Source: an uncultured Verrucomicrobiales bacterium
GTDB lineage: Bacteria > Verrucomicrobiota > Verrucomicrobiia > Verrucomicrobiales > DEV007
Length of the DNA stretch: 64,000 nt
NCBI GenBank assembly: GCA_937891465.1
Contig: CALAHF010000164.1
Span: 1-64,000 of the forward strand
Reading direction: 5' to 3'
Below, one piece after another: positions 1 through 64,000 of this stretch (position 1 is the first letter of the stretch; each line of letters begins with the position of its first letter). The translations under genes were made by a program, and so were the position numbers. Under the pieces are notes generated by a model. It was not told the DNA's origin. It was given only the letters and a program-made list of their open reading frames with translations, and did no database searches.

Positions 1-107
1 TCTTTCCCCACATCTGCATTCCAATCTGGCTGGCTCTGGTTCCGCTTATCGTCATGGTGATCTACGTGATTCGAAAACTGCGTTCAAATCCATCACCCGC
101 CGCATAG
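1..107 (+). CDS. C-terminal end of a membrane protein (partial)
   Basis: An open frame enters from the left edge (frame starting at base 3) and ends at TAG 105-107. The last 34 or so residues contain a hydrophobic stretch, IPIWLALVPLIVMVIYVI, followed by a basic, proline-rich tail (RKLRSNPSPAA). This fits a C-terminal transmembrane helix with the tail probably in the cytoplasm. The gene body lies outside the window, so no family can be named. It converges on rpoC and shares the terminator at 113-144. Confidence 0.55.
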   Translation, partial: FPHICIPIWLALVPLIVMVIYVIRKLRSNPSPAA

Positions 108-112
108 CCACA

Positions 113-144
113 AAAAAACACGCGCCTTTCGACGCGTGTTTTTT
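113..144. terminator. Bidirectional intrinsic terminator
   Basis: A perfect 12-bp inverted repeat (AAAAAACACGCG at 113-124, CGCGTGTTTTTT at 133-144) has an 8-nt loop. There is an A-tract on one side and a T-tract on the other, so it can terminate both the partial plus-strand gene and the long minus-strand unit ending with rpoC. Confidence 0.9.
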
Positions 145-194
145 GGTTTTGAATTTTTCTTTGAGATTCAGAAGTCTCAATCAATCGAAACCGC

Positions 195-3100
195 TTACGC
201 GATTTCTTCGATGATTGCTTCGTCCTCGTCTTCGATGAGCTCTTCATCTTCGGCTACTTCGGAAACTGGAGGAACGTCCATTTCGCGAATCTTGAGATGG
301 CGAGCGGTGTGGAAACCTGTTCCGGCTGGAATGAGGTGACCCATGATGACGTTCTCTTTGAATCCACGAAGCGGATCGATCTTTCCGAGCGTAGACGCTT
401 CGGTAAGAACTCGAGTGGTGTCCTGGAATGAAGCCGCTGAGATGAACGAATCCGTCTCGAGCGATGCTTTAGTAATTCCAAGAAGAACAGGCTCACCTTC
501 TGACGGCTTACCACCTTGTTCTTCCATCTCTTTGTTCGTGTCTTCGAAGGTTACCTTCTCGACTTGATCACCCCAGAGGAAATGAGTATCACCTGGATCG
601 GTGACTTTCACTTTCCGAAGCATTTGACGAACGATGATCTCGATGTGTTTATCGTTAATTTCCACACCCTGGAGTCGGTAAACTTCCTGAACCTCAGAGA
701 CCAAGTGCTCCATAAGAGCGTGGGTTCCGAGAACGTCGAGAATCTCGTGAGGAGCAACGGAACCTTCAGTCAGCTGCTGGCCTTTGGTTACGTGGTCACC
801 TTCCTGAACCAGGTAGTTTTTACCCAGTGGGATGAGGTGCTCTTCTGCTTCTCCAGATTCTGGATCGGTCACGATGAGCTTACGTTTCGCACGGATCGTT
901 CCGCCAAGGCTGACTTCACCATCGATCTTCGCGATGAGGGCTTCCTCTTTTGGCTTCCGTGCTTCGAAAAGCTCGGCAACCCGGGGAAGACCACCGGTAA
1001 TATCTTTGGTTTGGGCAACTTTACGTGGCGTTTTCGCGAGCTGTTCACCGGCAACCACCTTCTGACCTTCTTTCACGGACAGGTGAGCCCCTGTTGGGAT
1101 TGAATAGGCAGCAAGTTCTTCCTTGGTCTTGGCATTGATGATGGTGACCTGCGGGTGCAAGTCTTCTTTGTGCTCAATAATGACCTGACCTTTGGTGTTG
1201 GTATCCTTATCGATCTCAGTGTCGATCGTAATACCCTGAAGCATGTCCTTGAATTTGATGACACCAGCTTTCTCGGTGATAACGGGAACGTTGTATTGAT
1301 CCCACGTTACCATCTTCTCGCCTTTTTTAACGGTGCCATTGTCAGGAACGTAGAGAACCGAACCGATAACGATATCGTAAGACTCCAGCTCGCGGCCTTT
1401 TTCGTCGTGAACAGACAGGCTTCCGTTTTTGTTCAGCGCAACGTGAGTTCCATCGAGCGTCTCAACCGTCCGGAGCTTGTTGAAGTGAACTTTTCCTCCG
1501 TGCTTAGACTCAATGAGCGGCTGCTTGAAAATACTGGTCGCAACACCACCAACGTGGAAGGTACGCATCGTCAACTGTGTTCCCGGCTCACCAATTGACT
1601 GAGCCGCAATAATTCCAACGGCTTCACCAATCTTGGCCATGACGTTCGTTGCGAGGTTCATGCCGTAGCACTTTGAACAACAACCCCGACGGCTTTCGCA
1701 TGTCAGAACGGAACGAATCTTGAGCTGCTCGTGACCAATATCATTGATCCGATTGGCTGCAGTTTCTTCGATGAGATCACCCGGCTTCACGACGACTTCG
1801 TCACCGTTGACCACTTTCTCAGCAGAAACACGACCATAAATACGAGTCGCAAGGTCGACGACTTCTTCGTCAGCCTCGTAAATCGATTTCACGAGAATTC
1901 CGTTCACTGTGCCACAATCTTCTTCGGTAATGATAACGTCCTGCGATACATCGACCAGCTTACGAGTCATGTAACCCGAGTCAGCGGTCTTAAGCGCGGT
2001 ATCAGCGAGACCTTTACGAGCACCGTGTGTGGAGATGAAGTATTCCAAAACGCTCAGACCTTCACGGAAGTTCGAGGTAATTGGACGCTCAATAATCTCA
2101 CCCGACGGCTTAGCCATCAGACCACGCATACCGGAAAGCTGCTTAATCTGCTGACGGTTACCACGAGCACCGGAATCGACCATCATGAACAACGGTGATG
2201 GCAAATCATCGCCATCGTTGAACTCAATCGTGCGGAAGAGGCCTTTGGTAATCTCATCACCAGCGTGCGTCCAGATATCAACAATCTTGTTGTAACGCTC
2301 TTTGTTGGTGATGATACCTGCGCGGTAGTTCTTGTTCGCAGTGGCAACTTCTTTGAATGCTCTCTTCAACTCGCCTTCTTTCTCGTCTGGAACGATCATG
2401 TCGAAAATACCGACAGAACAACCTGAACGAGTTGCTTCTTTAAATCCAAGCGATTTGAGGAGGTCGAGAGATGTAACCGTTCTAGCTTGACCGGCACACT
2501 GGTAGCAACGCCAAATGATGTCTGAAAGCTGCTTCTTACCAGCGTTCTCGTTGAAGAAACCAAGTTCTTCAGGCCAGATCTCGTTGAAACGAACCCGTCC
2601 TGCAGTTGTGACAATCACCTTTTTCTCAGGCTCGCCATAAACGCGACCTTCAGAACCGAAATCCGGGTTCCGCACGCGGATCGGATCGTGCATGTCGATT
2701 CCGCGGTTAGCCACAGCGAACTCCACTTCAGACGTGTCAGCGAAAAGCGGCAATGAGCGCTCAACTTCCTCATCGCGCACTGGGATGTGACGGCAATAAG
2801 TGAGGAAGTAAGAACCGAGCGTAATATCCTGCGAAGGAGTTGTGATCGGCTTACCACTCGACGGAGTGAAAATGTTGTTTGGAGCAAGCATCAATGTGCG
2901 CGCTTCCATTTGTGCTTCCACAGAAAGCGGAACGTGTACCGCCATCTGGTCACCATCGAAGTCAGCGTTGTATGCAGTACAAACGAGCGGATGAACGCGG
3001 ATCGCAGATCCCTCAATCAACACAGGCTCGAACGCCTGAATTGACAAACGGTGAAGGGTCGGCGCCCGGTTCAGCATAACCGGGTGACCTTGGGTCACTT

Positions 3101-4367
3101 CTTCAAGAATATCCCAAACCTCCGGCGGCTTGCGCTCAATCAACTTCTTCGCTGAACGAACGGTGTGGACGTAACCCATTTCTTTGAGGCGACGAATGAT
3201 GAATGGCTCGAAAAGAACGAGTGCCATTTTCTTCGGAAGACCACACTGATGAAGCAACAAATCAGGTCCGACAACAATGACGGAACGACCGGAGTAATCA
3301 ACACGCTTACCAAGAAGGTTCTGACGGAAACGTCCGCCTTTACCTTTGAGCATGTCGGAAAGTGATTTCAGAGCGCGGTTACCAGCTCCGGTAACGGCAC
3401 GTCCGTGACGACCGTTGTCGAAAAGGGCATCGACCGCTTCCTGCAACATCCGCTTCTCATTCCGGATAATCACATCCGGAGTTTTCAGCATGAGGAGGTT
3501 TTTGAGACGGTTGTTCCGGTTGATGACTCGACGATACAAGTCATTCAAATCGGAAGTCGCAAAACGACCGCCTTCGAGAGGAACCAACGGACGAAGATCC
3601 GGTGGGATCACAGGAAGCACTTCCAAAATCATCCACTCAGGACGAGAATTTGATGTGTGGAAACCCTGAGCAAGCTTGAGACGCTTCGCGAGCTTCTTCC
3701 GAACCTGCTTCGAGCGTGTTTTCGTCATCGCTTCCTCAAGGGCGACGATTTCTGATGGCAAATCGAGGCGGGACAGGAGATCGCGAACCGCTTCGGCACC
3801 CATGCCTGCGGTGAATCCCGTTGAACCATACTCTTCCTCGGCATCGCGGAATTCCATTTCCGTAAGCAACTGACCGGCTTCAAGCGGCGTGTTACTCGGA
3901 TCGATCACGATGTAATCTTCGTAGTAGATAACGCGCTCCAGCGAACGGGCACTCATGTCGAGAGCCAAACCAATCCGTGACGGCATACATTTGTAGAACC
4001 AAATGTGTGAAACAGGCACAGCCAATTCGATGTGCCCCATGCGCTCACGACGAACGCGTGAAAGCGTCACTTCAACACCACAACGGTCACAAATGGTGCC
4101 CTTGTGTTTGATACGTTTGAACTTTCCGCAAGCACACTCCCAGTCCTTGGTAGGACCAAAAATACGTTCACAGAACAAACCGCCTTTTTCCGGTTTGAAT
4201 GTCCGGTAGTTGATTGTTTCGGGGTTTTTCACCTCGCCCTGACTCCAGGTACGAATCGTTTCTGGATTGGCAACGGTGATGCGAACCTGGTCGAAGGTAT
4301 CGGTCTTGCGTTCAAGGCCGAAGATTTCGTCGAGGTGGGTTTCTGAACTTAAGGTTGGATTAGACAC
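195..4367 (-). CDS. rpoC: DNA-directed RNA polymerase subunit beta'
   Basis: This 1390-residue protein is the largest catalytic subunit of RNA polymerase. The N-terminal zinc-binding site (CACGKF...CDRCG, about residues 80-100) and the active-site magnesium loop [12 protein letters not shown] are present. A second cysteine cluster, [13 protein letters not shown], lies in the C-terminal half. Length is normal for the family. The first codon is GTG at 4365-4367. The C-terminus is strongly acidic ([18 protein letters not shown]). It is the last gene of the tuf-secE-nusG-rpl-rpoBC block and follows rpoB after 112 bp that contain one copy of the 43-bp dispersed repeat. Confidence 0.98.
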
Positions 4368-4424
4368 AGTTCTTGGTGGGCTAAGAGTTCGCGATTGAGG
4401 AAAATTTTATTCTTTGGGGAAAAA

Positions 4425-4467
4425 CGATCCAACAGGGTTGATTCATCGATCAGACGCTGTTGGATCG
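4425..4467. repeat. 43-bp palindromic element, copy 1 (rpoB-rpoC gap)
   Basis: The outer arms CGATCCAACAG and CTGTTGGATCG are perfect 11-bp inverted repeats, with a centre containing TTCATCGA. The element would form a long hairpin in the rpoBC transcript. It belongs to a family of nine copies in this window, all exactly or nearly 43 bp long when aligned. Confidence 0.85.
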
Positions 4468-4479
4468 TGGAATGTCGTT

Positions 4480-8331
<3,852 letters not shown>

Positions 8332-8656
8332 ATCGCTCTTGTTGACTGGGTTAAGTCGAATAAGGTGTTCTCGTTGTTCCCGATTCCGTTGAGAAAATTA
8401 GGCAGACCTCGACCCGAAAGATTACTTTCCGACCAAAACACCAAAATCCTAGCGCGTAATTGCGCAGGGAGCCTCTCCGGATGAGACAACGAAGCCTGAT
8501 CATTCGTTCACCTTTACAAGCGTTACGATCAGGATTCGGTGTCTTTTCTTTCTTAAACTACGATTTTAATTTTAATTTTAATTTTGGGCGATCGCCCCTT
8601 CCAGCCGAGGCTGAAAGGAGCATCTCCAAATTGTTGCGGTAAGAACCGGGAATTAA
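8332..8656 (-). promoter_or_regulatory. rplL-rpoB intergenic leader with hairpins
   Basis: This 325-nt gap has no supported gene. Read on the minus strand just after the rplL stop, it holds a short hairpin (TTCAGCC/GGCTGGAA, 8599-8615), then a perfect 12-bp palindrome GGGCGATCGCCC (8586-8597), followed immediately by an A-rich tract made of three AAAATT-type units. The rest shows no clear motif. Partial termination or processing between rplL and rpoB is known in Escherichia coli. A similar role here is inference only. Confidence 0.4.
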
Positions 8657-9034
8657 TTACTTAACTTCCACTTCTGCACCAGCGTCTGTGAGCTTCTTAG
8701 CTATTTCGTCAGCATCAGCCTTAGAAACGCCTTCAGCGATAGGAGCCGGAGCGCTTTCAACGAGCTTCTTAGCGTCAGCAAGACCAAGACCGGAAACCGC
8801 TTCGCGGACCGCCTTAATCACCTGAATCTTCGCGCCGCCGTCACTCTTGAGGACAACGTCGAATTCCGTCTTCTCTTCAGCAGGAGCAGCATCAGCCGCA
8901 GGTCCTGCAGCTGCAGCTGCAACTGGAGCAGCAGCGCTAACGCCCCACTTCTCTTCGAGTGCTTTGACGAGATCCGCCACTTCGAGAACGGTCAAGCCGC
9001 TCAACTGGTCTACTAATGTATTTGTATCAGCCAT
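8657..9034 (-). CDS. rplL: 50S ribosomal protein L7/L12
   Basis: This 125-residue acidic stalk protein recruits translation factors to the ribosome. It has an N-terminal dimerisation helix region ([25 protein letters not shown]), an Ala/Pro-rich hinge at about residues 35-55, and a C-terminal domain with the family segment [22 protein letters not shown] followed by [12 protein letters not shown]. Length and order after rplJ are typical. Confidence 0.97.
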
Positions 9035-9147
9035 AATTTTGGTGGGTGTTGTCGCGTGAAAAAAGCGTCTTCACATTTAAAGCAGTGCGCCCACTGCCCG
9101 ACAAGGAACCCGGTTTCTGTTTATTTTTTGTCGTTTGGTTTCTTAGA

Positions 9148-9185
9148 TGTTCGGAATCGCCGAACACCAAAAAATTATTTTTTGG
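9148..9185 (-). promoter_or_regulatory. Paired inverted repeats between rplJ and rplL
   Basis: Two inverted repeats lie next to each other in the 166-bp rplJ-rplL gap: CCAAAAAAT/ATTTTTTGG (9167-9185, 1-nt spacer) and TGTTCGG/CCGAACA (9148-9166, 5-nt loop). On the minus strand the GC stem is not followed by a clean U-run, so this is not a convincing terminator. It could influence mRNA stability or L12 stoichiometry, which is inference. Confidence 0.35.
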
Positions 9186-9200
9186 TTTCCAATCGGAGAA

Positions 9201-9713
9201 TTAACCCTGATCGGCTTTTGCTTGAAGAACTCGTGCCAACGCGGACGCCGGCTCGTTGATAACCCGAACAAGCTGCTGAGCAGGCATGTTGAGCACTCCC
9301 AGAAACTGCGCAAGGAGCGCATCTTTGGATGGAAGATCAGCCAACACTTCGATCTGAGCTGCATCGAGCAGCGCGCCGTCCAATGTTCCGGAACGAACGT
9401 CAGCCTTGTTGGTCTTCTTTTTAAATGCTTTGAGGATTTTCGCAGCCGCGCAGACATCTTCTTCGCCAACCACAAACGCGGTCTGGCCAGTCAATGCATC
9501 GCCAATTCCCTCAGGAAGCTTGGCTTCAGCAGCAGCACGCTTTACGAAAGAGTTCTTCGCAACGTGGAATTCTGCACCCTGCTCGCTCAGTTGATTTCTC
9601 AACTCAGCAAATTCAGGAACCGTCATGCCTGTGTAATCTGCAACCAGCACAAATGGAGAGGCGTTAATCCTCTCCAAAATCTCGTCGATGATGATTTGTT
9701 TCTCAGCTTTCAT
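9201..9713 (-). CDS. rplJ: 50S ribosomal protein L10
   Basis: This 170-residue protein anchors L7/L12 dimers to 23S rRNA at the stalk base. The N-terminal half shows the family pattern (VLVADYTGMTVPEFAELRNQ, then FHVAKNSFVKRA). The C-terminal helix that binds L12 ends in ASALARVLQAKADQG. It starts with ATG at 9711-9713, which lies 37 nt after rplA. Confidence 0.96.
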   Translation of the reverse strand: MKAEKQIIIDEILERINASPFVLVADYTGMTVPEFAELRNQLSEQGAEFHVAKNSFVKRAAAEAKLPEGIGDALTGQTAFVVGEEDVCAAAKILKAFKKKTNKADVRSGTLDGALLDAAQIEVLADLPSKDALLAQFLGVLNMPAQQLVRVINEPASALARVLQAKADQG

Positions 9714-9749
9714 CTTAAAAAATAGTTAAGTCTTATGCTTGGTTTGGGA

Positions 9750-10448
9750 TTATTTGCGGAAGCCAGCGAGTTCCAGCGAAACGCCAGGGGACATTGTCGC
9801 AGCCAAAGTGCAGGTGCGAAGGTAATCGCCCTTTGCGGATGCCGGACGAACCTGATTGATCGCTTCAATAATTGCTTTCGCGTTGTCTTCGAGCTGGGAA
9901 GCTTCAAAGGAGACTTTCCCAATCCCAACAGAAATATTGCCATTCTTGTCGAGCCTGAAGTCAACCCGACCAGCCTTCACTGCTTTGACAGCTTCTTCGG
10001 TGTCATCTGTGACAGTACCCGTCTTCGGGTTTGGCATTAAACCGCTCGGCCCAAGCTGACGCCCGAGTTTCCGAACTTCGGACATTGCTGCCGGAGTTGC
10101 TATCACCACATCAAAATCCATGAACCCACCCTGAACTTCTTTCAACAACGCTTCGTAGCCAACGTGCTCAGCCCCGGCATTTTTTGCCTGAGTTGCCGCT
10201 TCGCCTTCAGCAAAAACGAGAACACGAACCTCTTTACCAGAACCGTGAGGAAGCGGGCAAGTGCCGCGAACCATTTGATCGGACTGCTTCGGATCAACTC
10301 CCATTCGGATTGTCACCGTTACCGTTTGATCAAATTTTGGTGCAGGGAATTTTTTCACGATCGCAATCGCTTCTTCCAAGTCATACACCTTTTCAGGATC
10401 AACCAGTTTAGCGGCCTCCTCGTATCGTTTACTTCTTTTTGATGCCAT
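9750..10448 (-). CDS. rplA: 50S ribosomal protein L1
   Basis: This 232-residue L1-stalk rRNA-binding protein is normal in length. Motifs include the N-terminal [17 protein letters not shown], the segment [38 protein letters not shown] and the C-terminal [13 protein letters not shown]. In other bacteria L1 represses its own rplK-rplA mRNA. I did not identify a clear L1-binding mimic in the rplK leader. Confidence 0.97.
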
Positions 10449-10532
10449 AGTCAGAGTTGCAGTTCAAACGAGCGCGATTGCCCTCTCCTGCTTTTTTGTT
10501 TTTTCAGTTTCCAGAGAATCCTCCGGGAAATA

Positions 10533-10958
10533 TCAGCCAATGATCTCAAGACCCATTTGACGAGCCGTTCCAGCCAACTGAAGCGCCGCGGCCTCTTCGT
10601 CATTGGTGTTCATGTCTTCCATCTTAATCTTCACCACTTCCATAAGCTGGGCGCGAGTGATAGAACCAACCTTTACCTTGTGAGGCTCACTCGATCCGGA
10701 TGCGATGTTGGCAGCCTTTTTCAACAGCACAGCTGCTGGCGGCTTCTTGGTAACGAAGGTGAAACTCTTGTCCTTGTAGACAGTGATCACCACCGGCAAA
10801 AGATCTCCAGCAGCTTGCTGAGTTTCTGCGTTAAATGCTTTGCAGAATTCCATGATATTCACCCCTGCCTGACCAAGCGCTGGGCCGACCGGTGGAGATG
10901 GATTGGCCTGACCGGCCGGAATCTGCAGTTTCAATGTATTGACGATTTCTTTTGCCAT
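10533..10958 (-). CDS. rplK: 50S ribosomal protein L11
   Basis: This 141-residue protein belongs to the GTPase-associated centre. The N-terminal proline-rich segment ([33 protein letters not shown]) and the C-terminal rRNA-binding domain ([12 protein letters not shown]) are present. Length is standard. The gap upstream to nusG holds copy 2 of the 43-bp repeat. Confidence 0.98.
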
Positions 10959-10995
10959 CGCGGTTCTTTCTTTAAGTAAAGTTAGTTAAGCGAAT

Positions 10996-11038
10996 CAATC
11001 CAACAGGGTCTGTTCGACGACTCAATAGGGTTGGTTCG
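10996..11038. repeat. 43-bp palindromic element, copy 2 (nusG-rplK gap)
   Basis: Arms AATCCAACAGGG and AATAGGGTTGG flank the centre TGTTCGACGACTCA. It aligns over the full 43 bp with the other copies but is imperfect in the right arm. It fills most of the 89-bp nusG-rplK gap, in front of the rplK start codon on the minus strand. Confidence 0.75.
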
Positions 11039-11047
11039 TAAATCTAA

Positions 11048-11617
11048 TCAGGCCTTTTCAACTTGCCAGTATTCCAGAGGAACCTGCGTCTCCCGGCCAA
11101 AAATATTCACAGCGACCATTAGCTCGCCTTTCTCTTCGTTCACCTCTGCCACAACACCGTTCTGACCTTCAAACGGCCCATCCGCAACCACAACAGCATC
11201 ACCAGCTTCAAACATCGTTGCCGGCATGATCGCTCCCTCACGCTCCTTGATCTGAGCCAACATACTCTGAACCTCGTGTTCAGGCATCGGAACTGGCTGG
11301 TCTTTTGGACCAGCGATATTGATCACACCTGGTGTTTCCTGAATGAAATACCACGATGCCTCAACCAGACGGTTCTCACTTGTTAGCAAGTTCACATTCA
11401 CAATGATGTAACCTGGAAAAAACTTCCGGTTCGTCTCGCGTTTCTGACCGGCTTTCACCTCAGAAATTCGCTCCGTCGGAACAAGCACTTCAAAGATGTT
11501 TTCAGCCATCTCCTCAGAAATTTTGCGACGCTCCATGCTGTCACGTACCTTATTCTCTTGTCCAGAGAGGCAGTGAACAACATACCATTGATCTTGGGGT
11601 GCGGGGATCCGGGCCAT
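11048..11617 (-). CDS. nusG: Transcription termination/antitermination factor NusG
   Basis: This 189-residue factor couples RNA polymerase to Rho or to the ribosome. The N-terminal NGN domain (QWYVVHCLSGQENKVRDSMERR) carries the segment FFPGYIIVNVNL. The C-terminal KOW motif is AGDAVVVADGPFEGQNGVVAEVNEEKG. Length matches the family. It sits between secE and rplK as in most bacteria. Confidence 0.97.
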   Translation of the reverse strand: MARIPAPQDQWYVVHCLSGQENKVRDSMERRKISEEMAENIFEVLVPTERISEVKAGQKRETNRKFFPGYIIVNVNLLTSENRLVEASWYFIQETPGVINIAGPKDQPVPMPEHEVQSMLAQIKEREGAIMPATMFEAGDAVVVADGPFEGQNGVVAEVNEEKGELMVAVNIFGRETQVPLEYWQVEKA

Positions 11618-11718
11618 TTCGAGTTTTCGAGTAAAATAAAGCTGTGAATTCTGCCGCAGCTATTCGGTATTGCGACGGGCTGATAAAGAGTAGGAAAAAT
11701 AAGTCAAACTTAGCGATC

Positions 11719-11934
11719 CTAGAATCCAGTGGTAAGCCACTTCATCAAATTCACCATAGCGAAGTCAACGAGAGCAACAAAAGCACCAAGCAACATGGTC
11801 GCGATCAACACGACAACCGACGAATCGATCAACTGCTTGTATTTTTTGACTCCCTTTTCCTTTGGATCCCACGGCCAAGTTGCTTTTTGCAACTCGGAGC
11901 GGACTTCTGAGAAATATTTTCCAACTTTACTCAT
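11719..11934 (-). CDS. secE: Preprotein translocase subunit SecE
   Basis: SecE is the single-helix stabilising subunit of the SecYEG translocon in the inner membrane. The 71-residue protein starts at ATG 11932-11934 (MSKVGKYFSEVRSELQKATWP). The conserved E-x8-W-P amphipathic helix leads into one transmembrane segment (VVLIATMLLGAFVALVDFAMV). A longer reading frame runs upstream through the tRNA-Trp gene, so that longer start is not credible. Confidence 0.95.
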   Translation of the reverse strand: MSKVGKYFSEVRSELQKATWPWDPKEKGVKKYKQLIDSSVVVLIATMLLGAFVALVDFAMVNLMKWLTTGF

Positions 11935-11984
11935 GATAATTTCGTGTGTTCCCGACTCGATTTCGGATTTTGTTTTTTCAGAGG

Positions 11985-12060
11985 TGGCAGGGCAGGAGGG
12001 ACTCGAACCCACGACCGCCGGTTTTGGAGACCGGTGCTCTACCAACTGAGCTACTACCCT
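11985..12060 (-). tRNA. tRNA-Trp (CCA)
   Basis: On the minus strand the sequence folds as a cloverleaf with acceptor AGGGTAG/CTGCCCT, D-loop AGCTCAGTTGGTAGAGC, anticodon stem-loop CCGGT-CTCCAAA-ACCGG and T-arm GGGTTCGAGTCCC. The anticodon CCA reads UGG. The discriminator is G and the 3' CCA is encoded (11985-11987). Its position between tuf and secE is the conserved bacterial order. Confidence 0.97.
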
Positions 12061-12115
12061 TCCGAAATTTCTAAAATACGCCCTTCTTTACGAGTCCCGT
12101 GTTGAGGCGGCAAAG

Positions 12116-12131
12116 GGGAATCCGGATTCCC
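12116..12131. other. 16-bp perfect palindrome between tuf and tRNA-Trp
   Basis: GGGAATCC/GGATTCCC is an uninterrupted 16-bp palindrome in the 152-bp gap between tuf and tRNA-Trp. It has no T-tract. It could be a protein-binding site or an RNA processing stem near the tRNA 5' end. The function is unknown. Confidence 0.4.
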
Positions 12132-12212
12132 GAACTCCCCATCGCCAAAAGTTTGATTGTTTCACACCGCATCCGTTCAATGAAAGAACGAGACGCAGTG
12201 CAAGAAATCGAA

Positions 12213-13397
12213 TTATTCGATGATTTCACCAACGCGACCAGCACCTACTGTGCGGCCACCCTCGCGGATCGCGAAACGAATTGTCTTCTCCATCGCAATC
12301 GGAGTGATTAGCGTAACTTCCATTGCCACGTTATCACCAGGCATCACCATCTCAACGCCATCAGGAAGCTCGCAAGAACCTGTTACGTCTGTGGTACGGA
12401 AGTAAAACTGCGGACGGTAGTTATTGAAGAACGGCGTGTGACGGCCGCCCTCATCTTTACTAAGAACGTAAACTTCAGCTTTGAACTTCGTGTGCGGAGT
12501 AATTGAACCCGGCTTAGCGATAACCTGACCGCGCTCGATGTCATCCTTCTTAAGACCACGAACAAGGAGGCCAACATTGTCACCAGCACGACCTTCATCA
12601 AGCAACTTACGGAACATCTCGATGTCAGTAATGGTTGTCTTCTGAGTGTCCTTGATACCAACGATCTCCACCTCTTCCATCTTCTTGATGATACCACGCT
12701 CAATACGTCCGGTAGCAACCGTTCCGCGACCTTCAATTGAGAACACGTCCTCAACAGGCATGAGGAAATCCAGATCAACCGGACGCTCAGGCATTGGGAT
12801 GTAATCATCAACAGCCGCCATCAACGTCATGATGTTTGCCTGGTGATCTTTGTCACCCTCAAGCGCTTTAAGAGCAGAGCCCTTGGCAATTGGGATGTCA
12901 TCACCAGGGAATTCATACTGGCTGAGGAGATCACGAATCTCCATCTCAACCAACTCAAGAAGCTCTTCATCATCAACCTGATCAGTCTTATTGAGGAAAA
13001 CAACAATCGCTGGAACACCAACCTGACGAGCAAGAAGGATGTGCTCACGAGTCTGAGGCATTGGGCCGTCTGCAGCAGAAACAACGAGGATAGCCCCGTC
13101 CATCTGCGCCGCACCGGTGATCATGTTTTTAACATAGTCAGCGTGTCCCGGGCAATCAACGTGAGCATAGTGACGATTCTCCGTCTCATACTCAACGTGT
13201 GCCGTTGAAATTGTGATACCACGCTCTTTCTCCTCAGGAGCAGCGTCGATTTCATTGTAGTCGCGCTTTTCAGCAAAACCCAAATCAGCGAGGGTCGCGG
13301 TGATAGCGGCGGTGAGTGTGGTTTTGCCGTGATCAACGTGACCGATCGTTCCGACGTTCACGTGAGGCTTGTTACGTTCAAATGCTTCTTTAGCCAT
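12213..13397 (-). CDS. tuf: Elongation factor Tu
   Basis: This 394-residue GTPase delivers aminoacyl-tRNA to the ribosome. The P-loop GHVDHGKT, switch [28 protein letters not shown] (split here as DCPGH and ADYVKNM) and NKTD are present. Domains 2 and 3 follow at full length ([28 protein letters not shown]). It lies between tRNA-Thr and tRNA-Trp, the classic tufB context. No second tuf copy is in the window. Confidence 0.98.
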
Positions 13398-13511
13398 TGT
13401 ATTATTAGGTTTGGGTCCGCTCGTTAGAGCAAAGTTATTATCGTTTTCACTGCCCGCCGGGGCGATTGTTTTCTTTAATTAATATAGAATGTTACTTTCA
13501 AAGGCAGACTC

Positions 13512-13586
<75 letters not shown>

Positions 13587-13704
13587 CTGCCAAATCGTTT
13601 CGAATACTTTCTGAAAAAAGACTAAGACGCTCCTGCAAACTTTCCTTCTCGGGGAAGTAACATATGGAGCGTCGGAACCTTAAAACAGGCAATAAACGGG
13701 GCGC

Positions 13705-13732
13705 AAACTAACGCAGAGGCCTTTTCTGTCAA
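13705..13732 (-). promoter_or_regulatory. Putative sigma-70 promoter for tRNA-Thr-tuf
   Basis: On the minus strand a perfect -35 box TTGACA (13727-13732) is followed after 16 nt by TAGTTT (13705-13710), a weak -10. It lies about 120 bp upstream of the tRNA-Thr 5' end, inside the only sizeable non-coding gap before the block. It was judged by eye only. Confidence 0.45.
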
Positions 13733-13791
13733 AAAAAAGTTTTACCGTTTTTTCAGCGACCATCAAAAATTCAAAAAAAATCGATTTTCGA

Positions 13792-14604
13792 CTATTTTTC
13801 GACTGGTTTTGTCGGGTCATAATCTTCTGAAAACCGCTCAATTCTCAGCGCCTTGCCAGTCGTTTCATCAACATCTACGATCACCCCCCTGATCCCAACA
13901 ACTCCCTTAGCAACAGGGAATCGAGTGGGTAAAACTTTCTTGAATCGCTCGATAACCGGCTCAGCTTTGCGACCTAATATCGAATCCAATGGGCCGCACA
14001 TTCCTGCATCGCAGAGAAAAGCCGTGCCTTCGGGAAAAATCTGCTCATCTGCTGTTTGAACATGGGTATGGGTCCCGACAACGGCAGAAACCTGCCCATC
14101 GAGCGCTCGCCCCATGGCAATTTTCTCGCTCGTCGTCTCCGCGTGCATGTCCACGAAAATCACCTTCGCCCCTTCCTCGTCGCGAAGCCGCTTTGCTTCC
14201 GCTTCTGCAGCCAAAAATGGATTCTCCAGTGGCTGATTCATAAAACTCCGTCCCTGCACATTCATAACGGCGACCAATCCTTTAGCGGTTTCTAATACGA
14301 CCGATCCCTGCCCCGGAGTTCCTTCCGGATAATTGATCGGACGCAACAGTCGTGGCTCTGTGTCAATGTATTCCACGATTTCCACCTGATCCCAGATGTG
14401 ATCCCCCGTCGTGATCACGGCAGCGCCCGCTCGAAGCAAATCAATGCTGATTTTCGGAGAGATTCCCCGTCCACCCGCCGTATTCTCACCATTCACGATG
14501 ATGAAATCGATGCCGTATTCCTCCTTAATCCCAGACAACCGCTGCGTTACAGCTTTTCTACCAGGCTCACCTACAATATCTCCTAGAAAAATTATGCGAA
14601 TCAT
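13792..14604 (-). CDS. YmdB-family metallophosphoesterase
   Basis: This 270-residue protein belongs to the TIGR00282/YmdB family of calcineurin-like enzymes that hydrolyse 2',3'-cAMP in Bacillus. Metal-site motifs are visible in order: FLGDIVGEPGR at the N-terminus, VNGENTAGG, TTGDHIWDQ, FVDMHAETTSEK and VVGTHTHVQTAD. The length is usual for the family. Its start lies back to back with the amidase gene on the other strand, so the two share a short divergent region. Confidence 0.9.
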   Translation of the reverse strand: MIRIIFLGDIVGEPGRKAVTQRLSGIKEEYGIDFIIVNGENTAGGRGISPKISIDLLRAGAAVITTGDHIWDQVEIVEYIDTEPRLLRPINYPEGTPGQGSVVLETAKGLVAVMNVQGRSFMNQPLENPFLAAEAEAKRLRDEEGAKVIFVDMHAETTSEKIAMGRALDGQVSAVVGTHTHVQTADEQIFPEGTAFLCDAGMCGPLDSILGRKAEPVIERFKKVLPTRFPVAKGVVGIRGVIVDVDETTGKALRIERFSEDYDPTKPVEK

Positions 14605-14715
14605 GTTGAATTTTGAGACTCAGTGGCGCATCCATCGTCGTCGTTGCTTCCCTCCGCAACTTCGAATCCCGTTAAACCGGTTCAATATCGCCAACCCAAT
14701 ACCCAAACACTACCT

Positions 14716-16035
14716 GTGAGGAACACTCTTTTTGCCCGCTTTCTTGCCGTGGCACTCGGAATTTCGATTGGAACACCCGGCCTGATTTCGTCGTCGCTCG
14801 ACAAATCGATTACCGGGACTCTCGTTGTGGCGGCCAACAAAACGCCCGCACCGCATCCCAAACTCGCCCGGCTTGGCAAAAAACCGGATTGGTCAACGCT
14901 CGATAAATACCAGCGGACCATTACCCGAGCAGAATTCCAGCGCTTGCTTGACCATTGCTACACGCGGAGCGGCGCTGATTACAAAGGGCTAATTCAGGTT
15001 TTCGAAGATCGCGCCCGCATTATAAAGCAGTCCAACCACCCCGAAGGCGGCTGGTATGAGCTTCATTTTCTGACCGACCGGAGAAAGACCAAAGAAATCG
15101 AGCGCGATTGGACTGCCCCATGGCAGATGGAAAAACTGCCTCGCAACGAGAACCAGCCCCTCAAAGGCATTCATATTGCAATCGATCCCGGTCACATCGG
15201 TGGCGAATGGGCAGACATCGAAGGCCGGAAATACACCATCGGTGAAGATACCATTCCCGTTCAGGAGGGTGAAATGACCCTGAAAGTCGCGAAAATCCTC
15301 CAGCGTGATCTCACCTCGCTTGGCGCAAAAATCACTCTCACACGAACCACGGAAGAACCCGTTACCAAGCTGAGAACCGAGGATTTGACGAAAGAAGCCC
15401 GACTGTGGCTCCTTGAAAACAAGGGTCTTGCTCCCGATTCCCTCGTCGAAGCCACCGCTCGCCGCATGTTTTATGTTTCCAGCGAAATCCGAGAACGAGC
15501 TGTTTTGGTCAATGAAGAAATCAAACCCGACTTAGCCCTCTGCCTTCACTTCGATGCCTCCCCATGGAAAAACCCCTACAAACCGGCTTTTCGTGACGTC
15601 AATCACCTGCACTTGCTCATCAACGGTTGTTACAGCTACGGAGAAGTCTCGGAGGACGACACCCGCATCGAGATGCTCGAGCGAATTTTACAGCGCGTTT
15701 ATTATTATGAACTGAGAATGGCTGAAGAAATAGCCAATTCCATGGCCCGCGAAACGCGCCTTCCACCCTTTTCCTACAACGGCAGCAGCGGAAAATCCGT
15801 GAATTCAAACCCATACGTCTGGTCACGCAATCTCCTCGCCAATCGCAAATTCATGTGTCCCGTGGTCTTTTTTGAGCCCTATTGCATGAATAATAAAGAA
15901 GTTCACTCCCGCGTCCAGGCCGGAGAATACCGCGGCCTCAAAGAATTTGGCGGGATTTACAAAAAGAATATCTTTCAGGAATACGCCGATGGTGTCACCA
16001 CGGGTTTGGTGAATTATTTTAGGAAGGTGCGGTGA
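14716..16035 (+). CDS. N-acetylmuramoyl-L-alanine amidase (Amidase_3)
   Basis: This periplasmic zinc amidase cleaves the lactyl-amide bond between MurNAc and the stem peptide. Catalytic motifs are IAIDPGHIGG (zinc His), EGEMTLKVAKIL (zinc Glu) and ALCLHFDAS (second His). I prefer the GTG at 14716-14718, which begins a signal-peptide-like segment (VRNTLFARFLAVALGISIG) and leaves room for divergent promoters. An upstream GTG at 14623 would add 31 residues rich in Ser/Pro that do not look like a signal sequence. The gene may act in daughter-cell separation or wall turnover. Confidence 0.85.
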   Translation: MRNTLFARFLAVALGISIGTPGLISSSLDKSITGTLVVAANKTPAPHPKLARLGKKPDWSTLDKYQRTITRAEFQRLLDHCYTRSGADYKGLIQVFEDRARIIKQSNHPEGGWYELHFLTDRRKTKEIERDWTAPWQMEKLPRNENQPLKGIHIAIDPGHIGGEWADIEGRKYTIGEDTIPVQEGEMTLKVAKILQRDLTSLGAKITLTRTTEEPVTKLRTEDLTKEARLWLLENKGLAPDSLVEATARRMFYVSSEIRERAVLVNEEIKPDLALCLHFDASPWKNPYKPAFRDVNHLHLLINGCYSYGEVSEDDTRIEMLERILQRVYYYELRMAEEIANSMARETRLPPFSYNGSSGKSVNSNPYVWSRNLLANRKFMCPVVFFEPYCMNNKEVHSRVQAGEYRGLKEFGGIYKKNIFQEYADGVTTGLVNYFRKVR

Positions 16036-16054
16036 TGGGAGTTTCACCCTTGCG

Positions 16055-16082
16055 TTTTAGCCCCTTACGCTAAAATTTCTTT
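16055..16082 (+). terminator. Putative terminator after the amidase gene
   Basis: TTTTAGC/GCTAAAA is a 7-bp inverted repeat (16055-16061 and 16069-16075), followed on the plus strand by the T-rich run TTTCTTT. The stop codon of the convergent DUF1501 gene (16065-16067) lies in the loop. Confidence 0.5.
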
Positions 16083-17519
16083 AGTTACGTGAGCTTCCTC
16101 GACCCCGGTTAAACGCTGATTCAACCCTCGAAATTTAAAAGTGAAACGTTCGTGATCGATTCCGAGAGTGTGTAGGATGGTGGCGTTTAGGTCGCGAATA
16201 TGCATGCCGCCATCAACGACGTTATACGCCCAATCGTCGCTTTGCCCCCAGTCGAACCCGGCTTTGATTCCCCCTCCAGCCATCCAGACCGAAAAACATC
16301 GACCGTGATGATCACGGCCCGCAGCTGGAGTTCCCAGCTTACCCTGGCTAAAAGAGGTCCGCCCAAATTCTCCTCCCCAAATCACCAGAGTTTCATCCAA
16401 CATCGAACGCCGCTTCAGGTCTTTGATCAATGCCGCCGACGCTTGATCAATATCGCGACATTGGGCGGGAAGCGCGGCCTTGATATTTTTGTGCTGATCC
16501 CATCCGCGATGGAAAAGCTGCACAAAACGGACCCCTCGCTCAGCCATTCGACGGGCTAAAAGACAGTTGGCGGCAAAACTTCCCGGCTTGCGCGATTCAG
16601 GACCATAGAGGTCGAAAATGCTATCAGGCTCTGAACTGAGGTCGGTCAGGTCCGGAACAGACGTTTGCATCCGATAGGCCATCTCATAAGCTTTGATTCG
16701 AGCAAGGGTTTCCGGATCGCCAGTTTCCTCCGCCTGCATTTGGTTGAGCCGTGCAAGGCGATCAAGAAGACGCCTTCGATCGGCTGGAGAAACACCATCG
16801 GGATTCTGTAGATAGAGCACCGCATCAGCTCCAGGGCGGAGCATTACCCCCTGATGACTGGAAGGGAGATATCCACTCCCCCAAAGGCGAGAAAATAGCG
16901 GTTGCCCGGGATTTTTGCCCGTTCCCTGAGATAGCAGTACCATGTAAGACGGTAGGTCCTCTGATTCACTGCCAAGACCATAGCTGAGCCACGATCCCAT
17001 GCTCGCATGCCCCATTTGCTGAGAACCGGTATTGATGAAAGTGACTGCCGGATCGTGATTGATCGCTTCAGTATGAACCCCACGAAGAATCGTGATGTCA
17101 TCCGCAATCGTTTGAGTGTGAGGAAGCAAATCGGACATCCATGTGCCTCGTTTTCCGACTTGTTGCATTCCCCAAAGCGGCGCCGTGAAAGTGTAAGTCC
17201 CCTGCCTTGCCGTCATGCCTGTGACCCGCTGATTTCCGCGGACTGATTCCGGCAACTCCTTACCATGCATCTCGCGCATGATTGGTTTGTAATCAAAAAG
17301 ATCGACATGCGAAGGACCACCGGATTGGAACAAGTAGATGACGCGCTTCGCTTTTGGAGCAAAATGGGGCAACTTCTGTAAATCCACCATTCCCGCCGCA
17401 TGACCGTTCCCACTTTGTGAAAGCAACGATCCCAATGCGAGTGAGCCGAGGCCACCAGCGGTGCTCCCCAAAAGAGAGCGGCGAGTTTGATTCTGTTGAA
17501 AATTGAAAAGCGGATTCAT
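16065..17519 (-). CDS. DUF1501 secreted protein (Tat signal)
   Basis: This 484-residue protein belongs to the DUF1501 family, which is expanded in Planctomycetes and Verrucomicrobia and related to sulfatase/alkaline-phosphatase folds. The N-terminus has a twin-arginine-type signal ([22 protein letters not shown]). Family blocks follow: [58 protein letters not shown] and [10 protein letters not shown]. Its ATG abuts the stop of the upstream cytochrome-fusion gene (TAA-ATG), so translation is probably coupled. The exact substrate is unknown. Confidence 0.92.
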
Positions 17520-20500
17520 TTATTCTCGGGTAATGGTTTCGCTCAGGTTCATGATGAGTTGGGCAACAGGGAAAAAATCACCTTCCTCCTCGTACATCGA
17601 CAGCAACTCCAACCGCTCGGCTTCTATAGGCAGGCGGCCCGTAGCCTCTTCAAAAGCCGCGTTGATTGCTTTAATCGGTTTAGCGGGGTTGGCAGACATT
17701 ATCCGATTCGCGAATGCACGAGCTGCAGTCACAAAATGAGGATCATTCAACAAAACGAGGGCTTGAAGCGGCGTGTTGGTTGATGATCGCTGCATCACGC
17801 AAAACTCGCGGTTCGGCGCATCAAAAGTGGCCATATTGGGCGGCGGAACGGTTCGCTTCCAGAAGGTGTATAGACTGCGACGATGCCTCTCCAAACCTCG
17901 GTCGGCGACATGAGCCTGCGCCGTAGCCGGTGAGCTTCCAAAGTGGCTGATTTCCTTCCACAAGTTGTCTGGTTGGCCGGGGTTGACGCTGGCACCACCA
18001 ATCCATGGCACAAGCAGGCCACTGGTTTTCAAAGCCGCATCGCGGACAAATTCAGCTTGGAGCCGGAAACGCGGCCCTCGCGCGAGAAGACGATTGGAGG
18101 GATCGCGCTCGAAGTTTTCAGGAGTGATTCGAGAATCCTGCCGATAGGTTTCAGATGTAACAATTTTCTTGATCATCGCTTTCACATCCCAGCCGGACTC
18201 CCGAAAATCGACCGCAAGCGAATCGAGCAATTCCGGATGACTTGGCCATTCACCCTGCGATCCAAAATCAGCAGTCGTCGAAACCAGCCCTGTCCCAAAA
18301 AACATCTGCCAATAACGATTCACCGTGACCCGAGAAGTCAGTGGATGCGCAGGATCGACTAGCCATTTAGCTAAATCCAGTCGGTTCCCTCCTGCCTCTT
18401 GGGGTAAAACTGACGGTGTTCCCGTAGAGACCTTCTCACCGGGGCTAGCGTAGTCACCGCGATGAAGAATAAAGGTATCGCGAGGTTTTGGCGCCGTATT
18501 CATCACCATTACAGGATGAGCCTCAGTCATTTCGCTGAGACGCCGCTCGAGATTGCTAATCCGATCTCGCAGACCCGCCAGCGCGGGTGACCATTTTCGA
18601 AATTGCGCGGCGAGGTAGGCCTGATCTTCTGGAGTGCGGGCTTCCGCATCTACAAGAATCACTTTTTGCAGTCGAGATGGGTAGCGAGAGTCATTATCAT
18701 TTCCAATTAGCGCCTCGAAACGCAGAATTCGGGCATTCGGCTTTGCTTTGGAGTCTCCACTGGAAAAACTCAGTGTTACCGTCAGATAAGGGAGGTCCTT
18801 CGCCTTGATTGGCTGTTCAAAATGGAGGGTCAACCTCTGTTGAATGGTAACTTCTGGAAACGGAGTCCAAGCGAATTGATCTCTTTCATCAGCCACATTC
18901 TCAGGATGGTGATCGGGATGCCACGCACTCGCAGTCACCGTGCTGTATTCTTGAAGCCGGTAGAGATTGATTTCATCGGACGGAAGGTCACCGCCGGAAA
19001 TCAAAACTGAAGACACAAAGAAACCACCTTCAAATTCCTCTTTCATCCAGCCAATGTTCCCCGTCTCGGGATCAGGCTCGAAAACAATGCGGAGGCCCGC
19101 AATTTCATCGCCGTCACATTCGGGAACCCGCGCCGAAAAAGTATAGGCCGATCGATTCGCCGTAGTGAGCCGGACTCGCTCCCCATTCTCCACGGAAACC
19201 CAATCCGTCGCTCGATTCGGAGTTTTAGCCCCAATGATCTCCATTGCAGTCAGTTTCTGATTGGCACCACGCAACTCAATTTCCTGTCTTACGGCGCTAC
19301 TCCATGCTTCCTGAGCTTTGTCGCGAGGCCGATCGAGTTCTTCTCTAGCCTGCTCCAATTGCTGTCTGATCGGTTTGGGATCGTGGGCAATTGGCGATTT
19401 AGCTTGGATGTAAGGAATGGAGTTCACCCCCGCATTCCCATCATTCCCCCGATCACCGACACTATTGAAGTAGGCGTAAAATTTGTAGTAATCGAGCTGC
19501 GAAATCGGATCGTATTTATGGTCATGGCATTGCGCGCAGGCAATGGTCAGGCCGAGAAAAACCTCCGACGTCGTTTTCACCCGATCAGCGCAGTAATTCA
19601 TGAGGTTTTCGGCAGGAATCGTTCCCCCCTCGTGAGTAATCATGTGGTTGCGGTTAAAGCCCGTCGCAATCATCTGAGATTCAGTCGGGTTCGGCAGCAA
19701 ATCCCCTGCTAGCTGTTCGATCGTAAACTGATCGAAAGGCATATTTGAGTTGAAGGCTTGAATCACCCAGTCTCGCCACAGCCACATGTGTCTACCGCCA
19801 TCGATCGAATAGCCATTCGTGTCAGCGTATCTTGCTTGATCCATCCAGGACACCGCCATCCGCTCTCCATAGTGAGGCGAGGCCAGCAATTGGTCGACCA
19901 ATGTTTCATATGCATTCGGACCGGTGTCCGTCAAAAAGACCTGCATCTCTTCACGACTTGGTGGCAGTCCGGTGAGATCAAGATAAAGCCGTCGGGCAAG
20001 AGTTCGGCGATCAGCTTCGGCCGATGGCTTCAAGCCCTCTTCAGCCAGCTTTTTCTGAACATAAAAATCAATCTCATTGCCCGATTTTTCAGAAACTTTC
20101 ACTCGAGCCGGTGCATCAAACGCCCAATGCCCTTCGTATTCCGCACCCTCCTCAATCCACCTTTTGATGAGAGCTTTCTGCTCCGTCGTGATTGCGAGAT
20201 GAGACTTCGGTGGCGGCATTAAATCATCCTCGTCATCAGAAATAATCCGATACCACACCTCACTTGCTTCCGGATCACCGGGAACAATCGGCTGAAAACC
20301 GTCTGCATCTTTCGTCGTAGCCTTCGCAACATCCAAACGCAGATCCGCCCGGCGCCCTTCCTCATCCGGGCCGTGACAATGAAAACAAGTCTCCGAGAAA
20401 ATAGGGCGAATATCCCGATTGAACCGAATTGGCTTTTGAGCGCGTGAATCCGGGACAGCATTTTCCGTGAGCGGCGGATGTGATTGGCTGCCCGTCGTTG

Positions 20501-20915
20501 CGACCAGAGTTTTCCAGTCGCGATCATTTACGTTCGAAGGTTCAACCGCTGGATCCTCAACTGTAGCAACAGACCGAGCGGGATACAGATTGATCACCAA
20601 CGCAACGATCCCGCACGCAACCAACCCTGCCGCTACGAGATTTCTCTTGGTGAAAAGCGCCCTTCCAACCTCCTCAGCTTCGATATCTGGCTGCGCCGAA
20701 TCTGATAAAGCTACCACCTTGCCAGCTGTTGGCTCGGCAAGAAGCGAAGGGTCACGAAGCCAGGATTCCGCCTGACAATGTTCGAGGTAACGCTCCACCG
20801 CCTCAGGTTCGGATTTTAGCAACTCACGCAGTTCCTCGGTCTCCTTTTCCGACAGCTCCCCTTGAAATGAACGTTGTAAAAGATGGTTAAAATGATGTTC
20901 TTTCGCTGAATCCAT
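17520..20915 (-). CDS. Anti-sigma-like/Planctomycete cytochrome (PSCyt1-DUF1549-DUF1553) fusion
   Basis: This 1131-residue protein has an unusual order. Residues 1-60 resemble the short helical N-terminus of FecR/anti-sigma proteins (LLQRSFQGELSEKETEELREL). One transmembrane helix spans about 92-110 (LVAAGLVACGIVALVINLY). A PSCyt1 domain follows with the haem motif CFHCH (177-181). DUF1549 has a second motif, CAQCHDHKYDP, and DUF1553 is C-terminal (HPLTSRVTVNRYWQMFFG; SETYRQDSRI). Predicted topology puts the N-terminus in the cytoplasm and the haem domains in the periplasm. The gene starts 9 bp after an ECF sigma gene and is coupled to DUF1501. Regulation of that sigma by this protein is inference. 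Confidence 0.88.
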   Translation of the reverse strand: MDSAKEHHFNHLLQRSFQGELSEKETEELRELLKSEPEAVERYLEHCQAESWLRDPSLLAEPTAGKVVALSDSAQPDIEAEEVGRALFTKRNLVAAGLVACGIVALVINLYPARSVATVEDPAVEPSNVNDRDWKTLVATTGSQSHPPLTENAVPDSRAQKPIRFNRDIRPIFSETCFHCHGPDEEGRRADLRLDVAKATTKDADGFQPIVPGDPEASEVWYRIISDDEDDLMPPPKSHLAITTEQKALIKRWIEEGAEYEGHWAFDAPARVKVSEKSGNEIDFYVQKKLAEEGLKPSAEADRRTLARRLYLDLTGLPPSREEMQVFLTDTGPNAYETLVDQLLASPHYGERMAVSWMDQARYADTNGYSIDGGRHMWLWRDWVIQAFNSNMPFDQFTIEQLAGDLLPNPTESQMIATGFNRNHMITHEGGTIPAENLMNYCADRVKTTSEVFLGLTIACAQCHDHKYDPISQLDYYKFYAYFNSVGDRGNDGNAGVNSIPYIQAKSPIAHDPKPIRQQLEQAREELDRPRDKAQEAWSSAVRQEIELRGANQKLTAMEIIGAKTPNRATDWVSVENGERVRLTTANRSAYTFSARVPECDGDEIAGLRIVFEPDPETGNIGWMKEEFEGGFFVSSVLISGGDLPSDEINLYRLQEYSTVTASAWHPDHHPENVADERDQFAWTPFPEVTIQQRLTLHFEQPIKAKDLPYLTVTLSFSSGDSKAKPNARILRFEALIGNDNDSRYPSRLQKVILVDAEARTPEDQAYLAAQFRKWSPALAGLRDRISNLERRLSEMTEAHPVMVMNTAPKPRDTFILHRGDYASPGEKVSTGTPSVLPQEAGGNRLDLAKWLVDPAHPLTSRVTVNRYWQMFFGTGLVSTTADFGSQGEWPSHPELLDSLAVDFRESGWDVKAMIKKIVTSETYRQDSRITPENFERDPSNRLLARGPRFRLQAEFVRDAALKTSGLLVPWIGGASVNPGQPDNLWKEISHFGSSPATAQAHVADRGLERHRRSLYTFWKRTVPPPNMATFDAPNREFCVMQRSSTNTPLQALVLLNDPHFVTAARAFANRIMSANPAKPIKAINAAFEEATGRLPIEAERLELLSMYEEEGDFFPVAQLIMNLSETITRE

Positions 20916-20924
20916 TTTGATAAA

Positions 20925-21473
20925 TTAGTGATCTTCTTCCGTAGTTCCAAGGGTTCGCGACTGCACACAAGCCGTCAAACCAGACCGCGCCCGAAAAAGA
21001 AGCTGGCTGACTGCGTTCGCCTTTAAGCCGAGCGTTTCCGCAATTTTCGGGATCGATTTCTCTTCAAAATAATGAGCCTCGATCACCTCCCGATGACGCT
21101 CGGAAAGCTGAGCAATACATAGCTGCAAGGCTCGCCGATGACGCGCAAATTCCAGCTCCCTTTCCTCACTCCGTTCATGAATCACCTGAAGAAGATGTTC
21201 ATCGAGAAGCGGTTGTTGCGGCCGGTTCTTTTCCTTCCTCCAATGATTTAGCGCCTCAAAACGCGCAATTTTCCGCGCCCATGCTAAAAAATTCGACCCA
21301 GGCTCAAACTGATCCCGCTTATCCCAGAGAATCAGACACACTTGCTGGAGCAAATCCTCCGCATCGCTGTTATTCGCCACCAGCGAAAGAACGAAGCCAT
21401 ACAGCTGCGACCTATGTTCGTCGATCAGACGGTCGATGGTTGGATTCGTTTCGTTGATAGGCACTGGCAACAT
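20925..21473 (-). CDS. ECF-type RNA polymerase sigma factor
   Basis: This 182-residue sigma factor is of the extracytoplasmic-function class. Region 2 spans LIDEHRSQLYGFVLSLVANNSDAEDLLQQVCLILW and NFLAWARKIARFEALNHWR. Region 4 is LSERHREVIEAHYFEEKSIPKIAETLGLKANAVSQLLFRARSGL. It resembles the Rhodopirellula/Verrucomicrobium sigma subfamily. It is the first gene of a three-gene unit with the membrane cytochrome fusion and the DUF1501 protein, so its likely partner is the N-terminal domain of the fusion. Confidence 0.93.
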   Translation of the reverse strand: MLPVPINETNPTIDRLIDEHRSQLYGFVLSLVANNSDAEDLLQQVCLILWDKRDQFEPGSNFLAWARKIARFEALNHWRKEKNRPQQPLLDEHLLQVIHERSEERELEFARHRRALQLCIAQLSERHREVIEAHYFEEKSIPKIAETLGLKANAVSQLLFRARSGLTACVQSRTLGTTEEDH

Positions 21474-21590
21474 TTTTGCGTTGGTGTTTCACGTCAACTA
21501 CGTGCCGAAAAAGCCTTCATTACGAAAAAATTGGTCTAAAAATATGTCGGCGCCTTCGCGACGCTCGCGATGTCGTAAAATTTGGGTTTA

Positions 21591-22187
21591 TCAAACCCCA
21601 CGGCTCGGCACAAAAACCGTCGCCATCCCCGCAGCAACAGCGCCATCAATACCCGCCTGCCCGTCTTCGTAAACGAGGCACTTTTCGGGAGCAATTCCCA
21701 TCTTCTCGGCGGCGAGCAAAAACATATCCGGCGCCGGCTTTCCATTCTCCACGTCAGCCGGAGTCACGATGATATCAAAATATTCCCACAAACCGATGTG
21801 CTTCAACTCGAGTTCTACCACCGAAAGCTCGCTGCCAGTCGCCACCGAAATCGGATGCCCTTTCGCGTACAAATCGCGCACGATATCCGCCACCGCTTCC
21901 ACAGCAGACAACTCGTGAAGATGTTTTTTAAACCACTCAGCTTTCCAATCGTGAACAGAAATCGCATCGATCGAAGCCCCGTATTCGACGTTCAATTCAT
22001 TGACGATATCGGGCTCGGGCCGCCCCGCGCTTTTGTAAAAAAGGTCTTCGCTCCACGTCCACGGGCATTTGTGATGCTCCATGCTCGCGATCCATGCTCG
22101 ATAGTGCAGCGGCATGGAATCAACCAACGTGCCGTCGCAATCAAAAATCGTGCCCTCAAAATTTCCTTCCGGAATCGACAGCGTCAT
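21591..22187 (-). CDS. HAD-superfamily hydrolase (beta-phosphoglucomutase-like)
   Basis: This 198-residue HAD phosphatase has motif I FDCDGTLVDSMP near the N-terminus, a helical cap, motif II VATGSELS, the lysine region VENGKPAPDMFLLAAEKMG and motif IV VYEDGQAGIDGAVAAGM. The cap and signature are like the phosphoglycolate/beta-phosphoglucomutase group. The substrate cannot be fixed from sequence. It starts 4 nt after the upstream membrane coiled-coil gene, so the two are probably co-transcribed. Confidence 0.88.
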   Translation of the reverse strand: MTLSIPEGNFEGTIFDCDGTLVDSMPLHYRAWIASMEHHKCPWTWSEDLFYKSAGRPEPDIVNELNVEYGASIDAISVHDWKAEWFKKHLHELSAVEAVADIVRDLYAKGHPISVATGSELSVVELELKHIGLWEYFDIIVTPADVENGKPAPDMFLLAAEKMGIAPEKCLVYEDGQAGIDGAVAAGMATVFVPSRGV

Positions 22188-22191
22188 GCGA

Positions 22192-22710
22192 TTAATTGTC
22201 CTCGTCTGAAGTCATCAGCGCCGCACGCTCTTCGCCGGAGGAGGAAGAATCGATCGATTTTTGCTCATCCGATCCGTTTCCTTTGAAAAACTTGCGGAAC
22301 ATCCGCTTCACGGGGCTTTTTCCCGCCTCTTCCTCGCGAATTTCATTTTCGGATTTCTCTTTCGCATTTTCCCACGCCTGAGCAAACCCAGGCGCATTCA
22401 GCACCATCGCTTTTTCCGCCCGTGCAAAAATCTCAAGCTCACGCTCAAGCGCCTGCGCCGAATCTTCGATCTTCCCCGTCTGCACTTTCACCCGCATGTT
22501 CTCGTTCTCTTTTTTCAAAGATTCGATCTCACCCTTCATCGAAGACAGCTTATCAGCCTCCAATTCCATCTTGTCGCTCAGATGGTTTTTGAGCCTTTTG
22601 AGCTCAACCTTTGTTTTAATGTGAGACCAAACCGAAACCACACAGAGAAAAAGGCCCAACATCAAGCCCCAGAAAAAGGGGTGCTTCAAAACAGTCGTTA
22701 GAAATTCCAT
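22192..22710 (-). CDS. Membrane-anchored coiled-coil protein
   Basis: The family is not recognised. The 172-residue protein has one N-terminal transmembrane segment (FFWGLMLGLFLCVVSVW, residues 13-29). A long charged heptad-like stretch follows (KVELKRLKNHLSDKMELEADKLSSMKGEIESLKKENENMRVK, residues 33-75), typical of a coiled coil. The tail is basic then acidic (KRMFRKFFKGNG; SSSSGEERAALMTSDEDN). It lies just upstream of the HAD gene in the same direction. A structural or scaffold role is possible but unproven. Confidence 0.7.
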   Translation of the reverse strand: MEFLTTVLKHPFFWGLMLGLFLCVVSVWSHIKTKVELKRLKNHLSDKMELEADKLSSMKGEIESLKKENENMRVKVQTGKIEDSAQALERELEIFARAEKAMVLNAPGFAQAWENAKEKSENEIREEEAGKSPVKRMFRKFFKGNGSDEQKSIDSSSSGEERAALMTSDEDN

Positions 22711-22740
22711 ATTTCACAAACTATAAGCCGACTGCCCGCA

Positions 22741-22783
22741 CGATCCAACAGTATCTGTTCATCGAACGGATACTGTTGTTTCG
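22741..22783. repeat. 43-bp palindromic element, copy 3 (between argH and the coiled-coil gene)
   Basis: The inner arms CAACAGTATC and GATACTGTTG are a perfect 10-bp inverted repeat around TGTTCATCGAACG. Relative to other copies the GGG/CCC pair has changed to TAT/ATA on both sides, a compensatory change that keeps the palindrome. Confidence 0.85.
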
Positions 22784-22809
22784 AAAATTGGAATTTTAGC
22801 AGATAGAAA

Positions 22810-24192
<1,383 letters not shown>

Positions 24193-24249
24193 AGTTCGCC
24201 GACTGAACTCGGTTTTGTGGATTTTTACAATGGGGAATTTTCTGAACGC

Positions 24250-24762
24250 TCATTGCGTCCAAGCCCACACTTCAACTGAACTCTCGCCTTCAGATTTGCC
24301 AAATTGATAATTCCATTCTCGCACTTCACAAATATCGAGAAGTTGGAACAAAGTAGCCGTCGGCTCGTCAGGCGAGAGCCTCATTCTCAAGACGATACTA
24401 CTTTCTTTCTCCCATGCCGTGTTTCCAGCTTCGCTGATATAATCAAAAAATGCTGCAGGCACAAACGAAGGCTCTACCTGAAAATTTAATCCTGGGTTGA
24501 ACTCCAAGTTTATCCCATCATACAGGTGACCGTTGATACGAACTAACCGATTTCCATTTTCGAGCAAGGGCTCCAAGACTCGCAAGACCTCTCCACAATT
24601 CTCCAGCTTTGCGTTTTCAATAGTCACCAGACCTTCGTCGATGATCTGCTCATCATCGGAATCCACCTTGGAGCAGGAGATTAAAGCGCTGACGAAGGAA
24701 ACTCCCAGAAATATCAACAGGCCTTTCATTAGTTTTTTTCGATGAACTACGGATCTCTTCAT
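24250..24762 (-). CDS. Putative lipoprotein of unknown function
   Basis: A 170-residue product if ATG 24760-24762 is used. That codon overlaps the HNH stop as ATGA, which suggests translational coupling. An alternative ATG at 24727-24729 also precedes the signal sequence. The signal GLLIFLGVSFVSALISC ends in a lipobox-like ALISC (Cys30 of the longer form), so a lipid-anchored envelope protein is likely. The mature part is acidic and has no recognised domain. Confidence 0.65.
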   Translation of the reverse strand: MKRSVVHRKKLMKGLLIFLGVSFVSALISCSKVDSDDEQIIDEGLVTIENAKLENCGEVLRVLEPLLENGNRLVRINGHLYDGINLEFNPGLNFQVEPSFVPAAFFDYISEAGNTAWEKESSIVLRMRLSPDEPTATLFQLLDICEVREWNYQFGKSEGESSVEVWAWTQ

Positions 24763-25133
24763 TCTTCTCCAATTGATATTCTCAATTCAACCCGATTAGG
24801 AAGATTGAACGCAAACGCATCTTCGCTAGCTCGACCAACCGGAGAAATCCCCGTGATTTTTCCTTCTTCGATTATAAAAAAATCACTCCAAGTATCTTGG
24901 CGTGGATTGAAAAGACGCTCAATTTTTCCAGTGTCCGGATCTATCCCAGTGAGATTCGGTCCTTTGTGATTATTGCAGGCAAAGCACGCAAGCACGGGGT
25001 TTTCCAAAATGGTTTCCCCATGATGTTTGCGAGGAATGATGTGTTCAATTTGTAATGTGAACGCTTCAAAGTTTTGGCTGATCAAACAACACTCGCAACG
25101 GTTTCCCGCCCGGGCAATTACAGCAAATTTCAG
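24759..25133 (-). CDS. HNH endonuclease, non-standard start
   Basis: The protein matches the short HNH nuclease family. It has a first Cys pair in RAGNRCECC, the catalytic block QIEHIIPRKHHG, a second Cys pair CFACNNHKG, and the tail DPDTGKIERLFNPRQDTWSDFF. The nearest ordinary start in frame (TTG 25083-25085) would remove the first CxxC. I therefore extend to a CTG at 25131-25133; the frame closes at TGA 25143-25145. This may be a rare start or a frameshift near an adjacent A-tract. It follows a small helical protein gene, the usual partner of this HNH type. Confidence 0.7.
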   Translation of the reverse strand: MKFAVIARAGNRCECCLISQNFEAFTLQIEHIIPRKHHGETILENPVLACFACNNHKGPNLTGIDPDTGKIERLFNPRQDTWSDFFIIEEGKITGISPVGRASEDAFAFNLPNRVELRISIGEE

Positions 25134-25149
25134 ATCTTTTTTTCAAAAA

Positions 25150-25410
25150 TCAGGCTGCTTTTGAAAGCGAAATGCGAGCTTTGGATTTCAAAAGTGAGAT
25201 CAGCAATCCGACGCGCTCCATGCACTCAGCTTCTTCTTTTTCTTCAGAAGTCAGAGTTCCCTCATTTGCTTTCCGTCCCAATTCAATCGCTCTTTTCTGA
25301 TCGTATTCAGAGATTTGGATCGCCAGAATCGCAGTAGCAGTTTCGGGATTGTAAGCTGAATCCTCGGGGTTGATTGCCCGGGTGATGATCGCTGCTTCCA
25401 AAGAACTCAT
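25150..25410 (-). CDS. Small helical protein paired with HNH nuclease
   Basis: This 86-residue acidic protein has the pattern NPETATAILAI...QKRAIELGRKANEGTLTSEEKEEAE...RVGLLISLLKSKARISL. I recognise it as the small protein commonly encoded directly upstream of short HNH nucleases in cyanobacteria and planctomycetes. Its role is unknown. It may be an antitoxin-like or partner protein, which is inference. Confidence 0.75.
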   Translation of the reverse strand: MSSLEAAIITRAINPEDSAYNPETATAILAIQISEYDQKRAIELGRKANEGTLTSEEKEEAECMERVGLLISLLKSKARISLSKAA

Positions 25411-25468
25411 TACTTAATAGTCTTACAAAATCCTTAACAATTCAATCGCAGAATTTCGTGTCTGAGAT

Positions 25469-25951
25469 TCACGCACCCTTACCCAAACGCATCTCGATCA
25501 GGCTCGCACATTTCCCTGTTTTCCGAAGCTGATCACAACAGGCTTCGATCCGCATTGACTTCGAAGTCGGGCGAAAGCCAAGGCGACGTGTCACGCAATC
25601 AATCAGGATAGCCGCGTTTTCGTCTTCGAATTCGACCACTTTTCCGCAATCAATACAGATGAGATGATTGTGATCGGGCGACTCGATAAAGTTCGGATCG
25701 TAAACCCGTTCGTCTCGCCCCAGATCGATCTCGCGCAGCATCCCACATTCCATCAGCAATGTGATGGTCCGGTAAACCGTGGCCCGCGATGTTTTCGGAT
25801 CAATCTTTCGCGCCTTCACCCATAGTTCTTCTGCCGTGAAATGGTCATCGTTCTTAAACGCCGCTTCAAAAATAACATCCCGCTGCGCCGTCCGGCGTAA
25901 GCCTTTGTCGAGGATGTATTTGTCGAAACGTTCTTTAATTTCTGGAGTCAT
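25469..25951 (-). CDS. Fur-family transcriptional regulator
   Basis: This 160-residue metal-responsive repressor has a winged helix (LRRTAQRDVIFEAAF; HFTAEELWVKARKIDPKTSRATVYRTITLLMECGML) followed by the metal-sensing domain (DHNHLICIDCGKVVEFED). The structural-zinc cysteines CIDC and a C-terminal pair (CCDQLRKTGKC) are present. The metal specificity (Fe, Zn, or peroxide) cannot be told. It is divergent from the M23 peptidase gene across 73 bp. Confidence 0.92.
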   Translation of the reverse strand: MTPEIKERFDKYILDKGLRRTAQRDVIFEAAFKNDDHFTAEELWVKARKIDPKTSRATVYRTITLLMECGMLREIDLGRDERVYDPNFIESPDHNHLICIDCGKVVEFEDENAAILIDCVTRRLGFRPTSKSMRIEACCDQLRKTGKCASLIEMRLGKGA

Positions 25952-26024
25952 AAAGCGGTCGCCTATTACTTTGCCTATTTCCTGCCGTGGCGCGAGCTAA
26001 AATAATGCGCTAGACTTCAAATCT

Positions 26025-26825
26025 GTGTCTTCTCCTCAACTCGATCTCAAACGCCACGTTTCCGAACTGGTGAGTATCTTCCTCCCGATCTTCGTAACGA
26101 TCGGCGCGGCTATTATCATTTTGTGGGCAATTTTTGCTCCAAAAAAGGAAGTCGTCGTGGTCAAACAATGGGAAGAGCGCGTCGGTCTCTTGAGCGCGGG
26201 CGAAGATGCCATTTTTGATCCCGCATTTTCCGTTGTTTCTCCAATCGAAATGATTTCCAGCCCCATCGCAGCCCGATTCGATGCCCCGATGGGAAGCGAG
26301 CACGCCGCCCTCACCTACAACGCCCAGCCATTTTTGACGACGCGGCATCTCGGCGATGACATCAATGGAATCGGCGGGGAAGACTCCGATTTGAAAGATC
26401 CCATCTATGCCTCCGCTGATGGAAAAGTCGTCTACGCAGGCTGGCCGAGCGATGGCTGGGGAAATATTATCATCATCAATCACCAGCTCCCGAACGGTAA
26501 ATCCGTCGAAACGTTATACGCTCATTTGAAACAGATGTTTGTCTCCGTCGGCACCAATGTGAAACGCGGTGAGCAGATCGGGACCGTCGGAAAAGCCGAT
26601 GGTCGTTACTTGGCTCATCTTCATTTTGAAATGCGAAGCTATTCCAGCATTTCGCCCGGCTCGGGCTACGCGGATTCTGCCCTCGGCCGATTGTCGGGAG
26701 AAGCCACGTTGAAAAAACAGCGCGGCGCTCCGGAAGATCAGCTCAACGCAGCGATCGACGGCGAAATTATCATTCCCGAAGACGGCAAGGGCATTTCGAT
26801 CGGAATCGATTCCGAGGCGGAGTAA
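26025..26825 (+). CDS. M23-family metallopeptidase, membrane-anchored
   Basis: This 266-residue protein starts with GTG. It has an N-terminal membrane anchor (IFLPIFVTIGAAIIILWAIFA) and a C-terminal peptidase M23 (LytM) domain. The zinc and catalytic motifs are intact: RHLGDDINGIGG (His, Asp) and LAHLHFEMR (HxH). The beta-strand core DPIYASADGKVVYAGW...WGNIIIINH...YAHLKQ is typical. It probably cleaves peptidoglycan cross-bridges or stems in the periplasm. Confidence 0.9.
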   Translation: MSSPQLDLKRHVSELVSIFLPIFVTIGAAIIILWAIFAPKKEVVVVKQWEERVGLLSAGEDAIFDPAFSVVSPIEMISSPIAARFDAPMGSEHAALTYNAQPFLTTRHLGDDINGIGGEDSDLKDPIYASADGKVVYAGWPSDGWGNIIIINHQLPNGKSVETLYAHLKQMFVSVGTNVKRGEQIGTVGKADGRYLAHLHFEMRSYSSISPGSGYADSALGRLSGEATLKKQRGAPEDQLNAAIDGEIIIPEDGKGISIGIDSEAE

Positions 26826-26989
26826 ATTTCCTTCCCGAAAATTCCAAAAAATTCTTTTCAATTCCCGTTAGAAAAAGTCCGATCAGGAAACGGGAATAAC
26901 CAACTCTGCAGACCAAGCTGCAGATGATTGGTGAATGTCAAAGACCACTAGCGAGCCCTCAATAATGGGCTTTTGTCCCGCTGGGTGTT

Positions 26990-27346
26990 TTAGGCCTTCG
27001 AATCATTGGAATGGTCGCAAAAGTAATCGTCCCAATCATCCCACACCGATTCAACTGGACTGGAATTTTGAAGGGTTTGAATTAGCGCTTGAGTATTGCC
27101 AGCCTGAGATGCCCAAAGAACAAATATTGATGCGAGATCCTCAATCTCGTCATATGCACCAAATGCCCGAGTTCGATGGTGCTCGCCACATTGTTCGCAA
27201 TCAGCGTGGGTCTAAATCGTGAAAAATTCAAAAGTGTGTCCACAATTGGCGCAGGTGATCTCCCGAGTTACAGGAAGATCTCGAATCTGGCGGTACAGTT
27301 TACGATAGACTTCCCGATCAAACGGCAGGTATTCAGGCGGAATCAT
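26990..27346 (-). pseudogene. Zinc-ribbon protein interrupted by an in-frame TAG
   Basis: From ATG 27344-27346 the frame reads MIPPEYLPFDREVYRKLYRQ and continues to CANCGHTFEFFTI, then meets TAG at 27212-27214. It continues without further interruption for 73 codons (THADCEQCGEHHRTRAFGAYDEI...DDWDDYFCDHSNDSKA) to TAA 26990-26992. The two CxxCG pairs on either side of the TAG look like one zinc ribbon, so both halves were one protein of about 118 residues. Nonsense mutation, sequence error and amber readthrough are all possible. The family is not named. Confidence 0.7.
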
Positions 27347-27388
27347 ATTTAGACTGATAAATAGAGGGTCACTTCGTAAAAAACCAAC

Positions 27389-28669
27389 TCACCCCTCGAT
27401 CCGATACAAGTGCTTTTTCGTCCGCACGAACAACGAGCCATCCGACGCAACGGGCGATGCCATCATGCCGGAGTCGAGATGGTTTTCGGAAATAACTTCA
27501 AATTCGCGCGCGGCTTTCACCACGGTGCAGCCTCCCTCTTCATCAAAGCAATAAATCTTCCCATCGGCAGCGAGAAGCGACGCGGAGTAATCTTTCCCGC
27601 CGCGTTCCGCCCAGAGGACTTCGCCGCTTTCTGCATCCACACAGCTGATCACACCGTCATTCGCCATGAAAAAGAGCCCGTCGACAATGACCGGAGATGA
27701 CCGCTTCGGAGTCCGCTTCAGCAGCTTCCATTTCACGTGCGTTTCAGCGATGTCGCCTTTCATATCGGAATCGAGTTTGATCGCCCAGACCTCCGCTTTT
27801 CCGAGCCCGGTATTGATGAAAACCATTCCCAACGCTTCGGAGTAAACCGTTCGGGAGGAGGGCGAGTGGGTGGGGTAATGCACATTCCAGATTTCTGCGC
27901 CGGTCGCGGGATCATATGCCCAACAAGCTTTGGCACTGTTGCAGATCATTTGATGCTGATCACCAACTTTGACAAAAAACGGCGTGCTGTAGCCCTTCCG
28001 CATATCGCCGCTGTTCGCGGGACGCCCCTCTTTTTCGTCGTCGTAATTCGTGGTCCGGTCCGCTCGCCAGACAGTTTTGCCAGTCTCTTTGCTGAGCGCC
28101 ATGTGATACTGCTGATCAGCTCCGTCGTGAGTCAAAACGACCAAGTCATTCCACGTCACCAACGACGATCCGGATCCCCGCCAGTGGCTTGCCGAAATAT
28201 CACGGCGCTGCCAAATCGTCTCGAACGTTTCAGTATTGATGCAAAATGTGCCTGGCGAACCAAACGAGACATAGAGCCGCCCCTCTTCGATCACCGGCGA
28301 AGGCGTCGCGTAGGTATTCATCTTGTTGTTGAGCGGTGCAGGATTGTCGACCGTGACGAGCACTTTATCCAAAAGGACGTCCCCGTTTTTTGTGTCGATG
28401 CAAATCAGCGACAGTGTTTCACCGCGCTCTGCAGCCGTCGTGAACCACGCTTTGCCATTCAAAATCACCGGAGTCGACCATCCCAATCCGTGAATTTTTT
28501 TCTTCCACGTGATGTTTTTGTCCTCGCTCCACTCCGTCGGCAACGCCGCTTCGTAAATCCCCTGAGCGCTCGGCCCTCGGAATTCCGGCCAGTCTGCGCG
28601 GGCAGTTGTGAATGCCGTGGCCACAGACAAAATCGCGATTCCGGCGATGAGAGAAAATTGGGATTTCAT
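27389..28669 (-). CDS. PQQ-like beta-propeller protein, secreted
   Basis: A 426-residue product from ATG 28667-28669, which begins a clear signal peptide (MKSQFSLIAGIAILSVATAFTTARA). An in-frame extension to 28948 would overlap the divergent gene and lacks a signal. The mature protein has repeated Trp-containing PQQ-like blades (WPEFRGPSAQGIY; ITWKKKIHGLGWSTPVI; GDVLLDK; GEVLWAERGGKDYSASLLAADGKIYCFDEEG). This class is common in planctomycetes and verrucomicrobia. It is usually a scaffold or sensor, and true PQQ enzyme activity is not evident. Confidence 0.88.
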   Translation of the reverse strand: MKSQFSLIAGIAILSVATAFTTARADWPEFRGPSAQGIYEAALPTEWSEDKNITWKKKIHGLGWSTPVILNGKAWFTTAAERGETLSLICIDTKNGDVLLDKVLVTVDNPAPLNNKMNTYATPSPVIEEGRLYVSFGSPGTFCINTETFETIWQRRDISASHWRGSGSSLVTWNDLVVLTHDGADQQYHMALSKETGKTVWRADRTTNYDDEKEGRPANSGDMRKGYSTPFFVKVGDQHQMICNSAKACWAYDPATGAEIWNVHYPTHSPSSRTVYSEALGMVFINTGLGKAEVWAIKLDSDMKGDIAETHVKWKLLKRTPKRSSPVIVDGLFFMANDGVISCVDAESGEVLWAERGGKDYSASLLAADGKIYCFDEEGGCTVVKAAREFEVISENHLDSGMMASPVASDGSLFVRTKKHLYRIEG

Positions 28670-28738
28670 GTCGAAACCAAAACAGGTAGGATTAATAAGG
28701 TCAATCCTCGGGATCAAGTGATTGCGCCTCCTTTCATC

Positions 28739-29149
28739 ATGAATCGAATTCAGAAATTTACCTGGACCGCGGTCGGAATCTTCATCGTGATGGTTCTGTG
28801 TTTCGCAGTCTACTTCTATGTTTTCAGTCTTTCCTCTCAAACAGGTAACATGTGGGGAAGTGTCAGTGACTCGAATACAGCCAGGGTCGCTCAGCTGCAG
28901 AACCAAGTGAAAAAAGCAGACCAATTCGCACTTCGAGGAAGCCTGCAAATCGCTAACGAAAAATATTTCCGAGGTGCAACAACCTATTTCCGGGCGCTGG
29001 TTTCACTTCGTCATGCCCCGATCACTCAGGCTCGGAAAGCGGCTTACCAAACTCAATTCAAGAGAGCGTTCCGACGGGTTTTTGGAGGTAGCGAATCTCG
29101 CGAATATTTAAATACTACCCTCGACGACGCTCAAGCAACGTCATCATGA
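28739..29149 (+). CDS. Small membrane-anchored protein of unknown function
   Basis: A 136-residue product from ATG 28739-28741. It has one N-terminal transmembrane helix (WTAVGIFIVMVLCFAVYFYVF) and a basic, mainly helical remainder (VAQLQNQVKKADQFALRGSLQIANEKYFRGATTYFRALVSLRHA). I do not recognise the family. The frame is open far upstream on this strand, but only as a shadow of the propeller gene. Its 3' end overlaps the convergent LURP-like gene by 35 bp. Confidence 0.6.
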   Translation: MNRIQKFTWTAVGIFIVMVLCFAVYFYVFSLSSQTGNMWGSVSDSNTARVAQLQNQVKKADQFALRGSLQIANEKYFRGATTYFRALVSLRHAPITQARKAAYQTQFKRAFRRVFGGSESREYLNTTLDDAQATSS

Positions 29150-29699
29150 TTACCGCCATGAAGCACCGCATCTCTTCAGTGGGATCCATTTCAGCGAGCT
29201 TCTCGATCTTAAATTTGCCTTCGAAAAACGCGGGCTGCTTTTCAACACGCAACAGTGGCGTGCCGTCGTTGCGGGATACAAGAAACTTCGGGTGAAACAG
29301 GTAGCCGCTAAACATCCCCAAGATCGGAATCTCTCCGAAAATGCCATCCATCACTTTCGCCCAGGCATTCTCCTCGCGGATGTCAGCCTGCACGACGCCG
29401 TCGTCTTCGATTTCGTAATGCGCTTTAAAAATGGAACGCATGCCTTTGCGGCGAACGGACCCGAATTCATTTCCCGTGGTGTCGGTAAAGCGATAGCAGG
29501 CCGAAAAATCGAGAATCCGATCCGCTGCGATCCCGCAAATTTCCGTGGTCTTCGTTGAATCTGTGAAAACCTGAACAGCTTCTTTCAGTTTAAACATTTT
29601 CTGCTTCACGTAGCAAATCGGCTGATCGTTTGCATCATTGAGCAGAATTTGCGGGGCGAGTGCGACGATTTTGAAAGAAAGAGAAAGCGGGTAGTCCAT
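29115..29699 (-). CDS. LURP-one-related / scramblase-like protein
   Basis: This 194-residue protein resembles the LURP1/Tubby-C-terminal-like beta-barrel family. Features include an N-terminal PLSLSFKIVALAPQILLNDANDQPICYVKQKMFKLKE, the beta-rich middle VFTDSTKTTEICGIAADRILDFSACYRFTD, and a central hydrophobic helix. Such proteins bind membranes or lipids, and the bacterial role is unknown. Confidence 0.7.
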   Translation of the reverse strand: MDYPLSLSFKIVALAPQILLNDANDQPICYVKQKMFKLKEAVQVFTDSTKTTEICGIAADRILDFSACYRFTDTTGNEFGSVRRKGMRSIFKAHYEIEDDGVVQADIREENAWAKVMDGIFGEIPILGMFSGYLFHPKFLVSRNDGTPLLRVEKQPAFFEGKFKIEKLAEMDPTEEMRCFMAVIMMTLLERRRG

Positions 29700-29750
29700 A
29701 GTTGTGATTAAAGGGTAGAAATACCCCCACTGCCCCTATCAGATCAAGAG

Positions 29751-30281
29751 CTATCTCTTGAAATTCGTCTTCGTTTCAGTTTCGGTTCCAGCAAAGGGCA
29801 ATTTCGTGGTCTTCACATCAAGCAAGGGACCGAGTTCGAAAATCTGTTCATAACCATAAGCGCGGAGCGAAGCCTGAGTTGAAATATTCAACGAAGCAGC
29901 CGGCGATTTAGAAGCCATTGAGATCGGACTGCCTTCGAAATTGTTGTTACAATAAATCAGGATCTTGGTTTTCTTGCCGGATATGATCACAGCCAACGAT
30001 TCCGCCGTAAATTCCGTGAAGGGCAGGTTGATCGCGCCTTTGACGTGACGCTTGTCAAAGTTCGCCTTGCTCCGCGCATCGAGCAATAGGTAGGCTCCAG
30101 ATTCCATGGCTTTCAGGAATTCAGATTCCGTGAGTCGATCAGATTCACGCTGGAGTTTCGATCGGAGAACAATGTTTTCGAAGGCAGTGTAATCGATCAG
30201 GCGATTCGGAATCGGCTCTGCGGCATTCGCCGGGATGTTAATCAGGATGACGAAGCCGGCAATAAGAGTGGTTAATTTCAT
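29751..30281 (-). CDS. Secreted rhodanese-like protein
   Basis: This 176-residue protein has an N-terminal signal peptide (MKLTTLIAGFVILINIPANAAE) and a rhodanese domain. Visible motifs are YLLLDARSKANFDKRHVKGAINLPF and the active-site strand ILIYCNNNFEGSP with Cys in the catalytic position. The periplasmic location suggests sulfur transfer, or a signalling role for this fold. It is divergent from the GbsR gene. Confidence 0.85.
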   Translation of the reverse strand: MKLTTLIAGFVILINIPANAAEPIPNRLIDYTAFENIVLRSKLQRESDRLTESEFLKAMESGAYLLLDARSKANFDKRHVKGAINLPFTEFTAESLAVIISGKKTKILIYCNNNFEGSPISMASKSPAASLNISTQASLRAYGYEQIFELGPLLDVKTTKLPFAGTETETKTNFKR

Positions 30282-30396
30282 GGTCTATAAATTGCCCCAA
30301 AAGCCGCGCAGGTTTGTCAGGAGACTGTAAAAAGGTTGTCTGAAATTTGTTCGGCTCTTTTTAACAAAAACCCCTTGTGAAAAGTCCTTTCTTAAG

Positions 30397-30414
30397 TTTC
30401 TGTCTAAACAGAAA
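30397..30414. promoter_or_regulatory. Inverted repeat, putative GbsR-type operator 1
   Basis: TTTCTGT/ACAGAAA is a perfect 7-bp inverted repeat with a 4-nt spacer, 8 nt upstream of the regulator's ATG. The right half and what follows (AACAGAAATAACTGAAATG) recurs almost exactly before the next gene at 31006-31024. Autoregulation by the downstream MarR/GbsR-type protein is inferred from position. Confidence 0.5.
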
Positions 30415-30422
30415 TAACTGAA

Positions 30423-30959
30423 ATGAACGATCTCACTCCATTCCTGCAAAACTTCATTCTCCACTGGGGAGAGATGGGCACGAAGTGGGGCATCAATCGC
30501 ACGGTGGCTCAGATCCATGCATTGCTCATGACTTCGGAAAAGCCGATGAACGCCGAAGGGATTTGCGAAAAACTCGGAGTTGCTCGTTCAAATGTCAGCA
30601 ACAGCCTTAAGGAACTTCAGAATTGGGGAATCGTGAAAGTGGTTCACATCCCCAGGGATCGACGAGATCATTTCGAGTCGATGGCGGACGTTTACGAAAT
30701 GTTTCGCGTGATCGCTGCGGAACGGAAACGCCGCGAAGTGGATCCCACGCTTTCAACCCTGCGGAACTGCGCAATCGAAGCCGAAGACGCCAAAGCAGAA
30801 GAAGAAATTTACGCGAAGAAGAAGATCGAAGACCTCCTCGAATTTTTCGAACTCGCCAGCGATGTCTACGAGCGGATGAACAAGTTACCAACGAAGACGG
30901 CGATCAAAGCTTTTAAGATGGGCGACAAATTGCTAAAACCTCTCGGGCTTCTCAAATAG
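30423..30959 (+). CDS. GbsR/MarR-type transcriptional regulator
   Basis: This 178-residue regulator has a winged helix-turn-helix of the GbsR type. It begins NFILHWGEMGTKWGINRTVAQIHALLMTSEKPMNAEGI, then CEKLGVARSNVSNSLKELQNWGIVKVVHIPRDRRDHFE. A C-terminal charged helical part may dimerise. The family responds to choline or other small ligands in Bacillus, and the ligand here is unknown. It leads a plus-strand operon of membrane and lipid-type genes and is followed by its own terminator-like hairpin, so expression downstream may be partly independent. Confidence 0.88.
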   Translation: MNDLTPFLQNFILHWGEMGTKWGINRTVAQIHALLMTSEKPMNAEGICEKLGVARSNVSNSLKELQNWGIVKVVHIPRDRRDHFESMADVYEMFRVIAAERKRREVDPTLSTLRNCAIEAEDAKAEEEIYAKKKIEDLLEFFELASDVYERMNKLPTKTAIKAFKMGDKLLKPLGLLK

Positions 30960-30960
30960 G

Positions 30961-30982
30961 GGCCAGCCCTCTGGCTTTTTTT
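30961..30982 (+). terminator. Intrinsic terminator after the GbsR-type gene
   Basis: The stem GCCAG/CTGGC has a short loop and is followed by seven T (30976-30982). It lies directly after the stop codon, before the second putative operator. Confidence 0.75.
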
Positions 30983-30995
30983 ATTTGCCACTTAA

Positions 30996-31013
30996 TTTCC
31001 CTTCCAACAGAAA
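30996..31013. promoter_or_regulatory. Degenerate copy of the GbsR-type operator (operator 2)
   Basis: TTTCCCTTCCAACAGAAA has the same 18-bp length as operator 1 and shares most positions, with an intact right half ACAGAAA. It ends on the A of the start codon of the DCC/MBOAT gene. Binding here would block translation-proximal transcription. This is inferred from sequence similarity. Confidence 0.4.
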
Positions 31014-32188
31014 TGACTGAAACGACAAACAAAGGTGAACTCTTCTACGACGCAACGTGCCGGTTTTGCACGGACGGCGTTGGTCGCCTTCGTCCGTGGT
31101 TAAAGAAGCGCAACATCGTTACCGTTCCTTTTGAAAATGGAGCGAGCGAAACCGAAATGAAACTCGCCTGGCACGACGGCCGGACCTATGGCGGAGCCGA
31201 AGCCGCGATCTTTCTGGCTCGCCAATTTTGGTTCACGGCGCCGCTCGCGCTCATCGCGATGCTCCCCGGTTTTCGCCAGCTGGTGCATGCGGGCTATCGT
31301 TGGATCGCCAAAAACCGGAGCTGCTTGAGCGGCGTTTGCGAAATTGATCTCAGCGAACCTAAAAAGAGAAATCCTGCCGTTGATTGGGCGGTTCTCATAG
31401 GTTTGATCACGATTGCTACCATTGCTGGTTTCGTTTTTGAAATTCCAAAATGGATCTGGATGTGGATTCTGTCAGGCGCGATGTGGGTGGGATTGAAGTT
31501 CATGGCCTTTCGCAGCGAAGGCGGAATCAAAGAAGTAAACCCGCTCTTTTTTGCCTGGATCGGAACCGATGCGGATGCCTTTCGGTGGGATAGGCCCCAA
31601 GGCGAAACTACAACCCGACTGTGGGATAAATTCGCGTTTGTCGCCGTCGGACTGCTGCTCGCGATTGCCGTAATACCCCGATTCAACGATCCCATCATTG
31701 TCGGCTGGATCGGAGTCGCAGTGATGCTTTGCCTGTTTCATTTCGGCGGATTCTCAATTCTTGCCGCCATTTGGAGGCGCTGCGGTTTTCCCGTCGAACC
31801 CATCATGAATGAACCGTGGGTCGCAAAAACACTCGGTGAATTCTGGGGACCCCGCTGGAATCGGGCGTTCAGCGATTGGGCGCGTATCCATGTTTTTCGT
31901 CCTCTTGTTCGCAAATTTGGTGTTACCAAAGGCACCTTCGCTGGGTTTTTCGCATCTGCCGTCGCTCACGAAATCGCCATTTCCGTTCCCGCTCTCGGCG
32001 GCTTTGGACTACCGACGCTTTACTTTTTCATTCAAGCCGCAGTCCTCCTTGCCCAGAGAAAATACAAGCCGCTTCGCAACCGGTTTGTGACACTCGCGGC
32101 AGTTCTCATCCCCGCGCCGATCCTGTTTCACATCCCATTCATCGAACGCGTTTTCGCGCCCATGATGAAATTCATCACTTTTCAATAA
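31013..32188 (+). CDS. DCC thiol-disulfide oxidoreductase fused to MBOAT-type acyltransferase
   Basis: This 391-residue protein has two parts. Residues 1-110 are a DCC (DUF393) domain with the thiol motif DATCRFC (Cys16, Cys19) near the N-terminus. Residues from about 125 on are polytopic and resemble the wax-synthase/MBOAT_2 domain, with FWGPRWNRAFSDWARIHVF and a conserved His in AVAHEIAISVP. MBOAT enzymes move acyl chains onto lipids, proteins or sugars at the membrane. The fusion suggests redox-linked control or a paired step. It is the first structural gene of the operon. Confidence 0.82.
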   Translation: MTETTNKGELFYDATCRFCTDGVGRLRPWLKKRNIVTVPFENGASETEMKLAWHDGRTYGGAEAAIFLARQFWFTAPLALIAMLPGFRQLVHAGYRWIAKNRSCLSGVCEIDLSEPKKRNPAVDWAVLIGLITIATIAGFVFEIPKWIWMWILSGAMWVGLKFMAFRSEGGIKEVNPLFFAWIGTDADAFRWDRPQGETTTRLWDKFAFVAVGLLLAIAVIPRFNDPIIVGWIGVAVMLCLFHFGGFSILAAIWRRCGFPVEPIMNEPWVAKTLGEFWGPRWNRAFSDWARIHVFRPLVRKFGVTKGTFAGFFASAVAHEIAISVPALGGFGLPTLYFFIQAAVLLAQRKYKPLRNRFVTLAAVLIPAPILFHIPFIERVFAPMMKFITFQ

Positions 32189-32207
32189 CCACCAGCCAAA
32201 CGGAAAA

Positions 32208-32627
32208 ATGGACTACTTAAAAATCGCTCTCACCCTCGCTGGCATTGCCCACTTCGGCATTCTCGTTGCCAGTGCCAACGCCCCCAAAGCGCTGAATTGG
32301 AAGGAAACACTCAAGCCACTTCCGAAATTGATGCGCCAAATGTTCTGGGTCTACGGATGGTTCATCGTTCTGATGATCATCAGTTTCGGAACGATCACCC
32401 TCGTTCACACCGAGACGCTTGCCACTGCCGGCACGCCGATCGCTCGTTGGGTCAGCGGAATGATCGCCATTTTCTGGGGCGTTCGACTCATCGTTCAGTT
32501 CTTCATTTTCGATGCCACACCGTTTCTCACCAACTGGTTTTACAAACTCGGCTACCACGGTCTCACCGTCGTTTTCATCTTCCTCACCGCGGTTTACACC
32601 TGGGCCGCATTCTTTCCAAATCGCTAA
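32208..32627 (+). CDS. Four-helix membrane protein, paralogue A
   Basis: This 139-residue protein has four predicted transmembrane segments. It shares a spaced pattern with the protein at 33590-34012: a Trp, then LKPLPKL/LKSVPKL, F-V-x2-WFI, FGxIT, RW, FWxxR and Q-(W/F)-F. No known family is recognised. It lies 20 bp after the MBOAT fusion gene. It could be a membrane partner of the enzymes in the cluster. Confidence 0.75.
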   Translation: MDYLKIALTLAGIAHFGILVASANAPKALNWKETLKPLPKLMRQMFWVYGWFIVLMIISFGTITLVHTETLATAGTPIARWVSGMIAIFWGVRLIVQFFIFDATPFLTNWFYKLGYHGLTVVFIFLTAVYTWAAFFPNR

Positions 32628-32647
32628 CACCGCACACCGAAGCCCTT

Positions 32648-33553
32648 ATGAAAAAACGAATCATTCTCGCCGGAGGTAGCGGATTTCTTGGCCGCGCTCT
32701 TGCCGCTGAACTCGAGACTCGCGGCTATGATCCGGTGATTCTCACTCGGAATCCTGATCGCTACGAAGGCAATGGTCGCGCTCTTTTTTGGGATGGAAAA
32801 ACCATCGCCGACGAATGGAAAACAGAAATCGATGGCGCTCACGCAATCATCAATCTCACGGGAAAAAATGTGAACTGCCGACCGACGGCGAAAAACAAAG
32901 AGCTGATCGTGACGTCACGGACCGACTCGGTGCGGGTGCTCGGCGAAGCGATTCGCGAAGTAAAAACGCCGCCTCCGATTTGGATTCAGACCAGCTCACT
33001 TGCGATTTATGGCGACGCCAAAGAGCGCATCTGCTGCGAAGCCGCTCGGGTTGACGATCATTGGCCCGCCTACGTTTGCACTGCGTGGGAAGAAGAATTG
33101 GGTCGCGCCATTTTGCCAACAACCCAGTGGAGCGTGTTGCGAATCGGATTTGTTCTCGGCAAAAACGAAGGCGCCCTTCCCTTTCTCGCCAAGCTCGTGA
33201 AATGCGGCCTCGGCGGCAGCATTGGCAATGGCAAGCAGTGGATCAGCTGGCTTCACATTGACGATATGATCGCGATTTTCATGGAAGTGCTCGAAAACCC
33301 CGAATTCGCCGGAGTCTACAACGCAACCAATCCAAACGCCGTGACCAATGCCGAGCTAATGAAAACGCTTCGCACTGTTTTGAATCGCCCCTGGAGTCCA
33401 CCCGCGCCCGCATTCGCCGTTCATATCGGAGCCCCCATTCTAGGAAGCGATCCCGTGATTGCTCTTACCGGTCGGCGCTGCATTTCCAAACGCCTCGCGG
33501 ATTTCGATTTCAAATTTCCGCATCTCGAACCCGCCCTGCGCGACCTTTTCTAA
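32648..33553 (+). CDS. TIGR01777-type NAD(P)-dependent epimerase
   Basis: This 301-residue protein is an atypical short-chain epimerase (YfcH/SDR39U1 type). The nucleotide-binding motif is ILAGGSGFLGRALAAEL. Further motifs are IINLTGKNVNCR, TSSLAIYGD (with Tyr), SVLRIGFVLGKNEGALP, and WISWLHIDDM. The C-terminal DUF1731-like tail includes PPAPAFAVHIGAP. ATG 32648-32650 gives the proper glycine-rich N-terminus. The substrate is unknown. Confidence 0.9.
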   Translation: MKKRIILAGGSGFLGRALAAELETRGYDPVILTRNPDRYEGNGRALFWDGKTIADEWKTEIDGAHAIINLTGKNVNCRPTAKNKELIVTSRTDSVRVLGEAIREVKTPPPIWIQTSSLAIYGDAKERICCEAARVDDHWPAYVCTAWEEELGRAILPTTQWSVLRIGFVLGKNEGALPFLAKLVKCGLGGSIGNGKQWISWLHIDDMIAIFMEVLENPEFAGVYNATNPNAVTNAELMKTLRTVLNRPWSPPAPAFAVHIGAPILGSDPVIALTGRRCISKRLADFDFKFPHLEPALRDLF

Positions 33554-33589
33554 AACAAAAAACCAAACCCAAACCACCACCAAAAGACC

Positions 33590-34012
33590 ATGAGCCTCAT
33601 CCTCGATAACCTGGACAAAATCCTCATCGCCGCTGCCATCGGACAGCTCATCATCGCCTGCATCAACATGCGTCTCGACAAAATGTTGGGCTGGGACAAA
33701 GACCTCAAAAGCGTTCCCAAACTGCTTCAAGAAGTCTTCGTCGTTCACAAATGGTTCATCAGCATCATCCTCCTGATTTTTGGAGTCATCACGATCCGCT
33801 TCGCCGGAGACATCGCGAACGCGGAATACGAAATGACCCGTTGGTTCGCCGCCGGAGTTGGATTCTTTTGGGCAATCCGGACGCTCATCCAGTGGTTTTT
33901 CTACGGCTGGGACAACTGGCGCGGCAAAAAGAAGGAGACCGCGATTCACTGGATTCTCACCCTCAGCTACGGTGGCGCAGCCGTGGCCTACCTCACAGCA
34001 GCCTTTCGATAA
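33590..34012 (+). CDS. Four-helix membrane protein, paralogue B
   Basis: This 140-residue protein has four hydrophobic segments and is clearly related to the 32208-32627 protein (WDKDLKSVPKLLQEVFVVHKWFI; FGVITI; EMTRWFAAGVGFFWAIRTLIQWFF). The pair flanks the epimerase gene, which suggests duplication around it or insertion of the epimerase between duplicated genes. The function is unknown. Confidence 0.75.
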   Translation: MSLILDNLDKILIAAAIGQLIIACINMRLDKMLGWDKDLKSVPKLLQEVFVVHKWFISIILLIFGVITIRFAGDIANAEYEMTRWFAAGVGFFWAIRTLIQWFFYGWDNWRGKKKETAIHWILTLSYGGAAVAYLTAAFR

Positions 34013-34031
34013 AAAATAAACCCCACGAACA

Positions 34032-34061
34032 AACAGGGGCCAGCCGTAAGACGCCCCTGTT
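34032..34061. terminator. Inverted repeat between paralogue B and DoxX-like gene
   Basis: AACAGGGGC/GCCCCTGTT is a perfect 9-bp stem with a 12-nt loop in the 66-bp gap. It is followed by ACGAAAAAC, not a T-run, so it is at best a weak terminator or an mRNA-stabilising hairpin. Confidence 0.4.
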
Positions 34062-34078
34062 ACGAAAAACTCACCATC

Positions 34079-34489
34079 ATGAACGAAGATAAAAAACTGC
34101 TCTATCAATTGAAACTCGTCTGCCGCTGGGCGCTTGGGCTTGTCTGGATTTGGGAAGGATTGGTTCCCAAAATACTGATGCCAACGGCGATGCAAACCCG
34201 GGTAGTTGAAAACTCAGGGATCTACTGGCCCGACCCAGCCGGTTGGCTCATGATTCTCGGCGCGTGGATGATCCTTGTCGGTATCGTCATGTGCATCGGC
34301 TGGTTGGAACGGCTCACCGTTCTCGGAGCGACGGTCGCGATGACCATTCTAATTTTCCTCGTTGTCGGAAACAACTTTTACGATTCAGTCGGCGACATGC
34401 ACGGCGGCCTCGCGAAAGACTTTTGCCTGTATGCGTGCGCATGGGTTGTGTGGAAACTTGCTCCGAGTGTGCCGGGGAAACCCGTCTAA
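34079..34489 (+). CDS. DoxX-like membrane protein
   Basis: This 136-residue, four-helix protein resembles DoxX-like families (LKLVCRWALGLVWIWEGLVPKIL; GWLMILGAWMILVGIVMCIGWLERLTVLGATVAM). Such proteins are often near quinone, thiol or lipid redox functions. It closes the operon, and its stop codon abuts the stop of the convergent riboflavin synthase gene with no gap. Confidence 0.75.
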   Translation: MNEDKKLLYQLKLVCRWALGLVWIWEGLVPKILMPTAMQTRVVENSGIYWPDPAGWLMILGAWMILVGIVMCIGWLERLTVLGATVAMTILIFLVVGNNFYDSVGDMHGGLAKDFCLYACAWVVWKLAPSVPGKPV

Positions 34490-35080
34490 TTAACCCTTCA
34501 CCGTCGCCATTCGCGAAATGTGTTTCGCCAACAAATCGAACTCGACATTCACCCGCTTTCCGGCAGCGGCATTTTTCAAATTGGTGACGAGGAGGGTGTG
34601 GGGAATAATCCAAATTGTAACGCTTTTTTCACCAAGCTCGGCAACGGTCAGGCTCATGCCATCGATGCAAATTGAGCCTTTGTGAACGACGAGATGGGCG
34701 AACGAACTCGGCAATTCGATTTCGAGTCGGTGATCGTTCCCGACTTTTTCGAAGGCAATGATTTCGCAGGTGCGATCCACGTGGCCTTGCACAAAGTGGC
34801 CGCTCAGACGATCACCGATGGCAAGGGAGCGCTCAAGATTCACGACGGACCCCACTTCGAGATCGCCGAGATTGGTGACCCGCAAGGTTTCATGAAGGAG
34901 ATCAAAACTGGCCGCTCCGTTTTCGACTTTGGTAACCGTCAGGCACGCACCATTAGTGGCGACACTTTCACCGATGGCGAGTTCGTCAACGAAGCTCGCC
35001 CGAATCTGAAGCCGCGCTCCGTTTTCGATCGATTCAACGGCGGCGATTTCGCCTGCTTCTTCAATGATACCTGTGAACAT
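34490..35080 (-). CDS. ribE: Riboflavin synthase, alpha subunit
   Basis: This 196-residue enzyme dismutates two 6,7-dimethyl-8-ribityllumazine molecules to riboflavin. The start ATG 35078-35080 gives the family N-terminus MFTGIIEEAG. The two lumazine-binding repeats are visible (ATNGACLTVTKVENGAASFDLLHETLRVTNLG; KGSICIDGMSLTVAELGEKSVTIWIIPHTLLVTNL). No FMN riboswitch is evident in the 83 bp before the divergent sulfatase gene. Confidence 0.95.
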   Translation of the reverse strand: MFTGIIEEAGEIAAVESIENGARLQIRASFVDELAIGESVATNGACLTVTKVENGAASFDLLHETLRVTNLGDLEVGSVVNLERSLAIGDRLSGHFVQGHVDRTCEIIAFEKVGNDHRLEIELPSSFAHLVVHKGSICIDGMSLTVAELGEKSVTIWIIPHTLLVTNLKNAAAGKRVNVEFDLLAKHISRMATVKG

Positions 35081-35163
35081 GTCGAACATTATCGCAGAAC
35101 TCTGGGAAAATCTCGTTCGATTGTGCGCTTGCGATGAAATGCCGGTTCCCGCAAGGTAACCGG

Positions 35164-36645
35164 ATGAAATTTCGCTGGCTCCCACTTTTATTTCTCACGC
35201 TGTTCGTCGCTACTCATGCGCAGGCAGAGGACAAACCAAACGTTCTCTGGATTTATCTCGAAGACGTCAGCGGCTGGTTCAGCTGCTATGGCGATAAGGT
35301 GATCGAAACTCCGAATATCGACGCGCTTGCGGCCGACGGAGTTCGCTTTGATCGCTTTTACGTGTCGGCTGGCGTGTGCTCGGCGATGCGTTCGGGAACG
35401 ATTGTCGGAATGATGCAAACTTCCGTTGGAGCGCACAATCACCGGAGCTGCCGAGCCACTTTTCGCGGAAAATCGATGGGGGAATATGATAAAAACGTGC
35501 TTCCCGAGAGCGTGAAACCCGTCCCGCAGATTTTCAAAGAGGCGGGCTTCTACACCTTCAACGAAGGGACCGGAAAAGACGATTTCAATTTCGAGTGGGA
35601 TTCCAAAGAACTGTATGACCGTGCCGCCGGCCCGGAATTCAAAGGCGCAAAAGACGGAACCGACTGGAGTGGCCGTGCCGAGGGTCAGCCGTTTTTCGGC
35701 CAGATTCAGTTGATGGGCGGGAAATACAAAAAGCTGAAGCCGGTCACGGATCGCGCAAAAGTCCCCGTGCCACCCTACTACCCGGATGTTCCTGAAGTCC
35801 GCGAATCGATCGCTTATCACTATGATTGCCTGCTCAAAGTCGATGCCGAAGTCGGAAAAATCGTCGCAGGGCTGAAACGCGACGGTCTCTACGAAAACAC
35901 CTACATCATGATGTTCAGCGATCATGGCTACGGATTGCATCGCCACAAACAAATGGTCTACGATGGTGGAATTCACATGCCGCTGACCGTTAGTGGTCCG
36001 AACATCGCGGGCAAAGCAGTCCGCGACGATTTGGTGAGCAGCATCGATCTGGCGCCGGCTTCGCTTGCGCTGGTGGGCTTGCCGATTCCGAAATCCATGG
36101 AGGGCCACAATTTCATGGCTCATGGATTTACTCCTCGAGATTACGTCATTTCAGCTCGCGATCGCTGCGATTTCACGATCGAAAAAATCCGCGCCGTGGT
36201 GACTCCGAAATTCAAATACCTGAAGAATTACACGGATGACCGCCCGTTCATGCAACCGACTTATAAAGATGGCTGGGGCGTGACCAAAAAATTCCGTTCG
36301 ATGATGGCAGCTGGCGAAATGAACGAAACGCAGATGCTTTTCTTCCGTATGGACGGCAAGGAGCCTGAAGAATTTTACGACTTGGCAAACGATCCGCACG
36401 AGATCAACAACCTCGCAAAAGATCCCAAATACGCTACCGAGATTGAGGCTCATCGCAAAATTCTTGCCGATTGGATTGCAGAAACCGGCGATCAAGGACA
36501 GGCAATTGAATCTGATCTCGGGCTGCTTTCTGCACTGAAACGATGGGGCGACAGCTGTGTAAATCCTGAATACGACAAGGTTCGCCACCTTTTAAAAGAG
36601 ACCAAAGAAGCGGAGCCGAAGAAGAAGAAAAAGAAAAAGCAGTGA
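35164..36645 (+). CDS. Secreted type I sulfatase
   Basis: A 493-residue product from ATG 35164, chosen because it begins the signal peptide (MKFRWLPLLFLTLFVATHAQA) and follows an AAGG ribosome-binding site. The formylglycine motif is C72-S-A-M-R, fitting CX(P/A)XR. The metal-binding strand NVLWIYLEDVSGWFSCYGD and the segment MMFSDHGYGLHRHKQMVYDGGIHMPL are present. It probably removes sulfate from a polysaccharide outside the cytoplasm. The C-terminus is a run of lysines (PKKKKKKKQ). No sulfatase-maturing enzyme is nearby. Confidence 0.9.
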   Translation: MKFRWLPLLFLTLFVATHAQAEDKPNVLWIYLEDVSGWFSCYGDKVIETPNIDALAADGVRFDRFYVSAGVCSAMRSGTIVGMMQTSVGAHNHRSCRATFRGKSMGEYDKNVLPESVKPVPQIFKEAGFYTFNEGTGKDDFNFEWDSKELYDRAAGPEFKGAKDGTDWSGRAEGQPFFGQIQLMGGKYKKLKPVTDRAKVPVPPYYPDVPEVRESIAYHYDCLLKVDAEVGKIVAGLKRDGLYENTYIMMFSDHGYGLHRHKQMVYDGGIHMPLTVSGPNIAGKAVRDDLVSSIDLAPASLALVGLPIPKSMEGHNFMAHGFTPRDYVISARDRCDFTIEKIRAVVTPKFKYLKNYTDDRPFMQPTYKDGWGVTKKFRSMMAAGEMNETQMLFFRMDGKEPEEFYDLANDPHEINNLAKDPKYATEIEAHRKILADWIAETGDQGQAIESDLGLLSALKRWGDSCVNPEYDKVRHLLKETKEAEPKKKKKKKQ

Positions 36646-36732
36646 GCATCCGAGGGACGCAAAAAGCTTAGAAATCGATGAAACTGGAATTTCCGCTAAG
36701 ATCGTGGTATTCCTGACGTAGTAATCCGTATC

Positions 36733-37467
36733 ATGAAAGCACCCCTTTTTGCACTCATCGCCGTGGTTTCAGCCCTGTTCGGTTCGACCGAAACGGCTTC
36801 GGCTCAAACTCGGTTCAAGCTCGATGGTGAATACATCATCGTCAGCGGCGGCCCTGCGTTGAAAGAATGGGAGCAGTACCGCACTGAAAATCATCAGCAC
36901 GACAAATGGTGGGGCAATTTCATCCGCACGGCTCGACTTCGCGTTCAGGAACTACAGAAGATGTCGGACAACAAGATCAAGATCACGTGGTTGGTTTACA
37001 AAAATGGCTACGTGAATCGTCAGGATGAAGACGGCGATCCGTTGATCGACAACATCATCAGCGTGCGGGACAAATACAAAATCAACCTGGTATGGCTCAA
37101 TACCGGAGATGAACTCATTAATTATCTGAACACCGGCCAGAATCGTCGCAGCGTCAAAGTGACGGGCTTCGAATACTTCGGTCATTCCAACAAATACTGT
37201 TTCTGCTTCGACTACAGCAATGAGGTGTTGGGCGCTTCCAAGGTGTTTCTCCACCAAAGCGATCTCTCGAAAATTAATCGCAAGGTCTTTGATCGCGGTG
37301 CTTACTGCAAAAGCTGGGGTTGCCACAGCGGCGAAAGTTTCACGAGCGCCTTCAAGCGATCAACCGGGGTGAAAATGATCGGGGCGCTTGGAAAAACGGA
37401 TTATTCCGACACGTGGAAAATGATCCTGCCGACGATTTCTTCGGGATCCGGCCGTTGGACGAACTGA
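36733..37467 (+). CDS. Secreted protein with GHS...GCHSGES His/Cys motif
   Basis: This 244-residue protein has a signal peptide (MKAPLFALIAVVSALFGSTETASAQ). The family is unknown. The spacing of G-H151-S and WG-C197-H-SGES, each at the end of a hydrophobic strand, recalls the His/Cys dyad of clan CD peptidases such as gingipains, caspases and CHAT. This is pattern similarity only. It lies between the sulfatase and repeat copy 4. Confidence 0.6.
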   Translation: MKAPLFALIAVVSALFGSTETASAQTRFKLDGEYIIVSGGPALKEWEQYRTENHQHDKWWGNFIRTARLRVQELQKMSDNKIKITWLVYKNGYVNRQDEDGDPLIDNIISVRDKYKINLVWLNTGDELINYLNTGQNRRSVKVTGFEYFGHSNKYCFCFDYSNEVLGASKVFLHQSDLSKINRKVFDRGAYCKSWGCHSGESFTSAFKRSTGVKMIGALGKTDYSDTWKMILPTISSGSGRWTN

Positions 37468-37573
37468 TTTAAATTCGATCCCATAGCAAAGCATGACCGG
37501 CGATACCGCCTGTCAAACTCACACCAAATCGCGACGATGGTTCAACCTGAAAATCAAAAGGTTAACCCTGACG

Positions 37574-37616
37574 CGACTTGGTAGGGTATGTTCGACGAAT
37601 CAACCCTGTTGGATCG
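37574..37616. repeat. 43-bp palindromic element, copy 4 (overlaps a start codon)
   Basis: The right arm CAACCCTGTTGGATCG and centre TATGTTCGACGAAT are intact, while the left arm is degraded to CGACTTGGTAGGG. The ATG of the downstream open frame (37588-37590) lies inside the element, so its first nine or ten codons are repeat sequence. Confidence 0.8.
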
Positions 37617-38436
37617 CGGAAAACGCTTGTTGCTCCTACCCGGATTTCTAGGGTTGGACGCACCGGTGGTTTTCATCTCGTGGCTGATTTTGTTTTCGAA
37701 ATCGACGGGACATTCTGTTCCGTTCGTGGTTTTTACCGCAGCATTTCTCGCGATTTGGTCGATTTACCTTTTTGACCGAATCGTCGATGTAATTCTGTGC
37801 AAAGACTGGGACGTCGCGACCGGGCGGCTTCGTTTTGGCAAAAAATACCGGCTGTTTTTCGGCGTTGCGCTGGCAGTTTCGACGGGGTTCGGAGCTGCCA
37901 TTGCGATCGTTGGCCATCTACCACAGGAGGTGTTGATTCGTGGGTTGTGGGTCGCTCTTGGAGTCGCTATTTACTTTGGTGTCTTTGTGATGCCTCCCTT
38001 TTTTCGACGATCAAAATTTCCTGGAAAAGAATTTGGTGTGGGCTTGGCTTTCGCTGGAGGGATCATTGCGGCGATCGGTTTTCACAACCCTCATACTCTC
38101 GCTTTGGTTGCCTTCGGATCTGCTGCGGCGTTCAACTGCCTCCTGATTGCTGCCCGTGACCGTGATGCGGATGCGACAAATGATTCCGGTAGCGCTTCCC
38201 AGTGGTGGGGAAATTTGAGACAAGACCTCAATCGGTCCGGCTTGATCTACTCAATACTCACTCTTAACGGATTTTTTCTGCCCCCCAATCAGTGGCCTCT
38301 TTTTATCTGCCTCTGCATTTCATCCGTTCTAATGACGCTACTTAATCGTAATTCCGCCGGACTGAGTGGCGCGGAAGTTCGGGCCTACGCGGACTTTTGT
38401 CTGCTGACTCCGTTCATTGGTATTTGGTTTGCCTAA
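37588..38436 (+). CDS. UbiA-like polytopic membrane protein
   Basis: A protein of up to 282 residues with eight or nine hydrophobic segments. IYLFDRIVDVILCKDWD and a later AARDRDADATND resemble the two Asp-rich motifs of UbiA prenyltransferases, but they are degenerate, so this is tentative. The first residues (MFDESTLLDRG) are encoded by repeat copy 4. The true start may be a TTG a few codons later in the leucine-rich segment. Confidence 0.6.
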   Translation: MFDESTLLDRGKRLLLLPGFLGLDAPVVFISWLILFSKSTGHSVPFVVFTAAFLAIWSIYLFDRIVDVILCKDWDVATGRLRFGKKYRLFFGVALAVSTGFGAAIAIVGHLPQEVLIRGLWVALGVAIYFGVFVMPPFFRRSKFPGKEFGVGLAFAGGIIAAIGFHNPHTLALVAFGSAAAFNCLLIAARDRDADATNDSGSASQWWGNLRQDLNRSGLIYSILTLNGFFLPPNQWPLFICLCISSVLMTLLNRNSAGLSGAEVRAYADFCLLTPFIGIWFA

Positions 38437-38441
38437 AACGC

Positions 38442-38480
38442 AAAAAGCCCTCCAGCGAATGAACACCAGAGAGCTTTTTT
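38442..38480. terminator. Bidirectional intrinsic terminator
   Basis: AAAAAGC/GCTTTTTT with an inner CTC/GAG forms an interrupted stem with T-tracts on both strands. It lies between the convergent UbiA-like and P-loop ATPase genes. Confidence 0.7.
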
Positions 38481-38517
38481 GAGGGGTATCTCGTTTACCG
38501 AGTCAGGAAAAAATTGA

Positions 38518-39231
38518 TCAATATGAGGCTACCAAACCACCTATTTCTTCAGGGACGAGGTACTCCTCGGATTCTGCAAGCGCAGCTGCTGCTTCGTCGA
38601 GCCATTGCATCGCCTGAACTTCGAGGAAACGGGGAACTTCTTTGAGATTGTCGAAGGCCTTCACCAAATCCATGTCAGCTGATTTGAGAGCCGTTTTCAG
38701 GGCGGCACCGATTTCAGGCATATTCGCTTCGTAGGCACCAAGGTATTTTACCGCTTTGGCAGCGCCACTTCCCTTCCACGCTACTTCGCGGCTACCACGA
38801 ACTTCGAGTGGCAAGTGAGCAATCACGTAATCCGTTTGATCGGAGAAAATTTCGGCCAGATCGACCACTTCTTCGTTGGAACGCTCGCTCTCGTTGCAAG
38901 GAATCACCATCGTCATCTCCACGTTCATTTCATTGAGGAGATCGTCGATTTCGTTTTCTTCGCAAAATTCCGCCCAAACCCTAGCCATCCCACTCTGAAC
39001 ATCAAGAACGACCACATCATAGCGATCGAGATTGAAGATCAACTGGGACACCTCCATGTCATCCTGGAAATCCCAGAATTCTCCTTTGAAGCCTCTATCG
39101 AGTTCACGTTCGTCAGAACTAATCAACGCGCAGTTGATCTCTAGATTGGTGAGATGGCTGGCGATTGCTCGTGCAACCGTCGATTTTCCCGAGGCTTCAA
39201 TGTCATTGGCTACAACGATGAGTTTTTTCAT
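38518..39231 (-). CDS. P-loop ATPase with deviant Walker A
   Basis: This 237-residue protein resembles ParA/TraL-like nucleotide-binding proteins. The N-terminus is LIVVANDIEASGKSTVARAIASHL (Walker A NDIEASGKST in place of KGGxGKST) and the Walker B-like strand is VVVLDVQSG. The C-terminal third is helical and acidic. No ParB-like partner, centromere repeats or plasmid genes are near. Its upstream region (39232-39454) is very A+T-rich. The role is unknown. Confidence 0.65.
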   Translation of the reverse strand: MKKLIVVANDIEASGKSTVARAIASHLTNLEINCALISSDERELDRGFKGEFWDFQDDMEVSQLIFNLDRYDVVVLDVQSGMARVWAEFCEENEIDDLLNEMNVEMTMVIPCNESERSNEEVVDLAEIFSDQTDYVIAHLPLEVRGSREVAWKGSGAAKAVKYLGAYEANMPEIGAALKTALKSADMDLVKAFDNLKEVPRFLEVQAMQWLDEAAAALAESEEYLVPEEIGGLVASY

Positions 39232-39454
39232 GGCAAGACTAATAAGTTGTGAAAATTATAGGTAATCACAGTATTCACGCAACTGAAATTATTAAAAATT
39301 ATTGATATTTAATGAAATTGAATCAAATTCAGGCGAATATCGCCCCTCTAAAAACCTGTTAAATCGCTAACTATTAACCCATTACTTGTTTTTCCAAAAA
39401 AAATGAAGATTTTGGGAATTTGTAATCCGGTGAATTCAGACGTATTTCCGTTTC

Positions 39455-40444
39455 ATGTCGTTCTGGAAACGTTTCCGATATCGCCTGGAGTGGCTGGGGC
39501 TTGCCTTTCTGGCGGTTTCCATCCCGCTGTTGCCCCGGCGCGGAGCTCACTTGCTTGCCAATGGGCTGGGCACGATTGGATACCGTTTGGATGCTCGCGG
39601 ACGACGAAATGCCCGGCAAAATTTACGCGCAGTCTACGACAATGAGAAATCCGAAGGGGAGATTGTCGCGATTATCAAAGGCTCTTTCAGAGCATTTGCC
39701 CGCACCGTGATCGACCAATTCTGGAGCCGACGGCTGAATCAGGAAAACTTCGAAAAATTTTGCCGGATTGAGTTTGATGACTCTGCCGCGATGGAAAAAG
39801 CGCGTGAAACTGGAGCTATTTGGGTGACGCCGCACTATTCAAACTTCGAATGGGTGGCTCTTGTGATGGGCTTTCGCGACTACAAATTCACGATCGTAGC
39901 TCAAGATTTCAAAAACCCGCATCTCACCAAAATTTTCAGCGATAACCGCGAAATCAGCGGCCACGAGGTCATTTCCTCCAATCGGGCGCTGATCCGGCTC
40001 CTCAAAAACCTGAAGTCGGGAGGGAATGCAGCGTTTTTGACCGATCTCACCGTGAAACCGAGCAAAGCGGCCACCGCCATCAAATGCTTCGGCTATAAAA
40101 CCTGTGTCACTGCAATTCATGCCGAATTAACCAACCGGACGGGACTTCCTGTGATTCCCGGCATCTGCATTCCGCAGGACGACGGGACGTATTTGATCAA
40201 AGGATTCGCCCCGCTCGAGTTTTCAGACAACGCGACTCCGCAGGAGATCAGTCAGGCGTGCTGGGATCAATTCGAGCCTCACATCAGGGAAAATCCCGCT
40301 CCCTGGTTGTGGATGTATAAACACTGGCGTTATCGCCCCAAACACGATGCGAATGCCGACCAGTATCCGGATTACTCTGGCGAATCGGGGCATTTCGAGA
40401 AAGTGAACGCTCGGGCTTTTCCTGAGACGGAGAAGGCTGAGTGA
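39455..40444 (+). CDS. LpxL/HtrB-type lauroyl acyltransferase
   Basis: This 329-residue protein belongs to the lysophospholipid acyltransferase family that adds secondary acyl chains to lipid A. It has an N-terminal membrane helix (YRLEWLGLAFLAVSIPLL). The catalytic H-x4-E motif is HYSNFE. The later segments FLTDLTVKP, IPGICIPQDDGTY and WLWMYKHWRYRP match the family. It is not next to other lpx genes, but lpxA and lpxC/fabZ lie 2 kb away. Confidence 0.88.
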   Translation: MSFWKRFRYRLEWLGLAFLAVSIPLLPRRGAHLLANGLGTIGYRLDARGRRNARQNLRAVYDNEKSEGEIVAIIKGSFRAFARTVIDQFWSRRLNQENFEKFCRIEFDDSAAMEKARETGAIWVTPHYSNFEWVALVMGFRDYKFTIVAQDFKNPHLTKIFSDNREISGHEVISSNRALIRLLKNLKSGGNAAFLTDLTVKPSKAATAIKCFGYKTCVTAIHAELTNRTGLPVIPGICIPQDDGTYLIKGFAPLEFSDNATPQEISQACWDQFEPHIRENPAPWLWMYKHWRYRPKHDANADQYPDYSGESGHFEKVNARAFPETEKAE

Positions 40445-40459
40445 CCGATGACGATTCTA

Positions 40460-40502
40460 CGATCAAACAGTGTCCGTTCGATGAATCAACTCTGTTGGCT
40501 CT
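40460..40502. repeat. 43-bp palindromic element, copy 5 (between convergent genes)
   Basis: Arms CGATCAAACAG and CTGTTGGCTC flank the centre GTTCGATGAATCAA. It lies 15 bp after the LpxL-type gene stop and before the stop of the convergent AraC-family gene. Confidence 0.8.
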
Positions 40503-40556
40503 TGAGCGCTGTGTAGCAGAAGGTGCTAAATTTTGCGTTGTCCTATCCCGAAATCC

Positions 40557-41513
40557 CTACGCATTCGTCGCATCCGGCCCGCTGCCATACTTCTGCCGAT
40601 AGACGTTCGGCGAGAGATTGAAGTACTTCTGAAAGCTCTTCGAAAAATGTGCGGAATCGGTGAATCCAAGTCGCTCGGAAATGCCTTTAGCGGTTTCACT
40701 CGAAGTCAGCAGCTGTAACGCGGCATGATGAATCCGACGACGTTGAGCGTAATCGACCAACGTAACTCCAGTCGCTTTTCGAAAGACGCGACCGAGGTGA
40801 TCCTGAGTCATATCCGTGGCTGGCTCCAAATCTTTGAGCTTTAAATTTTCGCCCGCTCCAACGCTCCGTTCGATAAAATCGAGTGCGATTCGCACTTCAG
40901 AACGAAGCTCGATGCGGTTGGCACCTCGCCAGTAATAATTGTATTCGTCGCCCAAAACCAACATCAGTTTCAGTAAGGAAACGCGGGCAATCGGCTCGAG
41001 ATGTCGTCCCGCGCGAAGGACTTCCTGCAGCATGCTGATTTCAGCCTCGATGTATTTGATCTGACTCTCGCGGGCGGAAACCACGTGGAGCGTCGAATCG
41101 GACGGATACTGAAACCAAGACTGGTCAAAAAACAAACTGAGTATGTCTGGAGAATCAATCACCGTATTGTATTCGGTAGCAAACCACTCAGGAAGAAAGC
41201 GAATCCGCACGAGCAGCATTTCTTCCGGCTGCTTAATCGTGTGGCGATTTCTCGGGTGATTGATGATCACGGCACCAGCCCGCAACGCCTGATTCCCCGT
41301 GTCGGTTTCGTGAAGAAAATTACCTTCCTTCACAAAAAAGATCTCGGGATACTGACTCGGCGGAAATTCGTAGTCATCGACCAGAAAGAAATGGGTCAAG
41401 CGAATAGGCCATCGGCCCGAATTCTCGATTCGGTTTTCCCTAGTTGATTTAGATTTAAAAAATAACGCCATCCTAAGACTTTCAGGGGGTAATGGAATCG
41501 GGATATCGAACAT
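40557..41513 (-). CDS. AraC-family transcriptional regulator
   Basis: This 318-residue regulator has an N-terminal cupin-like sensor (LTHFFLVDDYEFPPSQYPEIFFVKEGNFLHETDTGNQ...GAVIINHPRNRHTIKQ) and a C-terminal double helix-turn-helix (LKLKDLEPATDMTQDHLGRVFRKATGVTLVDYAQRRRIHHAALQLL; KGISERLGFTDSAHFSKSFQKYFNLSP). The ATG at 41511-41513 overlaps truA by 32 bp. An alternative ATG at 41469-41471 would remove the overlap. The ligand, probably a sugar, is unknown. Confidence 0.9.
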   Translation of the reverse strand: MFDIPIPLPPESLRMALFFKSKSTRENRIENSGRWPIRLTHFFLVDDYEFPPSQYPEIFFVKEGNFLHETDTGNQALRAGAVIINHPRNRHTIKQPEEMLLVRIRFLPEWFATEYNTVIDSPDILSLFFDQSWFQYPSDSTLHVVSARESQIKYIEAEISMLQEVLRAGRHLEPIARVSLLKLMLVLGDEYNYYWRGANRIELRSEVRIALDFIERSVGAGENLKLKDLEPATDMTQDHLGRVFRKATGVTLVDYAQRRRIHHAALQLLTSSETAKGISERLGFTDSAHFSKSFQKYFNLSPNVYRQKYGSGPDATNA

Positions 41514-42279
41514 TTACAAGCCGCAATCCGTCGGAAGGCCCACAAAACGGGGCCTTCTCAAATGCGATACCGGATTTGAGCCGATCCTGAATTTCGAATG
41601 CTTCTCGCTTTCTGATGACGACTTCAACGCTGGCACCTATCAAAAATCTCACCATTTTGTATAAAAAACCGTTTCCGACGAATTCGATTTCGCATTCGCA
41701 ATCGCTCTGTTGCACTAATTTCGTCGAGTAAATCGTCCGGACAGTGTCGCGATCTTCGTCGTGTCCATCATGCCTTTTTGCTGAAAAAACACGAAAATCG
41801 TGGGTGCCGACAAAGAGCGAAGCCGCCTCCAAAAGTGCTTCAAAATCATCAACTCGGCTCTGATGCCAGACCAACCCGTGAACCAGCGGCGGCAGAACTT
41901 CTCCCGTGAAAATCCGATAGCGATAGGTTTTTGCCTCGGCACTGAATCGCGCATGAAAATCTGGAGAAACCGTTTCGGCATCGAGAATTCGAATCGCGGC
42001 TGGCAATTTGGAATTCAGCGCTTTTCGCCACGACACGGCATCCATTCTCCACCCGGGAGCCGCATCGAAGTGGGCGACCTGCCCATCTGCTGAGACACCA
42101 GCATCGGTTCGACCGGAGCCCTGAACTGTCGATATCGAGGGGCAAAACGATTGCAATGCTTTCAGCAAAATATCCTGAACGGTGTTTCCGCCCGGCTGAC
42201 TTTGCCAACCAGAGAAAGGCCGGCCGTCATACGCCACGATGATTTTGAAACGCTGAGAAATTTCTTCGTCAGCTTTCAT
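41482..42279 (-). CDS. truA: tRNA pseudouridine(38-40) synthase
   Basis: A 265-residue product from ATG 42277-42279, placed 1 nt after the lpxA stop. An upstream start inside lpxA (42312) is less likely. The catalytic Asp motif is GRTDAGVSADGQVAHF, and the N-terminal strand is FKIIVAYDGRPFSGWQSQ. The C-terminal NGFLYKMVRFLIGASVEV is typical. It modifies the tRNA anticodon arm and is co-transcribed with lipid A genes. Confidence 0.94.
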   Translation of the reverse strand: MKADEEISQRFKIIVAYDGRPFSGWQSQPGGNTVQDILLKALQSFCPSISTVQGSGRTDAGVSADGQVAHFDAAPGWRMDAVSWRKALNSKLPAAIRILDAETVSPDFHARFSAEAKTYRYRIFTGEVLPPLVHGLVWHQSRVDDFEALLEAASLFVGTHDFRVFSAKRHDGHDEDRDTVRTIYSTKLVQQSDCECEIEFVGNGFLYKMVRFLIGASVEVVIRKREAFEIQDRLKSGIAFEKAPFCGPSDGLRLVNVRYPDSITP

Positions 42280-42280
42280 G

Positions 42281-43054
42281 TCAGTGCAAGCCGCGTTCGG
42301 TCGTGCTGACAAAATCGATCAGACCCGCCAAAACGCCATCTGGATCGTCAATTTCACGAATGATGGCCAGCGCATCGGTCGCGTTTTTATCATCGCGATA
42401 CAAGGCACGGTGCGCTTTTTTCACGCAGCGAATCTGTTGTTCGGTAAATCCGCGACGTTGCATCCCAACGGAGTTGATCGCCCGAACCCGCACCGGATTG
42501 CCGTCAGCAATCATAAACGGCGGGATGTCCTGAACAATTTTTGTGCAGCCACCGGTCAGCACATGAGCGCCGATTCGGCAAAACTGATGCACCGCTGAAA
42601 GCCCGCTGATGATTGCATAATCTCCCACGGTTACGTGCCCGCCGAGCGTTCCGTTATTCGAAAGAATCACGTTGTCTCCCACGATGCAATCGTGCGCGAC
42701 ATGGCTGTAGCTGAGGAAATTGCCGTGGTTACCAATAATCGTCGCGTCATTCGCAGAAGTCGCGCGGTGCACCGTGCAAAATTCGCGGAAGGTGTTGTCG
42801 TTCCCGATTTTTGCGTAAGTCGGCCCGCCATCGTATTTCAAATCCTGAGTCAGCTGACCAATCGAACCGAAGGCAAAAAATCGATTTCGCTCGCCGATTT
42901 CGGTCCCACTATCGACCGTCACATGGTTCTGCAACCATGTGCCTGCCCCGATCTTCACACCGGCATAAATCACGCAGTACGGACCAATTTCGACTCCGTC
43001 CGCGATTTCAGCGGATGGATCGACAATTGCAGTGGGATGAATGGTCGTGGCCAT
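42281..43054 (-). CDS. lpxA: Acyl-ACP--UDP-N-acetylglucosamine O-acyltransferase
   Basis: This 257-residue left-handed beta-helix enzyme adds the first acyl chain to UDP-GlcNAc in lipid A synthesis. Hexapeptide repeats fill the N-terminal two thirds (IHPTAIVDPSAEIADGVEIGPYCVI). The catalytic His lies in SYSHVAHDCIVGDN. The C-terminal helical domain ends ERGLH. It follows lpxC/fabZ by 24 bp. Confidence 0.96.
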   Translation of the reverse strand: MATTIHPTAIVDPSAEIADGVEIGPYCVIYAGVKIGAGTWLQNHVTVDSGTEIGERNRFFAFGSIGQLTQDLKYDGGPTYAKIGNDNTFREFCTVHRATSANDATIIGNHGNFLSYSHVAHDCIVGDNVILSNNGTLGGHVTVGDYAIISGLSAVHQFCRIGAHVLTGGCTKIVQDIPPFMIADGNPVRVRAINSVGMQRRGFTEQQIRCVKKAHRALYRDDKNATDALAIIREIDDPDGVLAGLIDFVSTTERGLH

Positions 43055-43078
43055 GTTTCAGAAAACGAAACGGTCAAA

Positions 43079-44392
43079 TCAATCGTCAATTAGAGCAAAT
43101 GACAAATCGCCTTGGGAAACCACTTCGCCGTTCACGATGCAGCGTCCTTTGGCAAAACCAATGTTCCGGCGGGTCTTGACGATTTCTGTCTCGATGAAAA
43201 GCGTATCGCCGGGAAGCACCGGGCGGCGCCACTTCACGTTGTTGGCGCTCATGAAATAGCCGATTTTGCCCTGATTCTCAGGACGGCGCAGCAACACGAT
43301 GCTTGCAACCTGTGCCATCGCCTCAACCTGCAAGACACCCGGCATAATCGGATGGCCCGGGAAGTGCCCTTGGAAATAAGGCTCGTTGATCGTCACCTGC
43401 TTAACGCCGGTACACTTGTTATCACCTTCAAAACCGATGATCCGATCGACCATCAGGAACGGATAGCGATGCGGCAGCACTTTTTGAACTTCAATGCTGT
43501 CCATCACGCCTTCGCCGGTTGGAATCACTACCGGCGGAACCATCGAACGCGTCTGCTGATATTCTTTCACGAGGCGTTTCGCCATTTCGGTATTCGGTCC
43601 ATGACCGGGCTTCACCGCGATGACATGCCCCATGATCCGCTTTCCGCTCAGCATGAGATCACCGATGATATCGAGAATCTTGTGGCGGGCGAATTCCTCA
43701 TTGAAACGCATCGGCTCTTTGCTCATCACCGACTCGCCTTTCACGACGACGGCATTCTCGAGGCTTCCCCCTTTGATGAGGCCTTTTTCCAAAAGCGGCT
43801 CCACATCTTCGTAAAAAACAAACGTCCGCGCGGCCGCGATTTCCTTTTCGTAGGTCTCGGGATCAACTTTGACCGAGTAATACTGCGTCATCCGACCATC
43901 CGGCCCCACCTGCGTGCAGGAAACGCGAAAGTCTTTATCCGGAACGATCGTAATCATCGATCCGTTCGGCAATTCCATGTGAATCGTCTCACGAATCTCA
44001 TAAACGCTCCGATATTCTTCCTGTTCCTCGATCCCCGCTTGCTTGATGCATTCGACAAACGGCATCGATGAACCGTCACCGATCGGCGGCTCATTCGCAT
44101 CCATTTCGATAATCGCATTGTCCACTCCCATGCCGACAAGCGCCGAGATGACGTGTTCGACCGTGTGAACCTTCACCGAGCCCTGAGCCAGCGTCGTGGC
44201 GCGCTCCACCGTCTGCAAATTTCTCACATGGGCATCGATAAAGGGCTGATCCTCAAGATCAATCCGGCGAAATTTGATCCCGTGATTCGCCGGAGCCGGC
44301 TTCATCGTGAGATTTACCCGCTCGCCTGTATGAAGCGAGGTTCCGGTCAGCGTTGCCGGTGCGGCTAGGGTCTGTTGTTTTTGGGCAGACAT
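43079..44392 (-). CDS. Bifunctional LpxC deacetylase / FabZ dehydratase
   Basis: This 437-residue fusion has residues 1 to about 285 as LpxC (UDP-3-O-acyl-GlcNAc deacetylase), with zinc site HTVEHVISALVGMGVDN and ARHKILDIIGDLMLSG. Residues from about 300 are FabZ (3-hydroxyacyl-ACP dehydratase), with LPHRYPFLMVDRIIG and catalytic YFQGHFPGHPIMPGVLQVEAMAQ. Such fusions are known in Bacteroidetes and some PVC bacteria. It leads the lpxC/fabZ-lpxA-truA unit. Confidence 0.95.
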   Translation of the reverse strand: MSAQKQQTLAAPATLTGTSLHTGERVNLTMKPAPANHGIKFRRIDLEDQPFIDAHVRNLQTVERATTLAQGSVKVHTVEHVISALVGMGVDNAIIEMDANEPPIGDGSSMPFVECIKQAGIEEQEEYRSVYEIRETIHMELPNGSMITIVPDKDFRVSCTQVGPDGRMTQYYSVKVDPETYEKEIAAARTFVFYEDVEPLLEKGLIKGGSLENAVVVKGESVMSKEPMRFNEEFARHKILDIIGDLMLSGKRIMGHVIAVKPGHGPNTEMAKRLVKEYQQTRSMVPPVVIPTGEGVMDSIEVQKVLPHRYPFLMVDRIIGFEGDNKCTGVKQVTINEPYFQGHFPGHPIMPGVLQVEAMAQVASIVLLRRPENQGKIGYFMSANNVKWRRPVLPGDTLFIETEIVKTRRNIGFAKGRCIVNGEVVSQGDLSFALIDD

Positions 44393-44489
44393 GGTCGTTT
44401 GGACTTTTTAAAAAGGCCCAAACCACTACCGCAAACCGCCGATGAATCCAGCTTTTTGCAGGTTGTCTGCAAAAAACAACAGGACAGGA

Positions 44490-45386
44490 CTAGAAGCGCA
44501 ATTTTACGCCCGCATTCACAAACACGTTGGAATCAAGATCTTCTGAGAATTCATAACCCCCACCTTCGATCTCAATTTCCTGCCCCACCTGCATTCCACC
44601 ATCAACATACGCCCACCAGGGACTGGTTCCGATGCGCTGATCGTATCCGAGGCTCACGCGAATGCTCTTGTAATTTAAATCAACATTCTGGTCGCCACCG
44701 GCCGGATCCTCAATATTCCAACCCGCTCCACTGAGAACGGCACGCGCCGTCAAAAGCGAATTGCGATCCGGGGCATACGCCACCTCAACCCGTGGAAATG
44801 TCAGTGCCAGAGACCATTGCTGATTCGGCTCGTAAATAAATCCAAACGCCGGGAGCAATCGTTCTTCGCCTAGGTCACGAGAATAAAACGCTCCGAAAGC
44901 CACTTTCATTGAATCATTCAGCTTATAGGAAAGTAACGCGAGCGAAGTCAGGATAAAGTCGTCTGAACCCACATTTCCAAAATCTGAATACCAACCTGGC
45001 TGAACGCGTCCCCACAATTTCCAGCGATCATTGAGTTCGATCCAAGCATTGATTGGGATATCCACCCGCGTCAGATCGTATGATTTTGAATCCAGCGGAA
45101 AAGGCGCTCCGGAAAATTCGAGATTGTTGCGGCGATACTTAGCCCCTGCCGTCATAAGAAAACCGTCCTTCTTGTATACCGGGACGTTTGCTTCCGCGCC
45201 GGCTTCCCACATTGAAACTGAACCCGACGTATTAGAAAAATTAGTTTCGCCACCCCACGAAAAATAGCTGCTCGCTACCGCATACCGTGGAATGAACGAT
45301 TCCTCAGTCCGCTCCTCAGATTCCTGCGCACTTGCCACGGTCGCTCCAACTAACACTGCGGTTAAAGTTTGTCCAAATTTGGTCAT
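44490..45386 (-). CDS. Outer-membrane beta-barrel protein (DUF6268-like)
   Basis: A 298-residue product from ATG 45384-45386, which begins the signal peptide MTKFGQTLTAVLVGATVASAQ. The mature protein has alternating beta strands with aromatic girdle residues (KYRRNNLEFSGAPF; WKLWGRVQPGWYSD; FGFIYEPNQQWSLALTFPRVEVAYAP) and ends in VNAGVKLRF with a C-terminal Phe, as many outer-membrane barrels do. Family assignment to DUF6268 is tentative. The function is unknown. Confidence 0.75.
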   Translation of the reverse strand: MTKFGQTLTAVLVGATVASAQESEERTEESFIPRYAVASSYFSWGGETNFSNTSGSVSMWEAGAEANVPVYKKDGFLMTAGAKYRRNNLEFSGAPFPLDSKSYDLTRVDIPINAWIELNDRWKLWGRVQPGWYSDFGNVGSDDFILTSLALLSYKLNDSMKVAFGAFYSRDLGEERLLPAFGFIYEPNQQWSLALTFPRVEVAYAPDRNSLLTARAVLSGAGWNIEDPAGGDQNVDLNYKSIRVSLGYDQRIGTSPWWAYVDGGMQVGQEIEIEGGGYEFSEDLDSNVFVNAGVKLRF

Positions 45387-45524
45387 GTCGCGGAGATTAC
45401 GTTTTAAATTAAAAATCGGCAACAAAATCTGTTATTTTTTTGGGGAACACAGCTCACCGAGAGGTGGAAAGCTTCATTTCCAACTGGCATTTGAATCCAG
45501 ATTCGCCGACCCGTCCTCATCGAT

Positions 45525-46265
45525 TTGAGACTTCAGAATCCGAATTTTGAAATCATTGATGAAACCGACGATTTCATCGTGGTGAATAAACCGGCCCACT
45601 TCCTAGTGCACCCGACCTCCCCGGGCGGCCCCCGAACGCTTTTTGATGAACTGAAGGATCTTCTCCTTTTCGAAATCACCAACGGCGGGCAGATTTCGAT
45701 CATCACTCGGCTCGACCGCGAAACCAGCGGCATCGTTCTCGTCGCCAAAACAGCTGAGACCGCGCATCAGTTCGCCAAAGCAATGCAGCGCCACGAATTT
45801 CACAAAACCTACCACGCCATCGTTTGGGAATGGCCGGAGGAGGATGAATTCACGGTCGACCAGCCCATTCTGCGCCAGCGAGACGTTCGCGAGTCCGAAA
45901 TCTGGGTGAAGCAAACCGTTCATCCCGAGGGGAAAGCATGCCTTACGAAATTTCGAGTGCTGGATCGCTTCGAGCGCGAAACCACCAACGGTCGCCGCTT
46001 TTCAAAAATCGAATGCACTCCCGAAACCGGTCGTATGCATCAAATTCGCGTCCATCTTCACCACGCAGGATTCCCCATCATCGGCGACAAACTCTACGGC
46101 CCCAACGAAAATCACTATCTCGAATTCATCGAAACCGGCTGGACCCCAAAATTACGAAAGACCCTGCTGTTGAATCGTCAGGCCTTGCATTGCGCCGGCT
46201 TGAGTTGGCAGGAATTTCAGTGGAAGGCAAAAGTCGCCGGTGAAATAGCGGAGTTTTGGGACTGA
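45525..46265 (+). CDS. RluA-family pseudouridine synthase
   Basis: This 246-residue protein has the RluA catalytic motif RLDRETSGIVLVAK, an N-terminal strand DDFIVVNKPAHFLVHPT, and the C-terminal segment TGRMHQIRVHLHHAGFPIIGDKLYG. There is no S4 domain. The start is TTG 45525-45527, and no better start exists before the conserved DFIVVNKP segment. The target (rRNA or tRNA) is not determined. Confidence 0.92.
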   Translation: MRLQNPNFEIIDETDDFIVVNKPAHFLVHPTSPGGPRTLFDELKDLLLFEITNGGQISIITRLDRETSGIVLVAKTAETAHQFAKAMQRHEFHKTYHAIVWEWPEEDEFTVDQPILRQRDVRESEIWVKQTVHPEGKACLTKFRVLDRFERETTNGRRFSKIECTPETGRMHQIRVHLHHAGFPIIGDKLYGPNENHYLEFIETGWTPKLRKTLLLNRQALHCAGLSWQEFQWKAKVAGEIAEFWD

Positions 46266-46274
46266 TGGAATCGA

Positions 46275-47550
46275 TTACTCCTTGCGTTGGCGATGAGGCG
46301 TGGGTGTCCCGGAATTCTGCTGGTTCAACTTGCGCAACCACACAGCGTGTTTCTTTTTCCATGACTGCCCGATCTCTGAATCTGCAAATTCCTGATAACT
46401 TTCATCAACATCCAGATCGATTTCGAGCTCAAACTTCTCGGCGATGAATGACAGGCGTTCCGCAACGTAATCGTAATCCGTGTTCGCCAATCCATATTGG
46501 ACCTGACACCAATAGCTTTCCTCAAGCTCGGGAAAATTCTTCACCATCAATTCCAACACCGGTTCGCATTCCTTAAACCTCCCCTGCTCAATGAACGCGT
46601 TGATACGGTAGAGGTTCAGAAATGAATCACCCCCCCACTTTCTCATCCAAACGGTTCAGAGACTGATCCAACTTCTCCCAGTCTTGCTGAATGAAATAAT
46701 AGTCGAGCCCCATCAATAAAAACGAGGGTTCGTCCGCATACAACGATTCAAAGATGAGAATCGCTTCGTCGTAAATTTCCTCTCCCCGCTCCATCTCATC
46801 CAAGTTCGCCATCATCCGCGAAGCCAGCATGATTTTGATGGTCAACAAACGGCGCTCGTTCCGGACTTTTTCAGGGAGCGCCTCAATCAACTCAAACGCC
46901 CCTTCGGTGTCTCCTTCCTGAATTTTCAATCCAAATATTTGCCACCGCATTTGCATAGGCATCACCTCCGCCAAAAAGCTTCTGAACGGGAGTTTTCCAG
47001 ATCGTTGCCATGATAGGCATCATCAATTGACGCATCGTCACCGAGAGCATTTCTCCGGTCGTAAACGAATAAGCATCAATAAATTCAAACGCTCCCTGAT
47101 TGTTTTCCTGAATCACGATGTCGAGGTAGTTCATTCCTTCGATCGCAAACAGTCGACACATCGCTCGAGTCTCGCCGTCCACGTTCCGAAGATTGATGAC
47201 CTCCATGGATGAGCCAAGGTTGGCGTTCATCAATCCGCCGTCCTTTTCCTCCAGCGCATCCGTAAAAATTTTGATCGCCTGGTTTTTTTACCTACGGAAA
47301 GCGATGGGATATCAAAGATCATGCCAGCCAATTTCGAATTATTCCAAGCAACCGCTGTGGCACTGCCATCGTACGCCAAAACCGATTCACAATAATCATC
47401 TAAAAAGACACGAAGGGCAGCGGGCTTTTCGACTGGAATGGCGACAGCAGCCGGGGTCGCAGGACTCACCGCATCAACCTTCGGCGGCTTACATCCCGAC
47501 AAAAAGAAAAACACAGGTGCCAGACTGTAGGAGAAAAGGGCGAGTTTCAT
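46275..47550 (-). pseudogene. TPR-like lipoprotein gene with three frameshifts
   Basis: Four consecutive minus-strand frames read as one protein of about 400 residues. A lipoprotein signal (MKLALFSYSLAPVFFFLSGC, from ATG 47548-47550) leads the first. They break at a T7 run (A7 on the coding strand) at 47283-47289, between about 46930 and 46980, and at a C7 run (coding G7) at 46630-46636. One A added or one G removed restores the first and third joins. The C-terminal helices (EDEAILIFESLYADEP-like; FIEQGRFKECEPVLELMV) resemble TPR. Pseudogene, phase variation and homopolymer sequence error are alternatives. Confidence 0.7.
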
Positions 47551-47592
47551 AAGCTGAACAGGCTGTCTGAAACGACATCGTGATACGAGCAA

Positions 47593-47846
47593 TAAGAAGA
47601 GAATTCCCTAACCAATTGACAAAGCTGCAGCACTATAAGTGGCTCACGCTAGACGCACTTTGAGTTGATTTGTTTATTACCCGCCAATCGCATCTGTTCA
47701 GAGTGATTCACAGGGGGGGTAAATGCGTTTCGTAGAACTCCCTTAATGTCATAGAGATCCGATTCGTGCCTGAAAACTTTCGAATACCTGAAGTCGCCTG
47801 CGAACTACTCACTCGCCGCCCCGTCACGATCCGGATCCCCGCCTTG
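47593..47846. other. Gap with a short frameshifted ORF remnant
   Basis: No intact gene is seen. On the minus strand an ATG near 47749 reads MTLREFYETH, then runs through a C7 tract (plus-strand G7, 47713-47719). Slipping by one there continues PPVNHSEQMRLAGNKQ to a stop near 47650. It is too short for assignment and probably debris. Confidence 0.35.
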
Positions 47847-47853
47847 TTATCCA
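47805..47853 (-). other. attC-like motif 1
   Basis: On the minus strand the sequence GGATAACAAGGCGGGGATCC, followed by GGATCGTGACGGGGCGGCGAG, resembles the 5' half of integron attC sites. The TAA in TAACAAGG is also the stop of the small upstream ORF, a usual cassette arrangement. I cannot see a clean right-hand core, so it is partial or degenerate. Confidence 0.35.
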
Positions 47854-47999
47854 TTGTTGTTGCTAGAGTGACCGCAGAATCTTATCGATTTTTCGGCCTT
47901 TTGCCAGTTCGTCCACGAGCTTATCCAAATATCGTCAAAGCGATGTAACTGCCAGCCGACAACACACTCCGGCTTCGCGGTTGAGGTTTGATCGTTCAT
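47847..47999 (-). pseudogene. Short frameshifted cassette-like ORF
   Basis: ATG 47997-47999 opens MNDQTSTAKPECVVGWQLHRFDDIW. The same strand shifted by one then reads DKLVDELAKGRKIDKILRSL to TAG, a plausible amphipathic helix, while the unshifted frame reads to TAA 47847-47849. The ORF begins just after attC-like motif 2 and ends at motif 1. The function is unknown, and it may be a decayed cassette gene. Confidence 0.35.
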
Positions 48000-48000
48000 T

Positions 48001-48052
48001 TAGCTTTCGACTCGGCGCGGGCAGGCAGTTGATCATCCGCGACTTGTTAGCC
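48001..48052 (-). other. attC-like motif 2
   Basis: On the minus strand GGCTAACAAGTCGCGGATGA, followed by TCAACTGCCTGCCCGCG, resembles the left part of integron attC sites of PVC-type cassettes. The expected right core GTTRRRY before the next ORF is not evident. It lies at the 3' end of the small ORFs at 48033-48453. No integron integrase is in the window. Confidence 0.4.
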
Positions 48053-48453
48053 CCCGTATCTTGCAAGTCGATGATCGGTCTTTGAGATGAAATTCCTCAA
48101 CAGGCTTATCGAAATCTCCGAGGTATACGATGGTCTTTTCTATTGTGCCACTCCGAGGTTCCCTAACTCGAAAGAAATCAAGGCTTCCCTTCGCTGCCAA
48201 CATCACCTCGGCGATCACAGCGTGATCCACGAAGGCACTCACGGAACGTGATTAGAATCAGCAGAAGCCCAAATGCGAGAACGAGCAGGCCAATGTTCTG
48301 CAAAAGCTGCTCCTGCGCAGCATATGAGGTTCCTGAGCGAGGCGAGGGATAAGTTTTTACCCCGCTAAAAGCGATTGACTGCGCCAGAACCGCAAAAACT
48401 ATCCCCACGATCGCCGCAGTGGAACCGACTATAAATGCAAATTTGATTTTCAT
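48033..48453 (-). pseudogene. Two-helix membrane protein with probable frameshift
   Basis: The first frame (48178-48453, 91 aa) has two transmembrane helices (FAFIVGSTAAIVGIVFAVLA; IGLLVLAFGLLLILIT) and then a poor Arg/Gly tail. The neighbouring frame from a GTG at 48240-48242 reads a natural-looking domain (VDHAVIAEVMLAAKGSLDFFRVREP; IVYLGDFDKPVEEFHLKD) into attC-like motif 2. A single frameshift near 48245 would join them. Two overlapping genes are the alternative. Confidence 0.4.
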
Positions 48454-48661
48454 CGTATTTTATCTCTCGCTTATTAATTTTGGCTAACAGTATTGATAGT
48501 CGAATCTCATATCAGTTACTCAACTGATCCGAATTAAACTTCAGAGCGGTTATAGTGTCCCCACTCCATAGGTGTCAATGATTTCGCCGAACTTCATCTC
48601 TTCTAATTAATAATTAAGATAACTTGGTTTTCTCGCAATATTTACCTGTTGATATCACCAT

Positions 48662-48684
48662 GTTGCTTTTATGATAAAAGCAAC
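48662..48684. repeat. Perfect 11-bp inverted repeat
   Basis: GTTGCTTTTAT/ATAAAAGCAAC with a single central G. It could be an operator, a cruciform-forming site or a weak terminator. It is not related in sequence to the 43-bp family, which begins 15 bp later. Confidence 0.5.
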
Positions 48685-48699
48685 CGGCCTTGTATTTCA

Positions 48700-48742
48700 C
48701 GATCGAACAGGGTCTGATCGATGAACGAACCCTATTGGATCG
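48700..48742. repeat. 43-bp palindromic element, copy 6
   Basis: Arms CGATCGAACAGGGT and AACCCTATTGGATCG flank the centre CTGATCGATGAACG. It is full length and followed after 11 bp by copy 7, forming a pair like the tandem REP elements of enterobacteria. Confidence 0.85.
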
Positions 48743-48753
48743 CGACGGCATTT

Positions 48754-48796
48754 CGATCCAACCCTGTTGATTCGTCGAACATACCCTGTTGGATCG
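48754..48796. repeat. 43-bp palindromic element, copy 7
   Basis: Arms CGATCCAACCCTG and ACCCTGTTGGATCG flank the centre TTGATTCGTCGAACAT. The left inner arm has CCCTG where most copies have AGGGT, so only the outer CGATCCAA/TTGGATCG pairs perfectly. Its inner orientation is opposite to copy 4. Confidence 0.85.
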
Positions 48797-49047
48797 CGGC
48801 GGAGTTCGTTCGTTAAATTTCAAACAAACGCTGTCGCGAAAAGGTGGGGTTCAATCAGGCGTATGCCGGTCTTTTTCTGCTGTGGGATCAAAAAAATCCG
48901 TTGGAATGCATCGGGCGACAAGCTGGCTTGCAAGCGATCTGAGGACAGCTGAGAACCGGCTCCGCAAGATAGCCCTGATACCATTTGCAACCTGCGGGGG
49001 CTGACGGTAATTTTCGACCCTTTTTCATTTCTAACCGTATTTTTATT

Positions 49048-50154
49048 GTGAGCGCAGGTTCTTCTTTCGGCCAACTTTTTACCATCTCCACTTTCGGCGA
49101 ATCGCACGGAGGCGGCGTGGGTGTCGTGATCGATGGCTGCCCGCCTCAGATCGAAATCACGCAGGAGGAAATTCAGTTTGATTTGGATCGCCGACGCCCG
49201 GGGCAATCGGAAATCACAACGCCGCGCAAGGAAGCTGATCAGTGCGAGATTTTGTCGGGGGTTTTCGAAGGAAAAACGCTTGGGGTTCCCATCGCGATTC
49301 TAGTGCAGAACAAGGATGCGCGGCCGGAAGCGTATTCGGAGATGAAGGAAAAATTTCGTCCTTCGCACGCAGATTACACTTACTGGGCTAAGTATGGCGT
49401 TCGCAATCATGAGGGCGGCGGACGCTCCAGCGCACGCGAAACGATTGGCCGGGTGGCGGCAGCGGTCCTGGCGAAAAAGGTTCTGAAAGAGCAATTTGCA
49501 CCGAAACTGGAGATCGTCGCGTATGTGAAATCGGTCTGCGATATCGAGGCGGAGGTAGATCAGAACAAGGTGACACAGGAAATGGTGGAATCGAATATCG
49601 TGCGGACGGGGGATCCTGTGGCGGCGAAGAAAATGATCGATTTGATCAAGGAAATGCGGGCGGACGGAAATTCGATCGGCGGCGTGATCGAGTGCGTGAT
49701 CCGGAATTGCCCAGTGGGTCTCGGAATGCCGGTTTTTGATCGCCTCGAAGCCGATTTAGCGAAATCGATGTTGAATTTACCGGCAACGAAAGGATTTGAA
49801 ATCGGCTCAGGTTTTGCCGGAACGCAGCTGACGGGCCGCGAACACAATGATCCATTCCGGATGGAAGGCGATCGGGTTCGTGCGGAATCGAATCGCTCCG
49901 GCGGCGTTCAGGGTGGAATTTCCAACGGCGAAAACATTGTCTTTCGCGTGGCGTTCAAACCGACGGCAACGATCATGAGCCCGCAGGATACAGTTACGGT
50001 CGAGAAAAAAGACACGGAACTCACAGGTCGTGGCCGTCATGATCCATGTGTATTGCCACGTGCTGTCCCGATTGTGGAGGCGATGGCAGCGCTGGTTTTG
50101 TGTGATCATGCCTTGCGCCAACGCGCACAATGCGGCACGATTTCGGCGGAATAA
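49048..50154 (+). CDS. aroC: Chorismate synthase
   Basis: A 368-residue product that converts EPSP to chorismate using reduced FMN, the last shikimate step. The GTG at 49048-49050 gives the family start ([21 protein letters not shown]). An upstream in-frame start at 48985 adds 21 residues not expected in the family. Signatures are [43 protein letters not shown] and [18 protein letters not shown]. Confidence 0.95.
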
Positions 50155-50172
50155 CCGAAGTCACCAATCGCC

Positions 50173-51084
50173 ATGGCACTTGCCCCGATCGTTTTAGCAC
50201 TACTAGTCATCGTCGGCTTCGCAGCCTCGGCGTGGAAATATGGTGTCACCCATCAAATGTCAGGGGCTTTGAGTTCATGCGGCGGCATCATCGTGGGCAT
50301 GCTCTGTTTCACCCAAACCCCTAAATTGATTGAATCCTGGTCGGGGCTGAGTCTCTCCAATATGTTGATTGTGGTTCTCAGTTTCGTCATTGGACTGATC
50401 GCCTTTTTCATCTTGAAGTTGATTTTCCATGCTGTTTTGACAGCGATTTTCAATGCTGACAGCCCGCTCCATCATTTGTCGGCTGGGTTTGGTGGCGCCC
50501 TTGCCTCATTGATTCCCTCCCTCGTTCTACTGGCCGTTTTGGCAACTGGCATTCGAATGACAGGAACACTGATGGAGCTTCGAAATCTCCAACACGTGAC
50601 GCGCGCAGAAACCTATTTTTCAAAAAACACCTATCCAAAGTGGCCGTTTTTGACCCGCTGCCGCGACGAAATCGAAAAGATTCCCATGCTGGCCCGCACG
50701 TTTGATATGGCTGATCCCATCAGCAAACGGGAGGTCCGAAACCTGGCTGCGTTGTTGATCGCTTCAAAAAATCAGGAGTTTGTTGCACACTTTCAGACAA
50801 CTTCCAAAACGAGTAGCATCGTAGACTCAGAAGCCTTTCAAGAAGCGGGAGATGACGAAGACGTTCGGAAAATCAACGACGCAAACAATCGTCCGGGGCT
50901 GCTGATGAATTCGGTAATTCAGAATCAGGCACGCTCCACCTCGATTCGCTCGGAGCTTCGAGACCTTGATATTAGTGAGGTCATCGATTCCTACCTCCTT
51001 TCTCCCGGTAAACTGGAAGCAGCCACAGCAAGAGGAAAAAGCAGCATCCTCCTTCCCACCAAACCTGCCGCAGAAACACGGTGA
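50173..51084 (+). CDS. CvpA-like membrane protein
   Basis: A 303-residue product. The N-terminal half has four hydrophobic segments (PIVLALLVIVGFAASAW; LSSCGGIIVGMLCF; MLIVVLSFVIGLIAFFI; LASLIPSLVLLAVLATGI), with a glycine-rich turn (HHLSAGFGGALASLIPS) like colicin V production (CvpA) proteins. The C-terminal half is charged and helical. It lies between aroC and gatB. The assignment is by pattern only. Confidence 0.6.
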   Translation: MALAPIVLALLVIVGFAASAWKYGVTHQMSGALSSCGGIIVGMLCFTQTPKLIESWSGLSLSNMLIVVLSFVIGLIAFFILKLIFHAVLTAIFNADSPLHHLSAGFGGALASLIPSLVLLAVLATGIRMTGTLMELRNLQHVTRAETYFSKNTYPKWPFLTRCRDEIEKIPMLARTFDMADPISKREVRNLAALLIASKNQEFVAHFQTTSKTSSIVDSEAFQEAGDDEDVRKINDANNRPGLLMNSVIQNQARSTSIRSELRDLDISEVIDSYLLSPGKLEAATARGKSSILLPTKPAAETR

Positions 51085-51148
51085 CGCTTCTGACTGGCGC
51101 ATCCTTCCTTCCCCTATTTAAAGCAACGGAAACTGCCTTCTTTTTCAC

Positions 51149-52612
51149 ATGCCAAAAGACGACTACATCGCAACCATCGGCCTGGAAGTTCACGTCCAGC
51201 TCAAAACGAACAGCAAAATGTTCTGCGGTTGTGCCGTGAAATTTGGTGCCGAGCCGAATACGCTGACCTGCCCGACATGCCTGGGTTTACCGGGAGCTTT
51301 GCCGGTTTTGAACGGCGGCGCCATTGAGCGGACGATCCTCGTCGGCCAGATGCTGAACTGCACCACGCCGGAAATCGTGAAGTGGGACCGGAAAAGTTAT
51401 TTCTATCCGGATATGCCGAAGAATTATCAGATCTCGCAATTTGATCTGCCGCTTTGTGTCGGTGGAGGCGTTCCCTTGTATGATTTGGCGTATCCAAAGG
51501 AAGCTCAGAAAAATATCGCCAATCCTGGAAAATCGGTGGAATTGACCCGGATTCACTTGGAGGAAGACGTCGCCAAATCGACTCACCACAGCGATTTTAC
51601 GACAATCGATTTCAATCGCGCCGGCACGCCGCTGATGGAAATCGTGACAGAACCGGATATCGACTCGGCTGACGAGGCTGCGGCGTTTTTGGGATCGCTT
51701 CGCCAAATTCTCATCTATTCCGGAGTATCTGACGCCGACATGGAAAAGGGCCAGATGCGTTGCGACGTTAATATTTCTGTAAGGAAGAAAGGCACCGACG
51801 AGCTGGGAACCAAGATTGAACTGAAGAATCTGAATTCCGTTTCCTCCGTCCGAAAAGGAATCGTCTGCGAAATTGACCGTCAGATTGGCGTGATCGATTC
51901 CGGCGATAAGATCATCCAGGCAACCTGGCGCTGGAATGATGAGCTTGGGATCACGACGTTGATGCGGACGAAGGAAAACGCGGATGATTATCGCTACCTT
52001 CCCGATCCCGACTTGCTTCCCGTTCGGACAGCAAATCTCGTCGCCAAAGTTCAGGCGATTCTCCCGGAGTTGCCTCACCAAAAGGTAGCTCGTTTTGAGG
52101 AAGATTTTCAGATCACCCACTACGATGCATCCGTTCTCGCGAGCGATGGCGCCTTGGCGGACTTTTACGAAACGGCTGCGAAAGGTGCCAAGTCTCCCAA
52201 GAAAGTTGCCAACTGGGTCATCAATAACTTGCTCGGTGAACTGAAAGAGCGGGAGCTCGAAATTGGCGACTGCCCGATCGCCGCTGAGAAAATTGGTTCA
52301 CTCCTTGATTTGGTTGAAGGCGGAACGATTTCGAACAATCAGGCGAAAGAGGTTTTCGTTGAGCTTTTTGAATCCCCCGATTCCGAACCTGCTGAGATAG
52401 CCAAAGCCAAAGGCTTTGAGCCGGCTGATTCCAGCGAAGTTGATGGATTTATCGATCAGGCGATTGCAGCCAATCCGGGTCCTGCAGGCGAAGTTGCCGA
52501 AGGAAACGACAAAGCAGCGAATTTCCTGACTGGCCAAGTCATGAAACTTTCTCGCGGAAAAGCGAATCCAAAACAGGTGACCGAAGCGATTTTGGCGAAA
52601 TTACGAGCGTGA
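51149..52612 (+). CDS. gatB: Asp-tRNA(Asn)/Glu-tRNA(Gln) amidotransferase subunit B
   Basis: A 487-residue product that phosphorylates and amidates mischarged Asp-tRNA(Asn) or Glu-tRNA(Gln) with GatA/GatC. Family motifs are IGLEVHVQLKTNSKMFCGC, TCPTCLGLPGALPVLN, DFNRAGTPLMEIVTEPD, RCDVNISV, and the C-terminal YqeY-like domain ending RGKANPKQVTEAILAKL. gatA and gatC are not in the window. Confidence 0.97.
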   Translation: MPKDDYIATIGLEVHVQLKTNSKMFCGCAVKFGAEPNTLTCPTCLGLPGALPVLNGGAIERTILVGQMLNCTTPEIVKWDRKSYFYPDMPKNYQISQFDLPLCVGGGVPLYDLAYPKEAQKNIANPGKSVELTRIHLEEDVAKSTHHSDFTTIDFNRAGTPLMEIVTEPDIDSADEAAAFLGSLRQILIYSGVSDADMEKGQMRCDVNISVRKKGTDELGTKIELKNLNSVSSVRKGIVCEIDRQIGVIDSGDKIIQATWRWNDELGITTLMRTKENADDYRYLPDPDLLPVRTANLVAKVQAILPELPHQKVARFEEDFQITHYDASVLASDGALADFYETAAKGAKSPKKVANWVINNLLGELKERELEIGDCPIAAEKIGSLLDLVEGGTISNNQAKEVFVELFESPDSEPAEIAKAKGFEPADSSEVDGFIDQAIAANPGPAGEVAEGNDKAANFLTGQVMKLSRGKANPKQVTEAILAKLRA

Positions 52613-52694
52613 TTGGCCCCAATTTCCACCATTCGAGTGATTTGTATAAATCCGATTAGGCCGAATTCTGCGACCGATTCCGAGTGAATGTCTA

Positions 52695-52723
52695 TTGACT
52701 AAAATTATTCGTAAAAATTAAAT
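52695..52723 (+). promoter_or_regulatory. Putative sigma-70 promoter
   Basis: TTGACT (52695-52700), a 17-nt A+T-rich spacer and TTAAAT (52718-52723) lie about 100 bp upstream of the small conserved ORF at 52821 and the kinase-like gene. Confidence 0.4.
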
Positions 52724-52820
52724 AGCAAGAGACCGCGATTTTCGCAAATTCTGGAAATAATTTTAAAAAAAGTTGATCAATCTTGCGAGAGTTGCGCCGG
52801 TCGTTTAAAATACCGTCCCG

Positions 52821-53117
52821 ATGACGCTCGAAACTTTTATCGAATCGACCGCAGTTGATCCATCCCCTCCCGAACACTTGTCCGAAGAATTACAGGCCCT
52901 TTGGTTTGCGAAGAAAGACAAGTGGCACGAGTCGCATGATATCGCTCAAGAAATCCACACCTCCATGGGATCGTGGATTCACGGGCTGCTTCATGCGATC
53001 GAGGGAGACTTCGGCAATGCTGCCTACTGGTTTTCCAAAGCTGGAAAAACGGCCATTTCTGCCGACCAAATTGACGCAGAATGGACTCGAATTGCTGAAG
53101 TTGCGCTAAACGCCTAA
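52821..53117 (+). CDS. Conserved small hypothetical protein
   Basis: This 98-residue protein has the pattern LSEELQALWFAKKDKWHESHDIAQEI...GSWIHGLLHAIEGDFGNAAYWFSKAG. I recognise this as a widespread uncharacterised family. The conserved His/Trp/Glu positions (WHESHD; WIHGLLHAIEGD) suggest a binding or catalytic site. It precedes the kinase-like gene by 41 bp and may share its promoter. Confidence 0.8.
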   Translation: MTLETFIESTAVDPSPPEHLSEELQALWFAKKDKWHESHDIAQEIHTSMGSWIHGLLHAIEGDFGNAAYWFSKAGKTAISADQIDAEWTRIAEVALNA

Positions 53118-53158
53118 TTGAACCGTTTCTGATCCGTTTACTGACGGAAGATTCCAGA

Positions 53159-55756
53159 ATGAAGTTGCCGCAACTTACAGGATACCACTACGAAGAGCTT
53201 CTCGGCGAAGGTCCGTGCGGTTGGGTATTCCGTTGCACATACAACGGGGAAGAGCGGGCGGTGAAGGTTCTTAAATCCCAGGCAACTAACCGCGCCCTGA
53301 TTGGCAGTTGCCTTCGCGCCATTAAAGACGGGAAGGTAAAACACCCGGCGATTCCTCCGATTTATCAGATGGATCTCGATGGAAGACCGCTCGCTTTTGC
53401 GATGCCTTTATATGGCCGTCGCGACACCTCAACGGGCAAGTGGAACAGCATGTCGCTGGAAAATTATTGCGGGACGCTTCCTGCTGATAGTTGCATTGGA
53501 CTGATCGATCAGCTGGCTGATGCAATGGCTTGCCTTCATCGGAACGGAGTCTTTCACGTTGGTTTGAAGCCCAGCAATCTTTTCGTCACCACGGACGGAG
53601 AAAACCAATTTCAAATAAAAATCAGCGATTTTGGTCAGGGATATATCGCTGGCGTTCAGTATCTCGAAATGGGCGACGCAGGATTTTACTGCAGCGCAGA
53701 GCAGCTTGAAACCGGCGATCTTTCAGGCGGTCAGGGAACCTTGTGGGACGTTTATTCTTTTGGCGTCGTCGCTTATCGACTCTTCACCGGACATCTGCCG
53801 CGGCTTGATTCCCGATTTGCTCAATACAAGCAGAATCCGAAAGCGATTGGCAGCATGCCGGCCCTGGCACACGGAGAGCTGTTTGAAGGAGCGGAAACGT
53901 TTATCAACTGGCTTAAGTTAGAGCCGCAGATCAAGTGGCCGAACCAACCGCAATCAGAACGCGAAGCCAGTCGCCGATTTGTGATCGAAAAGTGCCTCGC
54001 GCTAGATCCCAACGATCGATTTTCGGACATGCGTGAAGTGCGTGAAGCATTGCTTCAGAGCGAGCATCAGCTTCAGATCAATCAGCTCACGCTGGAAAAA
54101 AATGCGGCCTCCCAGCCAAAGGAAGTCGTCAAAGGCTCCGGATTATGGAAAGCCGCTGCGATGTTCGCCGGGGTTGCTTTTTTCGCGACGTTGATCGGAT
54201 GCGGCATTCTTTTTGGAATGTATAAGTCGGCTGAAAACCGCAAAACTACGGCGCTTTCAAAAGTGGCTATGACCGCCGAGCAAGCTCAAGAAGCTGCTTT
54301 GCTGGCGATGGATGAGCGGAAAGATATTGAGAAGGTAATGAAGGACAAGCTCGCGGTTGCAGCGCTTTCGAATGAGCAGGTCCTTAACGAAGCCAGCACC
54401 GCTCGCGGCCTCCTTCGTGAGGTTCAGGCAAACGGAGACCGGTTTTTTGAACTGATCTTGGAAAACCGGGACAGTGACGTTCCCGGATTCGAACTCGAAC
54501 GAGCACGCGCCCTTTCCGACGGACGCAAAAATTACGAGCGCCTCATCGAAATCTATGATGGTGCTCCGGAGTTTACGTTCTCGATTGCTGATGCGAATCG
54601 CTATTTGAGTGAGATTTACACCGAGCTGGGAGACTTTCAGCGAGCGAAAGCATCACTCTCCGAATCAGCTAAGTATTACAACACTCTGCTTCAGGCCGAT
54701 CAGAAAAATGTCGGCGTGATTCGTGGAATGGCCCGGGTGAAACAATTGCAGGCCACCGTTCTAGAGAAGGTTGGAACCACCGACGGGACGCTAGCTGCCA
54801 TCGACGACTCCAATCGTTTTTTGCAGGCGCTTTCCGCAGCAGATCCTACGGCCCAATTCGAAGCTTCCGTGGAAATCGCAGACAATTTGTATGGCTCTGC
54901 TGAAACGTTTCATCGCATGGCTCAATACGAGCGGGCTTTAGAGTTCGCACGCGCCAGCGGCGATCGATTTGTCGAATTGCAGGCCAGCCACCCGGACAAC
55001 GATCAAATTTTGGCCGGCATTGCCCGTTCGTTTGGGATCACTGGAGATCTGCTGGCTGTGAAAGGCCGGACCAAAGAATGTGAAGCAGCTTATCAACAAT
55101 CGGCCGACATGTATGCCCAGGCAATCAATCTAAACGGTGCTGTTGATGATTACCAACTGGGCCTTGGCAAAGCGATGGGGCAAATCGGTCTTATCAGCAA
55201 AGACACAGCCAAACTTCAAGCCGCCTCCAAAGTGCTGGCTGAAGTTGTTCCTGCCAATCCGTTTAAGAGTGAATACCAAAAAACCCTCGCCGAAGTTTTT
55301 GGGGTGCTGGCGGATCAGCAACGGGATGGCGGTCAGAAAGACAAGGCGATGGAGCTAAGTAGCAAAGCAGTGACAATCCTCAAGCCGATTATCGAGGCCG
55401 GGAACGGCGTTCCCGCTGATGTTCAATTCATCTATGCCGAACGTCTCGTTGGACTGGCTAAGTTACAGGGAGATTCGGCTGATTTTTCCGGGGCCATTGC
55501 ACTTCTTAAACAAGCCATCAAAATCCTCAATCAATTGGTCAAAACGGATTTAACCAATCCAACCTACCGCCGTTCGCTGGCGCATGCCCAAGGTCAGGCT
55601 GGATTTGCCTGCGCCAAAGCCGATGACGAAACATCCGCCAAACAACACTATCAATTTGCTCAATCTGATTGGGTCAATTACGTCGCTCAATTTCCGAACG
55701 ACGCCGTGGCAAAGGCAGAGGCAAAGTGGGTCAAGGAACAGCTCGACCGGCTGTGA
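53159..55756 (+). CDS. Predicted pseudokinase with membrane anchor and TPR-like region
   Basis: An 865-residue protein. Residues 10-300 are a Ser/Thr-kinase fold with glycine loop LGEGPCGWVF, Lys36 in AVKVL, NLF after KPS (Asn140) and DFG (157-159). The HRD motif reads H133-V-G, with the catalytic Asp replaced by Gly135, so phosphotransfer is unlikely. One transmembrane helix lies at 331-354. The rest is predicted helical, with a coiled-coil-like stretch and TPR-like repeats in a probably periplasmic position. The domain order is like PVC kinases that sense envelope signals. Confidence 0.85.
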   Translation: MKLPQLTGYHYEELLGEGPCGWVFRCTYNGEERAVKVLKSQATNRALIGSCLRAIKDGKVKHPAIPPIYQMDLDGRPLAFAMPLYGRRDTSTGKWNSMSLENYCGTLPADSCIGLIDQLADAMACLHRNGVFHVGLKPSNLFVTTDGENQFQIKISDFGQGYIAGVQYLEMGDAGFYCSAEQLETGDLSGGQGTLWDVYSFGVVAYRLFTGHLPRLDSRFAQYKQNPKAIGSMPALAHGELFEGAETFINWLKLEPQIKWPNQPQSEREASRRFVIEKCLALDPNDRFSDMREVREALLQSEHQLQINQLTLEKNAASQPKEVVKGSGLWKAAAMFAGVAFFATLIGCGILFGMYKSAENRKTTALSKVAMTAEQAQEAALLAMDERKDIEKVMKDKLAVAALSNEQVLNEASTARGLLREVQANGDRFFELILENRDSDVPGFELERARALSDGRKNYERLIEIYDGAPEFTFSIADANRYLSEIYTELGDFQRAKASLSESAKYYNTLLQADQKNVGVIRGMARVKQLQATVLEKVGTTDGTLAAIDDSNRFLQALSAADPTAQFEASVEIADNLYGSAETFHRMAQYERALEFARASGDRFVELQASHPDNDQILAGIARSFGITGDLLAVKGRTKECEAAYQQSADMYAQAINLNGAVDDYQLGLGKAMGQIGLISKDTAKLQAASKVLAEVVPANPFKSEYQKTLAEVFGVLADQQRDGGQKDKAMELSSKAVTILKPIIEAGNGVPADVQFIYAERLVGLAKLQGDSADFSGAIALLKQAIKILNQLVKTDLTNPTYRRSLAHAQGQAGFACAKADDETSAKQHYQFAQSDWVNYVAQFPNDAVAKAEAKWVKEQLDRL

Positions 55757-55821
55757 TCCTCTCAATCGAATCCACGCTTTGAGCTTGCTTGAAACCAAGA
55801 TTCGTGTGATTTCGGCGCTTC

Positions 55822-57330
55822 ATGGCCTGGCTTGAATTGTCTCAAATCACAAAATCGTTTCCCGGTGTTCTCGCGGTGGATGACGTTTCGATTTCGGTTG
55901 AGCGCGGTGAATGCCTTGCCTTGATGGGCGAAAACGGCGCAGGGAAATCAACGCTCATCAAAATTTTAGCCGGGGCGATTCAGCCTGATCGCGGTGAGAT
56001 CCTAATCGAAGGACAACACGTTCAGTTCACCGATCCGATGGCCGCTCAACAAAGCGGGATTGGGGTGGTTTATCAGGAATTCAATCTCATCCCGGATCTC
56101 ACAATCAGGGACAACTTGTTTCTCGGACGCGATCTCACGAACCGCGTCGGTTGGCTTCGACAGAAAGAGGAAACGAATCTGGCGCGTGAAGTATTGGAGA
56201 AAGTCGGTCTTTCCGGGATTAGCTTGGATACCGTTTGTCGACGTCTCAATGTAGCCCAGCAACAGCTCGTCGAAATCGCACGGGCGTTTGTTGCAGACGC
56301 AAAATTAATCGTCATGGATGAGCCAACTGCGGCCCTCACAAATCGCGAAACGGAACGCCTGTTTTCGCTGGTCGACGAACTTAAGACGCAGGGCATTGCG
56401 GTCATCTATATCAGCCATCGACTCGAAGAAATAGAACGTGTCGCGGATCGCGTGGCTGTTCTGCGAGACGGCACGCTCGTTGCCGAAGACAACATCGCCG
56501 ACATGAATCGCGCCGCGCTGATTGAGCACATGGTCGGACGCAAAATGAATTCTGAATTCCCCGAGCGAGAAGACTCTGAATTGGGAAAGGTTGCTCTCGA
56601 AACAATCAACCTCACTCGAGGGCGCAAAGTTCGGGAAGTTTCATTCTCACTTCATGCAGGTGAAATCCTCGGACTTACGGGCCTGGTCGGCGCGGGCCGA
56701 ACCGAGTCGGCGCGGCTGATTTTTGGAGCGGACCATCCCGATTCGGGAACGATTGAACTCCATGGAGAGTCCATTCGCTTTTCGAGTCCTCGACAAGCCA
56801 TTCGAAAAGGGATCTGCCTACTGACGGAAGACCGCAAACAACAGGGGCTCATCTTGGAGCATTCTATTTTAGACAATTTCGGCCTTCCGAATCTCGGTGA
56901 TTTTTCAAAAGGCCCCTTCCTCGATGTTCGTCGAGAGGCCGTCGCATTTGATCAGCTTGCAGACAAAATTGGCGTTCGAGAATCTGCTCGCCAACAGATT
57001 GCGGGAACGCTTTCCGGAGGCAATCAGCAAAAGGTCGTCCTCGCAAAATGGCTTCAACGGAACGCCGACGTTTTGATTTTCGACGAACCCACTCGCGGGA
57101 TTGATGTCGGGGCGAAATTTGAAATTTACAAACTGATCAACGATCTTGCAGCTCAGGGAAAAGCGATCCTTTTCATCAGCTCCGAACTTCCGGAAACGCT
57201 CGGAATGTGCGATCGAATTTTAGTGATGCGCGAAGGCGAAATAGCCGGCGAAATCAACGATCCCAAATCCGCGAGCCAAGTCGACATCATGAAACTGGCC
57301 GTTCACGATCCAACCCTATCCAATCGATGA
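55822..57330 (+). CDS. Sugar-type ABC transporter ATPase (RbsA-like)
   Basis: A 502-residue double ATPase. The first half has MGENGAGKSTLIKIL and Walker B LIVMDEPTAALT. The second has the degenerate P-loop GLTGLVGAGRTESARLIFG, the signature LSGGNQQKVVLAKWL and VLIFDEPTRGIDVG. Both halves match RbsA/MglA ATPases for monosaccharides. The last codons (VHDPTLSNR) and the stop lie in a copy of the 43-bp element. The permease gene follows. No binding-protein gene is adjacent. Confidence 0.93.
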   Translation: MAWLELSQITKSFPGVLAVDDVSISVERGECLALMGENGAGKSTLIKILAGAIQPDRGEILIEGQHVQFTDPMAAQQSGIGVVYQEFNLIPDLTIRDNLFLGRDLTNRVGWLRQKEETNLAREVLEKVGLSGISLDTVCRRLNVAQQQLVEIARAFVADAKLIVMDEPTAALTNRETERLFSLVDELKTQGIAVIYISHRLEEIERVADRVAVLRDGTLVAEDNIADMNRAALIEHMVGRKMNSEFPEREDSELGKVALETINLTRGRKVREVSFSLHAGEILGLTGLVGAGRTESARLIFGADHPDSGTIELHGESIRFSSPRQAIRKGICLLTEDRKQQGLILEHSILDNFGLPNLGDFSKGPFLDVRREAVAFDQLADKIGVRESARQQIAGTLSGGNQQKVVLAKWLQRNADVLIFDEPTRGIDVGAKFEIYKLINDLAAQGKAILFISSELPETLGMCDRILVMREGEIAGEINDPKSASQVDIMKLAVHDPTLSNR

Positions 57331-57348
57331 ACATACCCTTTATGTCAG
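57306..57348. repeat. 43-bp palindromic element, copy 8 (overlaps a stop codon)
   Basis: CGATCCAACCCT, a central ATCGATGAACATACCCT and a degraded right arm TTATGTCAG align to the family. Bases 57306-57330 are coding, so the element supplies the last codons and TGA of the ATPase gene. Confidence 0.7.
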
Positions 57349-57417
57349 GGCCAACTTACGGAGCCGTTTCACGGCTGTTTGCCTCTGTTGCTTCGTAAAA
57401 CTCATTTCCTCCCACCA

Positions 57418-58722
57418 ATGAAACGTTTTCTTCTCTTTCTCAGTGACTACGGAATGCTCGTGGTTTTGCTTGTGCTGTGCGCCGTTTTTTCGATCCTCAC
57501 GCTGGAGAAACAAAATGCGACGGGTGCTGATGGCGCGGCGTCACTCGCCGTTCAGATCAATGCCGAATTCGAAAAAGACGATCCAATTTTTATCGCTGCG
57601 GGCACGTCGCCGGACGATGCCGCATTTGTGGACAAACTCGAAGAGGCGCTCGCCGAATCTGGTTTCACCAATGTGAAATCCGCTGCGGGCAGTCCTCCAA
57701 AAGTAAAAACCGCGCTCCGTGAATTGGAAAATGAACCTCGTGGCATTGCGATGAGCCCGTCGACATCCGGTTGGAAAATTTGGGGAGACTTGCCCAACGT
57801 TCGCCGGCTTTCACCGAGTGAAGGCTTCTGGCCGGTCTTTCTGAATCAGCAGAATTTATTGAGCATTGCCAGCCAGATTTCGGTGATCGCGATCATGGCC
57901 ATTGGCATGACCTTAGTGATCATCACGGCCGGGATCGATCTTTCCGTTGGTAGCCTGCTGGCGTTTACATCTGTCGCCACGGCGTGGTGCATTGAATATT
58001 TAGGCGCCGAAAATGCGGGCGTGTCCGGTATGATTGTTGGATCACTCCTCGGGATTTTTGCCGGTGGATTGTGGGGGCTGTTTAGCGGTGGGATGATCAC
58101 CGCATTTCGATTGCCGCCATTCATCGTGACGCTTTCGGTAATGCTCATGGCCAGCGGCTTGGCTTATGTGTGGTCGAATGGAACTTCGATTCACGATTTA
58201 CCTGAAAGCTACATTTGGTTGGGTCGGGGGTTTGTGTTCGGGATTCCCACCTCGCTGATTCTGATGATCGTTTTATACATTGCGGCTCATTTGATGATGT
58301 CGCGGACAGCATTGGGCCGCTACATCTACGCCGTCGGCGGAAATCCCGAAGCCGCCCGGCTTTCCGGCGTGCCGGTTCGGCGGGTTTTAATCGTTGTCTA
58401 CACGCTTTGCGGATTGCTCGCGGGCCTTGCGGGAGTTGTTACGACCTCGAAGTTGGAAGCGGGTTCACCGACGTTCGGAGACTTGAAAGAGTTGATGGTG
58501 ATCGCCGCGGTTGTCGTCGGCGGGACATCTATCGCCGGAGGATCCGGTCGTATTTTCGGAACGCTCATCGGCGCGTTTATCATCAGCGTGATTCAAACGG
58601 GTCTGAACTTGATGGGCGTCACTCAATATTGGCAAACTTTCGTGTTGGGCGCTGTCATTCTAATCGCGGTTTTGCTCGATCGAATGAAGCATCACCTGTT
58701 GAATCCGAATCGGTTGTCATAA
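57418..58722 (+). CDS. RbsC-like ABC permease with inserted periplasmic domain
   Basis: A 434-residue product from ATG 57418-57420. Residues 10-30 are the first helix. Residues about 33-135 form an extra soluble segment (KDDPIFIAAGTSPDDAAFVDKLEEALAESGFTNVK...NEPRGIAMSPSTSGWKIWGDLP) with alternating beta/alpha character. Family sequence then resumes (FLNQQNLLSIASQISVIAIMAIGMTLVIITAGIDLSVGSLLA) through the permease core and KLEAGSPTFGDLKELMVIAAVVVGGTSIAGG. An ordinary RbsC has no such insert. The insert may be a tethered substrate-binding domain, which would fit the missing binding-protein gene. Confidence 0.88.
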   Translation: MKRFLLFLSDYGMLVVLLVLCAVFSILTLEKQNATGADGAASLAVQINAEFEKDDPIFIAAGTSPDDAAFVDKLEEALAESGFTNVKSAAGSPPKVKTALRELENEPRGIAMSPSTSGWKIWGDLPNVRRLSPSEGFWPVFLNQQNLLSIASQISVIAIMAIGMTLVIITAGIDLSVGSLLAFTSVATAWCIEYLGAENAGVSGMIVGSLLGIFAGGLWGLFSGGMITAFRLPPFIVTLSVMLMASGLAYVWSNGTSIHDLPESYIWLGRGFVFGIPTSLILMIVLYIAAHLMMSRTALGRYIYAVGGNPEAARLSGVPVRRVLIVVYTLCGLLAGLAGVVTTSKLEAGSPTFGDLKELMVIAAVVVGGTSIAGGSGRIFGTLIGAFIISVIQTGLNLMGVTQYWQTFVLGAVILIAVLLDRMKHHLLNPNRLS

Positions 58723-58748
58723 AACCAATTTTCCGCTACACTGATTTC

Positions 58749-59231
58749 ATGAAAACGCGGTTTGCAATTCTCTCTCTGGCAGGTTTGGCATTTTTTACCG
58801 CAGGCGAAGCTGCTGCTCAGGTATTTGTCCCGACGCCGGGCAACCCGACCAAGTTTGAAAAGCGCGGCACGAATGGCGGTTCCAGTGTTGGGGCGTCGAT
58901 GCGTAAACGGGAGCCTGCAAAAAAGCAGGTAATCACGTTCACTGCAGTCAGCCCGCAGCGGGTTTGGACAAACACCGACGGGAAGGGAATCATGGCGCGA
59001 CTGCTGGCTTTTTCTGCTCCGGAAAATCCGAACGAAGGCCCCACCGAAATCATTCGCAACGGCAAGGTTCGACTGCTCCTAGAAAAAGCGAAAGCTCCGA
59101 TCGATTATTCGCTGAACAAACTGAGTCAGCCCGATCAGCTTTTTGTAAAATCCATCGCTCAAGCCGCCAGCAAACGTCCACCGGCAAAAACAAAGCCCGC
59201 GGAGGAATTGGAAAAGCCGAAGCCGGAATAG
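58749..59231 (+). CDS. Secreted protein with SHD1-like domain
   Basis: A 160-residue product from ATG 58749-58751. Signal peptide MKTRFAILSLAGLAFFTAGEAAAQ. The middle and C-terminal part (RVWTNTDGKGIMARLLAF...VRLLLEKAKAPIDYSLNKLSQPDQLFVKSI) resembles the SLA1 homology domain 1 seen in secreted PVC proteins, with its RxWxxxxG start and LSxxDQ end. The tail is Lys/Pro-rich. It follows the transporter genes by 26 bp, but a functional link is unproven. Confidence 0.7.
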   Translation: MKTRFAILSLAGLAFFTAGEAAAQVFVPTPGNPTKFEKRGTNGGSSVGASMRKREPAKKQVITFTAVSPQRVWTNTDGKGIMARLLAFSAPENPNEGPTEIIRNGKVRLLLEKAKAPIDYSLNKLSQPDQLFVKSIAQAASKRPPAKTKPAEELEKPKPE

Positions 59232-59239
59232 CGTTCTTT

Positions 59240-59818
59240 CTATTCGAAAACGAATTTTCCCAGTGAAGTCGGCAAGTGAAAGTCCGGTGTCTCGGTTTTC
59301 GGATCAATCCAGCTCATCCAATCCTGGATAATTTCGCCGTTTTCTCCATGAGAAAACTCCGCTCGATACGCACCGGCCATCATCGTGTTATCGAGTCGCA
59401 GGCATTCGAGCGCTCGCAGCACTTTTAGCGGAACTGAGCCGGTCACGCGATAGCCGCCTTCGAAAACCTCGCCTTCGGTTTTCCAATCGGTAAGTGTCCA
59501 TTCAAAATCGAACTTTCGGTGAAACTCAGCACGATAATCTAAAACGCTGCCATCTGGCGACATTTCAAAGCCATAATACGGCGACAGTTTTTCGTCGATG
59601 GCGATAAACAATTCAACGCGATCAGAATCGATCGTTTCGCCGAGAACGATGTCATCGTCGTCGACTTCAAATTGAAAGTGAAACGTGGCGCCATCATGAA
59701 TCGCGCGAAATTCCGTTTTCGGCGGAGCACGGTCGATCCAGGGAAATGTGAAATCGGAAAGCAACTCGGCTTTCGAAAAATCGACCGATGAGAGATGGCG
59801 GACGTGATAAGTGGACAT
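59240..59818 (-). CDS. CBM9-like carbohydrate-binding domain protein
   Basis: A 192-residue product if ATG 59816-59818 is used. The beta-sandwich pattern (FHFQFEVDDDDIVLGETIDSDRVELFIAIDEKL...YYGFEMSPDGSVLDYRAEFHRKFDFEW) resembles family 9 carbohydrate-binding modules. There is no signal peptide, so it may be cytoplasmic, or the start may be misplaced. An in-frame ATG at 59843-59845 would extend it through a terminator-like hairpin. Confidence 0.65.
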   Translation of the reverse strand: MSTYHVRHLSSVDFSKAELLSDFTFPWIDRAPPKTEFRAIHDGATFHFQFEVDDDDIVLGETIDSDRVELFIAIDEKLSPYYGFEMSPDGSVLDYRAEFHRKFDFEWTLTDWKTEGEVFEGGYRVTGSVPLKVLRALECLRLDNTMMAGAYRAEFSHGENGEIIQDWMSWIDPKTETPDFHLPTSLGKFVFE

Positions 59819-59942
59819 AAAAAAACCTGCCATATAGCAGGTCATTTGTCAGCAGGGAGTGTTTTATGCGCACGTTCCGAATTCTCTAAAAATGCCACGA
59901 AGGTGAAACCGAGCTTGTTGCCATGTCCGGCAGGGGCATTTT
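59819..59942 (-). promoter_or_regulatory. Two hairpins upstream of the CBM9-like gene
   Basis: On the minus strand ACCTGC-TATATG-GCAGGT followed by six more T (59819-59842) is an intrinsic terminator that ends directly at the ATG of the CBM9-like gene. About 45 nt upstream AAAATGCC/GGCATTTT (59935-59942 and 59889-59896) encloses a 38-nt structured loop and is followed by a T. They could terminate the RfaE2-PurN transcript or form an attenuator. Confidence 0.5.
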
Positions 59943-60036
59943 AAGTGCAGCCAAATTCGTTGGTATCGAGAAAATTTAGTGGAGGTGTTTCGTTTCATCT
60001 TTCCACTATTTTGGACGTTTAAGGACCATGCTTTAG

Positions 60037-61149
60037 TCACTTTTCTTGAAGTTTTTTCCAGTAATTCTGAATCGTCGCGGCATAAAGAATATGCTCCTCA
60101 GCTTGAATCCGCACCTGGAGCGTATCGGCGGTGTCAGTGGATTCCACCGGAACTGCGGCCTGCGCGAGAACTTCACCGCCGTCGATCGATGCGTCGACCA
60201 AATGAACGGTGCAACCGGATTCGGAAACGCCTGCTTGCACCGCCTGCTTGGCAGCGTTCAATCCGGGAAAACTCGGCAGCAACGACGGATGAATATTTAA
60301 GATACGCCCGGAAAATTCGGACAACAACGGCTCGCGAACGACGCGCATAAATCCTGCGAGAATGACAAGATCGATCCGATTCGCCTTCAAACGATCTACA
60401 ATTTCTTTGAGGGCCGCATCGGTGAGATGACCCCGCTTTTTTGATCCGGGTTCGATGTGAATTCCAGTAAGGCCTTTTTCGCGGGCAATTTCCAACACAC
60501 CGGACTCTGCGACGTCGGACATGATCAGCCCTACTTCCGCATCCAGAGTTACACTTCCGATCGATTCGACCAGTGCGCGAACGTTTGACCCCGTTCCCGA
60601 TCCAAGAAGCGCAAGACGCGGCTTTTCCGAAACAGGCGCCACGCCCTCCATTTTTTTGATCGTGTTGCTGGTCGATTTCCCCTGAACCAGCGACAGAATT
60701 TGAATATCGATTCCCATCCGAAGTATCACCTCGCGCTCCTCGTCGATGAGGCTCTTCGCCGTGTAATCTCCACCTTTGGTATAAATGTGGGGACGAATCG
60801 TTTCGATCGCATTCGTCGCGCGCTTTTCACTGAACACGACGACCCGATCGACCGCAGCCAATGCACAAAGAATTTCCGCGCGGTCGGCAGCGGTGTATAG
60901 CGGACGTCCCTCGCCTTTCAATTCGCGGACGGATTCATCGGCGTTGATCGCCACCACCATCGCATCCCCCAAGGCGCGAGCCTCGTTCAAATACCGAACA
61001 TGGCCGACATGGAGCAGATCAAAAACACCATTGGTAAAGACGACGCGTTTGCCTTCGGCATCCATTTGGTCACGCCATTGGGCCGTTTCTTCGAGGGTTG
61101 AAATAAAGGGGGCACTCACGATAACCGGAGGGTAAGACACAGTTTCCAC
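60037..61149 (-). CDS. RfaE2 nucleotidyltransferase fused to PurN (GAR transformylase)
   Basis: A 370-residue fusion. Residues 15-165 match RfaE2/HldE-C, which adenylylates D-glycero-beta-D-manno-heptose 1-phosphate: [19 protein letters not shown] (HVGH 47-50), [29 protein letters not shown] and GKSTSNTI. Residues 177-368 match PurN, with GSGTGSNV, Asn285, His287 ([12 protein letters not shown]) and Asp323 ([14 protein letters not shown]). The Asn-to-Asp spacing of 38 equals that of E. coli PurN (106 to 144). The linker is short. Heptose activation and purine synthesis are thus in one chain. Confidence 0.92.
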
Positions 61150-61188
61150 TTTTCACTCACGACTTTTCATCGTTCTATACCCACGTTC

Positions 61189-62286
61189 ATGCAAGATCCA
61201 CGACTCTCCCAACTCGCCAAGCAACTCGTTCGCTATTCCACCGCCACCAAGAAGGGCGATAACGTGTTGATCGACCTTTATGATGTTCCAGAGGAAATGG
61301 GAATCGCCCTGATTCGCGAAGTGAGGGCCGTTAAAGCAACCCCGTTCATCAATGTAAATCAGCAAAAGATCGCCCGCGAGATGGGGATCGGCGCGACTGA
61401 GGGTCAGTATAAAGTCATTTCCAAAAACGCGTTGGCGCAGATGAAATCGATGGATTGCTACATTGCGATTCGCGGATCAAACAACATCAACGAACTCTCC
61501 GACGTCCCTGCGAAAAACATGCAGATGGTCGCTTCGCAAATGCGGCCGGTGCTCAATCATCGCGTGAATAAAACTCGTTGGTGCGTGCTGCGTTGGCCTC
61601 ACCCGTCAATGGCGCAAAGCGCTGGGATGTCGACTGAGGCATTCGAAGACTTTTACTTCCGCGTTTGCCTGCTCAACTACGGTGCTTTGAAAAAAGGCAT
61701 GACCGCGTTGGAGAAATTGATGACCAGCGCCGAGGAGGTTCACTTAAAAGGACCGGGAACAGATCTCCGTTTTTCAATCAAAGGAATCCCAGGCGTTGCG
61801 TGCGGCGGCTCACACAACATTCCAGACGGCGAGTGCTTCACGGCACCTGTGAAAGATTCCGTCGAAGGCGTCATTTCTTACAACACACCGTCGATTTATC
61901 AGGGCATTGCATTCGACAACGTGAAGCTCGAATTCAAAAAAGGGAAAATTGTCAAAGCGACCGCGAACAATACCAAAGCGATCAACAAGATCCTCGATAC
62001 GGATGCGGGGTCTCGTTTCATCGGAGAATTCGCAATCGGATTCAATCCCGAGATCAAACATCCGATGCGCGACATCTTGTTTGATGAAAAGATCGCCGGC
62101 AGCTTTCACTTCACGCCGGGACAAGCCTACGAAGTGGCGGACAACGGCAATCGAAGCGCGGTGCACTGGGATTTGGTAAATATCCAGCGTCCCGATTACG
62201 GTGGCGGAGAGATTTATTTCGATGGGAAACTGATCCGTAAAAACGGTAAGTTTCTCGCGAAGAATCTCGAAGTGCTGAATTACTAA
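61189..62286 (+). CDS. M29-family aminopeptidase
   Basis: A 365-residue protein resembling thermophilic-type aminopeptidases (AmpS/PepS, peptidase M29). Visible family elements are [13 protein letters not shown] near the N-terminus, [33 protein letters not shown] (metal Glu region), [11 protein letters not shown] and [21 protein letters not shown]. Metal-binding Glu/His/Asp residues appear kept. The start ATG lies 39 bp from the divergent RfaE2-PurN gene. Confidence 0.9.
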
Positions 62287-62303
62287 TTCCACCTGTTCCG
62301 CCA

Positions 62304-62696
62304 ATGAAATCACTCATTCTTGTGGCTCTTGGCGGATCTTTTGGTGCGGTTTCGCGCTGGCTGTTGGGAACCTGGTTGGATGGGTTGACCTCAGCTTCGA
62401 AATTCCCGTTTGGGATTTTGAAGGTGAACGTCCTCGGCTGTTTGCTGATTGGACTGCTTTACGGTCTCGCTGAATCCCGAAACCTTTTTTCTGCAGAAAC
62501 CCGATTATTCGTTTTCACTGGGTTTTTGGGAAGTTTCACGACTTTTTCGACCTTTGGCTGGAATACCTTTGAACTTTTTAAAGCCGGGCATTTCGGAACC
62601 GCGATCAGCAATATCGTGATCAGCATCGTTGCCGGGTTGCTCGCCGTTTGGCTGGGCTATGCAGTTGCTCACCGTTTTTTATCGGCTGAAGCGTAA
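62304..62696 (+). CDS. crcB: Fluoride channel FluC/CrcB
   Basis: A 130-residue protein with four transmembrane helices. Family motifs are LGGSFGAVSRWLLG, FPFGILKVNVLGCLLIGLLYG, and TGFLGSFTTFSTFGWNTFELFKAG. It exports toxic fluoride as a dual-topology dimer. No fluoride riboswitch precedes it, since only 17 bp separate it from the peptidase gene. Confidence 0.95.
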   Translation: MKSLILVALGGSFGAVSRWLLGTWLDGLTSASKFPFGILKVNVLGCLLIGLLYGLAESRNLFSAETRLFVFTGFLGSFTTFSTFGWNTFELFKAGHFGTAISNIVISIVAGLLAVWLGYAVAHRFLSAEA

Positions 62697-62708
62697 ATTA
62701 TTTTTCAC

Positions 62709-62751
62709 GAACAAATACGGTATGTTCAACGAAACACCCCCTGTTTGATCG
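62709..62751. repeat. 43-bp palindromic element, copy 9
   Basis: It aligns over 43 bp as a degraded member: GGTATGTTCAACGAAACA, then CCCCCTGTTTGATCG at the right. The left arm is largely lost. It lies 12 bp after the crcB stop. Confidence 0.7.
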
Positions 62752-62873
62752 TAATTCTTGCAATTGTAACCAAACTGTAATGTAATTTTCAGATTGTTTG
62801 TCATGATTGAATCCGTATGTTGGTGATAGGTAAGGTTTAAGCCGAACGCACCCATTTTTCCTTTTTTTAGAAT

Positions 62874-63317
62874 ATGCCAAGACGAGCCAGCTCCGGAATC
62901 AACACAGGTCAAATCATCGGAATTTCTGCGGCCGTTATCGGTTTTCTATTGGCAGCAGTTTTGATGATCAAGGTTGTCGGGGGCGATCTATTTGGAGGTG
63001 GCGGGAACGGCGGCGGCAACTCTACAAGTTTCAAAAATGCGTCTGAACTGCGGCTAACTGCCTATCGCGACAACGCGAACAGCCTCCGGGGCAATGTTTA
63101 CAAAGTGACCGGACGAGTTGAAGAAACCTTGAAATGGACTCCGGATCGCGGGCGTCTTATCAGTTTAGACGCAACGAGCGATGGAATTTCGATGCCCGTT
63201 CCGGTGATGATCCCGGAAGATTTTAGCAGCATCAATATTGATCGGGGAGCCGAGATGTCGATGGTCGTCCGCGTGGGACGCGACGGCACATTGACGGCTG
63301 AGTCGATCGAGGACTGA
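62874..63317 (+). CDS. Membrane-anchored protein of unknown function
   Basis: A 147-residue protein with one N-terminal transmembrane helix (IIGISAAVIGFLLAAVLMIKVV), a Gly/Asn-rich linker (GGGGNGGGNS) and a soluble domain (YRDNANSLRGNVYKVTGRVEETLKWTPDRGRLISLD...VPVMIPEDFS). The soluble part has an OB-fold-like strand pattern, but no family is recognised. It is followed by another probably envelope-directed gene 25 bp later. Confidence 0.65.
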   Translation: MPRRASSGINTGQIIGISAAVIGFLLAAVLMIKVVGGDLFGGGGNGGGNSTSFKNASELRLTAYRDNANSLRGNVYKVTGRVEETLKWTPDRGRLISLDATSDGISMPVPVMIPEDFSSINIDRGAEMSMVVRVGRDGTLTAESIED

Positions 63318-63342
63318 GGGGGGAAACGAACAACTAACGACG

Positions 63343-64000
63343 ATGAATTACACGAATAAACTCAGCAACAAACTGGTGGCCGTGCTTCTGGCTACTGGAA
63401 TCTGCGGAAGCCCGCTTTTCGGACAAGTTTTCACGCCCCCAACCGGCGGCGGAACAGCGCCTCCAGCTGGCGGCGGCGGAAACAACACAACGGTGGTCAA
63501 CCAAGGCGGCGGAAATCAGGGAAACCAGCAAATGTTGGGCAATGATGTTCCGTTTTTGGATCCAACGACCGACACGTTCCAATTTGATGGCAAAACCTTC
63601 AACGTAAGCGATAACCGCCTGATGCGGGCGCGTTTTGAGAAGTATTTAAATACAGCTGAAGCCACTTCAGAGCGGGATCTCGCCTATCGGAAATCGATTC
63701 GCGCAGTGACCGATGCAATTTCTCCACACGGTCGCAAAAAAGGAGTCAATGCACTCGCTGTTGCGGTGGCAAACTTGCAATATGCCGCTGAATTTCCACA
63801 AGATGCCCGTCTTTGTGAATCACTCGCCAATGCGGTTTACCGGGTCGCTTTGGCCCGAAATACGGTTGGTCAGCTCAATGATTTGAATTTTCAGCTGGAT
63901 CGTCAGCGCAAGCAGCTGGACTGGAATTTTGATGCCTGGAAAGATGACGGTGGTGGTCTTAATGAACGCCGGAAATTAAGTGAAAAAGCTCCGCCAAAAG
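63343..64000 (+). CDS. Secreted protein, 5' part only (cut by the window end)
   Basis: The frame opens at ATG 63343-63345 and runs off the right edge (219 full codons seen). A signal peptide (KLVAVLLATGICGSPLFGQ) is followed by a Gly/Asn/Gln-rich stretch (about residues 31-63) and a helical region (SERDLAYRKSIRAVTDAI; LQYAAEFPQDARLCESLANAVYRVALARNTVGQLNDLNFQLDRQRKQLDW). No family is recognised. It follows the 62874 gene, so they may share an operon. Confidence 0.65.
   Translation, partial: MNYTNKLSNKLVAVLLATGICGSPLFGQVFTPPTGGGTAPPAGGGGNNTTVVNQGGGNQGNQQMLGNDVPFLDPTTDTFQFDGKTFNVSDNRLMRARFEKYLNTAEATSERDLAYRKSIRAVTDAISPHGRKKGVNALAVAVANLQYAAEFPQDARLCESLANAVYRVALARNTVGQLNDLNFQLDRQRKQLDWNFDAWKDDGGGLNERRKLSEKAPPK

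Follow-up and report, generated by a model that had tools for sequence, protein, structure and literature searches.

A probably undescribed, GbsR-led bacterial gene cluster with an acyltransferase resembling the fat-making enzyme of plants and animals

Introduction

Acyltransferases of the DGAT1 type are known mainly from eukaryotes, in which they produce storage fat and steryl esters, and most MBOAT systems described in bacteria modify envelope polymers. The locus studied here, in the genome of an uncultured Verrucomicrobiales bacterium, encodes an MBOAT domain fused to a DCC1-like thiol-disulfide oxidoreductase domain, followed by small membrane proteins and an atypical SDR and preceded by a GbsR-type regulator. 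It raises the question of whether these genes act together and, if so, on what kind of molecule. A first, sequence-only reading proposed a pathway making or modifying an acylated or redox-active membrane lipid. In the literature, searched at the level of titles and abstracts, the gene set was not found described, and the cluster, whose acyltransferase resembles the fat-making enzyme of plants and animals, is probably new. In the following, "the window" is the whole stretch of 64,000 nucleotides that was analyzed.

Gene content of the locus

The six genes called in the sequence-only reading were all present, on the forward strand and between positions 30423 and 34489 (Table 1). The hairpin that follows gbsR is not more stable than shuffled sequences (z -0.43) and is thus a weak terminator candidate, and a scan of the upstream region for a sigma-70 promoter gave nothing convincing. 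A near-identical repeat of 16 nucleotides, CAAAYAGGGGCCAGCC, lies directly after gbsR (30953-30968) and again after memB (34030-34045); the genome, of 6 Mb, has just three occurrences of its 11-nucleotide core, and the hairpin formed by the second copy of the repeat is more stable than shuffled sequences (z -3.62). Elsewhere in the window, an apparent membrane protein of 282 aa (37588-38436, forward strand) had no Pfam or NCBIfam match. A gene with a rhodanese domain (Pfam; 29751-30281, reverse strand) adjoins the operon divergently, and did not recur as a neighbor in the relatives' loci that were examined.

Table 1. Features of the cluster and its flanks, in window coordinates
Feature	Position	Strand	Evidence or remark
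gbsR-like gene, GbsR/MarR-type regulator, 178 aa	30423-30959	+	MarR_2, TrmB and HTH_5 above Pfam cut-off
DCC-MBOAT fusion, 391 aa	31013-32188	+	DCC1-like, MBOAT and MBOAT_2 all above Pfam cut-off
DCC1-like thiol-disulfide oxidoreductase domain	31034-31357	+	Pfam PF04134, E 6.7e-11; CxxC = Cys16/Cys19
MBOAT domain	31370-32188	+	Asn283 at 31859-31861, His319 at 31967-31969
MemA, four-helix membrane protein, 139 aa	32208-32627	+	AlphaFold; no Pfam family
TIGR01777 atypical SDR, 301 aa	32648-33553	+	231.2 bits versus cut-off of 207.35 (full-length profile)
MemB, MemA paralogue, 140 aa	33590-34012	+	BLASTP E 2e-20 to MemA; no Pfam family
DoxX_3 membrane protein, 136 aa	34079-34489	+	PF13781, E 3.7e-7, above cut-off
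Palindromic putative operator	30397-30414		TTTCTGT-CTAA-ACAGAAA, exact match in the window; 8 bases 5' of the gbsR start codon
Degenerate second operator-like site, TTTCCCTTCCAACAGAAA	30996-31013		2 mismatches; touches the DCC-MBOAT start codon
Terminator-like hairpin 3' of gbsR	30958-30979	+	9-pair stem and T-run

Conservation of the gene neighborhood

The sequence-only reading had named conservation of the gene neighborhood as the check on its claim of a shared pathway, and the neighborhood proved strongly conserved. Neighborhoods were reconstructed with iterated profiles. Of the phylum's 37 MBOAT loci, 36 have a Mem gene on the same strand and within 4.5 kb, 28 have the GbsR-type regulator and 22 the SDR, with DCC (18/37), DoxX (17/37) and DUF2071 (11/37) following. 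Because of these same-strand co-occurrence counts, the cluster is not a chance neighborhood: it is conserved, and above chance. DUF2071, which is absent from the window and had escaped the first reading, is a recurrent operon member in many relatives' loci. The genome itself also encodes a DUF2071 protein and a further TIGR01777 protein, both outside the cluster.

The composition varies between families, labeled here f1, f2 and so on. GbsR, MBOAT and Mem are kept together in f32 and f9, both outside the order, in f32 also with the SDR, and the set GbsR-MBOAT-Mem-SDR was found in other classes too (L108, L109, L110). The fusion of DCC and MBOAT is confined to part of f1, the two being encoded separately elsewhere; DCC is absent from f4 and f32 loci that retain MBOAT, Mem and GbsR, and several MBOAT loci have no SDR. 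Many f1 species, and f3 as well, have a unit of GbsR and SDR only (often with DUF2071), with no MBOAT encoded nearby; therefore, MBOAT is not a constant core of the unit. Several f1 species have a reduced GbsR-(DCC)-SDR-(DUF2071) form, in some cases followed by a fatty-acid-desaturase-like gene. One such gene (L047, 4369-5328, reverse strand; PF00487, slightly below cut-off) follows DUF2071 in an MBOAT-less version, and similar genes were seen in L051, L181 and L184. The f2 versions of the cluster include further small membrane proteins with no Pfam family (L070, 4591-4983 and 5022-5426), the second of which has counterparts in L065, L067, L069 and L071. At L039 (6846-8055, on a contig shared with L002) the MBOAT frame is broken over several ORFs, with GbsR and SDR not nearby, which is explained either by gene decay or by misassembly.

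Of the 289 sampled genomes of the order, 68 gave matches to the DCC-MBOAT protein, in some cases only to its DCC part or only to its MBOAT part, and the two named DCC-MBOAT relatives belong to Verrucomicrobiales. Phylum-wide, the Mem profile matched only 24 of 388 genomes, and therefore the system is patchy. The MBOAT tree groups mostly by family, as would be expected from vertical inheritance. A tblastn search of plasmids with DCC-MBOAT gave no match.

A palindrome shared across the cluster as putative operator

A palindrome of the form ATTTCTGT-N4-ACAGAAAT, not remarked on in the first reading, lies directly 5' of the gbsR start codon; in the window its core reads TTTCTGTCTAAACAGAAA. Exact or near copies occupy the same place before gbsR in most f1 and f4 loci, near-consensus copies do so in f32 and f9, which belong to other classes, and f2 loci have a TTTCAGT-type variant. 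The exact 20-mer is present in 32 of the 289 genomes of the order, always as a single site, and none of the 289 has the reversed control pattern. Eighteen of these 32 sites were read out further and most precede gbsR and/or the TIGR01777 SDR gene. Those in L185 and L186 precede SDR-Mem-DUF2071 without gbsR, the one in L187 has DUF2071 and Mem genes at a distance of about 1 kb, and the one in L173 has no link to the cluster. In genome G065, the DCC-MBOAT-MemA-MemB-DoxX block is separated from gbsR-SDR-DUF2071, which sits on another contig, and two copies of the palindrome with one mismatch each are placed just 5' of the displaced block (L036, positions 6821 and 6924; L183). Taken as a conserved sequence element, the palindrome is well supported as a putative operator shared across the cluster.

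Within the window, three operator-like matches with up to two mismatches were found versus 0.31 expected. The whole genome has two exact sites, and the regulon appears local, since the only other exact one lies inside the coding region of an aminotransferase (hisC-like) on C181. A wider GbsR regulon in this genome was rejected, given that intragenic position and the 33 sites with up to two mismatches versus 39 for the reversed-pattern control.

The MBOAT domain resembles DGAT1 and ACAT

The AlphaFold model of DCC-MBOAT has a pLDDT of 92.9, and Asn283 and His319 of the MBOAT domain are invariant across 28 relatives. The MBOAT profile matched plant DGAT1 with an E-value of 2.5e-9, exactly over the catalytic region, and in the alignment to the entry of the plant DGAT1 H447A mutant (9vjx) the changed active-site histidine falls at His319. 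DltB was not matched by this sequence profile even at E 10. All ten Foldseek matches at E ≤ 0.001 were DGAT1 (plant and human) and ACAT1/SOAT1, with DltB just beyond the threshold (E 1.2e-3). The TM-scores to DGAT1 are 0.40-0.51 at 14-18% identity and, therefore, the substrate class does not follow from them. What is supported by these sequence and model comparisons is a DGAT1/ACAT-type assignment in terms of catalytic residues and fold class, and not of orthology.

Bacterial MBOAT-SGNH enzymes, a well-described kind of system, carry a C-terminal FxYxxF motif (PMC12148441), which was absent from the last 60 residues in 28 of 28 MBOAT sequences, and no SGNH partner was seen among the recurrent neighbors as judged by reading the ORFs. 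Because of the DGAT1/ACAT catalytic residues and fold and the absence of FxYxxF, the comparisons support a neutral-lipid-type acyltransferase, which would be favored over an envelope-polymer enzyme. The sequence-only reading is supported in part: its idea of an acylated membrane lipid gains from both lines of evidence, the DGAT1/ACAT-like MBOAT and the missing MBOAT-SGNH hallmarks. A search of the genome for WS/DGAT (PF03007) gave no match, and neither did its control. In the DCC domain, both cysteines of the CxxC motif are kept in the DCC homologues that cover the region.

Partner proteins and regulator

MemA is modeled as four long helices (pLDDT 95), and a search of its fold against the PDB gave no match at E ≤ 0.001. 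Neither MemA nor MemB has a Pfam match, their NCBIfam matches are all below cut-off, and their PDB matches by sequence or fold are no better than chance. The MemA and the MemB of f1 and f4 form separate groups in trees, of which some deep nodes are weakly supported, and because of this separation the pair would be older than the split of f1 and f4. Most of the single-copy Mem proteins of other classes are nearer to MemA. On Streptomyces plasmids, the neighbors of a MemA homologue are DUF2071 and a methyltransferase, joined in one case by DoxX and a BtaA-family protein, which is a second lipid-type association of a MemA-like protein.

The SDR has solved relatives in 3oh8 and human SDR39U1 (4b4o). 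Canonical extended SDR oxidoreductases have a conserved YxxxK active site; across 47 homologues of the SDR no conserved YxxxK columns were seen, as judged by eye.

The gbsR product has its best NCBIfam match to CudC, with 47.6 bits (E 1.6e-12, residues 22-156) versus a cut-off of 218 bits, and is the only match to the CudC profile in the genome. Because this match is below the equivalog cut-off, the regulator is, as judged by profile score, a relative of the GbsR/CudC family and not CudC. Its nearest solved structure is MJ223 (E 3.5e-14). The Firmicutes regulators of the GbsR family sense choline or glycine betaine, and GbsR/OpuAR have a cage of six aromatic residues at positions 93, 94, 96, 97, 100 and 101 (PMC6207618). 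Across 51 homologues of the present regulator, no such six-aromatic choline cage or FFxFFxxFF-like cluster was found in the linker, which has only scattered aromatics (positions 83, 84, 91 and 94). Since this clade's linker offers no counterpart of the cage, sensing of choline or betaine was rejected as unsupported. The main text of the 2018 survey of the GbsR family does not mention Verrucomicrobia.

Proposed mechanism and alternatives

We tentatively favor, with not quite even confidence, the reading that the operon encodes a locally auto-repressed, acyl-CoA-dependent membrane acyltransferase complex that acts on a membrane-soluble alcohol. From the patterns above, we infer binding of GbsR to the putative operator, repression, complex formation and the nature of the acyl donor and acceptor. 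GbsR would bind the palindrome just 5' of its own start codon, repressing the operon, and probably also the weaker site before the MBOAT gene, until a ligand releases it from the DNA. MemA and MemB would be dedicated partners that probably form a subunit pair or a scaffold for the substrate. The membrane thiol state would probably be controlled by the DCC domain and the DoxX protein, the SDR may prepare or reduce the substrate and DUF2071, where present, may bind an intermediate. A bolder version, which we regard as doubtful, holds MemA and MemB to be obligate subunits of a bacterial DGAT1-type acyltransferase that forms a repressible complex with DCC, SDR and DoxX, its product being a neutral or esterified lipid new to the phylum and its regulator a GbsR subgroup with its own operator and inducer.

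Another reading, which we hold to be unlikely, is a membrane module for thiol redox or oxidative stress, in which GbsR, DCC, DoxX and SDR form a disulfide/NAD(P)H relay and MBOAT adjusts lipids or anchors DCC. The mycobacterial SodA-DoxX-SseA membrane complex offers a comparison. The retained CxxC, DoxX in nearly half of the MBOAT loci, the adjoining rhodanese gene and the MBOAT-less GbsR-DCC-SDR versions are in line with such a module; however, the rhodanese is not a recurrent neighbor, the f4 and f32 loci do without DCC yet keep MBOAT, Mem and GbsR, and a mere anchor would not need the invariant catalytic residues of MBOAT.

A remodeling of head groups of the betaine-lipid type, with MemA-like, DoxX and DUF2071 proteins taking part and GbsR sensing a quaternary amine, seems quite unlikely. 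Although the Streptomyces plasmid neighborhoods, with their methyltransferase and, once, a BtaA-family protein and DoxX, and the ligands of the Firmicutes regulators (PMC6207618) point in this direction, no BtaA-family gene was found in the genome itself (the control was positive in one genome), and the aromatic cage has no counterpart in the linker of the clade.

An MBOAT-SGNH-type system (PatA/PatB, alginate or DltB/DltD-like) that O-acylates an envelope polymer is very unlikely: although such systems are well described in bacteria (PMC12148441) and DltB appears lower in the fold list, this reading was rejected since FxYxxF is absent in all 28 MBOAT sequences, and neither an SGNH protein among the recurrent neighbors nor a profile match to DltB was seen. 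Finally, unrelated genes adjoining by chance have a vanishingly small probability, as the variable gene content, the relatives of each gene elsewhere and the extra TIGR01777 and DUF2071 genes of the genome are set against the finding that the genes recur together on one strand in several families and classes and share a palindrome, which also precedes the displaced block, and the co-occurrence counts and palindrome distribution refute this reading.

Under the favored acyltransferase reading, the conserved operon, with its DGAT1-like MBOAT, its dedicated partner pair and its own putative operator, would constitute a testable bacterial system, with the operator as a handle for finding the inducer. 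It also places the uncharacterized families TIGR01777 and DUF2071 in a shared functional setting with a membrane family that has no name.

Comparison with known systems

The DGAT1/ACAT (SOAT) branch, including the plant-type wax synthases (MBOAT_2), gives the best fold and profile matches and has a matching context of the catalytic Asn and His, whereas the MBOAT described here is bacterial, has about 270 residues and low identity, is fused to DCC in part of f1 and is tied to MemA/MemB and GbsR. With the MBOAT-SGNH systems (PatAB, AlgI/AlgJ, DltB/DltD) it shares the MBOAT membrane core, but here the FxYxxF tail is missing and no SGNH partner was seen.

In common with the GbsR family (GbsR, OpcR, OpuAR, CydE), the regulator has a MarR-type fold related to MJ223 and a gene adjoining its putative targets. 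The operator of Bacillus subtilis GbsR is an inverted repeat with a 4-bp spacer, located downstream of the transcription start (PMC7396694), and the putative operator, here recognized from sequence, is likewise an inverted repeat with a spacer of that length. The regulator differs from the family in that the six-aromatic choline cage is absent and the putative targets include neither osmoprotectant nor cytochrome bd genes.

The SDR matches the TIGR01777/YfcH/SDR39U1/ThyD atypical SDRs over the full-length profile, above cut-off, and differs from them in being a frequent partner of GbsR and the putative operator. ThyD, the only functionally studied TIGR01777-type relative met in this analysis, is a thylakoid protein with effects on division and on acclimation to high light (PMC12288457). 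The Streptomyces plasmid cluster (ArsR or DoxX/BtaA - DUF2071 - methyltransferase - MemA-like) likewise combines a MemA-like protein with DUF2071 and once with DoxX, but has another regulator, and a methyltransferase and BtaA instead of MBOAT, SDR and DCC.
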